A stretch of 64,000 nt of DNA from Bradyrhizobium prioriisuperbiae (GTDB lineage Bacteria; Pseudomonadota; Alphaproteobacteria; Rhizobiales; Xanthobacteraceae). The position numbers were made by a program, and so were the translations under genes. Each line of letters starts with the position of its first letter. Position 1 is the first letter of the stretch. The notes under the pieces were generated by a model. That model did no database searches. It saw nothing but the letters and a program-made list of their open reading frames with translations, and was not told where the DNA came from. This document shows positions 1 through 64,000 of the stretch, piece by piece. The stretch lies in NCBI RefSeq assembly GCF_032397745.1, contig NZ_CP135921.1, positions 7,056,501 through 7,120,500 of the forward strand, given 5' to 3'.

Positions 1-1
1 G

Positions 2-559
2 TCGGCAACGGCGGGTTCGGCGACCATCGCTTATGCGAACGGCGCCTTTTCAACCGACTTCACGGTGACGGGCACCTGGTCGACTGTCAGCCTGAAAGCG
101 TTCGGTCTCGTGCTGCCCACCGACAGCACGGCCATCAGCTACGCGCCGAACGTCCAATACCGGTTCGATCTCGGCAACAGCTGGTACCTCGAACCGACCG
201 TGGGCATAACCTATACCGAGAGCTACACCAGAAATTTCGAGACCAAGATCGGCGACAGCACGGAAGTGCATGGCGGCGCTCGTTTTGGCACGGAATGGCT
301 GTGGGGGGACTGGAAGGTCCAGCCCTCGGCGACGGCCATCCTGTTCACGGTGGTCGATCAAAACTCGATCTTCGACCAGCTCAACCAGCTCGCGCCCAAC
401 AACAGCGCCAGCAACAAGGATCTGCTGGGTGGCCGTGGCTCCGGCAAGCTCAACTTCATCTGGGACACCAATTTCTCCAGCTACATCGAAGCGCATGGCT
501 CCAGCATCGGAAGCGCGAAGGCCTATGGCGGCTCCGGCGGCCTGCGCTGGACGTTCTGA
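2..559 (+). CDS. Autotransporter-type outer-membrane beta-barrel protein, C-terminal part (5' end outside window)
   Basis: The frame is open back to the first bases of the window, so only about 185 C-terminal residues are seen. They alternate polar and hydrophobic residues in strand-length blocks such as ISYAPNVQYRFDL and WYLEPTVGITYTESY, and the chain ends in GGLRWTF. A terminal aromatic residue on a last beta strand is the classic signal for outer-membrane barrel insertion. By family knowledge this is the translocator barrel of an autotransporter or a related barrel protein; the passenger cannot be judged. It is followed by a palindromic repeat and then by genes on the other strand, so it appears to be the last gene of its transcript. 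A porin-like barrel is the alternative. Confidence 0.75.
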   Translation, partial: SATAGSATIAYANGAFSTDFTVTGTWSTVSLKAFGLVLPTDSTAISYAPNVQYRFDLGNSWYLEPTVGITYTESYTRNFETKIGDSTEVHGGARFGTEWLWGDWKVQPSATAILFTVVDQNSIFDQLNQLAPNNSASNKDLLGGRGSGKLNFIWDTNFSSYIEAHGSSIGSAKAYGGSGGLRWTF

Positions 560-615
560 TTAACGAGATTTGCTGATCCTGTTTGTTCGCCGAGCGATTA
601 GATCATCTTATCTTT

Positions 616-730
616 GTCGTTACCGGGCTTGTCCTCAGCGACTTCGGCTTCGCCGAAGTCGCGGAAACAACCCCGATTAGGGACGCACTGCGCCCCTAAG
701 CGAGATCACCGGGACAAGCCCGGTGATGAC
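616..730. repeat. Long interrupted inverted repeat (family C)
   Basis: The outer arms read GTCGTTACCGGGCTTGTC and GACAAGCCCGGTGATGAC. Between them lies ACTTCGGC-TTCGCCGAAGT, itself a hairpin, and the block TTAGGGACGCACTGCGCCCCTAAGC. A near copy of the arms and of the TTAGGGACGCACTG block is at 51931-52017, so this is a dispersed element rather than a private terminator. It fills most of the 213-base gap between two convergent genes and may still act as a bidirectional terminator. Confidence 0.75.
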
Positions 731-772
731 ATGTGAGTGGCGAGGCGCTTCAATTTCCAACGCCCACAGGCC

Positions 773-2311
773 TCACCGTCTCTTCGGCCGCTGCACGTGC
801 GAGAGGATATCGGAGGCTTCCAGACTCCCGGCCTCCGCGGCCTTTGCAAGCAGGAGCTTCGCCCCGGGGACGTCCTTGCGGCCACCGATGCCATTGGCCT
901 GGCATCGGGCCAGATTGACCATTCCGGCCGGATCGCCCATCGCCGCACTTTTCTCGTAGAAAGCGCGGGCCTGCTTCAGGTTCCTGGCGCCGGTCCATCC
1001 CTTCTCGGCAAACTCACCCAGCTTGTTGATGGCGCCGGGGTCGCTGAGGTCAGCGGCTTGCCGGAACAGGGCATGGGCCTTGGCGAGATCCTTGGGCCCG
1101 CCCGCGCCGCGCTCGTTCTGGAGACCCAGGCGGACGATGGCGGGCGCGAAATTGATTTTCGCGGCAATCTCATAATAGAACCGCGCCAGTGACGGATCCC
1201 AGCCGACGCCGGTGCCATCGTCATACATGGTGCCGAGAGCGTAGAGCGCGCGTGTATTGCCGAGCTCGAACGCCTTCTTGTAGCTCGCGAGCGCGGACGC
1301 ATAGTCCCGCTTTGCAAACTGCGCGCGTCCGAGCTGATAGTGGAAACGATCGACAGCCGGAAAGCGCCTGACGGCGTCCGTGCACGCCGTGATGGCATCG
1401 ACGACCGTCTCGACCTTCACGATCGCAATGCTTCTGGCCTCGGCGACCCGGGTGGGACCATCCGGCGCGGCCGTGAGTTCATCGCAGGGCTGCGCCACCG
1501 ACGGATCGGACAGATAGGCCTGCTTCACCGCGTTGAGAAAAACCTTGTCCCTGGACAGCTGGCCATACATGTAAGGCGTCTGTTTCTGCTGCGTCGAACT
1601 CCTGACATCGTCGCGCACCTTGCGGAACAGAAAGTTGATTTCGAGGTCCGGCTCGGCCAGGTATTTCAGGATCGCCGCGGCAAACGGGCTGTTGCGCGCC
1701 GCGCCGTCCCCCGACGTCCGATCCTCCGAAATCTTGTCTTCAGAGATCTTGCCGGGTTCGGCCGCAAAGAACACCAGCACGTTCCTGAACGTCTCGGATG
1801 AGCCGGATGCACCGGCCGGGTCTGCACGATCCTGCCGCTCAAGCTTGGCGAACGGATGTCCACGCAATGCGTCAAGGACAACCAGTCCGAGCTTTCGCGC
1901 CTTGGCCACGCCTGACCACACCGCGCGCAGCGGCACAGCCTCGGTCGAGTATGACGACGAGGTTGCAAGCCTGGCATCGACGGGAATGAGATATCCGTCC
2001 ACGCCGGGGTTGACGCTGTAGCCGGCGAAATAGACCAGCGCGATGTCGGCCTTGGCGGCTTTGTCGGAGAACTCACCCAGCGCCGCGCGCAGATCATCAG
2101 CGCTGCCGTCTCGCCGCAGAATGACGTCGAAGCCCAATCCGGTCAGCGCGGCGGCGACATCCTCGGCATCGTTGGCGGGCGTGGCCAGGCCGGGCGCATT
2201 CTTGTAGCTCGAATTGCCAATCACCAGCGCGGCCCGATTGTCGGCGGCACCGGCGCAGGTGTTGACGATCAACTGAAAAACAACAGCGAGTGCGGGCACA
2301 GAAAATCGCAA
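773..2311 (-). CDS. Catalytically dead caspase-fold (peptidase C14) protein with Sel1 repeats
   Basis: This 512-residue protein has a short signal peptide (about residues 1-22, ending CAGAA). A caspase p20-like fold follows: ALVIGNSSY at 28-36, ALVYFAGYSV near 91-100 and GLVVLDALRGHPF near 142-154. In active family members the second block reads FAGHG and the third DACR. Here the His position is Tyr98 and the Cys position is Leu149, so both catalytic residues are missing while the surrounding fold is kept. The region ends with LEINFLFRKVRDDV and YGQLSRDKVFLN, like its neighbour. Residues about 320-500 carry Sel1/TPR-like repeats (ALYALGTMYDDGTGVG, GMVNLARCQANGIGG), a protein-binding solenoid. 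It starts 16 bases after the stop of the active caspase gene, so the two are probably co-transcribed. A scaffold or decoy role is inferred. Confidence 0.85.
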   Translation of the reverse strand: MRFSVPALAVVFQLIVNTCAGAADNRAALVIGNSSYKNAPGLATPANDAEDVAAALTGLGFDVILRRDGSADDLRAALGEFSDKAAKADIALVYFAGYSVNPGVDGYLIPVDARLATSSSYSTEAVPLRAVWSGVAKARKLGLVVLDALRGHPFAKLERQDRADPAGASGSSETFRNVLVFFAAEPGKISEDKISEDRTSGDGAARNSPFAAAILKYLAEPDLEINFLFRKVRDDVRSSTQQKQTPYMYGQLSRDKVFLNAVKQAYLSDPSVAQPCDELTAAPDGPTRVAEARSIAIVKVETVVDAITACTDAVRRFPAVDRFHYQLGRAQFAKRDYASALASYKKAFELGNTRALYALGTMYDDGTGVGWDPSLARFYYEIAAKINFAPAIVRLGLQNERGAGGPKDLAKAHALFRQAADLSDPGAINKLGEFAEKGWTGARNLKQARAFYEKSAAMGDPAGMVNLARCQANGIGGRKDVPGAKLLLAKAAEAGSLEASDILSHVQRPKRR

Positions 2312-2327
2312 GGCGAAGTCCCCGTCG

Positions 2328-4856
2328 TCAGTTGGCTGCGCGGGACGAATGCCGCTTCATCCAGTCCCGGTAGGTCAGAAACGCGATCCCCAGCCGGCCA
2401 TAGTCGACCTGCAGATAACCGCTAGCTGCTTGTGACACAGCCGCCGGCCGACGCCTTGCCACCTCCTGTGCCAAAACGCCCACATAGACCGTGGAGTCGC
2501 CGATGTACCTGTAACGATAAAGATGAAGCCCGCCGTCTGTACGCCCCAGCAAGACGATATCCTGCTTCAGGCGGCGGTCCGAGGGAACCCTGATATTGCT
2601 GGCCGCATTGGCTGCGGCCGCAGCCGCGGCTTCAGCCGCCTTCTTGGCAGCTCTGTCCGCCGCACCCGAGGCAGCCCTGGACGCTGCAAAGCCCGCGGCA
2701 TTTGATGCCGCCCGGCCCGCCGCGCTCGATGCCGCGCGACTGGCCGCACTGGAGGCCGCGGTGGACGCCGCACGGCTGGCTGCGCCTGACGCTGCGGTGC
2801 TGGCGGCATGGGCCGCCGCCCGGCTTGCCGCCTGTGACGCCGCCGTGGCTGCAGCCTGGCTGGCCGCATTCGCGGCCGACGTCGCGGCGGCCTGGCTGGC
2901 CGCGGAGACTGCGTTGCTCACGGATGTGGCGACCGTATTGCTGACAACGTTGCTCACCACATTGCCGACAATGTTGCCGACATTCTGATTGACGCGTTCG
3001 ACCGTCTTGCGATAGGCGCGATTGCGCTCGATTTCCTGCGCAGAACGCGTATAGGCCGACACGAGGTAGCCGCGCCGGCGCGCGTCCCGCACCGCATCAG
3101 TCATGCAGCGGTTGCGATTGCGTTCCCGATTTTCGGGAATCCGGCTTTCCAGGATCCGGCAACGCTGGAACTGGAGCTGAACGTAGTCGGGATATTTGGC
3201 GGCCGCTTTGCCACATGCGGCCGCGTCGCCGCCGAAGCAACTGTTGACGTCTTCATCCTGCGCTGTGCGGAGCATCAACTCGGTGGGATCGACCCGCCGC
3301 AGCGCCATGTCGCTGCCGGGCGGCAGGCGATGATGGCGCATGCTGGGATATTTCTCCGCAAAGCGTCCGACCACCTTCTGGTCCCGCGAGTCCCGCAGCA
3401 CCGCCCAGACCTTCTCGATGGAGTCCGCATTTTTTGTCGTTGCGTCAGGCGATGCGCTGTCGAGCTGATAGGTCGACACCGGCGGCTTGGGCAGGTCTAT
3501 CGCAGCGTTACGGGAGGATGACGAGCTGCCGAGCGAAGCCAGCACCGTGCGCGCCTGCTCGACATGTTCGCCCTGGGGGTAGATATCCAGAAAGGCCCGA
3601 TAGGCCGCGGGCGAGCGCTGCTGCTCGACCAGCGTCCATGCGAATTTTTCGGCGCTTTGCAGTTGCTCGATCCGGTCGCCAGCCTCCCTTGCATAGGGGC
3701 TCAGGGGGAATTGCTCCTGGAAACGTCGCAGCGTGGCGATCTCGTTGGTCGAACGCACGAAGGTCCAGGCCACCCTCTCCGCCTCGGCTTCAGCGGCGGC
3801 GGCGGCGACCGCCGCGTCGCCCTTGAGATAGACCTCGTCGTTGGAGAGCGTGCCGTAGATCGCCGGCTGTTGCGTCTTGGTCTCGGCCACAACGTCGTCA
3901 TGGACCATGCGAAACAGATAATTGATCTCGAGGCCGGGCGTCTCCACATGGCGCACCAGCGAACCCGAATACGGACTGTTGCGCCCGGTGCCATCATTGG
4001 CGGTGGTGCCGGCGGCGGCGGCGAACGCCACCAGCACGTTGTCGTTGACATCGACCGGAGCGAGGCCGCGCGCACCCGCATCATCGATCGCAGACGCCGA
4101 TGGGGCCGGATCAGGGCGAGCCGTGGTTGGCGTGCCAGGCTTTGTTGCGTCGGTTCGGGTCGCGTCCCTCGTCTTCGCAGCATTTTTCGCGCCCGGCTTG
4201 GCGCTGGCCAGCGACCGCCGCGCGGCTGCCGTGGCTGAGGCGAAGGGATCGTTGCGGCACGCGTCGAGGATCACGAGGCCAATGACTTTCGGAATCAGGG
4301 AAATATCGATCAGGGTTTCGAGATTGATCGCCTCGGCATAGACGTCGACCTCGGACTTGATCTCGGCATCGACCGGAATCAACCAGTTCCTGCCATCGAT
4401 CTCGACGCCATGGCCGGCGAAAAAGAACACCGCCTTGTCGGCCGTCTTGGCCGCCTTGCCGAACTCGATCAGCGCCAGGCGGAAGGCGTTGTAATCGAGA
4501 TCGTTCAGATGCTTGACGGAAAATCCAAGCCTGGTCAGCGACGCCGCCATGTCCGCCGCGTCATTGACGGGATTGGGCAACTGCACGACCTTGCGATACG
4601 CACTGTTGCCGATGACCAGCGCGATCTTTTGTTCGGTCCTTTGTTCGACTTTTGCGTCGGTCTTTTGTTGTTCGACGTTTGGCTTTGCGTCGTCCTGGGC
4701 CCAGGCCGGATGCGCCGACATCGTTGCCAGCAGCATCACGCCGAGGATTCTGGCGCGCAGCGGGTTCCCCCACACGCAATGGAAGACCCGACGCATCGCG
4801 CGGGTCAGTTCTCCGTCGACCTCCCGCAGCAGCCGAACAGATTGAGGCAGTTCCAT
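2328..4856 (-). CDS. Exported caspase family protein with AASx repeat linker and C-terminal Peptidase_S74 domain
   Basis: The 842-residue product has a signal peptide ending AHPAWAQ at about residue 54. The longest start (4856) is given; a start at 4796 (MRRVFHCVWG) would place the signal peptide at the true N-terminus and has GGAG 14 bases upstream. Residues about 77-360 form a caspase p20/p10-like domain: ALVIGNSAYR, FFFAGHG (His149) and VILDACRND (Cys200), with both catalytic residues intact. Helical repeats with FxxxxPxSP-type motifs follow to about 470. After a basic, Asn-rich segment, residues about 650-754 are some 25 copies of the tetrapeptide AASx. The end (759-842) begins SDRRLKQDI and continues YVGVLAQEV and YLQVDYGRL, which is the Peptidase_S74 intramolecular chaperone of phage tailspikes; Ser759 and Lys764 match its self-cleavage dyad spacing. 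The fusion is unusual; see findings. Confidence 0.88.
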   Translation of the reverse strand: MELPQSVRLLREVDGELTRAMRRVFHCVWGNPLRARILGVMLLATMSAHPAWAQDDAKPNVEQQKTDAKVEQRTEQKIALVIGNSAYRKVVQLPNPVNDAADMAASLTRLGFSVKHLNDLDYNAFRLALIEFGKAAKTADKAVFFFAGHGVEIDGRNWLIPVDAEIKSEVDVYAEAINLETLIDISLIPKVIGLVILDACRNDPFASATAAARRSLASAKPGAKNAAKTRDATRTDATKPGTPTTARPDPAPSASAIDDAGARGLAPVDVNDNVLVAFAAAAGTTANDGTGRNSPYSGSLVRHVETPGLEINYLFRMVHDDVVAETKTQQPAIYGTLSNDEVYLKGDAAVAAAAAEAEAERVAWTFVRSTNEIATLRRFQEQFPLSPYAREAGDRIEQLQSAEKFAWTLVEQQRSPAAYRAFLDIYPQGEHVEQARTVLASLGSSSSSRNAAIDLPKPPVSTYQLDSASPDATTKNADSIEKVWAVLRDSRDQKVVGRFAEKYPSMRHHRLPPGSDMALRRVDPTELMLRTAQDEDVNSCFGGDAAACGKAAAKYPDYVQLQFQRCRILESRIPENRERNRNRCMTDAVRDARRRGYLVSAYTRSAQEIERNRAYRKTVERVNQNVGNIVGNVVSNVVSNTVATSVSNAVSAASQAAATSAANAASQAAATAASQAASRAAAHAASTAASGAASRAASTAASSAASRAASSAAGRAASNAAGFAASRAASGAADRAAKKAAEAAAAAAANAASNIRVPSDRRLKQDIVLLGRTDGGLHLYRYRYIGDSTVYVGVLAQEVARRRPAAVSQAASGYLQVDYGRLGIAFLTYRDWMKRHSSRAAN

Positions 4857-4995
4857 TTTCTTGCCAACTCAAGCGATTTCAAGAGGATATCCAGACGCGA
4901 TGCCCACGCAAAGTCCACCTTGGATAAGTCTCTGGGAACCCGGAGATGGTTCAAGCCGGAACCATTTTTTGCGCATGGCAATGCCGCGGATCAGA

Positions 4996-5634
4996 TCAAA
5001 CGCCGTCGTAGACGGTCTTGATGCCGGCATGGTCGCCCAGAAAATTGTAATCCCTGGCCACCGCGGCTCGCAAGCCTGCGACAGCATCAGCCCGCACACG
5101 ATATGGCTTGGGCCCTTTCATGAGATCCTGCGTCTCGGCAAGTATCCGGTCGGCGAGCTTCAGTGCTTCCAACTCCGCGCTGCCCGGAATCATCACGCCC
5201 GTCACATAAGTTCCGCCCAGATTGTTTTCACACAGCCTGGCAAACAGCGACCCGGCGAGCCATGCCGCCGCCTCGTCATCGATGGCAAGCACGTAGTTGC
5301 CAGCTTTGGGCCCGGCGAGGTCGAATTGCGCATGGGTCGCCTCGTGCACAATCGCCGCCTGCTCGCTGCGGACGACACTGCCAAAACTCTCGCGTGAAAA
5401 ATGAAACGTGTTGTTTTGCGGATCATACTGGGCCGCGGCGACGTTTCCCGCGGGCAGACTTGCCCGCTGCTGAACGCCGACGGCGCAGGTAATTCTCCCG
5501 GACTCGACGGCCAGTCGCACATTTCCATAGCCCAGGCCTGTCACCCTGAGCCCATTGAGATCGAAATTGATCAACGGCAGCATTGGATTGCAGAGAACAG
5601 ACCTCACCGTCTGTTTGAGAACCTCGTTCGACAC
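4996..5634 (-). CDS. Zincin-like protein with HExxH motif
   Basis: The protein has 212 residues and no clear signal peptide. Residues 92-105 read QAAIVHEATHAQFD, which holds an HExxH zinc-protease motif (His97, Glu98, His101). The segment IDDEAAAWLAG at 118-128 offers Glu121 as a possible third ligand about 20 residues downstream, the arrangement seen in gluzincins. The family is not recognised beyond that. It is the first gene of the minus-strand caspase operon; 139 bases separate it from the caspase start, so co-transcription is likely but not proven. It might process the exported partners or be an unrelated metal-binding protein. The metallopeptidase call rests on motif and local context only. 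Confidence 0.65.
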   Translation of the reverse strand: MSNEVLKQTVRSVLCNPMLPLINFDLNGLRVTGLGYGNVRLAVESGRITCAVGVQQRASLPAGNVAAAQYDPQNNTFHFSRESFGSVVRSEQAAIVHEATHAQFDLAGPKAGNYVLAIDDEAAAWLAGSLFARLCENNLGGTYVTGVMIPGSAELEALKLADRILAETQDLMKGPKPYRVRADAVAGLRAAVARDYNFLGDHAGIKTVYDGV

Positions 5635-6205
5635 CGCGCAGTCTCCATCAGTGGTCAGACGACGAGTGTCCCGAATTCGAAGTCCGTATCAGTTCGCAAA
5701 ACGAATTCGTTTCGCGTCCGGTCGCGCCGGGAGCGGATGCCCCCGTGCTGACGCCGGAATTAAGATGATGGTGCACTTTCCGGCCGCGGGTCATCTCCCA
5801 TATGGGAATGGTGCTGTCATGGAAATCATGTATGTCCACAGTCCAAGCGGACTGCGCCTCACAACTGAGACACCGCAATTTCCATAACAGTGCGGTTGCC
5901 GTGTTGCGCTATCGCGCGGTGTCTTGCGCATCGCCGCGTGCCGCCCCCTTTCCACCTGCGGGCGCCAAAAGGCGCCGCCGCGTCGAGGCTTGGTCGACAA
6001 ACTTCGTCAAATGCCAATCTGAATGAGTCGTTAAATCGCTTAAAACTAGCCTGCGTGCGGTAGCGATGCCGTAACAACTTGGCGGATAGCCTGCACGGCC
6101 GCCGCCGCATTTCGAGCAGCATTCGGCGGATCGATTTGATCGCAGTTTATTCAACAGGCGCCCCGCCGGGCGTCCGGTCGCTGCTCTTTGGATTGGAGCG
6201 TGACA
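5635..6205. other. 571-base divergent intergenic region
   Basis: No convincing gene is present; the short frames here lack ribosome sites and family features. The region separates the minus-strand caspase operon from the plus-strand 1136-residue gene and must hold both promoters. It contains two CGAATTCG palindromes (see separate entry). The part from about 5990 to 6060 is locally AT-richer (GTCGTTAAATCGCTTAAAAC), a plausible promoter area for the downstream gene. Confidence 0.5.
5672..5712. promoter_or_regulatory. Candidate operator: two CGAATTCG palindromes 30 bp apart
   Basis: CGAATTCG occurs at 5672-5679 and again at 5702-5709. The second copy sits inside a perfect 14-base palindrome, AAACGAATTCGTTT (5699-5712). 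The 30-base spacing is about three helical turns, so a dimeric repressor could bind both on one face. The pair lies 38-78 bases upstream of the zincin start. No regulator gene is adjacent. Confidence 0.45.
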
Positions 6206-9200
6206 ATGAGCATTCTCCTTGCTTCCACTGCCACCGCCAACTGGACCAAGCCCCTGCCGAATAACAACATGTTTGGATTCTGCGTTGCTTATGGCCAAGT
6301 GTGGCTGGGTCACGACACTGTCTACGGCTACGATCAGGTGACGGGTGAGCTGCAATATCAGCTAACCGGTTTCAACGGTAACGTCCGTGCGGTGCAGCCG
6401 TTCGACGGCGGGCTGGTGGCGTTGAGCATCGACGGGAATATCTACAAGGCGGATATCGAGGGGAATGCCGCACCTCGCGCATTCGGCCGATACAATACCG
6501 AGCCAGGCTGGGTGCAGTCGCAAGCCGGATCGGTCTATTTCTTCGCTCAGAAGACTGGCGTCTGTCGGATCGCCCCAACCAATGGCGGACAGGTCATCCT
6601 GGACGTGCCCAACAGTGAGATCCAGGACTTCCCGGTGCTGGCACCTGATGCTGTGCTGGTGCCGCGGAAGCCGAACTTCATCGATGTGACCGATCCGCTG
6701 ACACTCGCGATCCGCAGCACGATCACCATCCCCGGCTTGACCATAACCGGTTTTTCCGGCGGAGCGTCGAATGGGCCTGTGACCTTCTTCATTCTGAGAG
6801 AAAAGACGCTGATCGCGCTGGATGCCACGTTGCAAACCATCGCATGGCGTGTCGAGGTCAATGCCAAGCTGACGGTGGCGGCCGCCGCCGACCCGAAATT
6901 CTGCTATGCCGGAACTAGCGATGGCCGCATCTTTGTCTTCGATGCGGTGACCGGCAAGGCGGTGCGGCAGCTTCGGCTCGGCTCAGGGGCGATCAACAGT
7001 ATCTTTCAGGACGATGGGCTTGTGTATGCCGTCTGCACAGAGAAAAACGACACCTTCATCTATGCGGCCGATCCGCAGACCGGAACCGTGATCAAGCACA
7101 GGACCGGTCAGAATGGTTACATCATCGGCATCGACAACGGCGTCGTCTACTACCAGGACATTGGCGCCATCGGCGCCGTCCGCCTCGCCGACATCGTGCG
7201 CGAATTCTATGCCGAGTCGGTTCTGGTGCAGGACTTCGCCTTCGCGAGCGGCAATGAAACGAAGAAGCCCAGCGTCCACTCCGAGATCACTCTTTACGAC
7301 CGCAGCGGCAGTCCATGGGCGACGCAGACTGTGATGGTCGGTTGCACCAGCCCAATCACGATCAAGAGCGGCGGTGTCTCTTTCAATATCGACGCCAAGA
7401 CCGCCGCGCCGCTCAAGACCGACAGCACCGGAAAGCTGCGTATCGACATGCCGGCCGGGGATGTCGATTCCAAAGGCGTGTTCCGCAGCGGCCTGACGAG
7501 CCCCGCGTTGACATTGCTCACAAGCTTCATGGACCCCGACGACCGGGTTCTGGTGCGGCCGGACGCGCAGCTCCACGATGAGCTCGGAAAAGTGACGCAG
7601 GCGCGACTGCAAACCGCCAAGGGCTACGACGGCAATCTCATTGTGGTGGATAAATACCGCAAGGACAACAAGATCATGACCAACGTCGCGGGCATGATCG
7701 GCGCGACCAGCAGTATGGTAAAGGACTCGCTCGAAAACAGAAAGACGCTGCTGGCGGCGGCCGGCAAGCGTTACCTCGCGCCCGGCTGCGACATGGGGAC
7801 CATTTGCTGCTGCAAGGCCGGCAACTACCAATGCAAGCTCGTCTGCAACAGGGCGTTCGCATTCGATCTCGATCCGGCGCGTTCGACCTTCGGCTATTTC
7901 GGCAGCAAGCAGGACATCGAACGCTGGCTCAAGGATCATCCGGTGAGCCATGAAAACCTGCTGATGTCGTGGGGCGACTTTTGGGATGCGGTGAAAAGCG
8001 GAGCCGCCAAGGTCAAGAACGCCATCGTCTATGCCGCCAGGCAGGTCGAGCATGCGGCCAAGGATGTGGTCAAGACCGTTGTCACGGCTGTCATCAACGG
8101 CATCGAAAGGACGATGGACTTCGTCGTCGACACGGTCGAACACGCGATTGGCATCATCCACGGCATCTTCAACGAGATCGTCGGCGCCATCGACAAGGTG
8201 CTGGAAACCCTCAGCCTGATTTTCAACTGGGACGGCATCGTCAGCCTCAAAAACGACATCAAGGCGAATATTGGCAAGGCCTTCGACCGGCTGCTCAAGC
8301 CGCAGACCGAGGGCGGCAAGAGCCTGCTCACGCAGGCGCGCGAGAAGGGTGACCAGGCCTTCGCGGACATGCGCAGCAAGCTCAACCGCGCGCTGGACGA
8401 CCTCGACGACCGTATCGGCAAGCAGTCGGGCAGCGGTGTGCAGCAACACAACGCCGGCCCGAACAGTCCCGCCAAGGGCGGGGCCAGCTCGAACTGGCTG
8501 CAGTCGAAGATGAACGACAATCTTCTGAGCGAGCAGGCGATCAAGACCCATGCCCTGGCCGCGGCTCCCGGTTCGGCGATCCACATTCCCGCGTTCACAC
8601 TGCCAGGCGATCTGCAGAACGAGATTTCGCGGTTCGTGGACGATCTTCAGGGCCGGGTGACCGGCGACGTCAAGACCTCGCTGGATCGGCTGAAAAGCGC
8701 ACTGGGGCCGTCGAACGACGACCTGTTCGCCCAGAGCTTCCATTTCTTCCTGGAACTGGTACGCGGCGCCATCAATGTGGGCCTGGATATCCTCGCCGCG
8801 GTATTCGACGGCGCCATGCGCCTGCTGGAGAAAATCCTTGCGGCTGCATGGTCGTATATCCGCGACGAGACCATTACGATCCCGTTCGTATCCGATCTCT
8901 ACCGATCCCTGACCAGGAGCGACCTGACCGGCCTCGATCTGGCTTGTCTGCTGGTGGCGGTGCCGGCCTCGCTGGCGATCGCGGCCGTCTCCAGCGGCCG
9001 TCGTGCGCTCGCCGGTGCCGCGCAGCTATCCGGCATCCTGGGAGGCGTCGCGCAAATCGTCTGGTCAATGGTCAGTGCCGGGGTCGGGGCGCTGAGCGCC
9101 ACGGTCGCCGATAAGCTGACGGCGCTTTCCCCCACCGCGAAGGTCATATTTGGTGCCATTCGCGGTTTGCTGCTCGCAAGCTTCGGGCTGGCAGCGCGTG

Positions 9201-9616
9201 GCTTGCTCCTATGGTCCGACATCGAGACCAATGAGGGAAACGACGATGCGCTGGCCATCAATACCATCCTGTGGTGTTTTCCCACCCTCGCGGTCCTCGC
9301 CGATCTGGTCGCCAATCCGCTCGCCCTTGCGTTCTCAGGGATCGGTATCGCCGAGGGGACGGCGATCATCGTGTGTGTCTTCGGCCTATGCTTAGGCGTT
9401 TTTCTAGCCCTCTTCGCCATCTACGGAAGGATGAAGGCCCCGATGGCGATTACGTTCAACGCGCTTGTGGCGGCGGGATTGATCGTACGGCTTGGGACGG
9501 TCTTCGAACCGCTGTGGGTCAAGCTGGTCGCGGTCGTGCTGGGCGGCGGGTTCATCTGCGCGTCAGGCGTGGTGAAAGTCATCGACGCCTCGGGCGTTGC
9601 CGCCGCCCCCGCGTAG
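6206..9616 (+). CDS. Large beta-propeller / amphipathic-helix / multi-TM protein of unknown function
   Basis: The ATG at 6206 has GGAG seven bases upstream, giving 1136 residues. Residues about 10-335 are PQQ/WD-like beta-propeller repeats (VYGYDQVTGELQYQL, RIFVFDAVTGKAVRQL, FIYAADPQTGTVIKH). An extracellular-type beta domain follows to about 500, then a Cys-rich knot near 540 (CDMGTICCCKAGNYQCKLVC). Residues about 595-690 are amphipathic helices rich in Val, Ile and charged residues (VKNAIVYAARQVEHAAKDVV), followed by a charged linker. From about 900 to the end there are several hydrophobic helices (LACLLVAVPASLAIAAV, VFGLCLGVFLALFAIY). No Sec signal peptide is evident. The family is not recognised. 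Helix-rich and membrane-spanning ends suggest a membrane-acting or pore-like protein whose propeller binds a ligand or partner; that is inference. It is divergent from the caspase operon and its stop abuts a truncated permease. Confidence 0.7.
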   Translation: MSILLASTATANWTKPLPNNNMFGFCVAYGQVWLGHDTVYGYDQVTGELQYQLTGFNGNVRAVQPFDGGLVALSIDGNIYKADIEGNAAPRAFGRYNTEPGWVQSQAGSVYFFAQKTGVCRIAPTNGGQVILDVPNSEIQDFPVLAPDAVLVPRKPNFIDVTDPLTLAIRSTITIPGLTITGFSGGASNGPVTFFILREKTLIALDATLQTIAWRVEVNAKLTVAAAADPKFCYAGTSDGRIFVFDAVTGKAVRQLRLGSGAINSIFQDDGLVYAVCTEKNDTFIYAADPQTGTVIKHRTGQNGYIIGIDNGVVYYQDIGAIGAVRLADIVREFYAESVLVQDFAFASGNETKKPSVHSEITLYDRSGSPWATQTVMVGCTSPITIKSGGVSFNIDAKTAAPLKTDSTGKLRIDMPAGDVDSKGVFRSGLTSPALTLLTSFMDPDDRVLVRPDAQLHDELGKVTQARLQTAKGYDGNLIVVDKYRKDNKIMTNVAGMIGATSSMVKDSLENRKTLLAAAGKRYLAPGCDMGTICCCKAGNYQCKLVCNRAFAFDLDPARSTFGYFGSKQDIERWLKDHPVSHENLLMSWGDFWDAVKSGAAKVKNAIVYAARQVEHAAKDVVKTVVTAVINGIERTMDFVVDTVEHAIGIIHGIFNEIVGAIDKVLETLSLIFNWDGIVSLKNDIKANIGKAFDRLLKPQTEGGKSLLTQAREKGDQAFADMRSKLNRALDDLDDRIGKQSGSGVQQHNAGPNSPAKGGASSNWLQSKMNDNLLSEQAIKTHALAAAPGSAIHIPAFTLPGDLQNEISRFVDDLQGRVTGDVKTSLDRLKSALGPSNDDLFAQSFHFFLELVRGAINVGLDILAAVFDGAMRLLEKILAAAWSYIRDETITIPFVSDLYRSLTRSDLTGLDLACLLVAVPASLAIAAVSSGRRALAGAAQLSGILGGVAQIVWSMVSAGVGALSATVADKLTALSPTAKVIFGAIRGLLLASFGLAARGLLLWSDIETNEGNDDALAINTILWCFPTLAVLADLVANPLALAFSGIGIAEGTAIIVCVFGLCLGVFLALFAIYGRMKAPMAITFNALVAAGLIVRLGTVFEPLWVKLVAVVLGGGFICASGVVKVIDASGVAAAPA

Positions 9617-9618
9617 CG

Positions 9619-10092
9619 GAGCGACGGCCGATCGGACAGCTCATCAGTCTTTCGCGCGCCGACTGGAACAAGCTCCAGTTCGTCGCGATCGTCGTGCTGT
9701 GCGTTGTGCCTTTCACCCTGCGCGCCGCCTGGCCGCTGACCGCGCTGCGACTTGGCGAGGACCGGGCTCGCAGCATGGGCGTGGACGTCAAGCGCCTGCG
9801 TCTTGCTTCTCTCATTCGCATCAGCTTGCTGACCGCAAGCGCCATGGCGCTCGTGGGCACCGTGGGCTTTGTCGGGTTGGCCGGACCACACATAGCCCGT
9901 CTCCTGATCGGTGAAGATCACCGCTTTTTCCTGCCTGTCAGCGCATTGTCCGGCGCGCTGATCATGTCGGTCGCCTCGACGGTGAGCAAACTGGCCATTC
10001 CAGGCGTTCTCGTTCCGATCGGCATCGTCACCGCGATCATCGGCTTGCCGGTCTTCTTCGCGCTGATCCTGCGGCGGAGGACATACGCGTGA
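9619..10092 (+). pseudogene. Truncated FecCD-type iron-siderophore ABC permease (C-terminal half only)
   Basis: Only the last 155 or so residues of a normally about 330-residue permease remain. Recognisable FecCD features are LGEDRARSMGVDVKRLRL, VGTVGFVGLAGPHIARLL, DHRFFLPVSALSGALIM and VPIGIVTAIIGLPVFF. Recognisable similarity begins near 9628 (RPIGQLISLSRADWNKL), about 10 bases after the stop of the preceding gene. The frame runs back into that gene, but no start or N-terminal transmembrane half exists. Its stop overlaps the GTG start of the ATPase gene by four bases, the usual operon junction. It is the remnant of an operon whose 5' half was removed when the upstream block arrived or by deletion. 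Confidence 0.85.
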
Positions 10093-10898
10093 ACACGATC
10101 GATCTCACCGTGGAGTCGCTGTCGACCGGATATCCCGGCCGCCCCATCATCGGGAATCTCAGCCTTGGGCCGATCAGACCGGGCGAAATCGCCGCCATCG
10201 TCGGGCCAAACGCCGCCGGCAAATCGACCCTGCTTCGGGCACTTGCCGGGCTTCTGCCCGCGACAGGACAGGCGCGACTGGCCGGAAAAAACATCCTGCC
10301 GCTCCCAGCCAGAGTTCGCGCGGAGATGATCGGCTTCATGCCGCAAAGCCTGCCGCAAACGACTGATCTCACTGTGCTGGAAGCGATGCTGAGTGCGTTG
10401 CACCTCGCCAGGCCATCGCCGCACGATCCGCTCGCTCATGCCATCGATACGCTGGCGCAGGTCGGCATCGCCGACATTGCGCTACAGCCGCTACATACGT
10501 TCTCCGGCGGCCAGCGCCAGCTCGCAAGCCTCGCTCAGTCCATCGTGAGGCGCCCACAGCTTCTGTTGCTGGACGAGCCGACCAGCGCACTGGATCTGGG
10601 GCATCAGTTCGACGTCATGCGCCTGGTCCGCAACTATGTGGGCGACGATCGCATCGCAATCGTTGTCCTGCACGACCTGGCGTTTGCAGCCCGCTGGGCA
10701 GACAACATCATCATGATGGAACGGGGGGCTCTCAAGATCGCAGGTCCCCCCGAGGTCGCGATCACCCCGGAGATGCTGGCCCGGGTCTACGGCGTCGAAG
10801 CCCGGGTCGAGCGGTACGCCCGCGGCGCCTTGCAGGTTATCGTCGACGACCGGGTCGCAGCTTCCTCCGTTCCGAATCCACCGGAACGGAAGCTCTAA
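10089..10898 (+). CDS. FecE-type iron-siderophore ABC transporter ATP-binding protein
   Basis: The 269-residue product is a complete ABC ATPase. It shows Walker A GPNAAGKST (about residues 39-47), a Q-loop near GFMPQSLPQ, the signature FSGGQRQLASLAQ, Walker B LLLLDEP and the D-loop SALDLGHQ. The family energises uptake of ferric siderophores or cobalamin with a FecCD permease. The GTG start overlaps the permease stop (GTGA). Because the permease is beheaded and no binding protein is in the window, this ATPase has probably lost its local partner; it could serve a permease elsewhere or be decaying. Its own reading frame shows no damage. Confidence 0.88.
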   Translation: MNTIDLTVESLSTGYPGRPIIGNLSLGPIRPGEIAAIVGPNAAGKSTLLRALAGLLPATGQARLAGKNILPLPARVRAEMIGFMPQSLPQTTDLTVLEAMLSALHLARPSPHDPLAHAIDTLAQVGIADIALQPLHTFSGGQRQLASLAQSIVRRPQLLLLDEPTSALDLGHQFDVMRLVRNYVGDDRIAIVVLHDLAFAARWADNIIMMERGALKIAGPPEVAITPEMLARVYGVEARVERYARGALQVIVDDRVAASSVPNPPERKL

Positions 10899-10953
10899 AC
10901 CATACGCCGCATCGGACGACGGCGGCTGACGATCCTGCGACAGATAGCCAAGA

Positions 10954-11943
10954 TCACTCCGGCTGCAAATTCCGGTCCGCGACCACCTTCTTGTAGACCT
11001 CGTACTCGGCCTTGATCTGCTCAGCGAATTCGGCCGGCGAATTGCCGATGACGTCGGAGCCGGTCTCTTCGATGCGCTTGCGGACGTCGGGGTCCTCCAG
11101 CGTCTTCTTGACCACGTCATGCACTTTCTTGACGATGTCCTCGGGCAATCCCTTCGGTCCGACGATGCCGTAGAAGGCCACGCGGTTGACGACGGGCAAG
11201 CCGACCTCGGCAAAGGTCGGCACGTTCGGGAATGCCGCGATCCGTTTCGGCGCCGAGACCACGATCGGGATCAGCATGCCGCTGCCGAAGAACGGCTGCG
11301 ACGACGGGAAATTGTCCGACATCATCGAGACCTGGCCGGCCACCGCATCGTTGAGGGCGGGCCCGGCGCCGCGATAAGGCACGTGGCGGATCTTGGTGCC
11401 GGTCATGTCCAGGAACAGCTCGGTCTGCAGGTGCATGATCGAGCCGACGCCGGGGGTCGCATAGGTATACTTGCCCGGGTTCGCCTTGATCTCCGCCAGG
11501 AAGCCGGCGTAGTCCTTGGCCGGAAACGAGGGATGGACCGAGATCACGTTCGGTGTCGCCGCGACGTTGATGATCGGCGTGAAATCGGTGAGCGGATTGT
11601 AAGGCGTCTTGGGCTGGATCGCCGGCGCGGTGGCAACGGTCGAGACGGTGGCAATGCCAAGGGAATAGCCATCGGGCGCAGACCTCGCCGTATCGGTGGC
11701 GCCAATGATGCCGCCGCCGCCCCCCTTGTTTTCGACCACGACGCTCTGTCCCAGCAGTTGCGGCATCTTGAGCGACAGGATGCGCGCGATGATATCCGTG
11801 GTGCCGCCGGCCGCAAACGGCACGACAATCTTGACGACTCGTTCCGGATAGCCGGCCGCATGCGCCGGCCATGTCAATGCGCCAGCAGCTGCGGCAAATC
11901 CGCCCAGCACGGCGCGACGGTCGATCAAGGCTTTTTGGGTCAT
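10954..11943 (-). CDS. Bug/TctC-family tripartite tricarboxylate transporter substrate-binding protein
   Basis: The start at 11943 is chosen because the protein then begins with a Tat-like signal (ALIDRRAVLGGFAAAAGA, cleavage near PAHAAGYPE) and an AGGA site lies nine bases upstream. The mature part has Bug hallmarks: VVKIVVPFAAGGTTDIIARIL, GGGGIIGATDTARSAPDGYSLG, YNPLTDFTPI and VPTFAEVGLPVV. The family binds carboxylates in the periplasm for TctAB permeases. No tctA or tctB is present here, so the protein is an orphan receptor, as many Bug proteins are. It is divergent from the IclR gene and may be regulated by it. The ligand is unknown. Confidence 0.9.
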   Translation of the reverse strand: MTQKALIDRRAVLGGFAAAAGALTWPAHAAGYPERVVKIVVPFAAGGTTDIIARILSLKMPQLLGQSVVVENKGGGGGIIGATDTARSAPDGYSLGIATVSTVATAPAIQPKTPYNPLTDFTPIINVAATPNVISVHPSFPAKDYAGFLAEIKANPGKYTYATPGVGSIMHLQTELFLDMTGTKIRHVPYRGAGPALNDAVAGQVSMMSDNFPSSQPFFGSGMLIPIVVSAPKRIAAFPNVPTFAEVGLPVVNRVAFYGIVGPKGLPEDIVKKVHDVVKKTLEDPDVRKRIEETGSDVIGNSPAEFAEQIKAEYEVYKKVVADRNLQPE

Positions 11944-12141
11944 TTGCAACAGTCCTAATCCTGTGTTCAAGGCGACGTTTGCGGGATTGATACATTGATC
12001 ACCTGCACGATCAAAGCGTTTCGGCGACATAGCATGCGAGCGGAACAAGCGGCGCGTCCACGAACTGCGCCCGGGCCATGCGGATCCGGCGCTATTCGCC
12101 CAGGCAGCAGCTTGTCGAGCCTTTCCCCACGTTGTATCGAT

Positions 12142-12150
12142 AGTTGAAAC
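12142..12150. promoter_or_regulatory. Candidate IclR half-site AGTTGAAAC
   Basis: The 9-mer AGTTGAAAC between the TctC and IclR genes is the exact reverse complement of GTTTCAACT, which forms part of the perfect inverted repeat upstream of the bicupin gene (13076-13096). It is flanked by weak TATCG/CGATA arms. It suggests autoregulation of the IclR gene, control of tctC, or both. Confidence 0.35.
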
Positions 12151-12216
12151 GATATTCTGTTAAATGAATGCCGCGGCCTGGGCAACGGGCTGCCTCCAAC
12201 GCCAAGGACAACCGAA

Positions 12217-12999
12217 ATGCCGCGTGTCACGGGATCGAGCGGAGATGGCGTTCAAGCAGTCGTGCTGGCGATGCAGATCCTGGAAATTCTGGCGCAGGAA
12301 GGAAAGCCGATGGGCGTCTCGGCGATGGCCGTGGCGCTCGGCACCACCAAAAGCCGGATCTGGCGCTATCTTCAGACGCTGGTGCAGCACGGCTACATCG
12401 TGCAGGTCCAGGAGAGCGAGCGCTATCAACTCGGCAGCCGGCTGATCCGGCTGGGGCAAGCGGTTGGCGACGGGATCGACGTCGTCACCGCCGGTGCCCG
12501 CGCGATGCGGGACTTGAGGGACAGCCTCGGACATTCCACGGTGATCACCCGGGCGGAGCCGGACGGTGTGCGCGTGCTGACCACCGTTCCCGGCAAATCC
12601 ACTCTGGAAATAGGCGTTAAAGCGGGATCTCTGCTCGACTTCCACTGCTCGGCGCAGGGCAAGATCGCACTCGCATTCGGCAACGAGGCGCTGCGGGCGG
12701 CGGTGATGACCATGCGCCTGGAGCGCCGCACCCACGCGACCATCGTCAACCCCGGCGCGCTGCGCAAGGAGGTCGAGCGCGTGCGCCGCAACGGCTGGGC
12801 GATTGCGCCCAACGAAATCGTCATCGGCCTCAATGCGCTGGCGGCCCCGATTTTCGACGCCTCCGGCCTGCTCGTGGGAATCCTGGCGATTGTCGATTCC
12901 GTGCAGTTCATCCCCGAGAAGCCCACGGCCGAACAGATCAACAAGACGGTCAGCGCTGCGCGTCAGGTGTCGACTGCGCTGGGCTACGTCATGGAGTGA
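12217..12999 (+). CDS. IclR-family transcriptional regulator
   Basis: The protein has 260 residues. The N-terminal winged helix-turn-helix spans about residues 10-75 (AVVLAMQILEILAQEG, MGVSAMAVALGTTKSRIWRYLQTL, HGYIVQ, YQLGSRL). The C-terminal effector domain shows IclR features such as STVITRAEPDGVRVL, FHCSAQGKIALAF and GWAIAPNEIVIGLNALAAPIFD. IclR regulators usually bind small carboxylates or aromatics and control adjacent catabolic genes. This one lies between the orphan TctC gene (divergent) and the bicupin / DUF6282 / MFS genes (same strand). Copies of GTTTCAACT in both flanking intergenic regions are candidate operators. Confidence 0.92.
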   Translation: MPRVTGSSGDGVQAVVLAMQILEILAQEGKPMGVSAMAVALGTTKSRIWRYLQTLVQHGYIVQVQESERYQLGSRLIRLGQAVGDGIDVVTAGARAMRDLRDSLGHSTVITRAEPDGVRVLTTVPGKSTLEIGVKAGSLLDFHCSAQGKIALAFGNEALRAAVMTMRLERRTHATIVNPGALRKEVERVRRNGWAIAPNEIVIGLNALAAPIFDASGLLVGILAIVDSVQFIPEKPTAEQINKTVSAARQVSTALGYVME

Positions 13000-13036
13000 C
13001 CGCAAGCCTCGCGAAACAACCGCAGGAACGCCCCTC

Positions 13037-13096
13037 TTGACAAGCCTTGTCGCGGGCTTGATCATAATCAGAACATTGTTTCAACTACTGAAACAA
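13037..13096 (+). promoter_or_regulatory. Promoter region with perfect IclR-type operator
   Basis: TTGACA at 13037-13042 is a strong -35 hexamer; the -10 is poor (CATAAT at 20 bases, or weaker hexamers nearer). Immediately downstream, TTGTTTCA (13076-13083) and TGAAACAA (13089-13096) form a perfect 8-base inverted repeat around ACTAC. It sits 60 bases before the bicupin start. Size and symmetry fit an IclR-family operator, most simply for the regulator encoded just upstream. Confidence 0.55.
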
Positions 13097-13156
13097 CGAA
13101 ACTGAGGCAACACAGGGAGCGAGGCGACCCGGGCGACGCGCGAATGCGCAGTCCTG

Positions 13157-14098
13157 ATGGCCGAAGCATTAGCCATGTACGACAGTTCTGATCCGCGCGC
13201 GTCGCTGATGCCGATCGCTCCGACACAAGCGCAGGGCACCTTCGCCGATGCCGACTGCGGCAAGTTCTACGACAGCGAACCGCAGTGCGACGACGCCAAC
13301 GGCCAGACCTGGCTGATCCGCAGCCAGAATTGCGTGCTGGTCTATAGCGAGGCGCGCGACGGCGCCCGCTTCTCCCTGATATCACAGCCGGACGAATACG
13401 TGCTGCTGCTACCGAATGCGGGCGTGAGTGCCGAGATCACGATCGACGGCGGCGACAGCGTCACCGTTGCCGGGTATTCGATCGCCTTCATTCCCCCCGG
13501 CAACAGCGAGATCAGGATCAAAGGCACAGGCCCGGTGGTCCGCCTGTTCACCACCCGCGCCGAGGATCTCACTGCGGCGAGCGTCAATGCCGCCGCCTAT
13601 GAGGTCGCGCATGCGCATGTCGCTGTCTTCGCGCCTTGGCCGGCGCCCGTGACAGCGGCAAAGGTGCATGCTTATTCGCTTGACGTGCCCGATGAGCCCG
13701 GACGGTTCGGACGGATCTGGCGCGGTTCGACCATGATGGTGAACGTGCTGCCGGTGCAGCAGGGACCACGCGACGTCACCAAGCTGTCGCCGCATCACCA
13801 TGACGATTTCGAGCAGATCTCGCTGGCTCTGCAGGGCGCCTTCACTCATCACCTGCGCTGGCCGTGGACCACCAACCTCAACACCTGGCGCGCCGACCGG
13901 CACGAATACTGTGCCTCGCCCTCGGCAATGGTGATCCCGCCGCCGGCGATCCACACCTCGCGCGGCATGGACGACGGCGTGAACCTGCTGGTCGATATCT
14001 TCTGTCCGCCGCGGCTGGATTTCTCCCAGAAGCCCGGCTGGGTGCTGAACGCCGCCGATTATCCGATGCCGACCGACGCGGCCGGTCCGCGCGCCTGA
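13157..14098 (+). CDS. Bicupin-fold protein of unknown substrate
   Basis: The protein has 313 residues and no signal peptide. Two cupin barrels can be made out. The first is about residues 50-150 (YVLLLPNAGVSAEITIDGG, GYSIAFIPPGNSEIRIKG) and has no obvious metal His set. The second, about 190-300, reads LSPHHHDDFEQISLALQG and later VIPPPAIHTSRG, giving the His/His/Glu plus distant His expected of a metal-binding cupin. Family knowledge suggests a dioxygenase, isomerase or sugar/organic-acid-binding role, but no specific reaction can be assigned. It is the first gene after the candidate IclR operator and precedes the DUF6282-like hydrolase by 47 bases, so it probably belongs to the same catabolic operon. 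An ATG at 13175 is an alternative start. Confidence 0.75.
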   Translation: MAEALAMYDSSDPRASLMPIAPTQAQGTFADADCGKFYDSEPQCDDANGQTWLIRSQNCVLVYSEARDGARFSLISQPDEYVLLLPNAGVSAEITIDGGDSVTVAGYSIAFIPPGNSEIRIKGTGPVVRLFTTRAEDLTAASVNAAAYEVAHAHVAVFAPWPAPVTAAKVHAYSLDVPDEPGRFGRIWRGSTMMVNVLPVQQGPRDVTKLSPHHHDDFEQISLALQGAFTHHLRWPWTTNLNTWRADRHEYCASPSAMVIPPPAIHTSRGMDDGVNLLVDIFCPPRLDFSQKPGWVLNAADYPMPTDAAGPRA

Positions 14099-14145
14099 CC
14101 AGCCGACCGCCCTCCTCCATTGAGAGCTTCGAGAAGGACACCATC

Positions 14146-15084
14146 ATGGACGCCGCAAACCTGGATATCGCCAGCACAAATCGTATCGATGCCCTGCTGA
14201 AAGGCGCGATCGACCCGCATGTCCACAGCGGGCCATCGATCGCCCCGCGCGGCATCGATCACCTGGAGCTCGCGCGCGAGCTGTCGCAGGCGGGGTTTGC
14301 CGCCGTGGTGACCAAGGACCACGACTATGCCGGGGTCGCGACCGCGGCGCTGATTTCGCGGCATCACCCGGAGCTGACCACCAAGATCTTTTCCGGCGTG
14401 GTGCTGAACAATGTGGTGGGCGGCATGAACCCCTATGCCGTCGAGCACACAGCCGCGATGGGCGGCCGCATTGTGTGGATGCCGACGCTCTCAGCCGAGA
14501 ACCACCTGAGCTGGGAAAAGACCTCCGCCTGGACGCATCCGGCGTCGACCCAGAAGATGCGACCCGCGACGGCGGTGCCGGTGCTCGATGCCAACAAGCG
14601 CATTCGCGACGACGTCAAGGAGGTGCTGGATGCGGTGGCGAAAAGCGACATGGCGCTGGCCAGCGGTCACCTGCATGTCAGCGAGACCTGGCTGGTGTTC
14701 GAGGAAGCCAGGCGGCGCGGCGTCAAGCGGCTGATCTTCACCCATCCCGAAGACATCGTCGCTGCCAGCCTGAACGACGTGAAGGGCATCGCGGCGATGG
14801 GCGCCTATGCGGAGCACTCGCTGTGCATGTTCCTGGAGGGATCGAAGTTCAAGACGCGCACAAGTGACGACCTGCGCCAACAGATCGAGGCGGCCGGCGT
14901 CGGACGCACCATCCTGTGCTCGGATCTCGGCCAGGTCGGCGTGTTCAGCCCGCTGGAAGGTTTTCGTCGCGGTGTCCAACTGTGCCTGGAGCTCGGCTAC
15001 TCCGATCAGGACATCCGCCAGATGGTGTCGATCAATACGGCGCAGGTGCTCGGCCTCGAAGAGCTGGTCGCCGCCGCGGCCTGA
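14146..15084 (+). CDS. Amidohydrolase-like protein, DUF6282 type
   Basis: The start at 14146 has AAGGA seven bases upstream and gives 312 residues. The N-terminus reads IDPHVHSGPSIAPRGIDHLELA, with the HxH that begins a TIM-barrel metallohydrolase. It continues VVTKDHDYAG, GHLHVSETWLVFEEA, IFTHPED and ILCSDLGQVG, giving further His and Asp residues in the order expected of amidohydrolase metal sites. The overall pattern is that of DUF6282 proteins, whose reaction is not established. It lies between the bicupin and an MFS transporter and would hydrolyse a substrate imported by one of the two nearby transport systems; that is inference from context. Confidence 0.8.
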   Translation: MDAANLDIASTNRIDALLKGAIDPHVHSGPSIAPRGIDHLELARELSQAGFAAVVTKDHDYAGVATAALISRHHPELTTKIFSGVVLNNVVGGMNPYAVEHTAAMGGRIVWMPTLSAENHLSWEKTSAWTHPASTQKMRPATAVPVLDANKRIRDDVKEVLDAVAKSDMALASGHLHVSETWLVFEEARRRGVKRLIFTHPEDIVAASLNDVKGIAAMGAYAEHSLCMFLEGSKFKTRTSDDLRQQIEAAGVGRTILCSDLGQVGVFSPLEGFRRGVQLCLELGYSDQDIRQMVSINTAQVLGLEELVAAAA

Positions 15085-15221
15085 CACGCGATTGCACGCA
15101 AACGATCTGCTCGCCTCCTGAGGCAGCAGCGCAATCCAGACAATCGCGCCGGGCATGGACCTCGCCTCCCGGCGCGAGGCAACGACAGACACCGAGGGCC
15201 AACACACAGGGAGGAGACGTT

Positions 15222-16556
15222 ATGTTCACCTGGTTCACCAGCCTCGAGCGGACCGAACGCAAGACGCTTTACGCCTGCTTCGGCGGCTGGGCTGTCGATG
15301 CGCTGGATACCCAGCTCTACAGTTTCCTGGTCCCGACCCTGATTGCCGCCTGGAGCATGAGCAATGCGCAGGCCGGTCTTCTCGGGACATCGGCGCTGAT
15401 CTCCTCCGCGGTCGGCGGCTGGGCGGCGGGCATCCTGTCCGACCGGATCGGCCGCGTGCGGGTGATGACACTCGCGATCGCCTGGTTCGCCGTGTTCACG
15501 GTGCTGAGCGGCTTCGCCAACTCCTTCGAGGAACTGCTCGTCGCCCGTATCCTGTCCGGCATCGGCTTCGGCGGAGAATGGGCCGCGGGTTCGGTGCTGA
15601 TGGGCGAAGTCATCCGCGCGCAGTATCGCGGCAAGGCGGTCGGCACCGTGCAAAGCGCCTATGCCGTCGGCTACGCCTTCGCGGCCCTGCTGTCATCGCT
15701 GCTGTTCGCCACCCTGCCGGACACCCAGGCCTGGCGCTGGATGTTCTGGCTGGGCGCGCTGCCCGCCGTCTTCATCCTGCTGGCGCTGCGCGGCATCCCG
15801 GAGCCCAAGGTGTTCCTGGTCGCGCGGGCGGCCCGCGCCAAGGCCGGCCAGACCCATGTCAGCCCGCTGACGATTTTTCATCCACGCTATCTGCGCACCA
15901 CGGTGCTGACCTCGCTGCTTGCGCTTGGCGTGCAGGCCGGCGGATTCTCCATGGGGATCTGGCTGCCGACATTCCTGAAGACGGTGCGCGAGATCTCGAC
16001 CGTGGCGGTCGGCTACCACATGTTCGTTCTGACCATCGGCTCCTTCGTCGGCTATATCGTTGCCGCCTATCTCAGCGACGCCATCGGCCGGCGCGGCAAT
16101 TTCCTGCTGTTTGCGCTGCTGAACTGGATCTTCATTCCGGCCTATCTCTATGTGCCCGGCGGCATGGCCATACTGTTCGGTCTCGATTTCGTGCTGGGCT
16201 TTGCCATCCTCGGCATCTACGCCGCACTCGGACCTTATTTCACCGAACTGTTTCCGAACGCCATCCGCGGCAGCGGCCAGGGCTTTTCGTATAATTTCGG
16301 GCGGGCGGCGGGAGCTTTCTTCCCGACCGTGGTCGGCCTGATCAGCGGCAGCGGCCACCTGCCGCTGCGCGACGCCATGGCCCTGATCGCGGTCAGCGCC
16401 TACTTTTTCGTGCTGTTCGCGATTGCGCTCTTGCCGGAGACCAACGGGCGCGACCTGAGCGAAACCGATGAGGCCAGCGATCCAACGAATGCCTCAGAGA
16501 CCGCCGGGGGCACGCTGCGGCTGGCAACGGGGAGCGGATCACATGCGGGCGGATGA
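15222..16556 (+). CDS. MFS transporter, aromatic acid / sialate-type (AAHS-like)
   Basis: The ATG at 15222 follows AGGGAGGAG five bases upstream, giving 444 residues and about 12 hydrophobic helices. Family motifs include ALDTQLYSFLVPTLI in helix 1, GWAAGILSDRIGRVRVM after helix 2, ARILSGIGFGGEWAAGSVLMGE across helices 4-5, and YFTELFPNAIRGSGQGFSYN late in the C-terminal half. These resemble proton-coupled carboxylate or aromatic-acid importers. It closes the operon with the bicupin and the DUF6282-like hydrolase and would import their substrate. Its stop lies 12 bases from the convergent gene on the other strand. Confidence 0.9.
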   Translation: MFTWFTSLERTERKTLYACFGGWAVDALDTQLYSFLVPTLIAAWSMSNAQAGLLGTSALISSAVGGWAAGILSDRIGRVRVMTLAIAWFAVFTVLSGFANSFEELLVARILSGIGFGGEWAAGSVLMGEVIRAQYRGKAVGTVQSAYAVGYAFAALLSSLLFATLPDTQAWRWMFWLGALPAVFILLALRGIPEPKVFLVARAARAKAGQTHVSPLTIFHPRYLRTTVLTSLLALGVQAGGFSMGIWLPTFLKTVREISTVAVGYHMFVLTIGSFVGYIVAAYLSDAIGRRGNFLLFALLNWIFIPAYLYVPGGMAILFGLDFVLGFAILGIYAALGPYFTELFPNAIRGSGQGFSYNFGRAAGAFFPTVVGLISGSGHLPLRDAMALIAVSAYFFVLFAIALLPETNGRDLSETDEASDPTNASETAGGTLRLATGSGSHAGG

Positions 16557-16568
16557 CGCACCACACAA

Positions 16569-17453
16569 TCAATACACGCCGAGAGCTTCATCTCCGAACA
16601 GCGCGAGATCGAGCTGAAGCACCTGCCACGTGCGCGAGTCCTTGATGCGGTCGGCGTCTTTCGCCCAGGCTTCGCTGATAATCGATTTCTGCTGCGGCGA
16701 GATGTCCTTGTAAAGCGCCGCATGACCGCGCGCCCGCTCGAACAGGTGCCCGCGAAAGGCGCCTGGAAGCAGGTATTTTCCACCGGCGATGCTGCCCTGC
16801 TTCAGGCTGATCCGGCTGGTCCGCCACTCGCCGGGCCAGCGCAGCAGGAAAAAGCCGAGGATGATGAACGGCCCGAACTTCACATAGGTGTTGCCGATAT
16901 CCGGGCCTAACGCGATGTCCAGCTCGATGGCGATCTGCAGGTAGTGATTGATATTGCGGGGAACATCATCCCCGGCTTCACTCCAGGGGGTGAACACCAG
17001 GAGGTGCTGGACGAATTCGCCGGGATGCTCGATCTCGCCGAGCAGGAACCTGCGCCATGTCTCCAACGCCAGCGGCGCCCTGCTCTTGTGGGGCTCCGGC
17101 CATGTCGCGAAGCCGTAATGCTCCGCCGTCATCAGCAGCGCCCGCCAGCTCAACGAGGTGCAGAACTTCAGCAGCCATCGCCCGTAGGTGATGCGATGCA
17201 CGCCCTTTGCGATGGTCGGGTGGAAAATATCCGTGGCAAATTCGCGCTCAAAATCACTCAACCGCTGCTCGCAATCGGTGCAGAGCCAATAACGCTTGAT
17301 GCCGTCCTGCCGCCGTTTGTTCGGCGCATCGTTCAAACGCAGAAATGGCGTGGGGCCGTCCTTCTTGATCCAGCGGTGCACGAAGCTCGGGATGATATGA
17401 CTGGCATGCAGGTCGGTCTCGGTGTGACACAGACGGCACCTTCCCGGCTCCAT
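16569..17453 (-). CDS. Unknown protein with N-terminal four-Cys (HNH-like) zinc motif
   Basis: The start at 17453 is preceded by GGGGGGAAC and gives 294 residues. The N-terminus reads GRCRLCHTETDLHASHIIP, followed about 35 residues later by YWLCTDCEQRLSDFE. The CxxC pair, the SHIIP segment and the second CxxC resemble zinc-ribbon/HNH-type modules, but no catalytic HNH core can be confirmed. The rest is mixed helical with one hydrophobic stretch (FIILGFFLLRWPGEW) near residue 215. No signal peptide is evident. Neighbours are unrelated, so its role is unknown; a nucleic-acid-binding or stress protein is only a guess. Confidence 0.7.
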   Translation of the reverse strand: MEPGRCRLCHTETDLHASHIIPSFVHRWIKKDGPTPFLRLNDAPNKRRQDGIKRYWLCTDCEQRLSDFEREFATDIFHPTIAKGVHRITYGRWLLKFCTSLSWRALLMTAEHYGFATWPEPHKSRAPLALETWRRFLLGEIEHPGEFVQHLLVFTPWSEAGDDVPRNINHYLQIAIELDIALGPDIGNTYVKFGPFIILGFFLLRWPGEWRTSRISLKQGSIAGGKYLLPGAFRGHLFERARGHAALYKDISPQQKSIISEAWAKDADRIKDSRTWQVLQLDLALFGDEALGVY

Positions 17454-17609
17454 GGTGTTCCCCCCCAAAGGCTCCGCCGGGCGCAATCCGCATTCGCGCC
17501 TGGGTCCCGATTACGCCGCATCCTCTCCCGATTTGCGGCTCATTGCGACCCAACTGTTGACCGAGATTGCGATGTCTACGGGGGTGGGACAACGACAACA
17601 GGGGACCAG

Positions 17610-18635
17610 GTGGACCGAGCAGCAACATTGATATCCGCAACTCTGGCGAGTGTGCTCGCCGGTGTGGCTTTGGCTGCGGTTCCACACACCGCCAGCGCGG
17701 CACCTGACGCGTGCCTGTCCGGCCCGCAAGGCGCAGCGCCGAAAGGCCAGCGCTGGTATTACCACCTCGATCGCGCCACCCAGCAGAAATGCTGGTATCT
17801 CCGCGCGCCCGGCGACAGCACGGCCCAAAGCGCGGCGTCACAGCCCGTGGCTTTGCAACCCCCTGCGCCTGCGGCCGCGCGCGCACCGGCGCGCCAGCCG
17901 GACGGCATTAAAGTTCAAGACGCCCATGCCGAATGGCCAGCACCGCCGGCGGCAAGCGCGCCGGACGCCACGGGTTCCGTCCCGCAAACGGCCCTCTGGT
18001 CACCAGCCAATCCGGTGGGTGCGCCGCAGGACACGCATGCCCAACAAGCGACGGTGACCCCGCCAGCAAATGACGCCTCCGCCGCGCCAACATCAGCCAC
18101 CTCCCCTCCAACCCCTGCTCCTCAGGCTTCGCAGCCGGCGCAGGGGGATGCGACGCCGGCAGCGCGGGCCGCAACAAAGTCATCCGAGCCGATCCATACC
18201 CTGCTTCTGGTCATCGCCGGTGCGCTCGCGCTGGCGGGTGTGGTCGCCAGCATCGTTTTTCGACTGTCCGCGCGGCAACGCGCAGCACGGCAGGACACCC
18301 GTGCACGCCGGTCCGTCAACTGGGAGCCAGTTGTGACCAGTGAGCCGCCACGGCGCGTGACACCGTCGCGGATCGCGGCCCCTGCGCCGATCGCGGCGGA
18401 GCCGAGGCACAACCGAGACACGCGCGATCAAGACTTGCTCGATCAAGATCTGGACAACCAAGATCTGGACAACGACGCCGACATCGGCCAGATCACCGAC
18501 CTGCTGGAGCAATTCATCAAGCAGGGCCCAAAGCTGGAGCTGAGTGTGGACTTGGACCTGGAGCGCGCGACGCCTTCGGCCGATACAGTGCACCCAGAAC
18601 TGCAACGGCTGGCCCGATCCAGCGCGCGCGCTTGA
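17610..18635 (+). CDS. Exported, membrane-anchored hypothetical protein
   Basis: The GTG at 17610 has GGGGA just upstream and puts a signal peptide (ISATLASVLAGVALAAV, cleavage near TASAAPD) at the N-terminus; the product has 341 residues. The mature N-terminus carries GQRWYYHLDRATQQKCWYLR, a Trp/Tyr/Cys module I associate with Bradyrhizobium-group envelope proteins. A long Ala/Pro-rich disordered linker follows, then one transmembrane helix (about residues 195-217, LLLVIAGALALAGVVASIVF). The C-terminal part has a short repeat DQDLLDQDLDNQDLDND and an amphipathic helix ITDLLEQFIKQG. The function is unknown. The open frame continues upstream of the GTG, but that part overlaps the opposite-strand gene. 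Confidence 0.78.
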   Translation: MDRAATLISATLASVLAGVALAAVPHTASAAPDACLSGPQGAAPKGQRWYYHLDRATQQKCWYLRAPGDSTAQSAASQPVALQPPAPAAARAPARQPDGIKVQDAHAEWPAPPAASAPDATGSVPQTALWSPANPVGAPQDTHAQQATVTPPANDASAAPTSATSPPTPAPQASQPAQGDATPAARAATKSSEPIHTLLLVIAGALALAGVVASIVFRLSARQRAARQDTRARRSVNWEPVVTSEPPRRVTPSRIAAPAPIAAEPRHNRDTRDQDLLDQDLDNQDLDNDADIGQITDLLEQFIKQGPKLELSVDLDLERATPSADTVHPELQRLARSSARA

Positions 18636-18817
18636 TCGGCACCGGCCAATCCCGGCGAGGCTGCTGATCGCCGCAAGAGCGTGCGACGGCAAGCGCCCCC
18701 CATCCATCCGCGTCAGCGTGTGCAGCACACATCTTGCGTTGCGCTTCGATTGACTGACGATCCGCCCCAGCGTTCAATCGAGTCCCATGAACGCTGGACA
18801 AGAAACGGGTGGAAACA

Positions 18818-20491
18818 ATGGTGCGATTTCGGATCGATGCCGGGATGTGCGGCGCAGTTGTGATGGCGGCACTGGCGGCGATCTCGCCCACCCCCGCAGC
18901 GGCGCTGGACATGGCCGGCGATCCGGCTGCGACCTGCGCCGGTCTTACGGGGCCAGCGCAAGGCGCGGTACGGATCGATTCCGCGAGCCTGCAGGCCCCC
19001 TCGCCACTTGCGGTGGCCGAGCGCGGCCCGACGCCGGCTGCACTGATCTCGCCCGCCAATCCAGCGTTCTGCAAGGTGCTGGGGCAGATCGCGCCGACCG
19101 ATCCCAAAGCGCCGCCGATCAAATTCCAGGTCAACCTGCCGGTGCAGTGGAACGGCCGCTCGCTGCAATATGGCGGCGGCGGCTTCAACGGCATGCTGAT
19201 CACCGGCCTCGGCCTGCCGCCGGCCTATCCCTTCGACAAGCCGGCGCCGCTGGCGCGCGGCTTTGTCACCTATGGCACGGACTCCGGCCACGAGACCAAG
19301 CCCGGAGAATTGCCGCAGGTGTTTGCGCTCAACGATGAAGCCTTCGAGAATTTCGCGCACCTCTCCTACAAGAAGGTTCGCGACGCCGCCGTCGCCCTGA
19401 TGACGCGCGCCTACGGCAAGCCGCCGGAAAAACTGTACTTCATGGGATCGTCGGAAGGCGGTCGCGAGGCGCTGACCATGGCGCAGCGTTATCCCGACGA
19501 CTTCGACGGCATCTTTGCGCGGGTGCCCGTGATCAACTGGGTCGGGCTGCAGCATGCCGGGACACGGTCCGGACTTGTGACCATGGATGATAACTGGATC
19601 CGACCGGCGCAGGTGAAGCTGGTCGCCGATGCGGTGCTGAAAGCCTGCGACACGGCTGACGGCGCGGATGATCAACTGATTGCCGATCCCGTCGGCTGCA
19701 AGGCGAAGTTCTCACCGGAGACGTTACGTTGCGCGGAGGGCCAACAGGGCGACCAGTGCCTCACCGCGGCGCAGATCAAGGCGATCAACACACTGCATTC
19801 CCCCTTCAAATTCCCCTTCACCCTTGCCAACGGCCTCGACGACTATCCCGGCTGGGGCGTGTCGGGCGAAAACAATCCGTCGTTCGGTCCCACGGGCGGA
19901 TGGATGTCCTGGTGGCTGGGACGCAGCCCGCCGGCACAACCGCCGGCGCAGACCAACGGAATTGCATGGATCTACGGTGCCGGCGGCATCCAGTATGTGT
20001 TCGCGCGCGATCCCAAGCTCGATGTCAGGACCTACAAGCTGGAAGATCACAAAACGCGACTGCTCGAAGTGTCGCGCCTGATGGATTCGACCAATCCGGA
20101 TCTGTCGCGGTTTCGCGCCCGCGGCGGCAGGCTGATCATGCTCGAACACATGGCCGACTATGCGCAGAGCCCCTATGCCGGCATTCGCTATTTTGAAAAC
20201 GTACAACGCGCGCTGGGCAAAACGGAAACGGCGGAGTTCGCACGACTCTACACCGCGCCCGGTGTCGATCACGTCGGCGCCGGTGCACCGGCCAATGTCG
20301 ACATGCTGAGCGCGCTGGTGGACTGGGTGGAAAAGGGTCTGGTTCCCGGCGATCTCGACGTTGTCGAACAGAAGACCGAGGCGCCTTCTTTCAGTACGGT
20401 TCGCGCCCTGCCGCTGTGTCAGTGGCCGGCGTGGCCGCATTACAAGTCCGGGCCAGTCAATGCTGCGTCGAGCTTTTACTGTACGCCTTGA
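18818..20491 (+). CDS. Tannase/feruloyl esterase-family hydrolase lacking the conserved Cys pair
   Basis: The ATG at 18818 is preferred over the GTG at 18809; the product has 557 residues and a signal peptide ending SPTPAAALD. Tannase-family features are ANPAFCKVLGQI, WNGRSLQYGGGGFNG, the nucleophile block YFMGSSEGGREAL (Ser212), MADY (Asp447) and GVDHVGAG (His485). In fungal feruloyl esterase B and tannase relatives, a Cys precedes the Ser and another follows the His, and the two form a disulfide (CS-D-HC). Here these positions are Ser211 and Val486, so both are lost together while the triad is kept. The protein is predicted to be a periplasmic or secreted ester hydrolase of unknown substrate. 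It is a lone gene followed by a palindromic repeat. Confidence 0.87.
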   Translation: MVRFRIDAGMCGAVVMAALAAISPTPAAALDMAGDPAATCAGLTGPAQGAVRIDSASLQAPSPLAVAERGPTPAALISPANPAFCKVLGQIAPTDPKAPPIKFQVNLPVQWNGRSLQYGGGGFNGMLITGLGLPPAYPFDKPAPLARGFVTYGTDSGHETKPGELPQVFALNDEAFENFAHLSYKKVRDAAVALMTRAYGKPPEKLYFMGSSEGGREALTMAQRYPDDFDGIFARVPVINWVGLQHAGTRSGLVTMDDNWIRPAQVKLVADAVLKACDTADGADDQLIADPVGCKAKFSPETLRCAEGQQGDQCLTAAQIKAINTLHSPFKFPFTLANGLDDYPGWGVSGENNPSFGPTGGWMSWWLGRSPPAQPPAQTNGIAWIYGAGGIQYVFARDPKLDVRTYKLEDHKTRLLEVSRLMDSTNPDLSRFRARGGRLIMLEHMADYAQSPYAGIRYFENVQRALGKTETAEFARLYTAPGVDHVGAGAPANVDMLSALVDWVEKGLVPGDLDVVEQKTEAPSFSTVRALPLCQWPAWPHYKSGPVNAASSFYCTP

Positions 20492-20807
20492 AAATGATGG
20501 TGACTGGTAGCCCGGGTGAGCGCAGCGATACCCGCGGGTTTTTCGCTCTTCAGCCCCGGATATCACTGTGCTCATCCGGGCTACTCGCTCGCACCCGCCG
20601 TTGACAGCAACCGAGACTCGCGCCTCGTGTGACATGATGTTTTCGGATTCATGACGCCAGCGTAACAGCGGCACTTTTTCGCGCGGCACATGACGCGCCG
20701 ACAACACAACTCAAGCGTCACAATACCGCTGTTCGTCATACGCCTGAGATATATTTGGCTAAACGTGCGGTGATGGGAATCAAAGAGCACCTTGAAGAGC
20801 GCCGGCC
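20492..20807. other. 316-base intergenic region with one repeat
   Basis: It holds a copy of repeat family A (20507-20584) and, further on, the presumed promoter of the glycosyltransferase gene (AT-richer stretch about 20735-20765, GATATATTTGGCTAAA). No gene is seen. Confidence 0.5.
20507..20584. repeat. Dispersed palindromic repeat, family A
   Basis: The element starts GTAGCCCGGGTGAGCGCAGC and ends CTCATCCGGGCTAC, so the ends pair; the centre is imperfect. The same end sequences recur at 39372, 41022, 46435, 54107 and 59669, with a half copy at 60991. All lie between genes. It could fold into a long stem in RNA. Confidence 0.85.
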
Positions 20808-21863
20808 ATGCGCATCCTGATCGCAACCGACGCCTGGCATCCGCAAGTCAACGGCGTGGTCCGCACGCTGACATCGCTGGCCGCCAGCGCATCGGCGCTC
20901 GGTGCCAAGGTTCAGTTCCTGGTCCCCGAGGGTTTTCCGTCCGTGGGCGTGCCGACCTATCCGGGACTGCGGATTGCGCTGCCGAACAAACGGGAAATCG
21001 CGCGCAGGATTGAAGCCGCGGCCCCCGACGCCATTCACATCGCAACCGAAGGCCCGATCGGATGGGCCGTGCGCGCCTACTGCCGCCGCAGGAAGCTGAA
21101 GTTCACGACCTCCTATACGACGCGTTTTCCCGAATATATCGCCGTTCGTTCCATCATCCCGCTTTCCTGGGGCTACGAAGTGCTCCGGCGCTTTCATGCC
21201 GCCGGCGCGATGACCATGGTGGCGACCAAGTCGTTGCGGAAAGAGTTGGCGTCGCGCGGCTTCGGCCGGCTCGGCACCTGGGGCCGCGGGGTCGATACCG
21301 ACCTCTTCACCCCGGATCACGTGGCTGCGCTCGATTTGCCGCGGCCGATTTTCATGAATGTCGGCCGTGTCGCGGTTGAAAAGAATCTCGAGGCGTTTCT
21401 CTCGCTGCAGCTGCCGGGCACCAAGGTCGTGATCGGGGACGGGCCGCAGCGGGCCGAACTCACGCGCCGATATCCGACGGTGAAGTTCCTGGGCGAGAAG
21501 ACCGGTCGCGACCTCGCCGCACATGTGGCCGCCGCCGACGTGTTTGTATTCCCGAGCCTGACCGATACCTTTGGCGTGGTTCAGCTCGAGGCGCTGGCCT
21601 GCGGCACCCCGGTTGCGGCGTTTCCCGTCACCGGCCCGATCGACGTGATCGCAGACCAGCCCGTCGGCGCCATCGACGCGGATTTGCAACAAGCCTGCAT
21701 GCGCGCGCTCGGCATGTCGCGCGAGACTTGCCGGAGTTTTGCGCTGGAGCATTCCTGGGAAAGCAGCGCCAGGCAGTTCATCGGCAATCTGAGCGACTTG
21801 CGCGCCAGTTCGCCGGTGCGTTCCGCCTACCGCATCGCGGGGAAAACCGCGACAGGCAGTTAA
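20808..21863 (+). CDS. Glycosyltransferase family 4 (GT-B fold)
   Basis: The protein has 351 residues and no signal peptide or membrane span. The N-terminal half begins MRILIATDAWHPQVNGVVRTL, the glycine-rich acceptor loop of GT4 enzymes. The donor half contains IFMNVGRVAVEKNLEAFL, VIGDGPQRAEL and FLGEKTGRDLAAHVAAADVFVFPSLTD with FGVVQLEALACGTPVAAF. In the EX7E motif the first acidic position is Asp, the second Glu. The sequence resembles lipid-modifying mannosyl/glucosyltransferases. It lies 64 bases upstream of a PmtA-like methyltransferase, then an Mpo1-like protein, an aminotransferase and a PS decarboxylase, which supports a lipid acceptor. The donor and acceptor cannot be read from sequence alone. 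Confidence 0.9.
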   Translation: MRILIATDAWHPQVNGVVRTLTSLAASASALGAKVQFLVPEGFPSVGVPTYPGLRIALPNKREIARRIEAAAPDAIHIATEGPIGWAVRAYCRRRKLKFTTSYTTRFPEYIAVRSIIPLSWGYEVLRRFHAAGAMTMVATKSLRKELASRGFGRLGTWGRGVDTDLFTPDHVAALDLPRPIFMNVGRVAVEKNLEAFLSLQLPGTKVVIGDGPQRAELTRRYPTVKFLGEKTGRDLAAHVAAADVFVFPSLTDTFGVVQLEALACGTPVAAFPVTGPIDVIADQPVGAIDADLQQACMRALGMSRETCRSFALEHSWESSARQFIGNLSDLRASSPVRSAYRIAGKTATGS

Positions 21864-21927
21864 TCGAACGGGCGACATTTTCGCCGAGATGTACACGTCC
21901 AGCACGGACACCTTGAGCAAGGACACC

Positions 21928-22608
21928 ATGTCAGAGATCGCAAAGACGAACGCGCCGAAGCAGCTGGTATTCGATACCGACATGGTCGAGCGCGCCTACG
22001 ACCGTTGGGCTCCCTTCTATGACCTGGTGTTCGGCTCGGTGTTCGCCAAAGGGCGACGCGCCGCCATTCGCGCCGCGGACAAGATCGGCGGCCGCGTGCT
22101 CGAGGTCGGTGTCGGCACCGGCATCTCGCTGCCTTTGTACGGCTCGAACTGCCGCCTCTTCGGCGTCGACATTTCCGCCGCCATGCTGCGCAAGGCGCAA
22201 GACAAAGTCGCCGAGCTCCGCCTGAAGAATGTCGAAGGCCTCGCCGTCATGGACGCGGAGAAGCTGAATTTTCCGGAACGCTCGTTCGACGTGGTGGTGG
22301 CGCAGTATGTCGTGACGGCGGTCTCCGATCCCGAGGCGACGCTGGACGAGTTTGCCCGGGTGCTCAAGCCCGGCGGCGAGATCATCCTGCTGAGCCGGGT
22401 CAGCGCCGACAGCGGACTGCGGCAATTGATCGAGCACCTGCTGGCGCCGATCGCGCGCCCACTCGGCTGGCGCACCGAGTTTGCCTGGTCGCGCTACGCG
22501 GAATGGGTGAAGCGGCCACTCAATATGGAATTGGTCGAACGTTCGCCCGTTCCGCCGTTCGGCCACTTCTCGCTGATCCGCTTCCGCAAGATCAAAACAG
22601 CAAACTAG
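21928..22608 (+). CDS. pmtA: Phosphatidylethanolamine N-methyltransferase, PmtA-like
   Basis: The ATG at 21928 follows AAGGACACC and is preferred to that at 21889; the product has 226 residues. RAYDRWAPFYDLVFGSVFAKGR near residues 22-43 is typical of rhizobial PmtA. SAM motif I is GRVLEVGVGTG, then FGVDISAAMLRKA, VVAQYVVTAV and FARVLKPGGEIILLSR. The enzyme family methylates phosphatidylethanolamine three times to phosphatidylcholine at the cytoplasmic membrane. A phosphatidylserine decarboxylase gene 3 kb away could feed it. A related small-molecule methyltransferase is possible, since genomes of this group often hold several PmtA paralogues. Confidence 0.82.
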   Translation: MSEIAKTNAPKQLVFDTDMVERAYDRWAPFYDLVFGSVFAKGRRAAIRAADKIGGRVLEVGVGTGISLPLYGSNCRLFGVDISAAMLRKAQDKVAELRLKNVEGLAVMDAEKLNFPERSFDVVVAQYVVTAVSDPEATLDEFARVLKPGGEIILLSRVSADSGLRQLIEHLLAPIARPLGWRTEFAWSRYAEWVKRPLNMELVERSPVPPFGHFSLIRFRKIKTAN

Positions 22609-22722
22609 AATTTCTATAATCAACGGCGCGTTGCGTGCGACATTGTGTACGACACTATGATGTCGTCACACACCAGACATCGAACCCATGTAGCTAAACC
22701 ACGCCGGGTTTAAGGAGGATTT

Positions 22723-23328
22723 ATGAAGCGCTTCCTGACAGAATTGCAGAAGCAGCGGTGGGACGATCACCGTTACTATCACCACAGCCGCATCAATCAG
22801 GCTCTGCACTTTGTCAGCGCCGCCAGCTTTCTGATTGGTTATGCCCTGATCTTCGTCGATCCGGTTGCGGCCGCGCTGGTGGGCTGGCTGGTCTCGATGA
22901 CCACGCGGCAGGCCGGTCATCTGTTCTTCGAGCCGAAGGGCTACGACCACGTCAACCAGGCGACCCACGAGCACAAGGAAGAGATCAAGGTCGGATACAA
23001 TCTGCAGCGCAAGATCGTGTTGCTGGTGATCTGGGCCCTCTCCCCGCTGGTGCTGTTCGCCGATCCGACGCTGTTCGGCCTGTTCACCCCCTGGACAACG
23101 CCAGCGGATTTCATGCGGCAGGTTGCCAAGATCTGGCTCGCCATCGGCATCGGCGGTCTCTTGTTCCGGACCGTGCAGCTGTTCTTCGTCCGTGACGTCA
23201 TGACCGGCCTGGTCTGGATGACCAAAATCCTGACCGACCCGTTCAGCGACCTCAAGCTGTACTACAAGGCGCCGCTGTTCCTGATGCGCGGTGAACTGAT
23301 CGATCCGGGCCTGGAAAAGCACGCCTGA
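22723..23328 (+). CDS. Mpo1/DUF962-like membrane protein
   Basis: The 201-residue protein has AAGGAGG upstream of its ATG. It starts with a basic amphipathic segment, then HRYYHHSRINQALHFV, a first hydrophobic helix, MTTRQAGHLFFEPKGYDHVN, and at least two more helices (KIVLLVIWALSPLVLF, IWLAIGIGGLLFRTVQLF). The His/Asn cluster before helix 1 and the RQAGHxFFE block match the layout of DUF962 proteins such as yeast Mpo1, an Fe-dependent dioxygenase that removes one carbon from 2-hydroxy fatty acids. Assignment rests on these short motifs. Its place between a lipid methyltransferase and PS decarboxylase supports a lipid role. The reaction here is inference. Confidence 0.55.
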   Translation: MKRFLTELQKQRWDDHRYYHHSRINQALHFVSAASFLIGYALIFVDPVAAALVGWLVSMTTRQAGHLFFEPKGYDHVNQATHEHKEEIKVGYNLQRKIVLLVIWALSPLVLFADPTLFGLFTPWTTPADFMRQVAKIWLAIGIGGLLFRTVQLFFVRDVMTGLVWMTKILTDPFSDLKLYYKAPLFLMRGELIDPGLEKHA

Positions 23329-23388
23329 GATTGGCACCTGATCCGTCACGATCGGCTTGGGGCGAATCGTTGCGGCAACGACAGCATG

Positions 23389-23510
23389 TTCCTTCTCCCC
23401 GCCTGCGGGGAGAAGGTTGGGATGAGGGGCGCTTCCCATCCGCGGAGCTCAGGGCGACGCCCCCTCACCCGCCGCGCAAGCGGGGCGAGGTGAGCCGCGG
23501 GCGCGAAAAC
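23389..23510. repeat. Dispersed hairpin repeat (family D)
   Basis: CCTTCTCCCC-GCCTG-CGGGGAGAAGG is a near-perfect hairpin, followed by GTTGGGATGAGGGGCG and a second stem around CACCCGCCGCGCAAGCGGGGCGAGGTGAG. This type is common between genes in rhizobia. It lies in the 263-base gap between two convergent genes and may terminate both transcripts. No second full copy is in the window. Confidence 0.6.
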
Positions 23511-23591
23511 ACCGCTTCAACCAAACTTCATCTCGCTATAGCACATGGAACAATGGCGACGCGCCGATCGATATCGGCCGTCGCCTCACTC

Positions 23592-25247
23592 TCATCTCCT
23601 CACGATCATTTCCTTGAGGATCTGCCGGCGGATGGTTTTGTTGGTCATCGCGGCCTCGTGCCACCACCATCCGTCCCGCTTCATCTTGCCGGCGGCGGCA
23701 ACGAAGCGCTCAGCGACCTCAGCGAAATCCGCGTCGGTATAGTTCAGGCTGAAAATGAGGCGGCCGGTGCCGACCCAGCTGAGCGCAAGCCCCTCGGCCC
23801 GCAGATAGTATTGAAGCATCCAGTTGTAGCGGGACGGCTCGGTATAATGAACCATCCAGATCGACGACAAGTTCGCGACACGCACGGGCAGATCCTGTGC
23901 GGCCAGCCGCTCGTTCAACTGCCGCGCACGCGCATCCCAGGTCGCATCGAGACCATCGTAAACCGAACGGAACGCAGGATCCGCAAGCCGGGTCAGGAAT
24001 TCATCCATCGCGACCATGACGTAGGGATGCGAGTTGAAAGTGCCGCGAGCGAAACACACGTCGACTGGACGGTCGTCCCGGAAGCGGCGCATCAGGTCCT
24101 TGCGTCCGCAGATCGCGCCGACCGGCAAACCACCCGCCAGCGTCTTGCCATATGTCACCATGTCGGCGCGCACGCCGAAATATTCCTGGGCCCCACCGGG
24201 AGCCAGCCTGAAGCCGACAAAGACCTCGTCAAAGATGAGAACAATGCCGCGCTCCGTGCAGACCTCGCGAAGCGACTTGAGCCACACTGTGTAGGCCGCA
24301 CGATCGAAGGCCCCCTTGCGCGAACTATCGACCAGCGCGGAATCCGCGGGCGCGTTGCCATTGGGATGCAGCGCCTGCAGCGGATTGACCAGGACACAGG
24401 CGATGTCGCGCCGCGTTCGCAGCACCTGCAGCGTGCGTTCGGACATGTCGGCCAGGGTGTAGGTCTCGTGCGGCGCGATCGGATTGCCCACGCCCGGCTG
24501 CACGTCGCCCCACCAGCCATGATAGGCGCCAGCGAAACGGACCAGGTGCGATCGTCGGGTGTGATAACGCGCCAGCCGCACGGCCTGCATCACGGCCTCG
24601 GTGCCGGACATGTGGAACGAGATTTCGTCGAGCCCGGAGATGGCGCGCAGCCGCGCGACGTTTTCCGCGACGACGGGATGGTAGGAGCCGAGCACCGGAC
24701 CGAGCGCGGCGGCGCGCACCTGCGCTTTGGCGATGCAGTCCTTGTAGAAGTCGTTGCCGAACACGTTGACGCCGTACGAGCCGGTCAGGTCGTAGAAGGT
24801 ATTGCCATCGACGTCGGTCACCGTGACGCCGCTCGACGCCTGCATGAAGACACCGGCGCCGAGATTCTCGCGGACCAAGCGGCTGTACTGAAACGGCACC
24901 CGGTAGGATGCGGTGAACTGCAGGTCCGAAATCCCCTCGGACGCCTGGGAGGTCATCTGCCGGTTGCGGGCGAACCGTTCGCGATAGAGCTGCGACAGGC
25001 GGAAAAAGCCGTCCCGGCGCCGGCCGGCCACTTCGGGCGGCGCCCCGTCGGACTTAAAGAAATCGTCGATGCCGAACTCGTAGAACGGGATCAGGCGCGC
25101 GACGCGGCGCGACATTTTCGAGTGTCCGGTCAGCGAACGATGCTTGGCCCGGGAGAGCATCAACCGTGCTCTCAGCTTCAAGGAGGCGGGTATCGCGAGC
25201 GCAATCGCGCTCGCCGACCCCAGCAGAATCAAAATGTGCGAATCCAT
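23592..25247 (-). CDS. Membrane-anchored class-III PLP aminotransferase / aminomutase-like enzyme
   Basis: The protein has 551 residues, longer than the usual 420-460 because of an N-terminal extension. Residues about 4-24 are a transmembrane helix (ILILLGSASAIALAIPASL) followed by a basic stretch, so the enzyme is probably tethered to the inner membrane facing the cytoplasm. The class-III fold shows GVTVTDVDGNTFYDLTGSYG, FHMSGTEAVMQAVRLAR, VRFAGAYHGWWG, LIFDEVFVGFR and the PLP lysine in TYGKTLAGGLPVGAICG. The class includes glutamate-1-semialdehyde aminomutase, but membrane tethering and neighbours (a PS decarboxylase 35 bases away, divergent; PmtA; GT4) suggest a lipid or lipid-precursor substrate. 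That is inference. Confidence 0.85.
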   Translation of the reverse strand: MDSHILILLGSASAIALAIPASLKLRARLMLSRAKHRSLTGHSKMSRRVARLIPFYEFGIDDFFKSDGAPPEVAGRRRDGFFRLSQLYRERFARNRQMTSQASEGISDLQFTASYRVPFQYSRLVRENLGAGVFMQASSGVTVTDVDGNTFYDLTGSYGVNVFGNDFYKDCIAKAQVRAAALGPVLGSYHPVVAENVARLRAISGLDEISFHMSGTEAVMQAVRLARYHTRRSHLVRFAGAYHGWWGDVQPGVGNPIAPHETYTLADMSERTLQVLRTRRDIACVLVNPLQALHPNGNAPADSALVDSSRKGAFDRAAYTVWLKSLREVCTERGIVLIFDEVFVGFRLAPGGAQEYFGVRADMVTYGKTLAGGLPVGAICGRKDLMRRFRDDRPVDVCFARGTFNSHPYVMVAMDEFLTRLADPAFRSVYDGLDATWDARARQLNERLAAQDLPVRVANLSSIWMVHYTEPSRYNWMLQYYLRAEGLALSWVGTGRLIFSLNYTDADFAEVAERFVAAAGKMKRDGWWWHEAAMTNKTIRRQILKEMIVRR

Positions 25248-25282
25248 GGCCCACAGCGCTACCCAGCGCCGCTAACAGAATC

Positions 25283-26149
25283 ATGACAATGCGCAGCCTT
25301 ATCTCCAGCCTGACCCAGCAGGAAGACATCAACTTCCTGCTCACCAACCGCATCCCCCGGGCGGCCCTGACCAATTTCATGGGCTGGTTCAGCAAGATCG
25401 AACAGCCCTGGGTCCGCGACCTCTCGATCGCCTGCTGGCGGCTGTTTTCGGACCTCGACCTCAGCGAGGCGAAAAAGACCGAATTCAGCAGCCTGCACGA
25501 CTGTTTCACCCGGGAGCTTCGCCCCGGCCTGCGGCCGTTCGATCCCGATCCGTCTGTGCTGGCGAGCCCCTCCGACGGCATTGTTGGCGCCTTCGGCGCC
25601 ATCGCCGACACCGAACTGTTCCAGATCAAGGGCGCGCCCTACTCGCTGCTGGATCTCGTCGGCGACCCCGCGTTGGTGGAGGCCCATCGCAACGGCCGCT
25701 TCATCACCTTGCGGCTGACCTCGAGCATGTATCACCGCTTCCACGCCCCGCACGACGGCCACATCGACCAGGTCACCTCGATCAGCGGGGACACCTGGAA
25801 CGTCAATCCGATCGCGCTGAAGCGTGTCGAGCGGCTGTTCTGCAAGAACGAGCGCGCGGTCATTCGCATGCGCTCCGGTGCCGACGAAGCCCTGACCCTG
25901 GTGCCGGTGGCCGCCATCCTGGTCGCCAGCATCCGGTTGCATTTCCTCGATCTGGTGATCAACACGCGACGGCAGAAGCCGGCCGTCTACCCCTGCGACA
26001 CGACCGTCAGCAAAGGCGAGGAGCTGGGCTGGTTCGAGCACGGATCGACCATCATTATCCTGACCTCGGGTCGTTTTGCATTCGGCGACGATATCCGGGA
26101 GGGGTTGCGGGTGCGTGCTGGTCAGGCGCTGATGCGGCGGTTGGACTGA
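25283..26149 (+). CDS. psd: Phosphatidylserine decarboxylase
   Basis: The start at 25283 gives 288 residues, a normal length. Family blocks are LHDCFTRELRPGLRPFD, ASPSDGIVGAFGAI, SSMYHRFHAPHDGHID with the His motif (His151/His154), and GEELGWFEHGSTIIIL. In the last, the self-cleavage serine of the GST motif is Ser255, which becomes the pyruvoyl group of the small subunit. The enzyme converts phosphatidylserine to phosphatidylethanolamine in the inner membrane. The sequence belongs to the longer, GST-type branch rather than the short alphaproteobacterial type. It is divergent from the anchored aminotransferase with only 35 bases between, so both share a promoter region. Confidence 0.92.
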   Translation: MTMRSLISSLTQQEDINFLLTNRIPRAALTNFMGWFSKIEQPWVRDLSIACWRLFSDLDLSEAKKTEFSSLHDCFTRELRPGLRPFDPDPSVLASPSDGIVGAFGAIADTELFQIKGAPYSLLDLVGDPALVEAHRNGRFITLRLTSSMYHRFHAPHDGHIDQVTSISGDTWNVNPIALKRVERLFCKNERAVIRMRSGADEALTLVPVAAILVASIRLHFLDLVINTRRQKPAVYPCDTTVSKGEELGWFEHGSTIIILTSGRFAFGDDIREGLRVRAGQALMRRLD

Positions 26150-26176
26150 GGCGGCAGTAGCATTGGCATAGACGCT

Positions 26177-26236
26177 AAGAATTGAAGCCTCTCGCCCCTC
26201 TCAGTGTCATCGTCCGGTCAAGCCGGACGATGACAC
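26177..26236. repeat. Dispersed repeat with perfect 14-bp hairpin (family E)
   Basis: TAAGAATTGAAGCCTCTCGC is followed by GTGTCATCGTCCGG-TCAAG-CCGGACGATGACAC (26204-26236), a perfect 14-base inverted repeat. The leader is nearly repeated at 56639 (TAAGAATTGAAGCATCTCGC), so this is a mobile or dispersed element. It lies between two convergent genes and probably terminates transcripts from both sides. Confidence 0.7.
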
Positions 26237-26312
26237 AGAAAATGTTGAGATGCCTCGGCTCACAGACAAAGAATCTTGGCACCTATGCGAAGCATCAGGG
26301 CGAACATCAGCC

Positions 26313-27926
26313 TCAATACTGGCCGGACGTGATCGCCCGCGCCGTCTGCTGCAACATTTCAAAGGCCTTGAAGCGTCGCGTGTGCCCGTCGCTCGACGAG
26401 ACGCTGGGCCGATGAATTTCTCCGATCTCCGACATTGCCGACATGGCCGCCGCAAGGCCGGCATGGCGGCCCGATGCGACTGCGCCCAGCATGGCGGATC
26501 CCAGCAGCACCGGCTCCGGTGAGGTCGAGGTCGCCACCACCAGCCCCGTTGTGTCGGCCAGCAATTGACGCACCAGCGGACTCGCACCCGCCCCGCCACT
26601 GACCACGATGGTGTCGATCGGCACGCCTTTTTCGCGCAGCGAGCGGACGATCTGGCGCGCGCCGTACCCCAGACCGCAGACGCCGGCGAGGTACAGCGCA
26701 ACAAGATTGTCGAGGCCATCGTCCATTCCGAGGCCGGCGATCAGGCCGCGGGCATCGGGATCGGCGAAGGGCGCGCGATTGCCGAGAAATTCCGGCACCA
26801 CGTGCAGATTGCCGATCAGCGCCATCGCGGCCGCAGCCCCACCGCGCCGCTCGGCCTCCCGCGACAGCCAGGTGCTGAGCCCAACACCATCGGCCTGCGC
26901 ACGTTTCGACGCGGCCTCGGTCGCAGGATGCATGCGAACGAGATGATCGATCGCGGCGCCCGCCGCCGATTGGCCGCCTTCGTTCAACCACAGGCCGGGC
27001 ACCATGGCCGAGAAATACGGACCCCACACACCCGGCACGAAGGTGGCCTCAGGGGTCGACGACATGGTACAGGCCGAGGTGCCGAAGACATAGGCCATCC
27101 GTGTCAGCAGGTGTCCCGCCTCACCGCGTGCGCCAACAGTGCCGACTCCGCCGGCATGGGCATCAATCAAACCCGCGGCGACGGGCGTTCCCGCTGTCAA
27201 TCCGAGTTCCGTTGCGGCCTCAGGTGTCAGGCCACGGCCGAGCGGCGTGCCGCCCTCCACCACCTCGGTCCCGATCCGGCTGAAGGCTTCATCGGCCAGA
27301 GCGCCGAGACCGACCGTCCTGAAATAGCCCTCGTCCCAGCGCTTCTCGTGCGCGAGATACGTCCACTTGCAGGTCACCGTGCACACCGAGCGCGCGAGGC
27401 TGTCCGTCGCTTTCCAGGTCAGGAAATCCGCAAGGTCCATGAACTGCCAGGCGCCCGCGAACGTCCGAGGCATGTGCTGGGACAGCCACAGCAGTTTGGG
27501 CGTCTCCATCTCCGGTGAGATGGCGCCGCCGACATACTGAAGGACGGACTGGCCCGTCGCGTTGATCCGGCGCGCCTGCTCCACCGCGCGATGATCCATC
27601 CAGACAATGATATTGCGCTCGTCGTCGCCGGACGAACTGACCGGCAGCGACGCGCCGCCCTTGCCCAGCACCACCAGCGAACATGTCGCATCGAAGCCGA
27701 TGCCCGCTATCATCTCCGGCGTAACGCCCGCCAAGCGCACGGCCTCCCGTACGCTGGCGCACACCGCGCGCCAGATGTCGTTGCTCGACTGCTCGACGAT
27801 CCCGCCGCTGTCGTGCCAGAGCGTGATGTCCGTCTTGGCGGAGCCGCGCAGCGAACCACGCTCATCAAAGACGCCGGCCCGCGCGCTGCCGGTGCCGACA
27901 TCGATGCCGAGAAAACACTGTGTCAT
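26313..27926 (-). CDS. FGGY-family carbohydrate kinase, probable D-ribulokinase
   Basis: The protein has 537 residues. FGGY features are FLGIDVGTGSARAGVFDERG at the N-terminus (phosphate loop), IIVWMDHRAVEQARRIN, GTPVAAGLIDAHAGGVGTVG with the catalytic Asp, and IVVSGGAGASPLVRQLLAD in the C-terminal ATPase half. The MDHRA and GLIDAHAGG blocks are characteristic of the ribulokinase-like subgroup that phosphorylates D-ribulose or L-ribulose. It is the last gene of a minus-strand operon behind ribitol dehydrogenase and a CUT2 sugar transporter, so D-ribulose from ribitol oxidation is the most likely substrate. The product would enter the pentose phosphate pathway. Confidence 0.88.
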   Translation of the reverse strand: MTQCFLGIDVGTGSARAGVFDERGSLRGSAKTDITLWHDSGGIVEQSSNDIWRAVCASVREAVRLAGVTPEMIAGIGFDATCSLVVLGKGGASLPVSSSGDDERNIIVWMDHRAVEQARRINATGQSVLQYVGGAISPEMETPKLLWLSQHMPRTFAGAWQFMDLADFLTWKATDSLARSVCTVTCKWTYLAHEKRWDEGYFRTVGLGALADEAFSRIGTEVVEGGTPLGRGLTPEAATELGLTAGTPVAAGLIDAHAGGVGTVGARGEAGHLLTRMAYVFGTSACTMSSTPEATFVPGVWGPYFSAMVPGLWLNEGGQSAAGAAIDHLVRMHPATEAASKRAQADGVGLSTWLSREAERRGGAAAAMALIGNLHVVPEFLGNRAPFADPDARGLIAGLGMDDGLDNLVALYLAGVCGLGYGARQIVRSLREKGVPIDTIVVSGGAGASPLVRQLLADTTGLVVATSTSPEPVLLGSAMLGAVASGRHAGLAAAMSAMSEIGEIHRPSVSSSDGHTRRFKAFEMLQQTARAITSGQY

Positions 27927-27987
27927 GGCTTAATGATCCGGGCGCATTTACCGCAGAGACGCATAACGTAGAGCGGCAAGCGCCGTC

Positions 27988-28716
27988 TTACAAATCATTG
28001 CTCTGCGGCAGGATGACGAGGTCGCGGATGGTGATGTTCCGGGGACGTGTCAGCATGAACAGCACAGCCTCGGCCACCTCGACGGGCTGCATCAGCCCGC
28101 CGGCCGCAAGTTCCTCATCGAGCTTCGCCTTGGGCCAGTCCTTGATCAAAGCGGTGACCACAGGGCCCGGCGCCACGGCCCCGACCCGCACCCCATGCCT
28201 GGCAACTTGACGCCGGACGGTGTGAACGAAGGCCTGAACCGCATGCTTGGAGGCGGTGTAGATCGGCTCCCAGACCACCGGCACGAGGCCTGCGATCGAA
28301 CTGGTGACGATGATGTCACCGGTTTTGCGTTCCACCATGTGCGGCAGCACGGCATGCACGGAACGGAACATGGCGTTGATGTTGAGGTTCAGCATGCGGT
28401 CCCAGGCATCGGGATCGCCATCCAGGATTTCGCCGCCGATGTAGGATCCGGCATTGGCATGGAAGATGTCGAGCTGGCCGGTGCGCTCCAAAATTCCCCG
28501 CATCATCCGGCCGACGCTGGCGGGATCGGTCAGATCGATCACCAGCGGGATCGCGTTGGAACCGAGTTTGGCGCAGGCAAAGTTCAACGCGGCCTCATCG
28601 CGATCGATCAGCACGACACGCACACCCTGCTCCAGCAGGATCCTGCTGCATTCAAGACCAATGCCCGAGGCCGCGCCCGTGATCGCAGCGACTTTTCCGG
28701 ATAACGTCAGAGCCAT
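27988..28716 (-). CDS. rbtD: SDR-family ribitol 2-dehydrogenase
   Basis: The protein has 242 residues. The Rossmann start is [19 protein letters not shown]; catalysis uses TSSIAG (Ser) and YTASKHAV (Tyr, Lys). Blocks such as [52 protein letters not shown] and [12 protein letters not shown] closely match what I know of Klebsiella ribitol dehydrogenase. The enzyme oxidises ribitol to D-ribulose with NAD. It lies between the sugar permease and the ribulokinase-like gene, which completes a ribitol route. Related polyols cannot be excluded. Confidence 0.85.
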
Positions 28717-28770
28717 AACATTCCCATTTCACGTTCATGTTGCTTTGGATGGTTTTCGGGCCGCTCTTTA

Positions 28771-30027
28771 TCAAGCCCTGCCGTGAGAGACACGCGAGCG
28801 GCGCGCCAGCGAGTCCACGATGACGGCAACCGCAAGCACGGCGCCGGTGATCATGTAGCGGAGCGAGGACGACAGATCGAGCAGGGTCAGGCCGCTGGCG
28901 ATCGACTGGATGACGATGATCCCGAGCAACGCCGAATAGGCATTGCCGCGACCGCCAAACAGACTGGTGCCGCCGATCACGGCGGCGGCGATGGCATTGA
29001 GATTGACGTCGCCGGTGCCGGCCTGCTGACTGGCCGACGCCAGCCGCGCCGCCGAGAGGATGCCGCCGGCCGCGGCCAATGTCGAACACAGCACGAAGGC
29101 CGACATGTAGGTTCGACGCACATCGATGCCGGCGCGGCGCGCCGCCTCGCGATTGCCGCCGACGGCATTCATCGCCCGTCCCCATTTGGTCCGCACCAGC
29201 GCATAGTTCATGGCGATGACAAGGCCGACGAACAGCCCGAACATCCAGGGCACGCCGCGATCCTGGTTGAGATAGAACACGACGAGTTCGAGCACGACGA
29301 TCATCGTGATCGCACGCGCCAGCAGGCTGCCTGATGATCGCGCGGACAGACCCGCGTGTTTTCGCCGGGCCGCGGTGCGCACGCCGGTCACGAAGGTCAC
29401 GATGCCGGCCAGTGCGGCAAGGCCGTAGGCGACCACGTGGGGCATCACCGAGGTCTGACCGAAATCCACCACCGGCGAGCCATAGGGCAGATTGATCGAT
29501 CCGGTCGACCCCAGCAAATAAAGCTGCAAGCCGAGCACCGCGAGCAGGCCCGCGAGCGTCGAGACAAAGCTCGGCATCCCGAAACGATTGAACAGCAGCG
29601 CATAGAGCAGACCGACGGCTGCACCGAGCAGCAGCGCCGCCGGGATCGCAAGCCAGGCCGGCCATCCCCAATTGACCCAGAGCACGCCGACCACCGCGGA
29701 GGCAAAGCCGCTGACCGAGCCGACGGAGAGATCGATCTCGCCAACCATCAGGATGCAGACGATGCCGAGCGCGATCACGCCCACGGTCGAGCAGTCGAAC
29801 AGCAGATTGACCAGGTTGTTGCTGGACAGGAAAATTGGATTGAGGCTCTGGAACGCGGTCCAGATAATGGCGAGACCGACCACCACCGGCAGCGATCCGA
29901 GATCGCCGGAGCGGACACAATCGAGAAAGCCGCGCACGGCTCCGGTCAGACCCACGTCATGCCGGACACGTTCGTCGGCGCGATCCAGCTGCACAGGCGT
30001 GGTGATGGGATCCCTCTCGCGACTCAC
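28771..30027 (-). CDS. CUT2-family sugar ABC transporter permease (XylH/RbsC-like)
   Basis: The protein has 418 residues and about 10 hydrophobic helices after a 45-residue polar N-terminus. Family blocks are VCILMVGEIDLSVGSVSGF, the EAA-like coupling region NAVGGNREAARRAGIDVRR, and LNAIAAAVIGGTSLFGGRG near the C-terminus. The length is that of the XylH group (about 390-420) rather than RbsC (about 320). It overlaps the ATPase gene start-to-stop by four bases. It should form the membrane channel for the sugar or polyol bound by the 31056-32132 product. Confidence 0.92.
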   Translation of the reverse strand: MSRERDPITTPVQLDRADERVRHDVGLTGAVRGFLDCVRSGDLGSLPVVVGLAIIWTAFQSLNPIFLSSNNLVNLLFDCSTVGVIALGIVCILMVGEIDLSVGSVSGFASAVVGVLWVNWGWPAWLAIPAALLLGAAVGLLYALLFNRFGMPSFVSTLAGLLAVLGLQLYLLGSTGSINLPYGSPVVDFGQTSVMPHVVAYGLAALAGIVTFVTGVRTAARRKHAGLSARSSGSLLARAITMIVVLELVVFYLNQDRGVPWMFGLFVGLVIAMNYALVRTKWGRAMNAVGGNREAARRAGIDVRRTYMSAFVLCSTLAAAGGILSAARLASASQQAGTGDVNLNAIAAAVIGGTSLFGGRGNAYSALLGIIVIQSIASGLTLLDLSSSLRYMITGAVLAVAVIVDSLARRSRVSHGRA

Positions 30028-30848
30028 GGCCGTTGCTCCCCGACCTGATCATGTGAACCTTGCCGCCGCTGGGCGCGGCGCGACACGGCATTGTTGGAGG
30101 CGCCGGTGATGGCGCTGACCAGTTCCTGGTTGGAGGCGTCGGGATGGAAGATGCCGTTGTTGCGCCCGAGCCGCAGCACCACGACCCGATCGGCCACCGC
30201 GCGGACGTCTTCCATGTTGTGGCTGATCATCACCACAGCGAGACCGCGATCGCGCACACGCTCGATCAGGTCCAGCACCTCGGCGGTCTGCGCCACGCCG
30301 AGCGCGGCCGTCGGCTCGTCGAGCAGAATCAGCTTCGGCTCCAGCAGCAGCGAGCGCGCGATCGCCACGGTCTGGCGCTGGCCGCCGGAGAGCGACGCCA
30401 CCGGCTCGCGGACGCTGGGGATGCGCGCCGACAGCTCGTTGAGCAGCGTCCAGGCCTTGAGCTCCATCGCCACTTCATCCAGCCGCAGCGGATTGAGCTC
30501 GCGCCCGAGGAAGATGTTGGCGACCACGTCGAGGTTTTCGCACAGCGCGAGATCCTGGAACACGGTGGCTATGCCGAGCTTGAGCGACGCGGACGGGTCG
30601 TCGAGGGTGACAGGCTGGCCGCAGAATGAGATCGCACCCGAACTCGGCTGATGCACGCCCGCGAGGATCTTCACCAAAGTCGACTTGCCGGCGCCGTTGT
30701 CGCCGACCAGGGCGACGACCTCGCCGGCATGAACATCCAGATCGATGTCGGTCAAAGCCGAGACTGCGCCGAAATTCTTCGAGACGCCGCGCAGGCTGAG
30801 GACCAGTTCGGACTCTGCGGCGGATCGGAATGTGGAGTCGGCAGTCAT
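30024..30848 (-). CDS. CUT2-family sugar ABC transporter ATP-binding protein (single NBD)
   Basis: The protein has 274 residues and one nucleotide-binding domain: Walker A VGDNGAGKST, signature LSGGQRQTVAIARSL, Walker B LILLDEPTAAL. Most CUT2 ATPases are double-domain proteins of about 500 residues; the single-domain form is that of fructose/xylose-type systems such as FrcA. The start is 207 bases after the binding-protein gene; a family B palindrome occupies that gap and may tune relative expression. The stop overlaps the permease start. Confidence 0.92.
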   Translation of the reverse strand: MTADSTFRSAAESELVLSLRGVSKNFGAVSALTDIDLDVHAGEVVALVGDNGAGKSTLVKILAGVHQPSSGAISFCGQPVTLDDPSASLKLGIATVFQDLALCENLDVVANIFLGRELNPLRLDEVAMELKAWTLLNELSARIPSVREPVASLSGGQRQTVAIARSLLLEPKLILLDEPTAALGVAQTAEVLDLIERVRDRGLAVVMISHNMEDVRAVADRVVVLRLGRNNGIFHPDASNQELVSAITGASNNAVSRRAQRRQGSHDQVGEQRP

Positions 30849-30879
30849 GGAGCGTTCCTGATCTTTGAGACATCCAACC

Positions 30880-31020
30880 CGTCATCCTGAGGTGTGAGCC
30901 CTGCGGTGCACTTGCACCGCAGGGTGAGCCTCGAAGGATGGACGGCCTCGGAGTTGCCGCTGGGGCCGTCGCCCTTCGAGGGCCGCGCTTCGCACGGCCA
31001 CCTCAGGGTGACGGATCACA
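30880..31020. repeat. Long dispersed inverted repeat, family B
   Basis: Ends are CGTCATCCTGAGGTG and CACCTCAGGGTGACGG, with inner hairpins CCTGCGGTGCACTTGCACCG and GGGCCGCGCTTCGCACGGCC. Related copies are at 42784 and 60828, with a diverged one at 41109. Here it sits inside the ribitol operon, between the binding-protein and ATPase genes, where a processed or terminating stem could give more binding protein than transporter. Confidence 0.85.
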
Positions 31021-31055
31021 TTTGACCGATGTTATATCGTCGCGCACTCATCCGA

Positions 31056-32132
31056 CTACTTGATGATACCGAGCTTCTTGCAGCCTTCGGCATAACGGCC
31101 GCCGCAGAGTGCTGCAGCCGTCTGGATCGGCTTGCCGTTGATCTTCTTGTCGATGATCTCCGCCTTGAGATTGTCCGCCGTGATCAGCGTCGGCGTGAAC
31201 AGCTGCGAGGGCGTATTGAACAGCGTGGTCTCGGCCTTGGGCGCCTTCCCCGCCAGCAGCTGGACGGCGACATTCGCCGCCGCCGCGGCCACGATCTCGC
31301 TGGGCTTGTTGATGGTGTTGTACTGGTCGCCCGCAATGGTCAACTGCAGGCCTGCGATGGTCGCATCGTTGCCGGTGACCGGCGGGACCGGATTGACACC
31401 CGCCGCCTTGAGGGCTGCGACGGCCGCGCCGCCGGTGCCGTCATTGGCGGCCACAACGCCGACGATCTTCTTGCCGAACCGGGTGATTTGGCCGCTGGCC
31501 CATTGCTGCGCCTTTGGTGGCGCCCAGTCCGGGGTGTCGTATTCGGCCAGCGTCTTGTAGCCGCCCTCGGCAAGCCCCTCATGGATGCCATCCCGGATCA
31601 GGCCGGCGGCGGCATCGGTGGGCGAACCGTTGATCTCCAGCACGCCGACATCAGCGGTCGGAATGTTCTTCGCCTTGAGATGATCGACCAGCGACTTGGC
31701 AATGGCCTTGCCGATCGCCTTGTTGTCGAAGGACACGTAGAAATCGGCCGGCGTGGACGGGATCGGACGGTCGTAGGCGATGACCTTCACGCCCTGCCCC
31801 TGGGCCTGCTTGACCAGCGATGCCGCGGCCGTGGAGTCGACGGGATCGATGACAATGACCTTGGCGCCCTGCGAGATCACGGAATTGAACTGCTGCTGCT
31901 GGCGCGACGCATTGGCGTCGGCGTTCTGGTAGAGCACCTTGCAGGTCGGGCACAGCTTGCTCATCTCGGCCACAAAGCCCGGGTGATCGTGCTCTTCATA
32001 ACGCGTCGAGGCCTGGTCCGGCATCAGAAAAGCGACCGTGGCTCCAGCCCCTTGGGCGAAGACCGAGGTCCCACTCAGTAACGACAGTGCCAGCGCCGCC
32101 AAACCAATCGAATTCAACGAGGGTCGTGTCAT
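31056..32132 (-). CDS. CUT2-family sugar ABC substrate-binding protein (periplasmic)
   Basis: The start at 32132 follows GGGAGAA and puts a signal peptide at the N-terminus (SIGLAALALSLLSGTSVFAQ); the product has 358 residues. The fold is periplasmic binding protein type 1: VAFLMPDQASTRYEEHDHPG, KVIVIDPVDSTAAASLV, VKVIAYDRPI, VGVVAANDGTGGAAVAAL and VTGNDATIAGLQ. These are the XylF-like ligand-site segments. It is followed by the ATPase, permease, dehydrogenase and kinase genes. Its likely ligand is ribitol or a similar pentitol, inferred from context. Confidence 0.92.
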   Translation of the reverse strand: MTRPSLNSIGLAALALSLLSGTSVFAQGAGATVAFLMPDQASTRYEEHDHPGFVAEMSKLCPTCKVLYQNADANASRQQQQFNSVISQGAKVIVIDPVDSTAAASLVKQAQGQGVKVIAYDRPIPSTPADFYVSFDNKAIGKAIAKSLVDHLKAKNIPTADVGVLEINGSPTDAAAGLIRDGIHEGLAEGGYKTLAEYDTPDWAPPKAQQWASGQITRFGKKIVGVVAANDGTGGAAVAALKAAGVNPVPPVTGNDATIAGLQLTIAGDQYNTINKPSEIVAAAAANVAVQLLAGKAPKAETTLFNTPSQLFTPTLITADNLKAEIIDKKINGKPIQTAAALCGGRYAEGCKKLGIIK

Positions 32133-32297
32133 TTGGTTTCTCCCTTGAGCAATTATCAAAGGACAGCTCGCTTTTGGCTGCCTTGAATGCGGAACAAAAG
32201 TCTTCCTTCGCCGATCTGCCGAAGCAGATCCACGCCGTTATGCTTGTTCGATGATGTCTGTCCTCTCTAACGCCTCTGCGTTCCCAGCGGCGTCTGT

Positions 32298-33182
32298 CTA
32301 GGCCGCTCTGGCTCCGTCAATGTTGTCGAGCAACAGCCGCCGAAACTGGGACGGTGTCATCCCTTTTTCGGCCAGGAATTGCCTGTTGAAGTTCGAGAGA
32401 TTGTTGTAGCCGACTTCGAAACAGATGTTGGCGATGGAGGCCTGCTCGTCGCTCATCAGGATCTGGCAGGCCAGATTGATACGGAGACGCTTCACGTATT
32501 GCACCAGCGACATGCCGGTATGCTGGCGGAACGCGCGGGAAAACGCCGATGTCGACTGGCCGGCGATGCCGGCGAGATCGGCCTCGCCGAACGGCTCGGT
32601 CAAATGCTTGCGGATATAGGCCAGCGCCTTGTTGATGCCTGCGGACATGTAGCCGGAGGGATCGGGCAGATAGCTGGCGCTGGCCAGCATGTGCGATCCC
32701 TGCGCCCGGCTTAAATGACCCGCGATCAGCATGAACAGCTCGATGCGGCGCACGCCCCTCGCCTGCATCATCTCTTCCATCAGTGGCGACACCAGGCGGC
32801 TGGTTGCCTCGCTGAACAACACACCGCGGCGGGAGGATTCCAGCACACCCGCCAAAGCAGCGAGCTCCGGCAACGCCTTCATGGTGCCGCCGATGAAGTC
32901 TTCACTGAACTGGATGATGCGGCAGCGCAGCGGAATGCTGGAGCCCACTGGCACATCGCTGACCCAGTTGTGCGGCAGGTTGGGCCCGGTCAGCACCAGG
33001 TTGCCCGGTTCGAATTCGCCGATGAAGTCGCCGACAAAATAACGACCGGTGGTTGCCTCGACCCGGTGCAGCTCATATTCGGGATGGAAATGCCAGCGCA
33101 CGGTACGGAAGGGATAGCCATGCGACCAGGCGGCAAACGACTCCCCCGGCCTTATCTGGACCACTTCAAGATCCGGCTCCAT
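32298..33182 (-). CDS. AraC-family regulator of the ribitol-type operon
   Basis: The start at 33182 has GGGAGGAGG upstream and gives 294 residues; longer frames lack a ribosome site. The N-terminal half is a cupin-like sensor (HFHPEYELHRVEATTGRYFVGDF, GNLVLTGPNLPHNWVSD). The C-terminal half has two helix-turn-helix motifs: EADLAGIAGQSTSAFSRAFRQHTGMS and IANICFEVGYNNLSNFNRQFLAEKGMTPSQFR. It is the first gene of the minus-strand cluster, 165 bases ahead of the binding-protein gene, and is the probable activator of the transporter and catabolic genes. Confidence 0.9.
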   Translation of the reverse strand: MEPDLEVVQIRPGESFAAWSHGYPFRTVRWHFHPEYELHRVEATTGRYFVGDFIGEFEPGNLVLTGPNLPHNWVSDVPVGSSIPLRCRIIQFSEDFIGGTMKALPELAALAGVLESSRRGVLFSEATSRLVSPLMEEMMQARGVRRIELFMLIAGHLSRAQGSHMLASASYLPDPSGYMSAGINKALAYIRKHLTEPFGEADLAGIAGQSTSAFSRAFRQHTGMSLVQYVKRLRINLACQILMSDEQASIANICFEVGYNNLSNFNRQFLAEKGMTPSQFRRLLLDNIDGARAA

Positions 33183-33449
33183 CTCGCCTCCTCCCGATCG
33201 GTCACGGGCACCCGCGACGACCTTGCTCCCCAAATGGCCGATTTTTCCCGGCTCTGACTTGGTCTCAAACCTAGGTGATCGACGCGAACGAGCGCCACCA
33301 CATTTCCGGACCAACAATGATACTTTTTTGACGGGAACAAGGCCAGGGATCGGGGAAGACATCAGCCCCCGGCCCGATATCGGCCATTCCAAGCAAATGG
33401 GGCCACGCAACGCGCGGCCCCATTGATCGGCATTACGATGACCCTGGCC

Positions 33450-34355
33450 TCAGTGCTCGTAGCTGGCCGGATCCGGGCTATCCGACGGATGGGCCAGGGC
33501 CTTGCGCAGCACGTCCGCCATCGGCGTGTTGAAATTGACGCCGTTCGGCGGCACCGGCGAGGTGAACCATTTGCCGTACATCGCCTCGATGCGCGGGCTG
33601 CGATACAGCGTTGCGGTGGCCTGATCGACAAGCGTCTTGAACGGCGCATCGTCCTTGCGCAGCATGATGCCGAACGGCTCCGCCTTCGAGAAGGTCTCGT
33701 CGCCGATCATGTAATCGGCCGGTGCCTTGGAGCGCGCGATCGCCACCGACAGCTGGATATCGTCCATCACATAGGCGACGACGCGATCGGTCTCCAGCAT
33801 CAGGAACGCTTCGAGCTGATCCTTGGCCGGCAGGATCGTGATGCCGAGATTTTTCTCGGTGTTGACGCGGCTGAGCTGCAGCAGATTGGTCGAGCCTGAC
33901 ACGGCCACCACCGGCTTGCCCTTGAGATCGGCGATGGTGGTGATGTGCTGCGTCTTCTTGGCGGCGAAACGGGTCGCCGACAGGAAATGGGTGTTGGTGT
34001 AGGCGACCAGGCGCTGGCGCTCCGCATTGTTGGTGGCCGAGCCGCAGACGAGATCGACGGTGCCGTTCGCCAGCAGCGGAATCCGTGTCGACGAGATCAC
34101 CGGCACGAACTCGACATTGAGATCGGCCAGGCCGAGCTTCTGCTTCACCGCGTCCACGATTGTCAGACAGACGTCCAGCGAATAGCCGACCGGCTTCTGA
34201 TCGCCATCGAGATAGCTGAACGGAATCGACGCCTCCTGGAATCCAAGCGCAATCCGGTTGGCCTCCTTGACCTTCTGCAGCGTGCCGGAGAGCTCTTCGG
34301 CCGCCGCCGGACTTCCAAGCAACGCGACCACAAGCAGGGACTTCAGAAAGCGCAT
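33450..34355 (-). CDS. Amino-acid ABC transporter substrate-binding protein (GltI-like), orphan
   Basis: The start at 34355 has GGAGGAG upstream; the product has 301 residues with signal peptide FLKSLLVVALLGSPAAAEE. The type-2 binding fold shows IALGFQEASIPFSYLDGDQKPVG, TRIPLLANGTVDLVCGSATNN, VVAVSGSTNLLQL and EAFLMLETDRVVAYVMDD. This pattern is that of glutamate/aspartate binding proteins. No permease or ATPase gene is adjacent, so it must use a transporter encoded elsewhere. Neighbours give no further clue. Confidence 0.9.
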   Translation of the reverse strand: MRFLKSLLVVALLGSPAAAEELSGTLQKVKEANRIALGFQEASIPFSYLDGDQKPVGYSLDVCLTIVDAVKQKLGLADLNVEFVPVISSTRIPLLANGTVDLVCGSATNNAERQRLVAYTNTHFLSATRFAAKKTQHITTIADLKGKPVVAVSGSTNLLQLSRVNTEKNLGITILPAKDQLEAFLMLETDRVVAYVMDDIQLSVAIARSKAPADYMIGDETFSKAEPFGIMLRKDDAPFKTLVDQATATLYRSPRIEAMYGKWFTSPVPPNGVNFNTPMADVLRKALAHPSDSPDPASYEH

Positions 34356-34501
34356 CAGTTCACTCCTCCAGCGCGTCAGCCGCGCAGAGATGGAATGGAG
34401 CATCCGCATGACCTCGGTTCAATGACAAATCCGCTATAGCTGCTAGCAAGGATCGCGGTGGGCAATCGCACAGAGATTGAGCGCGCATGCCGCGACATTG
34501 G

Positions 34502-35292
34502 TCACCTCGCCATATCAGCGCCGTTCACATGAAGCGCAAACCCGCTCGCATCGGGAACGCTCAGCGCGGGGCGCAGCTGCATGCTCGGGATCAGGTAATC
34601 GCCGTCGTTCTGCCGGCGATACGGAATCGGCGGCGTGGTCGCGAGCGTCCGCATCCGTTCGCGCAACTGTTCAGCCACTGGCGCGAAGGCGGCCTCATCG
34701 AGCCGATCGACGCGGTAGGCCACGAATGGCGGCAGCACGTCGTAGCCCGGATAGAACAGGATGCCGTGATTGATCGGGAACAACAGGTCGTCGATCGGCC
34801 CATTGATGCCGCGTGCGGAATAGTGCTCCTCCCAGCCGCCGGCGGTGACCAGCAGCATCGCGCGTTTGCCCGAAAGCGTGCCCTCGCCGTAACGATCGCC
34901 CCAACGCGTGTCGCTGTGCTCGCCGACGCCATAGGCAAACCCGTAGGCGTAGACGCGATCAACCCAGCCCTTGAGGATCGCCGGCATGGTGAACCACCAC
35001 AGCGGAAACTGAAGGATCAGGACATCGGCCCACAGCAGCTTGTCCTGCTCGGCCCGGACATCGTCGGTCAGCGCCTTGGCGGCGAAGGCTTCACCCGAGG
35101 CCGCGGCCGGCTTGAAGCGGGCGTCCGACGCCAGCACCGGGAAGTCGGCGCGGTCGACCTCGGATTTCCAGCCCTGGGCATAGAGGTCCGATACCTGCAC
35201 CTCGTGGCCCTGAGCTCGGCAATGGCGACGTCACGGAGCGCGCCGTTCAGCGAGCGCGGTTCGGGATGGGCAAAAACAAGCAGGACTTTCAT
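34502..35292 (-). pseudogene. Frameshifted NAD(P)H oxidoreductase (MdaB/flavodoxin-fold family)
   Basis: The N-terminus (MKVLLVFAHPEPRSLNGALRD, from 35292) and the body (VSDLYAQGWKSEVDRADFPV to 34502) lie in different frames. The join falls near 35208-35218, in AIAELRA / HEVQVSDLYA; compared with the usual family spacing a few bases are missing there. The body keeps family motifs: LLWADVLILQFPLWWFTMPA, GWVDRVYAYGFAYG and LVTAGGWEEHYS. Intact members are FMN or FAD quinone/nitro reductases of about 260 residues. The gene is divergent from a LysR gene that probably regulated it. Either the gene is broken or the assembly has an error at this point. Confidence 0.8.
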
Positions 35293-35354
35293 GGGGCTGC
35301 GATCCTTTCTGGCAGGTCAGCCCCTGAGGTAGCCAATATCTGAGCAATCCACTA

Positions 35355-35371
35355 TATGCAGGTAATACATA
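35355..35371. promoter_or_regulatory. Candidate LysR box (TATG-N9-CATA)
   Basis: TATG (35355-35358) and CATA (35368-35371) form a dyad containing the T-N11-A pattern of LysR binding sites. It lies 16 bases before the LysR start and 63 bases before the divergent oxidoreductase start, the usual place for control of both. Confidence 0.4.
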
Positions 35372-35386
35372 AGATCGTGCCGAATA

Positions 35387-36313
35387 ATGGATAAATCAGA
35401 CGTCACCTTCGAACGCATGCGGACCTTCGTCCGGGTCGCTGAGCGCGGCAGCCTGTCGGCGGTCGCCCGCGAGCTCGGCCTGGGCCAGTCGACGGTCACA
35501 CGGCATCTGCGCGAACTCGAAGAGGCCGTCGGCGTACCCCTGCTCAGCCGAACCACCCGGCGCGTGACCATGACCGATGAAGGCAGCCGCTATTACGCCA
35601 ACAGCGTCCAGATCCTGCGCCTGGTCGAGCAGGCCGGCGACGAGGCGCGAGGCGCGCGCGGCGCACCCGCCGGCACGATCCGGATTTCCTGCACGGCGGC
35701 GTTCGGCGTGCTGCATCTCAGCCGGCTCATTTTCGCGTTTCAGGATCGCCATCCCGACATCGGGATCGATCTCAGCCTCACCGACGAGCGCGTCGATCTC
35801 ATCCGCGAAGGCGTCGATGTCGCGCTGCGCCTGGGTCCGCTGACCGACAGCTCGATGAAGCTGCGCGTGCTGGGACAGAGCCAGCGCCTGATGGTGGCCG
35901 CGCCGGATTATCTGGCGGCCCACGGGACTCCGGCCGTTGCACAGGACTTGTCCGCGCACGAGGGCGTGCGGATGTCCAACGTGGCGGGCAGCGATGTGCT
36001 CGCGCTGCGAGGGCCAGACGGCGAACAGCATACCGTGTCCTTCGGCGGACGGCTGCGGGTCGACCATGGACTCGCTGCACGCGCCGCCTTTGTCGCCGGG
36101 CGTGGTCTCGGACCGACCCATCACTGGCTGGTCGACGACCTGCTGGCGGACGGCCGGCTGGTGCGGATCCTGCGGGAGTATTCACTACCGCCCGTGCCGC
36201 TGAGCCTGCTGATCGTTCCCGAGCGCGCGGGCATTGCCCGGGTCCGGCTGCTGCTCGACTTTCTCGCTGAAGAAATCGGCGGCATCCCGGGGATCGTGAC
36301 ACCGCGGCGTTAG
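35387..36313 (+). CDS. LysR-family transcriptional regulator
   Basis: The protein has 308 residues. The N-terminal winged helix reads MRTFVRVAERGSLSAVAREL, LGQSTVTRHLRELEEAVGVPLLSRTTRRVTMTDEG. The effector half contains GTIRISCTAAFGVLHLSRLI and FQDRHPDIGIDLSLTDERVDLIREGVDVALRLG, typical of the CrgA-like branch. It is divergent from the frameshifted oxidoreductase, its presumed target, and its last bases overlap the end of the convergent amidase gene by four bases. Confidence 0.92.
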   Translation: MDKSDVTFERMRTFVRVAERGSLSAVARELGLGQSTVTRHLRELEEAVGVPLLSRTTRRVTMTDEGSRYYANSVQILRLVEQAGDEARGARGAPAGTIRISCTAAFGVLHLSRLIFAFQDRHPDIGIDLSLTDERVDLIREGVDVALRLGPLTDSSMKLRVLGQSQRLMVAAPDYLAAHGTPAVAQDLSAHEGVRMSNVAGSDVLALRGPDGEQHTVSFGGRLRVDHGLAARAAFVAGRGLGPTHHWLVDDLLADGRLVRILREYSLPPVPLSLLIVPERAGIARVRLLLDFLAEEIGGIPGIVTPRR

Positions 36314-37722
36314 CGCGGCACCGGCAGCGGCGGCAGCACGGCCTCCACTGCCAATGCGATCGCCAGCAGATCGCGGTCGCGGTCCGCGGGCGCATCCAGT
36401 GCGAGCCCGACCGGAAGGCCGGTGCGCGTCAATCCGGCCGGCGTGCTGATCCCGGGGATGCCGGCATTGCTGCCGGGACCAGTGTTGCGCACGATGGTGG
36501 GGAATGTCGGCACGGCGCGGCCATTCAGCATGATGGTGTCGTCCTGCCCGATCGGGGGCGCCGGCAATGGCGTGGTCGGAAAGGCAATGACATCGACATT
36601 GTGTGCGGCGAAATAGCTGCGATAGGCCTGCTGCAACCGGGCGCGCTGCTGGTCGCGGGCCTCCCGGTAAACTTGCTCGGAAATGGCTGTCGCGGGATCG
36701 AGCACGCCGCCAAGAATGCCTTTGACATCCGGGCTCGCCGTCTCCGCCACCACATCGGCGAAGCGCAGGGCGAGGCCCTCGCCCTGCAGATAGCGATCGA
36801 GGTCCCGCGCGATCTCGTAGAGCGCGACACTGAAGCCGCAGGATTCGTCGAGCGCCTTCACGTCGGGCACATCGGCTTCAATCAATATGGCGCCGGCCTC
36901 CCTGAGCATGGCCAGCGCCGTGTCGCAGAGACGGCCCGTCTCGTCGTCGATGTCGTCCCAGAAATGGCCGCGGGGAATACCGATGCGCACCGTGGTGAGC
37001 GGCCGAACCGGCACGTCCATCGGCTGTCCGGTGACGGCGCCGTCGAGCGCCACGAGATCGGCGACATTGCGCGCGAGCGGCCCGGCGGTGTCGCGGGTCG
37101 CCGAGATCGGCACGATGCCGGCCTGCGGCCAGCGATGGACGGTCGGCCGGAATCCCCAGACCCCGCAAAACGACGACGGCACCCGCACCGAGCCGCCGGT
37201 ATCGCTGCCGATGCTGGCCGGCGCCAGTCGCGCGCCGACGGCCGCGCCGGAGCCGCCGCTCGAGCCGCCGGGAATCCGGGAGGGATCGTAAGGATTATGG
37301 ATCGCGCCGGTGGCCGTGTTGTTGGAGGTGATGCCGAAGGCAAGCTCATGCATGCCGACCTTGCCGAACAGCAGCGCGCCAGCGTCGAACAAGGCCTGCG
37401 CCACCGGGGCATTCTGCGCGGGGCGGTGACGACGCAGTGCCGGCGTGCCGGCTGCTGTCGGCAACGCCTTCGTGTTGATGTTGTCCTTCAGCGCAATGGG
37501 CACGCCATGGAGCGGCGGCAGGCGCTTGCCGGACCCGCGCGCACAATCGGCCTCGCGCGCCGCCTCCAGCACCTGGTTGGCGTCCAGGGCACAGAAGGCG
37601 TTGAGGCCGGCGTGCGCCTCGGTGCGGCTCAGCAGTGCCGCGCAGAGTTGCTCCGCCGTGATCTCGCCCGCGCGAATGGCGGCCGCGGCCTCCACGACAC
37701 CCAGCTCATGCAACGCTTTCAT
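36310..37722 (-). CDS. Amidase signature family hydrolase
   Basis: The protein has 470 residues and no signal peptide. The Ser-cisSer-Lys triad can be placed: Lys in GVPIALKDNINTK, the glycine/serine-rich stretch PGGSSGGSGAAVGARL, and the nucleophile region SIGSDTGGSVRVPSSFCG. FRPTVHRWPQAGIVPIS and DTAGPLARNVADL follow. It resembles indoleacetamide hydrolase and AtzF-type amidases; the substrate cannot be assigned. It ends tail to tail with the LysR gene. Confidence 0.92.
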   Translation of the reverse strand: MKALHELGVVEAAAAIRAGEITAEQLCAALLSRTEAHAGLNAFCALDANQVLEAAREADCARGSGKRLPPLHGVPIALKDNINTKALPTAAGTPALRRHRPAQNAPVAQALFDAGALLFGKVGMHELAFGITSNNTATGAIHNPYDPSRIPGGSSGGSGAAVGARLAPASIGSDTGGSVRVPSSFCGVWGFRPTVHRWPQAGIVPISATRDTAGPLARNVADLVALDGAVTGQPMDVPVRPLTTVRIGIPRGHFWDDIDDETGRLCDTALAMLREAGAILIEADVPDVKALDESCGFSVALYEIARDLDRYLQGEGLALRFADVVAETASPDVKGILGGVLDPATAISEQVYREARDQQRARLQQAYRSYFAAHNVDVIAFPTTPLPAPPIGQDDTIMLNGRAVPTFPTIVRNTGPGSNAGIPGISTPAGLTRTGLPVGLALDAPADRDRDLLAIALAVEAVLPPLPVPR

Positions 37723-37926
37723 CGCGACAACCTCAAATTCAAAGGATTCCAGGCGATGAGCTTAGCCATCCGGTTCTCATCCCACCAATGACAAATGTTC
37801 CATCGAGCGATGCAAAAGCCGGTCCAGCCTCGCGAGGCGGGTTGGCTCAACGGAGACATGCCGCGCTCAGCATTGCCGCTGATCCCGCCGACGACTATAT
37901 CCGGAGCAATCGCGATCCGAGGTGTC

Positions 37927-39366
37927 ATGCAGATCCAGTTCGACAACAGCTACGCCACCCTGCCCGACCGCTTTTTCGCCCGCGTGGCGCCGACGCCGGT
38001 CGCAGCGCCCAGGCTGATCAAGATCAACCGGGCGCTGGCGGAACAATTGCGGCTGGACGCCGACTGGCTGGCGTCGCCGGAGGGCGTTGCTTTCCTGGCC
38101 GGACAGAGCGTTCCAGACGGCGCCGATCCCATCGCGACCGCCTATGCGGGCCACCAGTTCGGACACTTCGTGCCGCAGCTCGGCGACGGCCGCGCCATCC
38201 TGCTCGGCGAGGTGGTCGATCGCGACGGCCAGCGCCGCGACCTGCAGTTGAAGGGCGCGGGGCCCACGCCGTTCTCCCGGCGCGGCGACGGCCGCGCGGC
38301 ACTGGGTCCGGTGCTCAGGGAATACATCGTCAGCGAGGCGATGGCCGCGCTCGGCGTTCCAACCACGCGCGCGCTTGCGGCGGTGCTCACCGGCGATCGC
38401 GTGCAGCGCGAGACCATGCTGCCCGGCGCCGTGCTGACACGGGTGGCCGCGAGCCATATCCGGATCGGCACCTTCCAGTTTTTCGCCGCGCGCGAGGACA
38501 CCGACGCGCTCCGCCATCTTGTTGATCATGTGATTGCCCGGCACTACCCGGACGCGGCCACCGATCCTCATCCCGCCCGCGCACTGCTGGCACGCGTGAT
38601 CGCGCGGCAGGCGGCGCTGGTGGCGCGCTGGATGCACATCGGCTTCATCCATGGCGTGATGAACACCGACAACATGTCGATCGCCGGCGAGACCATCGAC
38701 TACGGCCCCTGCGCGTTCATGGATGCCTACAATCCGGCCACCGTGTTCTCCTCCATCGACCAGAACGGCCGCTATGCCTATGCCAACCAGCCGGGCATCG
38801 CGCTGTGGAACCTGACGCGGCTGGCAGAATGCCTGTTACAGCTGTTCGATCCGGATCAACCCACGGCCATCGAGATCGCGAAGGAAATCCTCAGCGAGTT
38901 CTCTCCGGCGTTCGACGCAGCCTACACCGCGGGCATGCGCGCGAAGCTCGGACTGGCTGGCCATGACGGCGACGACGACCTGGTCGGCGAATTCCTGCAG
39001 CTGCTGGCCGAACATGAGGTGGATTTCACCCTCGCCTTCCGGCGTCTGTGCGACGCCGCCGAGGGCGACGCTGGCGAATTGCGTGCCCTGTTCACTGAAC
39101 CCGCCGGCCTCGATGCCTGGCTTGGCAAATGGCAGTCCCGCCGCAGCGGCGACGGTGCCGCATTGCGAAAAGTCAATCCGGCCTTCATCCCGCGCAACCA
39201 CCGGATCGAGGCCGCGATCGTGGCCGCGACGCAAGGCGACTTCGCGCCGTTCGAGACGCTGGGCACGGTGCTGGCACGTCCCTATGACGACCAGCCGGAG
39301 TTCGCTGCCTACGCCGAGCCGCCGCAGCCCGAACAGCGGGTGCTGCAGACCTTCTGCGGGACGTAA
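37927..39366 (+). CDS. selO: Protein adenylyltransferase SelO (YdiU family)
   Basis: The ATG at 37927 follows GAGGTG and gives [17 protein letters not shown], the usual SelO N-terminus, and 479 residues. Conserved blocks are [88 protein letters not shown] and FNPAT-like YNPATVF. The kinase-like fold binds ATP in flipped orientation and transfers AMP to Ser/Thr/Tyr of target proteins in redox stress. The chain ends TFCGT, with a Cys three residues from the C-terminus, comparable to the redox Cys near the end of other bacterial SelO proteins. No operon partner is evident; a family A repeat follows at once. Confidence 0.95.
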
Positions 39367-39371
39367 GATGC

Positions 39372-39444
39372 GTAGCCCGGGTGAGCGAAGCGACACCCGG
39401 GATAATCGTCGCGTCCCGGATATCGCTTCGCTCATCCGGGCTAC
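39372..39444. repeat. Dispersed palindromic repeat, family A
   Basis: Ends GTAGCCCGGGTGAGCGAAGC and GCTTCGCTCATCCGGGCTAC pair almost perfectly, giving the best-preserved copy of the family in the window. It lies five bases after the selO stop and may act as its terminator. Confidence 0.88.
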
Positions 39445-39572
39445 TTGCTGCTACACGTGAGACCAAGGTGAGCTGGAACCGCCAGGGTTGATCTCCAGCC
39501 ACCCTTTCAGAACGACATGATGAGTGGATAGAATGTCCGGTGCTGAGCCCATCAGCCACCGGAGAACAACAC

Positions 39573-39848
39573 ATGGTCGATCAACGATCAGACAGGACGC
39601 GGCGCCACCTGATGCGCATGGTCGTTCAAGGGATCTTGCAGGGAATCTCGGCGGGGCTTCTGGCCCGGATCTCGCAAGCCCACGCCGCCGACAAGATGAC
39701 CCTGCAGCAGGCCGAATATCAGGATAAGCCGCAAGGTATCTATAGCTGCGCCATGTGCACGCTGTTCGAGCCGCCGAAATCCTGCAAGGTGGTCGAGGGA
39801 GAGGTCAGCAAATACGGCTGGTGCAAGGTGTTCGCGCTCGCGGATTAA
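39573..39848 (+). CDS. High-potential iron-sulfur protein (HiPIP)-like
   Basis: The ATG at 39573 has GGAG eight bases upstream; the product has 91 residues. An N-terminal basic and hydrophobic segment (TRRHLMRMVVQGILQGISAG, cleavage near SQAHAAD) looks like a twin-arginine signal with an imperfect motif. The mature part reads YQDKPQGIYSCAMCTLFEPP, then SCKVVEGEVSKYGWC. The four Cys in a CxxC...C...GWC pattern are the HiPIP cluster ligands for a 4Fe-4S centre. HiPIPs carry single electrons in the periplasm. It is 29 bases upstream of an exported esterase; the link between them is unclear. Confidence 0.85.
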   Translation: MVDQRSDRTRRHLMRMVVQGILQGISAGLLARISQAHAADKMTLQQAEYQDKPQGIYSCAMCTLFEPPKSCKVVEGEVSKYGWCKVFALAD

Positions 39849-39877
39849 TCAATCAAAATACAATCGGGAGAGAAACA

Positions 39878-40993
39878 GTGCCAAAAGATATGCTGCGAAC
39901 ATGCGTACTGTCACTGGCCTTGAGCGGAAGCCTTATTCTGCCGGTGGCTGCCGAGCAGCTGACGTCAGCGCAGGACTATGCTGCGAAGGCGGCAAGCCAG
40001 GCGGCAGCGAACGCGACGGCGGGAGACCGATCCTCGCCGGCGCAAGTGAGCCCCGCACCATCGGCCGATGTCAGCCCGCAATTGCAGGCCCTGATCAAGG
40101 CGCCCTATCCGCCGCATTTCAACGCCGACCCCAAGACCGCGGACGAGTGGAAGACGCTGATCAACCAGCGCGCACAACTGATCATGACGGCGCTGCCGGC
40201 CGTGAAAGAAAAACTCGGCGTGACCGTCGAGCCGTCGACCATCGGAGGCGTCAAGGTCTACATCGTCACCCCCAAATCGATCCCGCCGATCAACCAGAAC
40301 CGGCTCTTGGTCCACGTGCATGGCGGCGGTTATGTGTTCGCGCCCGGTGAATCCGGAACGCTCGAAGCGGTGCTGATGGCCGGCTTCGGCGGCTTCAAGG
40401 TGATCTCCGTCGACTACCGCATGCCGCCAGACGCGCCCTACCCCGCGGCGATGGACGACGCCATGGCGGTGTGGAAGGAGGCGGTGAAGATGGCAAAGCC
40501 GCAGAACATGGCGATCTTCGGCACCTCGACCGGCGGCGCCATGACACTCGCCATGGTGCTGCGCGCCAGGGATGAAAAGCTGCCGCTGCCGGCCGCGATC
40601 GCGCCGGGCACACCATGGTCGGACATCGACCGCATCGGCGACACCTACAAGATCAATGAATGGGTCGACAACATCCTGGTCACCTGGGACGGCTGGCTCG
40701 GACGCGCGGCCAAGCTCTACGCCAACGGACACGATCTCAAGGATCCCACCATCTCGCCGATCTACGGCGACTTCGCGGGCTTTCCCCCGACCATCCTGAC
40801 CTCAGGCACGCGCGACCTGTTCCTCTCCAACACCGTGCGCACCCACCGCAAGCTGCGGCGCGCCGGCGTCATCGCCGATCTCAATGTCTATGAGGGCATG
40901 AGCCACGCCCAATACCAGGACGTCAACACGCCGGAATCCCGCGAGGTATTCACCGACATCGCGCAATTCTTCGATCGGTGTCTTGGGAAATGA
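39878..40993 (+). CDS. Exported HSL-type alpha/beta hydrolase (esterase)
   Basis: The GTG at 39878 has GGGAG seven bases upstream; 371 residues with signal peptide ending LPVAAEQ. Hormone-sensitive-lipase features are HVHGGGYVFAPGESGT (oxyanion hole), MAIFGTSTGGAMTLA (nucleophile Ser), TSGTRDLFLSN (Asp) and YEGMSHAQY (His). The N-terminal mature part is Ala-rich and disordered. It is a periplasmic esterase of unknown substrate, probably co-transcribed with the HiPIP gene. Confidence 0.9.
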   Translation: MPKDMLRTCVLSLALSGSLILPVAAEQLTSAQDYAAKAASQAAANATAGDRSSPAQVSPAPSADVSPQLQALIKAPYPPHFNADPKTADEWKTLINQRAQLIMTALPAVKEKLGVTVEPSTIGGVKVYIVTPKSIPPINQNRLLVHVHGGGYVFAPGESGTLEAVLMAGFGGFKVISVDYRMPPDAPYPAAMDDAMAVWKEAVKMAKPQNMAIFGTSTGGAMTLAMVLRARDEKLPLPAAIAPGTPWSDIDRIGDTYKINEWVDNILVTWDGWLGRAAKLYANGHDLKDPTISPIYGDFAGFPPTILTSGTRDLFLSNTVRTHRKLRRAGVIADLNVYEGMSHAQYQDVNTPESREVFTDIAQFFDRCLGK

Positions 40994-41021
40994 GCGGGGT
41001 GAACGGTGCCGCGAGTGAACC

Positions 41022-41097
41022 GTAGCCCGAGTGAACGCAGCGACACCGGGATTCGAAGCAGCTAATCAGCGGATGTCACTTCGTTCATCCGGGCAAC
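41022..41097. repeat. Dispersed palindromic repeat, family A (diverged)
   Basis: Ends GTAGCCCGAGTGAACGCAGC and TTCGTTCATCCGGGCAAC are recognisably the family A ends with several substitutions. It follows the esterase stop by 28 bases and is directly followed by a family B-like element. Confidence 0.75.
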
Positions 41098-41108
41098 TCG
41101 CTACATCA

Positions 41109-41230
41109 CATCTCCTCATGGTGAGGAGCGCGGCACGCGCGTCTCGAACCATGAGGCCCGGAATTGCGGCCTTGGTGGCCTCGTCCTTCGAGACGCCCGC
41201 TGCGCGGGCTCCTCAGGATGAGGAGCTAAG
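41109..41230. repeat. Dispersed inverted repeat, family B-like
   Basis: The ends TCTCCTCATGGTGAGGAGCG and CTCCTCAGGATGAGGAG pair with each other, and the core TCGTCCTTCGAGACGCCCGC resembles the CCTTCGAGG core of family B. It fills the gap between convergent genes. Confidence 0.65.
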
Positions 41231-41261
41231 TCTGCATATGACGCAGCAGGATTTGGCAGCC

Positions 41262-42740
41262 TCAAGTCGACACCGACATCTTGGCGATTTCAGCGGCGCT
41301 GGGCAAGTTTTCGACATTCCAGCAGGCGTCCATCACCCGGCGAATCGCCGGAGCCGGAATGATGCCTTCGGCCAGATCGCTGAACTTGGTTTCCAGTTGC
41401 TTGTCGGTCATCGGCTTCTCCACGCTGCCGATGGCATGCTCGATGCGGCGGTTGAGCTGACGGCCGTCCTTGAGCACGATCGTCATATCGACCTGCGCCG
41501 GATCGATGCCGGGGGTGATCACCGGCACCACCTTGCCGCGCAAAGCGACAATGGTGGGGTCGGTGACGGCGCGATCGCTGAATTGTTTCTCGCCGCCCGC
41601 GCCTTCGACAAGAGCGACAGCGACCGCGTGATAGATGCTGAACTTGCCTTCGAGGCCTTCGCGCGGCGTCTTCTTGCCGGTCAATTCCAGCACCAGCGGA
41701 TGCACCTTGAGGTCGATATGGTCGACCAGATCGGCGGTGAGTTTGTTTTCATTGCGCAGCTGGATCGCGGCATCGATCGCCGGATGCATCACGATCCCGC
41801 AGGCGAACGGCTTGTAGGTGTTGAGCGCGGCCTCGTAGCGCTTGCCGAGATCGCCGAGGATTTCGTTGTAATCCTGCTTGGTACTGATGGTGTTGGCCCA
41901 GCCGCGTTTGGCTTCGATCATGCCGTCCGACGAGGTGAAGTTCTTCGAGGCCAGCATCGCCGCGAAGATGCCGCTGCTCGCGGCCCGGCCCGGATTGAAG
42001 CTCTTGTTCATGGAGCCGAAGGATTCACGCAGGCCCACCGGCTGCGACGCGGCGAGGCCCAGCGCCCACACCATCTGCTGCTCGTTCAGGTTCAAAAGCT
42101 TGCCGACCGCGGCCGCCGATCCGAACACGCCGGCCGTGCCGGTGATGTGCCAGCCGACATCGTAATGGTTGGGATAGACCGCATTGCCGATCCGGCACTC
42201 GGTCTCAACGCCAAGGATCAGCGCGTTGAGAAACTCCTTGCCCGACACCGGCTGCATCTCGGACAGCGCAATGATGGCGGACGCCACGGGACCTGCGGGA
42301 TGGATGATGGTTTTCAGGTGGGTGTCGTCATAATCGAAGATATGGCTGGAGACGCCGTTGAGGAAAGCCGCATTCATGATGTCAAACCGCTCGCGGCGCC
42401 CGAACAGCGAGGCCTGTGCCGGACCGGAGAACGGCGTCAGCGCCGCAACCGCGATATCGACCGTCTGGTGATGCGAGCCGCCGATGGCGACACCGACCCA
42501 GTTCAGCAGCGTGCGCACGCCCTCCTTGCGAACCTCGGCCGGAAGGTCGTCGTATTTCGCGGTGACGAGATAATGCGCAAGGGTGCGCGTGACGTCCTTG
42601 GCCGGCGCTGCGCTGGCGAGGGTGACAGCCGCTTTCGGCGCCTGCGCGACGGCCTGCTGGCTCGACGCAATGGTTCCGGCGGCGGTCACAAGCGGCAGCG
42701 CGGCGGCGGCCTGCAGCAGAGTTCTGCGATCAGTCGACAT
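41262..42740 (-). CDS. MmgE/PrpD family protein, Tat-exported
   Basis: The protein has 492 residues. The N-terminus STDRRTLLQAAAALPLVTAA, ending near AVAQAPKA, is a Tat-type signal, unusual because most MmgE/PrpD proteins are cytoplasmic. The body shows LLNWVGVAIGGSHHQTVDIA, FLNGVSSHIFDYDDTHLKTIIHPAGPV and WHITGTAGVFGSAAAVGKLL, the residues around the 2-methylcitrate dehydratase/aconitate decarboxylase active site. The reaction is probably dehydration, decarboxylation or isomerisation of a tricarboxylate-like acid. It precedes no obvious partner; a PdxA-like dehydrogenase and a dicarboxylate symporter lie upstream on the same strand. Confidence 0.9.
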   Translation of the reverse strand: MSTDRRTLLQAAAALPLVTAAGTIASSQQAVAQAPKAAVTLASAAPAKDVTRTLAHYLVTAKYDDLPAEVRKEGVRTLLNWVGVAIGGSHHQTVDIAVAALTPFSGPAQASLFGRRERFDIMNAAFLNGVSSHIFDYDDTHLKTIIHPAGPVASAIIALSEMQPVSGKEFLNALILGVETECRIGNAVYPNHYDVGWHITGTAGVFGSAAAVGKLLNLNEQQMVWALGLAASQPVGLRESFGSMNKSFNPGRAASSGIFAAMLASKNFTSSDGMIEAKRGWANTISTKQDYNEILGDLGKRYEAALNTYKPFACGIVMHPAIDAAIQLRNENKLTADLVDHIDLKVHPLVLELTGKKTPREGLEGKFSIYHAVAVALVEGAGGEKQFSDRAVTDPTIVALRGKVVPVITPGIDPAQVDMTIVLKDGRQLNRRIEHAIGSVEKPMTDKQLETKFSDLAEGIIPAPAIRRVMDACWNVENLPSAAEIAKMSVST

Positions 42741-42783
42741 GGTATTCTCCCAGCAAGATAAGATATGGTTCGATCAAAGTAAT

Positions 42784-42920
42784 CCGTCATCCTGAGGTGG
42801 TCGCGCGTAGCGCGGCCCTCGAAGGACGACGGCCGCTTCCTTAGATACATTTGGCCGTGCATCCTTCGAGGCTCGCTCTGCGGTGCATGCACCGCAGAGC
42901 TCGCACCTCAGGATGACGGA
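42784..42920. repeat. Long dispersed inverted repeat, family B
   Basis: The ends CCGTCATCCTGAGGTG and CACCTCAGGATGACGG are perfectly complementary over 16 bases. Inner hairpins include GTCGCGCGTAGCGCGGC and TCTGCGGTGCATGCACCGCAGA. It sits between the PdxA-like and MmgE/PrpD genes, both on the minus strand. Confidence 0.88.
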
Positions 42921-42940
42921 GTTGATTCAACATAAGCCAT

Positions 42941-43999
42941 CTACGCCGAGACCGCGGCGCTTTGCGGGCGGGATTCGGCTCCGGCGTTGCTTTTCACTGC
43001 GGCCAGTTGCGCCGCCAGCCGTACCGCGCTTTCGATCGCGCCGGTCTTGGCCACGCCCTTGCCGACGATGTCGAACGCGGTGCCATGGGACGGGGTGGTG
43101 AACACGGTGTCCAGCCCGGCCGTTACCGTGACGCCGCGGTTGAAGCCGCGCAGCTTGGTCGCGATCTGGCCCTGGTCGTGATACATCGCGACTACGCTGT
43201 CGAACTCGCCGGCAAACGCGCGGATATAGACTGTGTCCGCCGGGAAAGGCCCGCTGCAGGCGATGCCGGTCCTGGCCGCGGCTTCGACGGTCGGGCGGAT
43301 CATCTCGATCTCGTCGCGGCCGAACAGGCCGTTCTCCCCGGCATGCGGATTGAGCGCGGCGACCGCGATGCGCGGCTGCGCGATGCCTGCGTTGCGCATC
43401 ATCCTGTCCGCCAGTTCGATGGCATCGGTGATGCTCTCCGGATTGATGCCGTCGAGCGCCGTGCGCAGCGACTGGTGCCCGGTGACCCGCGACATCCACT
43501 GGCCGTCCAGCACATTCATCTCGGAGAAGTAGCCCTGGTGGCCGAGCAGGTTGGCAAACATCTTGTGCTCGTCGGGGAATTTCCAGCCGCCGTCGAACAT
43601 GGCGCGCTTGTTCAGCGGCGCAAAGGTGATGGCGTCGACCTCCCCCGCTTTGGAGAAATCGATGGCGCGCGCCAGCGTCTCGCCGGTGAGCCGGCCGGAT
43701 TCGGCACTGGCCTTGCCGATCGGGAAAAGCTCCGGATCGGTGTTGGCGAGATCGACCAGTTGCACGGCGCCGCTCTGCCAGGAGGCTTCGCCCGGTGACG
43801 CGATGCGTTCGACTTTCAACTGCACGCCGGCATGGGCCATGCCCATCTCCAGCACCCGCGCATCGCCGACCACGACCAGGTTGGCGACATCAGCAAGATG
43901 GCCATCGGCCAGGATCCGTGCGGTCTGCTCCGGGCCGATGCCGGTGCAATCGCCGGGTACGAGCGCGATGGTCGGCAGCATGGTGTCTTCGGTATTCAT
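42941..43999 (-). CDS. PdxA-like 4-phosphohydroxythreonine dehydrogenase family protein
   Basis: The protein has 352 residues. PdxA-family blocks include LVPGDCTGIGPEQTARIL, AITFAPLNKRAMFDGG, RVTGHQSLRTAL, AVAALNPHAGENGLFGRDEIEMI and VAMYHDQGQIATKLRGFNRGVTVTAGLD, with the His and Asp metal ligands of this NAD-dependent beta-decarboxylating dehydrogenase fold. The set looks like the catabolic PdxA2 branch rather than the vitamin B6 enzyme, because it is clustered with a dicarboxylate symporter and PrpD-type gene and not with ksgA/surA. The substrate is unknown. The stop of the upstream symporter gene is seven bases away. Confidence 0.88.
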   Translation of the reverse strand: MNTEDTMLPTIALVPGDCTGIGPEQTARILADGHLADVANLVVVGDARVLEMGMAHAGVQLKVERIASPGEASWQSGAVQLVDLANTDPELFPIGKASAESGRLTGETLARAIDFSKAGEVDAITFAPLNKRAMFDGGWKFPDEHKMFANLLGHQGYFSEMNVLDGQWMSRVTGHQSLRTALDGINPESITDAIELADRMMRNAGIAQPRIAVAALNPHAGENGLFGRDEIEMIRPTVEAAARTGIACSGPFPADTVYIRAFAGEFDSVVAMYHDQGQIATKLRGFNRGVTVTAGLDTVFTTPSHGTAFDIVGKGVAKTGAIESAVRLAAQLAAVKSNAGAESRPQSAAVSA

Positions 44000-44006
44000 T
44001 CAGGTC

Positions 44007-45320
44007 TCACTTTGCGATTGAACTGAGTGTGGTTGATTGGGTCCAGGCCGATGGATCGAACTCGCCATCCCATTTGGCGACAACGACGGCGGCCACGGCA
44101 TTGCCGATGGTGTTGGTGATCGATCGGCCCAGCGACATGAAACGGTCGACGCCGAGCAACAGCGCCAGCCCCTCCGCCGGAAGGCCTGCGGCAATGACGG
44201 TTGCGGCCAATGCGGCGAAGGCGCCGCCGGTGACCCCGGCCGCGCCCTTGCTGGTGAACAGCATGATGACGAAGACGCTGATCTGCTGCCCGAGTGTCAT
44301 CTCGATCCCGTAGACCTGGGCGATGAACAGTGTGCTCAGCGGCAGGGTCAGCGCCACGCCATCGAGGTTGAAGGAATAGCCCGCGGGAATGACCAGCCCG
44401 GCCACGGCCTGGCCGACGCCGGCCCTGGGCAGCTTCTCCATCATGCCGGGAATCGCCGTCTCGGACGACGAGGTGCCGAGCACCACCAAAAGCTCGGTGC
44501 GCAGCAGCCGCAGCAGGTCGGACAGCCGAATGCCGATGCTGCGGCACAGCACCCCAAGTCCCACGACGATGAAGAGCAGCATCATGACCCAGGCGGTGCC
44601 GACCAGCACGGCGAGCGCATACAAGGTCGCAACGCCGAACTTCGCCACGGTGAAGGCCATGGCGCCGAACGCGCCGATCGGCGCCAGCATCACCACGATA
44701 TGCACCACCTTGAACACCAGTTCGCCGATCCGCTCCAGGCCGTTGCGCAGCGGCACACCGCGCTCGCCGAGCAGCAGCAGGCCGAAACCGCAGAGCAACG
44801 CCAGCACCAGCACCTGCAGGACATCACCGCTGGCGAAGGCGCCGGCAAAACTGTCCGGGATCATGTGCTGGACATAGGCCGACAGCGACGTCATGTGCGC
44901 CTGCGAATAGCGCGCCACCGTCTCCGCCTGTTGCGATGTGGCACGCGCGACGCCTGCGCCCGGCTGCACCCAGTGCACCACGGCGAGGCTGAACAGCAGG
45001 CACGCCGTGGTGACGGCCTCGAAATAAATGAAAGCCTTGAGGCCGATGCGGCCGACCGCCTTCATGTCGCCGACCTGCGCGATGCCGGTGACCACGACCA
45101 CAAAGATCAGTGGCGTGATGGTCATCTTGATCAGCGAAATGAAGACATCGCCCAGCGGCTTGAAATCGACCGCCACCGCGGGAAACAAGGCGCCCGCCAA
45201 TGCGCCCAGGGCCGCGCCGGCCACCACCAGCACATATTGCTCCCGCCAGAACGGCTTGCGGCGTTTCACTGCGGTCTGCGTGGGAACCGATGGATAGAGC
45301 TGCGTCTGCGCGATCTGCAA
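44007..45320 (-). CDS. Dicarboxylate/amino acid:cation symporter (DAACS, DctA-like)
   Basis: A TTG at 45320 is preferred as start: GGGAGGA lies seven bases upstream, whereas the ATG at 45350 has no ribosome site. This gives 437 residues, normal for DctA. About eight hydrophobic helices are seen, with TPLIFVVVVTGIAQVGDMK, the first hairpin region TELLVVLGTSSSETAIPGMM, and GYSFNLDGVALTLPLSTLFIAQ followed by MLFTSKGAAGVTGGAF. These are the substrate- and Na+/H+-binding segments. It probably imports a dicarboxylate used by the PdxA-like and PrpD-like enzymes. It is divergent from a LysR regulator. Confidence 0.9.
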   Translation of the reverse strand: MQIAQTQLYPSVPTQTAVKRRKPFWREQYVLVVAGAALGALAGALFPAVAVDFKPLGDVFISLIKMTITPLIFVVVVTGIAQVGDMKAVGRIGLKAFIYFEAVTTACLLFSLAVVHWVQPGAGVARATSQQAETVARYSQAHMTSLSAYVQHMIPDSFAGAFASGDVLQVLVLALLCGFGLLLLGERGVPLRNGLERIGELVFKVVHIVVMLAPIGAFGAMAFTVAKFGVATLYALAVLVGTAWVMMLLFIVVGLGVLCRSIGIRLSDLLRLLRTELLVVLGTSSSETAIPGMMEKLPRAGVGQAVAGLVIPAGYSFNLDGVALTLPLSTLFIAQVYGIEMTLGQQISVFVIMLFTSKGAAGVTGGAFAALAATVIAAGLPAEGLALLLGVDRFMSLGRSITNTIGNAVAAVVVAKWDGEFDPSAWTQSTTLSSIAK

Positions 45321-45421
45321 TTGGATATCCTCCCACGAAACGACGGCCATGCAGGATGGCTCTATTTTATTCAGGGGCTTGAAGCCGGATTTACATTGGA
45401 CCGGCGGCACGCGCGGGGCTA

Positions 45422-45436
45422 ATGCCGTATTGGCAT
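45422..45436. promoter_or_regulatory. Candidate LysR box ATGCC-N5-GGCAT
   Basis: A perfect 5-base dyad with T-N11-A lies between the symporter and LysR genes, 23 bases before the LysR start. It is a plausible site for autoregulation and for activation of the divergent symporter / PdxA-like / PrpD-like genes. Confidence 0.5.
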
Positions 45437-45458
45437 CATTTCAGGACAAAACGTTATC

Positions 45459-46427
45459 ATGGACCTCATCTGGCTGGAGGACTTCCTCGCCATCGCCGAA
45501 GACGGCGGATTTTCGCGCGCCGCCGAGCGCCGCCATGTCACCCAGCCGGCGCTGAGCCGCCGGATCAAGGCGCTGGAGGACTGGCTGGGAACGCCGCTGT
45601 TCGAACGGAGTTCGCATACCCTGACACTGACGCCCGCGGGCGATGCGTTCCGCTCCGTCGCGGAAGACGTGCTGCGGCGTGTGGTGGCAGGACGCGACGA
45701 AGCGCGCGAGATCGCCCGGCTGAAGGCCGAAACCATCCACTTCGCGGCAACGCACTCCCTGTCGCAGACATTCTTCCCCAACTGGATCCAGCGCGCCGAC
45801 AATGCGAGGGCCGGCGCCGCCGTTCAGCTCGTCGCGGCCAACTTCGCCGGTTGCGAAAAACTGCTGCTCGAGGCGCAGGTCCATTTCATGCTGGCACATT
45901 ACGACATCTCACTGGCGACCCGGCTGGACGTGGATCGCTTTCAGCGCGTCGACCTCGAAACAGACATGCTTATTCCGATCAGTGCGCCCGCCCCGCGGTC
46001 GCAGGCCCGCGGAAGCCGCCGCAAACCGCGGGAGCCGCGCTACACGCTGCCCGGCTCGGCAAAGGCGCCGCTGCCTTATCTCGCCTATCATCCGGGCTCC
46101 GGCGTCGGCCGGATCGTCGCGTCGTTCCTGGCCGCCAAGGCCTCGCCCTGCTGGCTGACCCCGAGCTTCGCGGCCCCGGTCATGCTGCTGGCTGGCATGG
46201 CGCGCGAGGGCCGTGGCATCACCTGGGCGCCACGCAGCCTGGTGCACGAGGATCTCGCCAGCGGACGGCTGCTGCGCGCGGGACCGGAAGACTGGGACAT
46301 CGCCATCCGCATCAGCCTGTTCCGCTCGCGCGCCCGCCTCACCCCGGCCGCGGAGACGTTCTGGAGCGAGGTGCAGAGACTGGAGAAGGATAAGCCGTCG
46401 CCTGGCGCAGCATCGCGGACGCGATGA
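45459..46427 (+). CDS. LysR-family transcriptional regulator
   Basis: The protein has 322 residues. The winged helix is LEDFLAIAEDGGFSRAAERRHVTQPALSRRIKALEDWLGTPLFER. The effector half is less conserved (IHFAATHSLSQTFFPNWIQ, GVGRIVASFLAAK, ITWAPRSLVHEDLASGRL) and resembles the HypT/YjiE branch. An insertion rich in Arg and Pro near residue 185 lies between the effector lobes. It is divergent from the DctA-like gene and is its likely regulator. Confidence 0.9.
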   Translation: MDLIWLEDFLAIAEDGGFSRAAERRHVTQPALSRRIKALEDWLGTPLFERSSHTLTLTPAGDAFRSVAEDVLRRVVAGRDEAREIARLKAETIHFAATHSLSQTFFPNWIQRADNARAGAAVQLVAANFAGCEKLLLEAQVHFMLAHYDISLATRLDVDRFQRVDLETDMLIPISAPAPRSQARGSRRKPREPRYTLPGSAKAPLPYLAYHPGSGVGRIVASFLAAKASPCWLTPSFAAPVMLLAGMAREGRGITWAPRSLVHEDLASGRLLRAGPEDWDIAIRISLFRSRARLTPAAETFWSEVQRLEKDKPSPGAASRTR

Positions 46428-46434
46428 CAGCGTG

Positions 46435-46513
46435 GTAGCTCGGGTGAGCGCAAGCGATACCCGGGATTGATCGTCGCGCACCTCCCGCATATCGCTTCGC
46501 TCATGCGGGCTAC
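46435..46513. repeat. Dispersed palindromic repeat, family A
   Basis: Ends GTAGCTCGGGTGAGCGCAAGC and TCGCTCATGCGGGCTAC. It lies eight bases after the LysR stop, before the convergent DUF1127 gene. Confidence 0.82.
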
Positions 46514-46533
46514 TCTTGCTGACTTGCCATCAG

Positions 46534-46932
46534 CTACATCATATCACGAGACCACCGGCCATCCCTGAGCCTTTCAATCGTTCGGCCAGCGACGATGCGG
46601 TCGATGTCACCGGGGGTCAGGCCGATATCCATCAGCTCTCTGACACTCAGATCGTGCAAACCGACTCGCAACCTCCCGCGTTGGCGCCGCTCTCGAAACG
46701 CATGCCAATATCCCCGGAGCAAGCTCAAGACGCTCCGCGTCGATGCGACTGGTGGTCCGACCGCTTCCTTTTCCGAGAGAGCGTCTCTTAGCACTGCGAT
46801 AGAGGCATCGGGGCACGCCTGGGCCAAAGCATCGCCCGTGGCGTCTTTCACCACAGCGATAGCCAGGTCGACGCGGCGCCCTGCGGCATCGCGCCCGGTC
46901 TCGGATGTGAGGTTTGTCTGTTGGGGTGGCAT
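46534..46932 (-). CDS. DUF1127 (YjiS-like) domain protein
   Basis: The protein has 132 residues. The C-terminal 50 carry the DUF1127 motif: LRGYWHAFRERRQRGRLRVGLHDLSVRELMDIGLTPGDIDRIVA in the protein, with the L-x-x-L-x-D-x-x-L-x-D-I-G-L pattern. The N-terminal 75 residues are not a known domain. Small DUF1127 proteins in alphaproteobacteria affect phosphate and carbon metabolism and bind RNA in some species; this longer version may have an added function. A terminator-like hairpin lies just upstream. Confidence 0.85.
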   Translation of the reverse strand: MPPQQTNLTSETGRDAAGRRVDLAIAVVKDATGDALAQACPDASIAVLRDALSEKEAVGPPVASTRSVLSLLRGYWHAFRERRQRGRLRVGLHDLSVRELMDIGLTPGDIDRIVAGRTIERLRDGRWSRDMM

Positions 46933-47249
46933 CGGATGCTCCTGCTGTTGTGCCGACAGGGAGCATGGCCAAACAAAAGGCCCCGTCCGATGCCGGCGGG
47001 GCCTGGTAAAGATCGCGTCGTCGAATTCCTAGCGCGCGACTCCGTCCATGGCCCAGCGAGAGCGGGTCATATGTTTACGGTTCGCGATGCGCACGACGTT
47101 GATCATCATGTGACGTTACCACGGAGACCGCGCAAAATCAAGGGATGTGCCGGTGCCACTCGCATCCTCGAGGCGAGCTCTCCTGGTCTGACGCAACGTC
47201 TGCTTTATGAACGCGAAGTTCCTGAAAGGGCCACTTCGCGTTCAGCCCA
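46933..47249. other. 317-base intergenic region with a terminator
   Basis: It separates the DUF1127 gene from the MBL-fold gene, both on the minus strand. The only clear structure is the hairpin at 46971-47003. No gene is supported. Confidence 0.5.
46971..47003 (-). terminator. Rho-independent terminator (minus strand)
   Basis: On the minus strand GGCCCCG and CGGGGCC pair across an 11-base loop and are followed by TTTTGTTT. It probably ends the GntR / amidohydrolase / MBL transcript that comes from 47250, 39 bases before the DUF1127 start. Confidence 0.65.
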
Positions 47250-48023
47250 CTAGACTGGCGTCCCGCCCGTGAGATCGATCTTGGTCAGCGTGGTCATGTC
47301 GCGACCGAACCAGGCGGTCAGCATGGCCTTGCGCGTGCCGAGATAATGCGGCTCGTCGCCATCGATCCGCATCGGAATGTCATGTCCGGGCACCACGATG
47401 GTTCCGGGCTTCCCGCGCCACATCCGCCAGATCGCAGCGATGGTGGCGCGACTGACGGCGGCGTCGTAGGTCATGTCGGTGTCGCCGGAAATCAATTCGG
47501 CGCGGTTCTTGGCAGCATCGCCGGTGAAGATCACGTCGCTGTCGCCGCCCGCGACCTTGAAGATCAGGCAGCCCGGTGTGTGTCCTGGTCCGAGATGGGC
47601 CGAGATCCCCGGAAGAACTTCTTCGCCATCTTTGACTTTGACCGCGGTCGGCCAGGTCAGCAGCGCGTTGGCATAGAGCTCGGCGACCGGCGTTTCACCC
47701 CATGGCTCGTCCACCGCCCAGGTCAGTTCGACCTCGCCGATCACGATGCGGGCGTGGCGGAACAGCGTCCAGTTCACCGCATGGTCATAGTGCGAATGGG
47801 TCAGCAGGACATCGGTCACGTCGGTCGGCTTGACACCGCGCTCGGCCAGTCCCGCGATCAGCAGGCCGCGCATGCCGAAATTGCCGGTGTCGATCACGGC
47901 GACGCGGCCATGGCCGCGCACCAGCGCAATGGTGCTCCAGCCGAGCCCGCCATGGCACACCGACTTGCCGGGAAAACCCTGGATCAGAATGTCGATGTCG
48001 TATCCGCCGATGCTCATCTTCAT
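47250..48023 (-). CDS. MBL-fold metallo-hydrolase
   Basis: The protein has 257 residues and no signal peptide. The metal motif is LLTHSHYDHAVNW (HxHxDH), with later ligands in LGPGHTPGC, FTGDAAKNRAEL and VVPGHDIPM. The fold hydrolyses esters, lactones or thioesters; N-acyl homoserine lactonases and glyoxalase II are relatives. It overlaps the amidohydrolase stop by four bases (ATGA), so the two are translated in tandem. A lactone or ester intermediate of the pathway in this locus is the likely substrate, by inference. Confidence 0.9.
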   Translation of the reverse strand: MKMSIGGYDIDILIQGFPGKSVCHGGLGWSTIALVRGHGRVAVIDTGNFGMRGLLIAGLAERGVKPTDVTDVLLTHSHYDHAVNWTLFRHARIVIGEVELTWAVDEPWGETPVAELYANALLTWPTAVKVKDGEEVLPGISAHLGPGHTPGCLIFKVAGGDSDVIFTGDAAKNRAELISGDTDMTYDAAVSRATIAAIWRMWRGKPGTIVVPGHDIPMRIDGDEPHYLGTRKAMLTAWFGRDMTTLTKIDLTGGTPV

Positions 48024-48934
48024 CGTGAAGGCCCCGCAAAATCGTAAAGATCAGCCGGATTGCCGACCAGGATCTGTTCGCGTTCAGGCACTGATGTCCA
48101 GCGCGCCAGCCGATGCAACGCCACCCCGTCGTCGATCGGCTCAAACGGCTCGACGCGGGCCGGATCGCGCTGGGCCCGCGGGCCGCTGCCGGTGTGCGGC
48201 CAGTCCGATCCCCACAGCACGCGGCCGGGATTGGCCGAGATCAACGCACGGACGAGTGGCGCGGCCCCTTCCCCCTCATCGGCCACACCGATGCGATGGG
48301 CCGCCGACAGTTTCACATACACCTTGCCGCTGGTCATGAGACCCAGCACGACGTCGCGCGCCTCGCGTTCACGGCTGAGATCGATCGCGGCATAGGCAAA
48401 ATGATCGAGCACCACCAGCGTCGGCAGCCGCGCCAGCACCGGCGCGATCGCGGCCACCAGTGGCAATCGCGCATGGATCTGGATATGCCAGCCGAGGCCA
48501 CCGACCTGCTCCGCGGTCTGCATCAGAAGCTTTGCGATCACGCCGGGATCGGCGTCGCCATAAGTTTCCAGATTGAGCCGGGCGCCGCGGACTCCCGCCG
48601 CATGCATCCCCCGCAAGTCGCCGGCGGTGAAATTCCAGTCGATCACGGCGACGCCGCGGGCACGCGGCCCGAGTTCGGCGAGTGCGGACAACAGCAGGCC
48701 GTTGTCGGTGCCATAGGGGCTCGGCTGCACCAGCACCACGCGACTTAACCCCAACGCATCGAGGAACTGCGTGAGATCCGTTACCGTGGCCGTCGCTGGC
48801 GTATAGGTGCGCCGTGCCGCCAGCGGAAATCTCGCGGGATCGAACACATGGACGTGGCAATCGCAGGCGCCGGCCGGCAGGACAAAGCCGGGATCGGAGT
48901 GGACGACGCCGAGCGCCAGCCGCTCAGCCGCCAT
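48020..48934 (-). CDS. Amidohydrolase family, 2-pyrone-4,6-dicarboxylate lactonase-like
   Basis: The protein has 304 residues. ACDCHVHVFDPARFPLA carries the HxH, followed by SRVVLVQPSPYGTDNGLLL, GVRGARLNLETYGD, WHIQIHARLPLV, VVLDHFAYA and RVLWGSDWPHTG (final Asp). This order is that of LigI-type lactonases and related TIM-barrel hydrolases acting on dicarboxylate lactones. It overlaps the GntR gene by 11 bases and the MBL gene by four, forming a tight operon. The exact substrate is unknown. Confidence 0.9.
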   Translation of the reverse strand: MAAERLALGVVHSDPGFVLPAGACDCHVHVFDPARFPLAARRTYTPATATVTDLTQFLDALGLSRVVLVQPSPYGTDNGLLLSALAELGPRARGVAVIDWNFTAGDLRGMHAAGVRGARLNLETYGDADPGVIAKLLMQTAEQVGGLGWHIQIHARLPLVAAIAPVLARLPTLVVLDHFAYAAIDLSREREARDVVLGLMTSGKVYVKLSAAHRIGVADEGEGAAPLVRALISANPGRVLWGSDWPHTGSGPRAQRDPARVEPFEPIDDGVALHRLARWTSVPEREQILVGNPADLYDFAGPSR

Positions 48935-49601
48935 GCCGCTGTTCCTCGATCTGGGCGGCCAGCACGAAACGGTGCGAGGCGCGGATGTGTTCGCGCATGC
49001 GCGTTTCGGCTAGGTCAGCATCGCGGCTTTCGATGGCGTCGATGATGGCGCGATGCTCGGTGAGCGCCTCCTTGGTGCGACCGGCGTTGCGCCGTGTGGT
49101 GTGGCCGGCCAGCGCCCGCAGCGCAGTAACGTTTTTGAGATGCGCGATCAGATAGCGGTTGCGCGAACACTCGTGGATCGCGCGGTGCAGCTGCTGATTA
49201 TAGGCCACGCCGGCGATGAGATCGCGCTGGGATTTCTCCTCCAGCGCATGGAGCTGGCGCATGAAGCTGATGTCGGCATCGCCAGCAAACCGCGCGGCCA
49301 GCGAGGCCGCGTCCGCCTCGGCCATTTCCCGCGCGGTGAACAGCTCGGTGATTTCCTGACGCGTCAGCTTGACGATGCGCGCGCCGCGCTGGGCTTCCAT
49401 GACAATGAGGCCATCGGCCTGCAGCCGCTGCAGCGCCTCGCGCACCGGCGTGCGGCTCATGCCGAGCGACAGTGTCAGCTCCACCTCCCGGATCAGCGTC
49501 CCCGGCCGCAGCCGCCCGATCTGGATGTCGGTGAAAATGGTCTCATATGCGCGGACGCTCAGCGACGTATCGCTCTGTTTGGCGTCGGCCTCGGACGGCA
49601 T
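48924..49601 (-). CDS. GntR-family regulator (FadR/FCD type)
   Basis: The start at 49601 follows GGAGGAGAG and gives 225 residues. The winged helix is RAYETIFTDIQIGRLRPGTLIREVELTLSLGMSRTPVREALQRLQADGLI. The all-helical FCD domain follows (TAREMAEADAASLAAR, YNQQLHRAIHECSRNRYLI, EHRAIIDAIESRDADLAETRMREHI) with the Asp/His metal ligands. It heads the minus-strand operon and faces the dehydrogenase operon. The palindrome at 49674 is the obvious operator. Confidence 0.92.
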   Translation of the reverse strand: MPSEADAKQSDTSLSVRAYETIFTDIQIGRLRPGTLIREVELTLSLGMSRTPVREALQRLQADGLIVMEAQRGARIVKLTRQEITELFTAREMAEADAASLAARFAGDADISFMRQLHALEEKSQRDLIAGVAYNQQLHRAIHECSRNRYLIAHLKNVTALRALAGHTTRRNAGRTKEALTEHRAIIDAIESRDADLAETRMREHIRASHRFVLAAQIEEQRHGG

Positions 49602-49673
49602 GCCTCTCCTCCGGAACAGATTCCTGCGGCCCGCACCTTGACGCGGGCGGGTTAATGAATTTAGCTGAATGAC

Positions 49674-49685
49674 GTTGTATACAAC
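49674..49685. promoter_or_regulatory. Candidate GntR/FadR-type operator GTTGTATACAAC
   Basis: A perfect 12-base palindrome with the GTA-TAC core typical of FadR-subfamily sites lies 72 bases before the GntR start and 61 before the Ldh-type start. A second half-site, TATACACAA, follows within a few bases. It suits simultaneous repression of both operons. Confidence 0.65.
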
Positions 49686-49745
49686 TATACACAAAAATCA
49701 AGAACCGCAGGGCGCGCGTCAAAGAGCGCCAAGGGAAGACACAGC

Positions 49746-50795
49746 ATGCCGGAGCCGACCAAACCCATTTCCGTTGCGACGCTTCGTGACGCCGTCACCG
49801 CGATCTTCGCCGCCCACGGCCTCACCGAGACCGATGCCGCGCGCGTGGCCGAATGCCTGGTCGAAGCGGATCTGCGCAACGTGTCGTCGCACGGCATCAA
49901 CCGCATCCCGATCTACACGCGACGGCTGTGCGAAAAGCTGGTGGCGCCGCGGCCGGAGATGGTGCTGACGTGTCCGACGCCGGTGGTGGCGCGGCTCGAC
50001 GGCGGCAACGGCATGGGCTTTCTGGTGGCGACGCGCGCCATGAGCGAGGCGATCGCACGCGCCAAACAATTTGGCGTCGGTGTCGTCTACGCCTCGAACA
50101 GCAATCATTTCGGCATGGCGGCCTGTTATCTGCGGCAAGCGCTGGCCGAGGGCATGGCGGCGATGGTGCTGACCAATGCCTCGCCTGCAATGCCGATCTG
50201 GGGCGGCCGCACGGCGTTTCTCGGCACCAGCCCGTTCGCCATGGCGGCCCCCGGCCCCACGCCGCTGCTGCTGGACATGGCAACGGCGGTGGCGGCGCGC
50301 GGCAAGATCAGGCGCGCGGCGGAGCGCGGCGAGCCGATCCCGCTGGGCTGGGCGCTTGATCCACAGGGCCAGCCGACCACCGACGCAGAGGCCGGCTATC
50401 GCGGCATCGTGCTGCCGGTGGGCGGACCGAAGGGCTCGGGGCTGTCGTTGATGATGGAAGCGTTCGCCGGCGTGATGTCGGGTGCGGCGTTCGGCGGCGA
50501 GGTCGGCAACCAGTACAAGGATTTCGAAACGCCGCAGAATGTCGGCCATTTCATCCTGGCGCTGAAGCCGGACCTGTTCGCACCCGACCAGAGCTATAGT
50601 GCGCGCATGGACGCGCTGGTCTCGCGCGCCAAGGCCACACCGCGTGCCGCCGGCTATGACGAGATCCTGATGCCCGGCGAACCCGAGGAACGCATGGCGG
50701 AAAAGCGCCGCCGCGACGGCCTCAATATTCCTCCGGCCGACCTCGACATGCTTCGCACCGAAGCGACGCAAGCCGGCCTCACCCCGTCCCTCTGA
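49746..50795 (+). CDS. Ldh/MDH2-family NAD(P)-dependent 2-hydroxyacid dehydrogenase
   Basis: The protein has 349 residues. The type-2 malate/L-lactate dehydrogenase fold shows VSSHGINRIPIYTRRL (catalytic His), GVVYASNSNHFGMAACYLRQA, NASPAMPIWGGRTAFLGTSPFA and LPVGGPKGSGLSLMMEAFAG. The family oxidises malate, sulfolactate, ureidoglycolate or sugar-acid-derived 2-hydroxy acids. It is the first gene of the plus-strand operon behind the GntR operator and is followed by a LeuB-like dehydrogenase, so the pair may act successively on one hydroxy acid. Confidence 0.92.
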   Translation: MPEPTKPISVATLRDAVTAIFAAHGLTETDAARVAECLVEADLRNVSSHGINRIPIYTRRLCEKLVAPRPEMVLTCPTPVVARLDGGNGMGFLVATRAMSEAIARAKQFGVGVVYASNSNHFGMAACYLRQALAEGMAAMVLTNASPAMPIWGGRTAFLGTSPFAMAAPGPTPLLLDMATAVAARGKIRRAAERGEPIPLGWALDPQGQPTTDAEAGYRGIVLPVGGPKGSGLSLMMEAFAGVMSGAAFGGEVGNQYKDFETPQNVGHFILALKPDLFAPDQSYSARMDALVSRAKATPRAAGYDEILMPGEPEERMAEKRRRDGLNIPPADLDMLRTEATQAGLTPSL

Positions 50796-50824
50796 TCACT
50801 CTCTGAGAAGCAAAGCACCCGACC

Positions 50825-51883
50825 ATGAAACTCGTTGTTCTTCCCGGTGACGGCATCGGCCCCGAAATCACGGCAGTGACCATGGCCGTGCTCGATGCCG
50901 CTGCTAGCCGCCATGGCCTCGCCTTCGAGATCGAACAGCACGATGTCGGCCATGCCAGCCTCGCCCGTCACGGCACAACGGTGCGCCCGGATCTCTTGGA
51001 GCAGGTGCGCCGCGCCGACGGCTTCATCCTGGGACCGACCGCCACCTTCGATTTCAAGGATGAAGCAAAGGGACAGATCAACCCGTCGAAATTCTTCCGC
51101 AAGTCGCTGGACCTGTTCGCCAACGTCCGGCCGGCCCGCACCTACAAGGGCCTGAAGGCGCCGGTCGGCGACTTCGACCTGATCGTGGTGCGCGAGAACA
51201 CCGAAGGCTTCTACGCCGACCGCAATCTTGAACAGGGCGGCAGCGAAATGCTGGTGACGCGGGACGTGGTGATCTCTCTGCGGCGCATCACACGTCTGTG
51301 TTGCGAGCGCATCGCGCACGCCGCCTGCGCCCTCGCCGCACGCCGGCGCAAGCGCCTCACCGTGGTGCACAAGGCCAATGTGCTGAAAATCGCCGACGGG
51401 ATGTTTCTCGAGATCTGCCGCGAGGCGGCGACGCATTATCCCGGGCTCGCCGTCGACGAAATCCTGGTGGATGCCATGATGGCGCATGTGGTGCGCAACC
51501 CGGCCCGGTTCGATGTGATCGTCACCACCAACATGTTCGGCGACATCCTGTCGGATCTGACGGCCGAGCTGTCCGGCAGCCTCGGTCTCGGCGGCTCGCT
51601 CAACGCCGGGCTTGCGCATGCCATGGCGCAGGCGGCGCACGGCTCGGCGCCTGACATTGCGGGGCGCGACATCGCCAACCCGGCCTCGCTGATCCTGTCC
51701 GCCGCGCAACTTTTGGAATGGCACGGCGCGCGCAGGGATCAACCGCGCTTTGTCGAAGCCGCCCGCGGGATTGACGCCGCCCTCGCCGCTGCGATCGCGG
51801 CAGGACATGCGACGCGGGATTTAGGAGGCAACCTCGGCACTGCGGCGTTCGGGCAGCGTGTGGCGGAGATCGTTCGCGGTTAG
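50825..51883 (+). CDS. Isocitrate/isopropylmalate dehydrogenase-family protein
   Basis: The protein has 352 residues. VVLPGDGIGPEITAVTMAV begins the fold; LFANVRPARTYKG, LIVVRENTEGFYADR, VVHKANVLKIADGMF, VDAMMAHVVRNPARFDVIVTTNMFGDILSDLTAELSG and HGSAPDIAGRDIANPASLILSAA give the substrate, metal and NAD sites. It belongs to the beta-decarboxylating hydroxyacid dehydrogenases. The length and the catabolic setting suggest a tartrate- or homoisocitrate-like substrate rather than leucine biosynthesis. It is 29 bases behind the Ldh-type gene. Confidence 0.92.
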   Translation: MKLVVLPGDGIGPEITAVTMAVLDAAASRHGLAFEIEQHDVGHASLARHGTTVRPDLLEQVRRADGFILGPTATFDFKDEAKGQINPSKFFRKSLDLFANVRPARTYKGLKAPVGDFDLIVVRENTEGFYADRNLEQGGSEMLVTRDVVISLRRITRLCCERIAHAACALAARRRKRLTVVHKANVLKIADGMFLEICREAATHYPGLAVDEILVDAMMAHVVRNPARFDVIVTTNMFGDILSDLTAELSGSLGLGGSLNAGLAHAMAQAAHGSAPDIAGRDIANPASLILSAAQLLEWHGARRDQPRFVEAARGIDAALAAAIAAGHATRDLGGNLGTAAFGQRVAEIVRG

Positions 51884-51930
51884 CGGAGATAGGCACGCAG
51901 CTCAGGAAATTGGACTGCATTGTTTTAGCT

Positions 51931-52017
51931 CGTCATCACCGGGCTCGTCCCGGTGATCCCGCTTAGGGACGCACTGCCCTCCTAAGCGGGGTTGCCGGGA
52001 CAAGCCCGGCAACGACA
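51931..52017. repeat. Interrupted inverted repeat, family C
   Basis: CGTCATCACCGGGCTCGTCC and TTGCCGGGACAAGCCCGGCA flank GCTTAGGGACGCACTGCCCTCCTAAGC, itself a hairpin. It shares the TTAGGGACGCACTG block and arm type with 616-730. It lies inside the GntR-controlled operon before the MFS gene. Confidence 0.8.
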
Positions 52018-52087
52018 AAGGAAAGTGCATCACGCCTCCTCCAAATGAGGAGAAAAATTCAATAACGAAAAACATTGGGAGCGGAAC

Positions 52088-53398
52088 ATGAGCATTGCGC
52101 AGCAGGTGGCGACGGCGCCGCCGCAACTCGATCATTTGAGCGCACGGGAAAAGGTGGTGTTCGCCAAGATCGCCTGGCGCATCCTGCCGCTGCTCAGCCT
52201 CGCCTACATCATCAACTTCATCGACCGCAACAATGTCGGCTTCGCCGGCCTCACCATGATCAAGGACGTGGGGCTGACCCCGGCGCAGTTCGGTTTCGGC
52301 GTCGGCATCCTCTCGGCCGGCTATTGCCTGTTCGAGGTTCCCAGCAACATCGCGCTGTACAAGTTCGGCGCGCGGCGCTGGCTGGCGCGGATCATGATCA
52401 GCTGGGGGCTGATCTCGATGGCGACGCTGTTCACCGTCGGCCCCTATAGTTTCTACGGCCTGCGTTTCCTGCTGGGCGCGGCAGAGGCCGGCTTCTTCCC
52501 CGGCGCGGCCTTCTATTTGACCCTTTGGTTTCCCGCGGAATATCGCGCGCGGATCTACGCCTGGTTCCTGATCAGCATACCGGCCTCGACATTCGTGGCG
52601 GGGCCGCTGTCCAGCCTGCTGCTCGAGCTCGACCAGGCGCTGGGGCTTGCCGGCTGGCAGTGGCTGTTCCTGTGTGAAGGCCTTCCAGCCGTGATCGTCG
52701 GCGTGCTGTTGCTGTTCTGGCTGTCGGACCGGCCCTCGAGCGCGGCCTGGCTCAGCGACGAGGAGAAGGCCATTGTCGCCGGGCGCATCGGCGCCGAAAA
52801 GAAGGAGCGCGAGCGGCACAATATCTGGCAGAGTATCAGGGATCCGCGGGTGCTGATCCTGGCGCTGAACCAGTTCACCTTCCTGGTCGGCTCCTATGGC
52901 GTGGTGATTTTCCTGCCGCTGATCCTGAAGCAGCAGAATTTTTCCAACTTCACCGTCGGCTTTCTCGCCGCCGTCCCCGCGCTGATCGCCTGCGTCGCCA
53001 TGATCTACTGGGCCGGCGTGGTCGACCGCAGCGGCAAGAAGATCGACCACCTGATCTACACGTGTTTGTTGTCGTCGGCCGGCATGGTGATCGCCGTCTA
53101 TGCGCCGACCTTCATCATTCCCTTCCTCGGGCTCACGGCGGTGCTGGTCGGCACCAGCACGGCGCGCGCCATTCTCTGGACCATCCCGACGCGCTTTCTG
53201 TCAGGGATCGGCGCCGCCGCCGGCCTCGCTTTCATCAACTCGGTGGGCACGCTCGGCGGCTTTGTCGGTCCCTTCATCATGGGCTGGACCCGCGGCGAGA
53301 CCGGCTCCTACAACGTCGGCCTGCTGGTGCTGGCCGGCTTCATGGTGGTATCGATGCTGCTGGGGCTGTCGCTCAAGCTGTTCATCAAGAACGAGTGA
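52088..53398 (+). CDS. MFS transporter, anion:cation symporter (ACS) family
   Basis: GGGAGCGGAAC precedes the ATG. The 436-residue protein has 12 predicted helices, with LLSLAYIINFIDRNNVGFAGLTM in helix 1, AGYCLFEVPSNIALYKFGARRW, and YGLRFLLGAAEAGFFPGAAFYLTLWFP in helices 4-5, all ACS hallmarks. ACS proteins import sugar acids, tartrate, phthalate and similar anions. It is the third gene of the operon with two dehydrogenases and is the probable substrate importer of the locus. Confidence 0.93.
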   Translation: MSIAQQVATAPPQLDHLSAREKVVFAKIAWRILPLLSLAYIINFIDRNNVGFAGLTMIKDVGLTPAQFGFGVGILSAGYCLFEVPSNIALYKFGARRWLARIMISWGLISMATLFTVGPYSFYGLRFLLGAAEAGFFPGAAFYLTLWFPAEYRARIYAWFLISIPASTFVAGPLSSLLLELDQALGLAGWQWLFLCEGLPAVIVGVLLLFWLSDRPSSAAWLSDEEKAIVAGRIGAEKKERERHNIWQSIRDPRVLILALNQFTFLVGSYGVVIFLPLILKQQNFSNFTVGFLAAVPALIACVAMIYWAGVVDRSGKKIDHLIYTCLLSSAGMVIAVYAPTFIIPFLGLTAVLVGTSTARAILWTIPTRFLSGIGAAAGLAFINSVGTLGGFVGPFIMGWTRGETGSYNVGLLVLAGFMVVSMLLGLSLKLFIKNE

Positions 53399-53417
53399 AA
53401 CGAAAAAGAGCCGGAGG

Positions 53418-53852
53418 CTATTTCGTCCCGGTCATGTCCGGATAGATCACCAGCAGAGCCGTGCCGGCCGCCTCTTTCAAGGCGTCGAGCGAGCGCTCGC
53501 CGGTGTTGGCGCAATCCAGCAACGCAGTCGCGACAAAGGTCCGCACCTGATTTTGACCGACCGGCACGTCCCGACAGATGTCGTCAAGCACCTGGCGCAT
53601 CAGTGCCAGGGTTTCAGTATCAAATGGCATGCCGCGTCTATAAGGGACCGCGGCGGCCGCTTCTGTGATCCAGATCACATTTTGGGGAAACACACGCTGT
53701 GCGCGCATGTAAGCGGGTAACCTCGTTGCCATGCCGTTGGCGCATATCACACGTCCGTAATCACCGGGACGTAGCCTGAACTTTTCGCCGCGCCGCACGC
53801 ACGAAAGAGCGTTGGGACACAACAATTTAAGTGCCGGATCGCTCTCCTCCAT
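53418..53852 (-). CDS. Hypothetical cytoplasmic protein
   Basis: The ATG at 53852 is chosen so the gene does not overlap the small plus-strand frame; a GTG at 53951 would add 33 residues. Neither has a strong ribosome site. The sequence LLCPNALSCVRRGEKFRLRPGDYGRVICANGM followed by AYMRAQRVFPQNVIWITEAA has paired Cys residues, but no known domain was recognised. The C-terminal half is helical (MRQVLDDICRDVP, VATALLDCANTGERSLDAL). Codon use is like its neighbours. It is convergent with the MFS gene, 19 bases away. The function is unknown. Confidence 0.6.
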   Translation of the reverse strand: MEESDPALKLLCPNALSCVRRGEKFRLRPGDYGRVICANGMATRLPAYMRAQRVFPQNVIWITEAAAAVPYRRGMPFDTETLALMRQVLDDICRDVPVGQNQVRTFVATALLDCANTGERSLDALKEAAGTALLVIYPDMTGTK

Positions 53853-53892
53853 TCGTACGAGCAGCTCGTGCCGGTGACCAGCGGACCCAAAG

Positions 53893-54096
53893 ATGATGAT
53901 CAAGACCACTCTGTTATTTTTTGGCCTGCTCGGCACCGGCCTCTCAGTCACCCATCATTACGAGGCGTTTCGCGCGCGCGACCTGCACTCGATTCAGAAG
54001 CAGGAAACGGCGAACCCCATCAAGACGGCATGCCGGTTGAAAGCAAGCCACGACTCGTCGCGCCTGCAGAACATCGAACAGTTAGCATCGCGGTGA
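53893..54096 (+). CDS. Possible small exported peptide (67 aa)
   Basis: The frame starts MMIKTTLLFFGLLGTGLSV, a good signal-peptide or membrane segment, followed by a polar tail. No strong ribosome site precedes it, and it overlaps any longer version of the opposite-strand gene. It could be a genuine small membrane protein or chance. Confidence 0.35.
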   Translation: MMIKTTLLFFGLLGTGLSVTHHYEAFRARDLHSIQKQETANPIKTACRLKASHDSSRLQNIEQLASR

Positions 54097-54106
54097 ACGC
54101 TTGCCC

Positions 54107-54185
54107 GTAGCCCGGGTGAGCGGAGCGACACCCGGGATTTTCACACCGATCCCACCCCGGATATCGCTGCACTCATCCGGGCTAC
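54107..54185. repeat. Dispersed palindromic repeat, family A
   Basis: Ends GTAGCCCGGGTGAGCGGAGC and GCACTCATCCGGGCTAC. It lies just before the end of the minus-strand gene at 54202. Confidence 0.85.
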
Positions 54186-54201
54186 GCTCCCAACACTTTG
54201 C

Positions 54202-54558
54202 TCACTCCTCGTCCGACGGCAATCTGAGACGGATGTCGGAGCTGCCCACCGTGCCGTGGTCCATGGTCACGATGGCCACGTCGGCAACCCGCAACGATCC
54301 CGGCCGCTCATAGATGTAGGTCAGATGCGAGGGAGAACTGAGCTCCGGGGTGACGATGAAATCTCCAGAGCGGATCACCCTGGAAATCAGCTTCAGCACC
54401 TCGGTGTTTTTCAGCTCCGCGCGCAGCAGGCTGTCCAGCAGAACCGCCAGCGTGGTGCCGTTGGTCAGCATGTAGCGCGCGTTGATGTCGCCATGGACAT
54501 GCCGCAGCGCGCGGACAATCGCCGCGACAGTATCCGGATCGTTGAGCCACGCAGCCAT
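54202..54558 (-). CDS. Hypothetical protein (118 aa)
   Basis: The ATG at 54558 has GGGA four bases upstream. The product, MAAWLNDPDTVAAIVRALRH onward, is a compact protein with an N-terminal helical half and a C-terminal beta half (GDFIVTPELSSPSHLTYIYE, VADVAIVTMDHGTVGSSDIRL). No signal peptide or known motif is seen. It stands alone, between repeats and a 376-base gap. Confidence 0.6.
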   Translation of the reverse strand: MAAWLNDPDTVAAIVRALRHVHGDINARYMLTNGTTLAVLLDSLLRAELKNTEVLKLISRVIRSGDFIVTPELSSPSHLTYIYERPGSLRVADVAIVTMDHGTVGSSDIRLRLPSDEE

Positions 54559-54934
54559 TGTCCCATCATGGTTGCAGCCCCCGCTGCGAGACCATGCAGA
54601 TTCTGCGCTGTTTGACCAGCCTGAGCGCAGACTGGCTAACATATTTCAGCGCCCTGCCTCCAACTCCGAGCCCTCTCGCTGATGTTTTCAAAACCATCGG
54701 TGCATTGCAACACGCGCGGCCACCAGCGGATGCAGCCGCCTCGCACGGGACGACATCTTGAACGTTAATCTAAAATGCCCGGTATCACGTTTAGAAACCG
54801 CGCCACGGCCGCGAACGAAGCGAGGCGTTACCGCGAACAGCATCGGACCGAGCGCTCATCGACGCCGTGAACTGCGAGATGCCAGTAAGAGGTTGCCGTG
54901 ATCCGGCCCAACTCGTTAAGGCGATGCCGCAAGC
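54559..54934. other. 376-base intergenic region without a recognised gene
   Basis: It lies between two minus-strand genes. Short frames are present, but none has a ribosome site or recognisable product, and no clear palindrome was found. It must contain the promoter of the 54202-54558 gene. Confidence 0.45.
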
Positions 54935-55720
54935 TTACGGCGCCACCTTCGCGTTGGCCGATCCGCCGCTGTCGAGGGCGCGGCGCACGGTGCCGTCCGT
55001 CTTGGCGTCCTGCAGGAATTGCGCCGCCCACGCTTTGGCCACAGTTCGCCCTTTTGGCACGACCACCACTACGCCGGTGGACTGGATCACGCCGTCCAGC
55101 ACCCGCGTGCCCGACAACTTGCGCGCAAGATCTTCCACGGCCTCCGTCCCCATCGCCAGCGCATCGAGCTGTCCCTGGCCGATCAGTTCGGCCGCCGCGT
55201 CGGCCTTTTCGAACTTCGTCAGGGTGGCGTGTTGCAAGGTCCTCGTCAGGGTGCGCGACGTCGCGGTACCTTCGATGCAGCCGACCCGCACGCCGGTACG
55301 ATCGACCTGCGCGTTGGCGCTGATATCGGAGCCGGCGCGCACCAGATAACTGCTGGTGTAGGCCACATAGGCGGGCCCGTGGTCCACCATCACCTCGCGC
55401 CGAGCCTCGGCGGGAATGAACGAGATATCCCAGGCGTCCGTGTCGCCGGCGGCTGCGATCTCGTCCGAACTGCGGTATTCGACCAGTTGCAGCGGCACGC
55501 CCAGCCGGCCTGCCGCTGCTTTGCCGAGCTCGACGGTGACGCCGCGGGGCTTGCCGCTGGCGGGATCGCGCGTCGCCCAGAACGCCGATGCCGCGGGACC
55601 GACCGCAACCGCCACCCGCAGCGAGCCGGTGGGCGCGATCTCGCGCACGCCCTCCGCGCGCGCACCGACAGCGACGAGTGCCGAGCCCAGGACCAAAGCA
55701 AGCAAACTGCGTTGCAACAC
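54935..55720 (-). CDS. ABC transporter substrate-binding protein (amino-acid type), orphan
   Basis: The GTG at 55720 has GGAGGT five bases upstream and places a signal peptide at the N-terminus (RSLLALVLGSALVAVGARAEG); the product has 261 residues. The type-2 binding fold reads IAPTGSLRVAVAVGPAASAFW, PRGVTVELGKAAAGRLGVPLQLVEY, WDISFIPAEARREVMVDHGP and VDRTGVRVGCIEGTATSRTL. It resembles polar amino-acid binding proteins. No transporter genes are adjacent. Co-transcription with the TolB-like gene 55 bases upstream is possible. Confidence 0.88.
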   Translation of the reverse strand: MLQRSLLALVLGSALVAVGARAEGVREIAPTGSLRVAVAVGPAASAFWATRDPASGKPRGVTVELGKAAAGRLGVPLQLVEYRSSDEIAAAGDTDAWDISFIPAEARREVMVDHGPAYVAYTSSYLVRAGSDISANAQVDRTGVRVGCIEGTATSRTLTRTLQHATLTKFEKADAAAELIGQGQLDALAMGTEAVEDLARKLSGTRVLDGVIQSTGVVVVVPKGRTVAKAWAAQFLQDAKTDGTVRRALDSGGSANAKVAP

Positions 55721-55775
55721 GGCGCACCTCCAGGAAAGGCGATCATACCATGCGCCGACTGCGCCATCGCAAGGG

Positions 55776-56315
55776 TTACGATGGATCACCGTTTGTCCGC
55801 TCGAAGATCTCGCCGGCAATGATGCGGGCCAGGCGCTGCCAGTCGTCGAGATCCGCCTTGTAGGTTTGCCCGGTCACCTGCCACCGCGTAGCCACCAGCC
55901 ACAGGCGAAAGGCCACACCCATCCGGGTGTCGGTAATCTCCGATACCTGTCCCGCGACCAGAACGGAGACATAGAGTGATCGCCAGTCGTCCGGCTGTGG
56001 AATATCGTCGAAAGCCACCTGCCTGGTGTTGACCTCGTCGGTATCGACGATGTGGAACGGACCGCTGGCCCGGAGCAGAAGTCGAATCTCGCGCGAGATA
56101 TCAAGTGCGGTTTGCGCGAGCCGTGGCGTTGTCGCAACGAAATCGGGAATCGCAAGTTTCAGCGGTGGTAGCGGTGTTACGGTCTCGAAATTGGGGATTG
56201 GTCCACGAATCATCCCGCGGCCGGTCTTCGCGGCGCTCGCGGCCGACAGCAGAACGCTGGTGAATCCAGCGGCACCGACGGCAAGCGCGCGGCGTCGCGT
56301 CAATCGCGTGAGCAC
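55776..56315 (-). CDS. TolB N-terminal-domain-only protein
   Basis: The protein has 179 residues with a Tat-like signal (LTRRRALAVGAAGFTSVLLS, ending ASAAK). The mature part follows the TolB N-domain: PLKLAIPDFVATTPRLAQTALDISREIRLLLRASGPFHIVD, DDWRSLYVSVLVAGQVSEI, VAFRLWLVATRWQVTGQTY and WQRLARIIAGEIFERTNGD. In full TolB (about 430 residues) the sequence GEKG then leads into a six-bladed propeller. Here the frame stops four codons after the equivalent point, so the propeller is absent. It may be a domain duplicate, a decayed gene or an adapted periplasmic adaptor. The real tolB is expected elsewhere. Confidence 0.8.
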   Translation of the reverse strand: MLTRLTRRRALAVGAAGFTSVLLSAASAAKTGRGMIRGPIPNFETVTPLPPLKLAIPDFVATTPRLAQTALDISREIRLLLRASGPFHIVDTDEVNTRQVAFDDIPQPDDWRSLYVSVLVAGQVSEITDTRMGVAFRLWLVATRWQVTGQTYKADLDDWQRLARIIAGEIFERTNGDPS

Positions 56316-56510
56316 GAATGGACCTCCATTGCGCCATCGAGCACACCCTTGAAACCAGAGGTCGAAAACATCCCGGTTCCTTTGTCAGTCCCACCTCTGT
56401 CAACGCCCGTAACTGAACTTTCCGCTCAAAATGAGACGCATTGGCAATTTCCGGATGGGGTAACGGTGACGGTGCATTAAATTTGGCTGACCTTCGGCAG
56501 CCAGATCAAA

Positions 56511-56531
56511 TGACAGTTTAATGCACTGTCA
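56511..56531. repeat. Small inverted repeat TGACAGT-N7-ACTGTCA
   Basis: A perfect 7-base dyad lies about 200 bases upstream of the TolB-like gene's start. It may be an operator; no target is clear. GGTGCATTAAATTTGG and CAGTTTAATGCACTG near it share a TTAATGCAC element in opposite orientation. Confidence 0.35.
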
Positions 56532-56637
56532 TCATAATCGAAGCTTGGAAGCTTGGGCTTGAGCCGATGCGATGAGGGGGCGGCGAGCGATTGAGGTTTG
56601 CATGGCGCGGATCATCCCCACTCCGTCATTGCCCGCG

Positions 56638-56825
56638 TTAAGAATTGAAGCATCTCGCCACTCTCGGTGTCATGCCCCACGAAAGCGGGGCATCCAGTAT
56701 CCGGGAGCGGGCAAGATGAGAAGAATGCATCAGCAAAGCCCAGTGGCTGCCGCGTCGGACGCCGCCATTTAAGCCGCTGGCGTCACCACCTACTGGGTCC
56801 CCGGTCAAGCCGGGGGACGACACTG
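56638..56825. repeat. Dispersed repeat, family E, with two hairpins
   Basis: It begins TTAAGAATTGAAGCATCTCG, shared with 26177. Hairpins are ATGCCCC-ACGAAAGC-GGGGCAT and TCCCCGGTCAAGCCGGGGGA. The inner 100 bases have no recognised content. Confidence 0.6.
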
Positions 56826-56865
56826 AGAATGACGAACCGCTCTCCGTTGTTCTGAATCTCCCCCC

Positions 56866-57657
56866 TCACACGATCTGCATCCGCTCCGCCAGCAGGCGGC
56901 GGCGTTGGTCGCGGGTTTGTTCGGGTTGCGCGGTGACCAGCTTGTCGAGGTCGTGCAATTCGCTGGGCACATAATAATGCACCTTGTCGCCGTGATAGGC
57001 GGCCCACACCGCGTCCGCCACGGCGCTCGGCGGCGACAGCCGCCAGAGGCCTTCTGCCGGCAGATGATCCCGCATCTCCTGCGACACCAGCGGCGTGTCG
57101 ATCCAGCCCGGCAGCACGTCGGCGCAGCGAATGCCCAGGCGAGCAAGCTCGACCGACAGCGCCTCGGTAAAGCCCTTCACCGCATGCTTGGTGGCGGAAT
57201 AGACCGAGATGCGCGCCGCGCCGAAGATCGCGGAGGCCGACGAGGTGGAGAAGCACAGCGCATTCGGCGTCGCCTTCAACAGCGGCATCGCGGCGTGCAC
57301 GCCGCTGAGCACGCCAATCAGATTGATGTTGACGATCCTGAGCACATCCTCCCACGCCATCTCGTCGTAGAAACCGCCGAGGCCAATGCCCGCATTGTTG
57401 AACAGGATGTCCATCCGCCCGCCGGTGGCGCGGCCGAACGCGGCGATGGTGTCGAGATAGGCGGCGCGATCGCAAACATCGAGCCGCTGGAACAGTCCGG
57501 CATTGCCGCCGAGTTCGTCCTTGAGGGTCGTGAGACCGTCGTCATTGACGTCGTAACAGCCGACGAACCAGCCATGGCCGGCGAAGAGTTTGGCGGTCTC
57601 CCGCCCCATGCCCGAGGCCGCGCCGGTGATGAAGATCGATTTGCGTTCTGTCGTCAT
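56866..57657 (-). CDS. SDR-family oxidoreductase
   Basis: The ATG at 57657 overlaps the monooxygenase stop (GTGATGA), giving 263 residues. The dinucleotide site is IFITGAASGMGRETAKLF; then ILFNNAGIGLGGFYDE, FSTSSASAIFG (Ser) and YSATKHAVKGFTEAL (Tyr, Lys). The classical short-chain dehydrogenase fold oxidises or reduces a hydroxyl or ketone. Translation coupling to a Baeyer-Villiger-type monooxygenase suggests it makes the ketone that the partner oxygenates, a known arrangement in ketone and steroid breakdown. Confidence 0.92.
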   Translation of the reverse strand: MTTERKSIFITGAASGMGRETAKLFAGHGWFVGCYDVNDDGLTTLKDELGGNAGLFQRLDVCDRAAYLDTIAAFGRATGGRMDILFNNAGIGLGGFYDEMAWEDVLRIVNINLIGVLSGVHAAMPLLKATPNALCFSTSSASAIFGAARISVYSATKHAVKGFTEALSVELARLGIRCADVLPGWIDTPLVSQEMRDHLPAEGLWRLSPPSAVADAVWAAYHGDKVHYYVPSELHDLDKLVTAQPEQTRDQRRRLLAERMQIV

Positions 57658-59462
57658 CACGCCACCTCCACTGTGGTGCGCGCGAACGCGAGCCCTTCGC
57701 AATCCCCCGCCTTGCGCCAGTTTTCGAGCACGGCGATGAACGCCGCGGGTCCCCGGCCATAGACGCCGTTCTGGATGTTGAGTTTCGAGAGCTGGCCCTC
57801 GGCATTGTAATAGCCGGGCGTACACTCCTCCTGGTAGGCGCGGCGCAACACACCGGCCTTCATGATCACCTCGGTCCAGGCGGCTTCGCCCTCTGGGGTC
57901 GGCTCCACCGCATCGCTATCCTCGGAGAGGCAGCGCTCGACGATATAGGCGATGTGGCGCGCCTGCTCGCTCAGCATGTGCGGGAAGTTCGGTGCCAGGC
58001 CCGATTGAAGCGTCGAGACGATGAAGCAGTTGGGGAAATCCCGCGTCATCAGGCCGTGCAGCGTCCTGGCGCCGCCGCTCCACTTCTGGGTCAGCGTCAG
58101 CCCGCCGCGCCCGCGTATCTCAAGCCCCGAGCGCCGCTCGTAGGAGGTGCCGACCTCGAAGCCGGTGGCGAAAATCAGACAATCCAGCGGATACTCGCGC
58201 CCCGCCACCACCACGCCCGCCGGCGTGATGCGCTCGACGCCCTGCCCCGCGGTGTCCACCAGCGTGACATTGTCGCGGTTGAACATGTCGAGATATTCGT
58301 CATGGAAACACGGCCGCTTGCAGAATTGCTTGTACCAGGGCTTTAGTGCCTCGGCGGTGGCCGGATCGCGCACCACGGCGTCGACCCGCCCGCGCACCTG
58401 CTCCATCTTGGTGAAGTCGGCCAGTTGCATCGCCTGCATCAGATCGCCGCCGCCCGCGTGTGGTCCGCGCTGCACCAGCTTCATGATGTCGGTCCAGCCG
58501 TCGCGGACCAGGTCCTCGTCCTGGGGAATGCCGGAGACGAGATTGTTGAAATTCTCCATCCGCCGCTGCTGCCAGCCCGGCGTCAGTTGCGCCGCCCAGG
58601 CGGGATCGGTCGGCGCATTGGCGCGCACGTCGATCGAGGACGGCGTGCGCTGGAAGATGAAAAGCTCCCTGGCACTCTCGGCCAGATGCGGCGCGCACTG
58701 GATCGCGGTGGCGCCGGTGCCGAGCAGGCCGACGCGCTTGTCACGGAGATTGTCGAGCCCGCCGAGCGACGAGCCGCCGGTATAGGCATAGTCCCAGCGG
58801 CTGGTGTGGAAGGAAAACCCGGCAAAGCTTTCCACGCCGGGAATGCCCGGCAGCTTCGGCCGGTTCAGCGGCCCCGTGGTCATCACCACAAAACGCGTGG
58901 TGATGCGATCGCCGCGGCTGGTACCGATGGTCCAGCGCGCCGCCGCGTCGTCCCAGTCCATCGCTTTGACTTCGGTCTGGAACAGCGCATCGCCATACAG
59001 ATCGAAGTGCCGGCCGATCGCTTGGGTGTGCGCCAGGATCTCCGGCGCCTTGGCGTATTTCTCTGATGGCATCGCGCCGAGCTCTTCCAGCAGCGGCATG
59101 TAGATGTAGGATTCGATGTCGCAGGCGGCGCCGGGATAACGGTTCCAGTACCAGGTGCCGCCGAAATCGCCGCCCTTCTCGATGATGCGGATGCGCTTCA
59201 GCCCGGCTTCGCGCAGCCGCGCCGCCGTGATCAGCCCGCCGAAACCGCCGCCGATCACCACCACATCGACCGCGTCATTCACCGGCGCACGGCTGAAGCC
59301 GGCATCGACATAGGGATCCTCGGCATAATGGGCGAGTTCGCCCGCGATCTCGCGATATTGTTGATCGCCATCCGGCCGCAGCCGCCGCTCGCGCTCGGCA
59401 CGGTATCTGGCGCGCAACTGCTCCGGATCGAAGGACGGTGTGTTGGACGAAACATCTGACAT
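57657..59462 (-). CDS. Flavin-dependent Baeyer-Villiger-type monooxygenase
   Basis: The protein has 601 residues. FAD site VVVIGGGFGGLITAARLREAG is followed by GGTWYWNRYPGAACDIESYIY. The Baeyer-Villiger fingerprint is seen as FAGFSFHTSRWDYAY, and the NADP site as RVGLLGTGATAIQCAPHLA. The family inserts oxygen next to a ketone to form an ester or lactone using NADPH. The extra N-terminal about 75 residues match the longer (about 600) cyclopentadecanone/acetone-type enzymes. It precedes the coupled SDR gene and is divergent from an AraC-type regulator gene. Confidence 0.93.
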   Translation of the reverse strand: MSDVSSNTPSFDPEQLRARYRAERERRLRPDGDQQYREIAGELAHYAEDPYVDAGFSRAPVNDAVDVVVIGGGFGGLITAARLREAGLKRIRIIEKGGDFGGTWYWNRYPGAACDIESYIYMPLLEELGAMPSEKYAKAPEILAHTQAIGRHFDLYGDALFQTEVKAMDWDDAAARWTIGTSRGDRITTRFVVMTTGPLNRPKLPGIPGVESFAGFSFHTSRWDYAYTGGSSLGGLDNLRDKRVGLLGTGATAIQCAPHLAESARELFIFQRTPSSIDVRANAPTDPAWAAQLTPGWQQRRMENFNNLVSGIPQDEDLVRDGWTDIMKLVQRGPHAGGGDLMQAMQLADFTKMEQVRGRVDAVVRDPATAEALKPWYKQFCKRPCFHDEYLDMFNRDNVTLVDTAGQGVERITPAGVVVAGREYPLDCLIFATGFEVGTSYERRSGLEIRGRGGLTLTQKWSGGARTLHGLMTRDFPNCFIVSTLQSGLAPNFPHMLSEQARHIAYIVERCLSEDSDAVEPTPEGEAAWTEVIMKAGVLRRAYQEECTPGYYNAEGQLSKLNIQNGVYGRGPAAFIAVLENWRKAGDCEGLAFARTTVEVA

Positions 59463-59774
59463 GGGGCGCGTCTCTCCAGGCGTGCGTTTCCAAAGTGCGG
59501 CGTCGGCCCGGCCTTGTGTCCGGCGGGTCCGCTTTGCTTGGGCACATTAAGGCCCCCGCGACGGCAAATGTCCGTGACACCATCCGCCAAATAGATGACA
59601 TTAGGCGCCAGACGAGGCGGATTTTCGTGGCGGGAGATGACAAGATGAGGGCGATCGGCCGTGGTGTCGTAGCCCGGGTGAGCGCAGCGACACCCGGGAA
59701 ATCCAGGCAAAGCCGTCCCGCATATCGCTCCGCTCATGCGGGCTACAGGCCCCTTCTCAAACACTAAGGCTCCC
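59463..59774. other. 312-base divergent intergenic region
   Basis: It holds the monooxygenase promoter and, next to the AraC gene, a family A repeat (59669-59746). GACAAGATGAGGGCGATCGG and the ATCATTT-like AT-rich segment near 59590 are the only other features. No gene is seen. Confidence 0.45.
59669..59746. repeat. Dispersed palindromic repeat, family A
   Basis: Ends GTAGCCCGGGTGAGCGCAGC and CCGCTCATGCGGGCTAC. It ends 28 bases before the AraC-type start, so it lies in the 5' leader or promoter of that gene rather than after a stop. Confidence 0.85.
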
Positions 59775-60758
59775 ATGTCCGCCCTCACCATGACCTCGAC
59801 CTGGATGAACGCGGTGCTGGACGGCATGGCGCGGGAGGGGCTGGATCGCGCCGCGCTGACCGCTGACATCCGCGGCTTCAGCGGCGGGCGCATTGCGGGC
59901 AGCGCGCGCATCGAAGTCTCGCTGGCGCGGCTGATCTGGCGGCGCGCGGCCGAGCTGAGTTCCGATCCGCTGCTGGGTGTGAAGATCGGCAGCCAGCTGC
60001 CGCTGCAGGCCGGCCATGTGATGACCATCATCCGCATCCACAGCGCAACCTTGCGCGACTTCCTCACCGCGATGGCGCGTTACCAGCCGCTGCTGAGCGA
60101 GGCCGGGCGTTACCGCATGACGCCGACGCGGCGCGGGCTGCGGCTGACTTATGTGTCGGCCGCAGCCGCGATCGCGCCGCATCCGCTACAGATCGATTCC
60201 GGCCTCGCGGCGCTGGTGAGTTATGGCCCGCGGCCGCAGCTCGTGCGTCTGATCGGCCGCGGCAACCAGGACCCCGCGCCGCAGGCACAATGGCTCAACT
60301 GCCCCGTCGCCTTCGGCGCCACCCAGGCGCAGGTGGACTATGACCACGCGGCGCTGACTGCGCGCACCGAGGGCACCGACCCGGCGCTGCTGGCACTCAA
60401 CCTCGCTTATGCGGATTCGCTCTTGGCCGCGCACCGCCCCCTCGACGCGCTCTGCGACAGCGTGCGCGCCGCGATCGGCCGCCGCGGCCTGCACCACGCC
60501 ACCGTGGAGAGCGTGGCGCGCGACATCGGCTGCTCGCCGCGCACCCTGCAGCGGCGCCTCGCCGGCGCAGGCTCCAGCTTCAAGGCGATCTTCGACAGCC
60601 ACCGCATGGAGGAAGCGCACATCCTGCTGTCGAAGTCGCACGCCAGCATCGCCGAGATCGGCGAGCGCCTGGGCTATTCGGAATCCAGCGCCTTCTCCCG
60701 CGCGGTCACCAGCTGGTGGGGGCAATCGCCACGGGCGTTACGGAAGGCGCAGGCGTGA
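59775..60758 (+). CDS. AraC-family regulator (OruR/ArgR-like N-terminal domain)
   Basis: The ATG at 59775 has AAGG five bases upstream; the product has 327 residues. The N-terminal two thirds form the arabinose-binding-like domain of the OruR group (AAELSSDPLLGVKIGSQL, RYQPLLSEAGRYRM). The C-terminal helix-turn-helix pair is TVESVARDIGCSPRTLQRRLAGAGSSF and SIAEIGERLGYSESSAFSRAVTSWWGQSPRALR. Members of this type commonly activate monooxygenase operons; the divergent monooxygenase/SDR genes are the likely target. Confidence 0.9.
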   Translation: MSALTMTSTWMNAVLDGMAREGLDRAALTADIRGFSGGRIAGSARIEVSLARLIWRRAAELSSDPLLGVKIGSQLPLQAGHVMTIIRIHSATLRDFLTAMARYQPLLSEAGRYRMTPTRRGLRLTYVSAAAAIAPHPLQIDSGLAALVSYGPRPQLVRLIGRGNQDPAPQAQWLNCPVAFGATQAQVDYDHAALTARTEGTDPALLALNLAYADSLLAAHRPLDALCDSVRAAIGRRGLHHATVESVARDIGCSPRTLQRRLAGAGSSFKAIFDSHRMEEAHILLSKSHASIAEIGERLGYSESSAFSRAVTSWWGQSPRALRKAQA

Positions 60759-60827
60759 GGATGATTCAACTCGCGATCAACAGCATTAGACGTCTAGAGC
60801 GTGATGGATTTGAAGTTGAGCCATATT

Positions 60828-60942
60828 CCGTCATCCTGAGGTGCGCGCTCTTGCGCGCCTCGAAGGATGAACGGCCCCAGAATAGCCGCTCGGGCCGTCG
60901 CCCTTCGAGGGCCATGCTGCGCATGGCCACCTCAGGGTGACG
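60828..60942. repeat. Long dispersed inverted repeat, family B
   Basis: Ends CCGTCATCCTGAGGTGCG and GGCCACCTCAGGGTGACGG with the internal CCTCGAAGGATGAACGGCC and GGCCGTCGCCCTTCGAGGGCC. It is the copy closest to 30880-31020. Confidence 0.88.
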
Positions 60943-60990
60943 GATCACATAGATCGAACCTCAACTCACCATGCTCTAGGAAAACTCCCC

Positions 60991-61022
60991 CTAGCCTGGG
61001 TGAGCGCAGCGATACCCGGGTC
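60991..61022. repeat. Half copy of family A repeat
   Basis: CTAGCCTGGGTGAGCGCAGC-GATACCCGGG matches the left half of family A, but the right half is missing. It is a truncated element. Confidence 0.65.
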
Positions 61023-61110
61023 GGCACGCCCCTGAATCAACCACTTGCTCACCTGGCGAGCCGCATTATGAGTGGTTGACGGCGAAAACGAAACTTCGGA
61101 GATCGGACAC

Positions 61111-61548
61111 ATGGCGCTCAAACGGATGGACAATGTCGCAATCGTGGTCGAGGACCTCGCGGCGGCGATCGATTTCTTTCGCGAGCTCGGCCTCGAGTTC
61201 GAAGGGCGGGCCACGATCGAAGGCGAATGGGCCGGACGTATCACAGGACTGGGCGATCAGCGCGTCGAGATCGCCATGATGCGCACGCCTGATGGACACA
61301 GCCGGCTCGAGCTGTCCCGTTTCCTCGCGCCGCCTGTCGTCGCGGATCACCGCAACGCTCCGGTGAACGCGCTCGGCTATCTCCGCGTCATGTTCGCCGT
61401 GGATGACCTCGACGAGACGCTTGCAAGACTCCGCAAGCGCGGCGCGCAGCTCGTCGGCGAAGTCGTCGATTATAAAGACGTGTATCGGCTCTGCTACATC
61501 CGCGGGCCGGAAGGGCTTCTGATCGGACTGGCCCAGGAGCTGAGCTGA
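61111..61548 (+). CDS. VOC-family (glyoxalase/bleomycin resistance fold) protein
   Basis: The ATG at 61111 is within reach of GGAGATCGGAC; the product has 145 residues. The two beta-alpha-beta-beta-beta modules read MDNVAIVVEDLAAAIDFFRELG and GYLRVMFAVDDLDETLARLRKRG. Possible metal ligands are Glu in VEIAMM and in RLELS. The ending YIRGPEGLLIGLAQEL is typical of the fold. The substrate is unknown. Its last codons form the first unit of a 15-base tandem repeat. Confidence 0.88.
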   Translation: MALKRMDNVAIVVEDLAAAIDFFRELGLEFEGRATIEGEWAGRITGLGDQRVEIAMMRTPDGHSRLELSRFLAPPVVADHRNAPVNALGYLRVMFAVDDLDETLARLRKRGAQLVGEVVDYKDVYRLCYIRGPEGLLIGLAQELS

Positions 61549-61593
61549 CAGGAGCTGAGCTGACAAGGCCTGAGCTGACAAGACCTCGGCTGA
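61534..61593 (+). repeat. Four-copy 15-bp tandem repeat spanning a stop codon
   Basis: CAGGAGCTGAGCTGA (61534), an identical copy (61549), CAAGGCCTGAGCTGA (61564) and CAAGACCTCGGCTGA (61579). The first unit encodes the last four residues (QELS) and stop of the VOC protein; because 15 is a multiple of three, each copy repeats an in-frame TGA. It probably arose by slippage. Confidence 0.9.
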
Positions 61594-61723
61594 GCGCAGA
61601 AATCCGACGGATCGAACCGGCGACGCGTCATAACGCGTCCCCCGGAGCCCCGACGCATGACAACCTCCCCGTGCGCGTGGCCGTCTGCGCGCACGCTCAA
61701 ATGGGAGGTGACGGTGCGGCGGC

Positions 61724-62614
61724 TCAAACCTTGAAATAACCCGGCTGGCCGATGTCCGCGATCAGGCCGATCCCGCTGGGCGTCCAGCCCAGCCGCTGCC
61801 GCGTCAGGGCGCTGGAGGCCGGCATGTCCAGACCGGCGAACATCGCCAGCGGCCCGTAATAATCACCCGCCTCTTCCTTCCGGATCGAAACCACCGGCAC
61901 GTTCAGCGCGCGGCCGACAACCTCGATAACCTCACGCATCGGCACGCCCTCCTCGCCGACGGCGTGGTAGATCCCGTCCACCGCGCCATTTTCCAGCGCA
62001 AGCCGGTACAGCCGGGCGACATCCAGCCTGTGCGCCGCGGCCCAGCGCTCAGTACCCTCGCCGACATAGGCGGCAGCACCTTTTTGACGCGCAAGTTCGA
62101 CCAGGTAAGAAATCAGCCCGGCCTTGCCATCGGCGCCGTGAACCTGCGGCAGGCGGATCGCCATCGCGCGCACGCCGCGCGACGCATAAGCGAGGCCCGC
62201 CTGCTCCGAGACACGCGGCACATGCGGGCTGGAGTCGCGCCGCATCTCTTCGGTGATCAGCACACCCGGCGCAATCAGACCCGTTCCCGAGGTGACGATG
62301 AACGGCCTGTTCGTGCCCACCAGCACATCGCCGATGGCTTCAATGGCCGCCTTGTCGATGGCGCCATTCTCGGCGAATTTCGCGAAATCATGGATGAAGG
62401 CCAGATGGATCACGCCGTCTGCCTCCCTTGCACCGCTTTTCAGACTTTCGAGGTCCAGCAGCGAGCCCCGATGAATCTCCGCGCCCAGCTCCTTGAGCGT
62501 GCGGACGTTGTCGTCGGAACGCGCGAGGCCGATGACATGATGGCCGTGTGCGATGAGTTCTCTGGTGGTTTCGGTGCCGATAAATCCGGCGGCTCCGGTG
62601 ACGAATACGCGCAT
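61724..62614 (-). CDS. Atypical SDR / NAD-dependent epimerase-like oxidoreductase
   Basis: The protein has 296 residues. The extended-SDR nucleotide site is MRVFVTGAAGFIGTETTREL; then VIGLARSDDNVRTLKELGAE, VIHLAFIHDFAKFA and FIVTSGTGLIAPG. The usual YxxxK is not obvious, so this belongs to the atypical group whose members reduce or only bind NAD(P). WAAAHRLDVARLYRLAL and GIYHAVGEEGVPMREVIEVVG are frequent in these proteins. It is divergent from a MmyB-type regulator with a palindrome between; co-regulation is likely. Confidence 0.9.
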   Translation of the reverse strand: MRVFVTGAAGFIGTETTRELIAHGHHVIGLARSDDNVRTLKELGAEIHRGSLLDLESLKSGAREADGVIHLAFIHDFAKFAENGAIDKAAIEAIGDVLVGTNRPFIVTSGTGLIAPGVLITEEMRRDSSPHVPRVSEQAGLAYASRGVRAMAIRLPQVHGADGKAGLISYLVELARQKGAAAYVGEGTERWAAAHRLDVARLYRLALENGAVDGIYHAVGEEGVPMREVIEVVGRALNVPVVSIRKEEAGDYYGPLAMFAGLDMPASSALTRQRLGWTPSGIGLIADIGQPGYFKV

Positions 62615-62677
62615 GAGAAAGATCCCTGTTCAGTGCACCGGGATATTGGTAAGTTTCTCATTCGGGTAAAGATGTGA

Positions 62678-62695
62678 GATTATACAGGTATAATC
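62678..62695. promoter_or_regulatory. Candidate operator GATTATAC-AG-GTATAATC
   Basis: A perfect 8-base inverted repeat with 2-base spacer lies 10 bases before the regulator's start and 64 before the divergent SDR start. It contains TATAAT-like sequences in both directions (TATAAT within GTATAATC), so it may overlap a -10 element and be the regulator's own site. Confidence 0.6.
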
Positions 62696-62704
62696 GCTAA
62701 CAGG

Positions 62705-63529
62705 ATGACGGACACGAACTCGCTTGGGACCTATCTGAGGGATCGCCGCGCCAAGCTCGATCCCACGGCCTTCGGCTTCGCGCTGCAGCGGCGCCGCACG
62801 CCGGGACTTCGGCGCGAGGAAGTGGCGCAGCGCGCCAATGTGAGCGCCACCTGGTACACCTGGCTGGAACAGGGGCGCGGCGGCGCGCCCTCCGCCGATG
62901 TGCTGGACCGCATCGCCCGCGCCATGATGCTGACCGACGTCGAGCGCGAACATCTGTTCCTGCTCGGCCTGGGCCGGCCGCCGGAAGTCCGTTATCGCGC
63001 GCCTGAGGGTATTTCACCCCGCCTGCAACGCCTGCTCGACACGCTGACATACAGTCCCGCTTTCATTCGCACGGCGACATGGGATGTGGTCGCGTGGAAC
63101 AGGGCCGCCGCGGCGGTCCTCACCGACTACAGCAGACTTCCCGACGGACAGCGCAATGTTCTGCGCCTGATGTTTCGCGACAGCCGCGTCCGCGCGGCGC
63201 AGCCCAATTGGCAAGGTGTTGCGCGCTATGTGGTGGCGTCGTTCCGCGCGGACGTGGCGCGCGCCGGCGCGGCGCGCAACGTGCAATCCCTGGTCGACGA
63301 GCTCTGCGCGACCAGCCCCGAATTCGCAGCCATGTGGCGCGACAACGATGTGCAGGCGCATGGCGACGGCGTGAAAACACTGCAGCATCCTGTCGCCGGA
63401 TCGCTCTCGATGGAATTTTCAGGTTTCGCCGTCGACGGCCGGCCCGACCTCAGCATGGTCGTCTACAATCCTGTCACGGCCGCGGACGCGAACAAGATCC
63501 GCGCGCTGCTGAAGTCTCTGCCGAAGTAG
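62705..63529 (+). CDS. XRE-type regulator with MmyB-like ligand-binding domain
   Basis: The protein has 274 residues. The N-terminal helix-turn-helix is LGTYLRDRRAKLDPTAFGF then TPGLRREEVAQRANVSATWYTWLEQGRGGAPSADVLDRIARAM, the usual MmyB/YbiI-like arrangement. The C-terminal half (SPRLQRLLDTLTYSPAFIRTATWDVVAWNRAA, NVLRLMFRD, HPVAGSLSMEFSGFAVDGRPDLSMVVYNP) is the MmyB-like domain that may bind a fatty acid-like ligand. Such genes usually repress an adjacent SDR or oxidoreductase gene, which fits the divergent neighbour here. Confidence 0.92.
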   Translation: MTDTNSLGTYLRDRRAKLDPTAFGFALQRRRTPGLRREEVAQRANVSATWYTWLEQGRGGAPSADVLDRIARAMMLTDVEREHLFLLGLGRPPEVRYRAPEGISPRLQRLLDTLTYSPAFIRTATWDVVAWNRAAAAVLTDYSRLPDGQRNVLRLMFRDSRVRAAQPNWQGVARYVVASFRADVARAGAARNVQSLVDELCATSPEFAAMWRDNDVQAHGDGVKTLQHPVAGSLSMEFSGFAVDGRPDLSMVVYNPVTAADANKIRALLKSLPK

Positions 63530-63689
63530 GTTCGCGCTGATCCGGGCGTGGCTGCTGCAACAAGACTTGCCGTATATTGGCGGGCTGAAGAGACGATTTG
63601 ACAGGCGACGGGATGAAGGGCACCAGTCAAATAGCAGAACTTTCGGCAGCCGGCGGAATGAGGAATGATAGTTAAGTGCACTGAAGATC

Positions 63690-64000
63690 ATCTAGCCGGC
63701 CTTCGCAACACAGAAGGCGGTGGGGCTAATGTGAATTCGGCATCACCGAATCACTTTAGGCCACAAGGAGGCGAAGATGATGTACAGCGGGATTGATCTG
63801 CATTCCAACAACAGCGTTATCGCGATCATCGACGATGCCGATCGCGTTGTGGCGCAGAAGCGCCTGCCGAACGACATCACGAAGATCGTCGGATTTCTAA
63901 CTCGATGGCAAGATGACTTGGCCGGCGTCGTGGTCGAGTCGACTTACAACTGGTATTGGCTGGTCGACGGGTTGCAGGACGCGGGACTCCACGTGCACCT
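63690..64000 (+). mobile_element. IS110-family insertion sequence, 5' part (right end outside window)
   Basis: The transposase frame starts at 63777. The non-coding stretch before it contains two hairpins, GCCTTC-GCAACACA-GAAGGC (63699-63718) and ATTCGG-CATCA-CCGAAT (63735-63751). IS110 elements carry a structured bridge RNA in this position. The left boundary is not visible and is put only approximately. Confidence 0.6.
63777..64000 (+). CDS. IS110-family transposase, N-terminal part
   Basis: The start follows AAGGAGG; two ATG codons are adjacent at 63777 and 63780. About 74 residues are seen: MMYSGIDLHSNNSVIAIIDD, DRVVAQKRLPND, VVVESTYNWYWLVDGLQDAG. The GIDLHxxN start and the conserved acidic ESTYNWYWL segment are the first two blocks of the DEDD RuvC-like catalytic domain of IS110/IS1111 recombinases. 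The gene runs off the window. No damage is visible in the part seen. Confidence 0.85.
   Translation, partial: MMYSGIDLHSNNSVIAIIDDADRVVAQKRLPNDITKIVGFLTRWQDDLAGVVVESTYNWYWLVDGLQDAGLHVH

Follow-up and report, generated by a model that had tools for sequence, protein, structure and literature searches.

The caspase-S74 locus

The window, i.e. the whole stretch of 64,000 nucleotides that was analysed, belongs to a single-contig 9.08-Mb genome of Bradyrhizobium prioriisuperbiae and contains two neighbouring caspase-type genes (Table 1). The open reading frame of the first, caspase-S74, runs from 4856 to 2328 on the minus strand, exactly where an earlier note on this DNA had placed it without giving the strand, and its real translation start may lie 3' of the listed ATG, since most relatives are gapped opposite the first 20 residues. 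Export of the protein, as the earlier note proposed, is consistent with its signal-peptide-like N-terminus, a feature called by a simple hydrophobicity heuristic.

Table 1. Features of the caspase-S74 locus, in positions of the window.
Feature	Position	Strand	Evidence
Caspase-S74 gene, 842 aa from ATG	2328..4856	-	ORF list and translation; 70 further database entries with the same tail
Signal-peptide-like N-terminus, approximately residues 21-60	4677..4796	-	Hydrophobic run at residues 37-47; relatives begin similarly
Caspase domain PF00656, residues 77-338	3843..4628	-	E=5.3e-36, 124.9 bits
Helical middle region, residues 348-595	3072..3815	-	AlphaFold2 helices
Val/Ser/Asn, then Ala/Ser tetrapeptide stalk, residues 626-758	2583..2981	-	Period-4 autocorrelation; low-confidence helix
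Short S74 domain, residues 759-842, with Ser759 and Lys764	2331..2582	-	Profile match, conservation and model
Partner pseudo-caspase with Sel1 repeats, 512 aa, TTG start, signal-peptide-like N-terminus	773..2311	-	PF00656 E=5.1e-31; PF08238 E=3.2e-21

The caspase domain retains both members of the catalytic dyad, His149 and Cys200, as had been claimed, and this dyad together with the profile match places the protein among the orthocaspases (C14, p20). Its best Foldseek match is the MALT1 paracaspase (E 2.3e-8), with a model that is poor at residues 151-290 (block pLDDT 28-58); the helical middle region reaches block pLDDT values of 83-96 for residues 351-440 and 62-94 for residues 471-590 in the AlphaFold2 model. 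The tetrapeptide repeat that the earlier note had pointed out is clear by autocorrelation over residues 601-758, with an identity of 0.48-0.50 at lags 4, 8 and 12 versus 0.09-0.27 at all remaining lags up to 14. At the C-terminus, PF13884 (Peptidase_S74) matches residues 759-807 with E=1.4e-4 and 22.6 bits, barely above the curated cut-off of 22, and the Peptidase_S74 match reaches 27.5 bits in the genome search; the profile check suggested for this protein thus returned both PF00656 and PF13884.

Just upstream of caspase-S74 lies a 212-aa open reading frame (4996-5634, minus strand) with a HEATH (HExxH-like) motif, which was considered as a third operon member and rejected, having no Pfam match and no counterpart in 12 related loci. 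An open reading frame of 1142 aa occupies 6188-9616 on the opposite (plus) strand, upstream of the caspase genes.

Relatives and conservation of caspase-S74

A protein search with caspase-S74 returned at least 4354 proteins at E < 0.001, and among the 120 that were listed the stalk-and-S74 tail is present in 71, one of them being the entry of the window itself and another a fragment in which no caspase domain was matched. These tail-sharing relatives come from Bradyrhizobium, Xanthobacteraceae and metagenomes, with other Hyphomicrobiales also among the named ones, and their stalks comprise 4-30 AASx units across the 71 sequences. Ten more of the listed matches (P0075-P0085 without P0084) combine S74 with ricin-type lectin repeats. 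In an alignment of 69 sequences, the window's included, chosen from the 81 listed matches with an S74 tail, His149, Cys200, Ser759, Asp760 and Lys764 are invariant, and the distance from the Ser to the C-terminus in the caspase fusions is 81-106 residues. The dN/dS of caspase-S74 is 0.11-0.22 (eight pairs, with synonymous change near saturation in some), which indicates purifying selection; this and the 70 further entries with the same tail argue that the fusion is more than a chance product.

In a tree of the caspase domain with 71 rows (24 of the stalk type, 10 of the ricin type and 37 without S74; midpoint-rooted for drawing only), the stalk and ricin types fall into separate clades on starred branches, with S74-less caspases between them, so that judging from these sequences the tail either reached caspases twice or was gained and then lost. 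Two S74-less sisters of the stalk type, P0072 and P0073, end in a Val/Pro/Lys repeat. One further caspase, P0095, has an Ala/Ser stalk that stops where S74 would start (ending in AASRVRVPGR), being a natural S74-less form or a frame error. In one scan of viral contigs the caspase had no relative, and an assignment to a known anti-phage system was set aside, PADLOC giving a weak match for caspase-S74 (PDLC02987 'caspase', E=2.8e-4) and none for the partner.

The partner is a maintained pseudo-caspase

The partner gene, which together with the short form of the S74 domain goes beyond what the earlier note had claimed, begins 16 bases downstream of the caspase-S74 stop codon. It combines a caspase profile with a lost dyad, Tyr98 standing in place of the catalytic His and Leu149 in place of the Cys, and is thus a pseudo-orthocaspase. 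A scan of species genomes yielded 400 confirmed loci, and among the best 80 of them a caspase-S74 open reading frame occurs in 12; at all 12 the partner comes next, on the same strand, overlapping or at most 20 bases away. One of these loci, L012, belongs to B. yuanmingense CCBAU 10071. With the window counted in, all 13 partners have lost the dyad and all 13 caspase-S74 proteins still have it. By contrast, a BLAST search for neighbours (E 1e-12) at the 67 control loci with other caspases (L016-L082, retrieved partly via an intact-caspase pattern) showed no adjacent lost-dyad caspase; at L030 the contig stops within the neighbour. Intact caspases in tandem are present among these controls, for instance at Bradyrhizobium loci such as L053 and L059, and an Oricola metagenome-assembled genome has four consecutive caspase frames, all with His and Cys (L038:7659-15710).

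The loss of the dyad extends to the partner's wider family: in the 103 entries nearest to it (itself included; a cut that we set within the 120 matches listed) the Cys is absent from 97 of the 98 that are readable, with 72 being Tyr-Leu or Tyr-Met, while 16 of the next 17 entries are His-Cys. With a dN/dS of 0.12-0.28 (eight pairs, synonymous change again approaching saturation in some), close to that of caspase-S74, the sequences indicate that the partner is a maintained pseudo-enzyme and not a pseudogene.

The pair is sparsely distributed, being found in one of three genomes of the window's genus. Across 296 genomes of the family, an S74 match of at least 148 bits in a frame of at least 749 aa was found in six, with a partner match 5-62 bases off on the same strand in all six; these are the window's own genome and five that coincide with L003, L004, L005, L007 and L012, hence no independent support, and the scan scored some of the candidates in each genome (18 and 5). 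The partner was matched in nine genomes, one of which has the pair without S74 (G148); in another (G022) the match is an active caspase, and in a third (G013) the contig ends at the partner and its neighbour is not visible. In a Rhodoplanes metagenome-assembled genome (L015) the gene pair is present too, but the tail differs and the partner is His-Ser, which indicates that the pair is independent of S74.

Anatomy and putative cleavage centre of the short S74 domain

The earlier note had expected an S74 chaperone fold at residues 755-842, for which comparisons with predicted phage proteins and with solved structures gave different outcomes. In the AlphaFold2 model the block 761-830 has a pLDDT of 85-94, with strands at 764-772, 778-784 and 790-793 and a helix at 796-802; the fold matches predicted phage 'intramolecular chaperone auto-processing' proteins with a best E of 4.4e-7, the two best named being superposed at 0.7 and 0.8 Å over 72 and 67 columns. 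A Foldseek search of the PDB gave nothing significant, the 50 rows listed holding no S74 protein and mostly kinases; MyRF is the best of the weak structure matches. A single-chain model may not reproduce the intertwined chains of trimeric S74 members.

The available text on MyRF (PMC8326128) describes a cut between P586 and S587 that is abolished by S587A or K592A and stopped by Y615A and Y617A jointly, while R590A and Q639A lead to extra cut sites. In a weak profile alignment to MyRF (E 0.0068), counterparts of all its cleavage residues are found in caspase-S74 (P758, S759, R762, K764, Y782, Y784 and Q797), so the cleavage chemistry looks intact at the sequence level. The Ser/Lys pair five residues apart, which had been read as an S74 cleavage pair, is invariant not only in the caspase alignment but also in a wider set of 201 proteins with a hit to the domain, where Ser, Asp and Lys belong to nine positions that never vary and the Ser opens the invariant block.

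The trimerisation apparatus is another matter. MyRF trimers are driven by a 36-residue α4 coiled coil, with an α1 helix also present (PMC8326128), and the parts available of PMC8326128 and PMC4690869 make cutting dependent on the trimer machinery in MyRF, endosialidase and T5 pb1. In caspase-S74 the α1 collar helix corresponds to a gap in the alignment to MyRF, the α4 region is modelled as a turn (819-822) and a short helix (829-835), and upstream of the domain, in place of a triple β-helix, stands the Ala/Ser stalk, for which a helix is predicted at low confidence. By alignment and model, then, the domain is a short variant and not a canonical member of the S74 family, and either this short form cuts without a coiled coil or its residues are kept for the folding of a non-cutting cap.

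A module shared with other putatively exported proteins and with phages

The same short domain is found well beyond caspases. Used as a query, the S74 part of L095, an unrelated protein encoded in another genome of the family, matched 492 proteins; among the 120 that were listed, the carriers include outer-membrane β-barrels (PF13505), polysaccharide-export proteins (PF02563/SLBB, Wza-like), FecR, RTX and PF13946 proteins and others, four of the listed proteins having been checked with Pfam. A hydrophobic run lies within the first 70 residues in 93 of the 120, versus 10 of 120 for an internal stretch, and the distance from the S74 motif to the C-terminus is 78-190 residues, with a median of 86 (119 of the 120 proteins, by a crude pattern that P0203 lacked and that in some cases matched upstream of the real domain). 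Six of the 120 also have the Ala/Ser stalk, which shows that stalk and S74 can travel together on other proteins. At E 1e-8 the module was detected in 58 of the 296 genomes from the family, and at E 1e-10 in 36 of 249 from the order, phage-type copies counted. The short S74 may therefore be a general processing tag of surface proteins; trimer assembly is unlikely to be its shared job, because known relatives of the β-barrels are monomers and those of the Wza-like proteins octamers.

A Gly-rich linker and a short S74 end (SD...LK) were seen on DUF3300-type proteins at L087-L093, L096, L098 and L099, under four genus codes, the assignment resting on Pfam for L087 and on likeness by eye for the nine others. 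A minimal carrier of 148 aa (L097:4955-5401) consists of an Arg-Arg N-terminus, presumably Tat-like, a Thr/Pro-rich linker and the short S74. A 'tail fiber domain-containing protein' appears among the outer-membrane proteins of Liberibacter crescens in the available text of PMC9548881.

Among phage proteins, the tailspike named in the earlier note is not the nearest relative. The best phage families are phrog_6121 (virion structural) and phrog_4287 (DNA ejection), tail-fibre families match caspase-S74 at E 0.07 at best, and a tailspike origin was rejected. Phage tailspikes and fibres place a triple β-helix or receptor-binding region before the chaperone, where caspase-S74 has the stalk. The short S74 proteins of phages (phrog_6121, phrog_4287 and the BFVD entry 'Intramolecular chaperone auto-processing domain containing protein') have the same short domain, and the window's own genome encodes a phage-type protein (L001) whose short S74 is 35% identical. 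The two kinds differ at the end: the cellular short S74 closes with LGL..LT..W, which is absent from L001, and many frames of 330-440 aa match model positions only up to 67.

Interpretation and alternatives

What the earlier note had observed in the protein is confirmed, and its interpretation is supported in part. The explanation that we find best overall, and put forward tentatively as somewhat likelier to fail than to hold, joins a dead-partner operon with a self-processing mobile S74 module on an exported caspase. An intact orthocaspase and a dead caspase with Sel1 repeats would be co-transcribed and exported, and would most likely act together in the envelope, where the dead caspase would serve the other as scaffold or allosteric partner. 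The intact caspase would carry a mobile cassette, i.e. an Ala/Ser stalk closed by a short phage S74 auto-processing domain, which after export would fold, allowing Ser759, activated by Lys764, to cut the Pro758-Ser759 bond; the cut would free a piece of approximately 9 kDa and leave a mature caspase-stalk protein, and unrelated surface proteins would likewise be tagged for processing by a short S74 at their C-terminus. A bolder version, unlikely to hold as a whole, would give the Hyphomicrobiales an all-purpose self-cleaving C-terminal module of phage descent, a short S74 that works without a coiled coil and has a Trp cap where the trimer coil would be. It would have passed between barrels, polysaccharide exporters, DUF3300 proteins and caspases, to the last probably twice; in one lineage the module would mature an exported caspase under the control of an operon-encoded dead caspase, as a bacterial analogue of caspase-8/cFLIP.

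A realistic, if rather unlikely, alternative is that the short S74 does not cleave but forms a folded cap, which would hold exported proteins at the cell surface or sort them there, its Ser and Lys being conserved because folding needs them. Its position near the C-terminus of unrelated envelope proteins fits such a cap, as do the missing trimer helices, needed for cutting in the known cases, and the six other positions that are as invariant as Ser, Asp and Lys. Self-cutting is nevertheless moderately favoured on these comparisons, because the scissile residue opens the invariant block and the reaction centre, with the cleavage residues of MyRF kept as a set, persists on otherwise dissimilar carriers. 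The model of the earlier note, in which S74 trimerises the stalk, gathers three caspases for activation by proximity and makes release of the chaperone an irreversible step, seems improbable to us. The MALT1 likeness of the caspase domain gives it some footing, since MALT1 is activated by dimerisation, and so do the retained Ser and Lys and the trimeric state of S74 domains of known structure (PMC8326128 and PMC4690869, in their available parts). Against it stand the absent α1, the reduced α4, the lack of a triple β-helix upstream, the presence of the module on β-barrel and Wza-like families and the S74-less related caspases that make up much of the same listed matches; proximity activation through trimerisation is possible, but the anatomy lends it no support. 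For controlling the caspase, the conserved dead partner would be the more direct candidate, as its gene neighbourhood suggests.

Orthocaspases cut after basic residues (available text of PMC6426788), and the caspase might trim its own stalk at the Arg or Lys in fourth position of many AASx units, S74 merely marking or capping the end. The stalks are indeed basic, with 709 Arg+Lys versus 93 Asp+Glu in 7700 residues (the 110 residues before S74 in 70 sequences) and with N 276, R 180, S 122 and K 105 at tetrad position 4; we judge self-trimming quite improbable all the same, as the window's stalk has only 9 Arg+Lys in 133 residues, basic stalks could equally bind anionic surface polymers, and the conservation of Ser and Lys would be left unexplained. 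That a chance fusion left the caspase with a functionless remnant of a phage gene is barely credible: the 35% identical short S74 on the phage-type protein of the same genome speaks for it, but residues invariant across 201 proteins, the likelihood of more than one acquisition by caspases and purifying selection on the whole gene speak against it.

Should the short module, as the preferred reading has it, cut itself, it would be a case of S74 autoprocessing without the coiled coil held to be necessary for the reaction. It would also be a tag for the maturation of surface proteins, of which no description was found in the open-access literature searched. The active/dead caspase pair would make control by a pseudo-protease in the cell envelope accessible to study in a bacterium.

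Comparison with known systems

S74 domains, orthocaspases and the pseudo-orthocaspases of Rhizobiales are all known already. In the open-access literature searched (titles and abstract starts) there was no account of S74 on caspases, of a short S74 as an export tag or of an active/dead caspase pair, and no paper there, in a collection that lacks most subscription journals, brings 'caspase' and 'Peptidase_S74' together; the words 'S74' and 'endosialidase' are absent from the main text of PMC3501461, and 'operon' from that of PMC6426788.

MyRF, as described in the available part of PMC8326128, resembles caspase-S74 in using an S74 domain outside phages and, within the weak match given above, in an aligned P|SD...K site, a Tyr-Arg-Tyr strand and a G-V-x-A-Q-[ED]-V motif. 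It differs in having α1 and the long α4, where caspase-S74 has a stub of α4, no α1 and a terminal domain, and in that cleavage is demonstrated for MyRF, caspase-S74 being known here from its sequence and a predicted model. Other alphaproteobacterial orthocaspases share with caspase-S74 the signal-peptide-like start, the His/Cys dyad and the caspase profile, but not the S74-capped tail or the pseudo-caspase neighbour present at all caspase-S74 loci seen. The pseudo-orthocaspases of Rhizobiales, in the available text of PMC6426788, have likewise lost the His-Cys dyad, with Tyr replacing His, and one class of them has TPR repeats; their common dyads are YS, YA, FS, QC and HA, whereas the partner family is mainly YL or YM, carries Sel1 repeats and adjoins an active caspase-S74.
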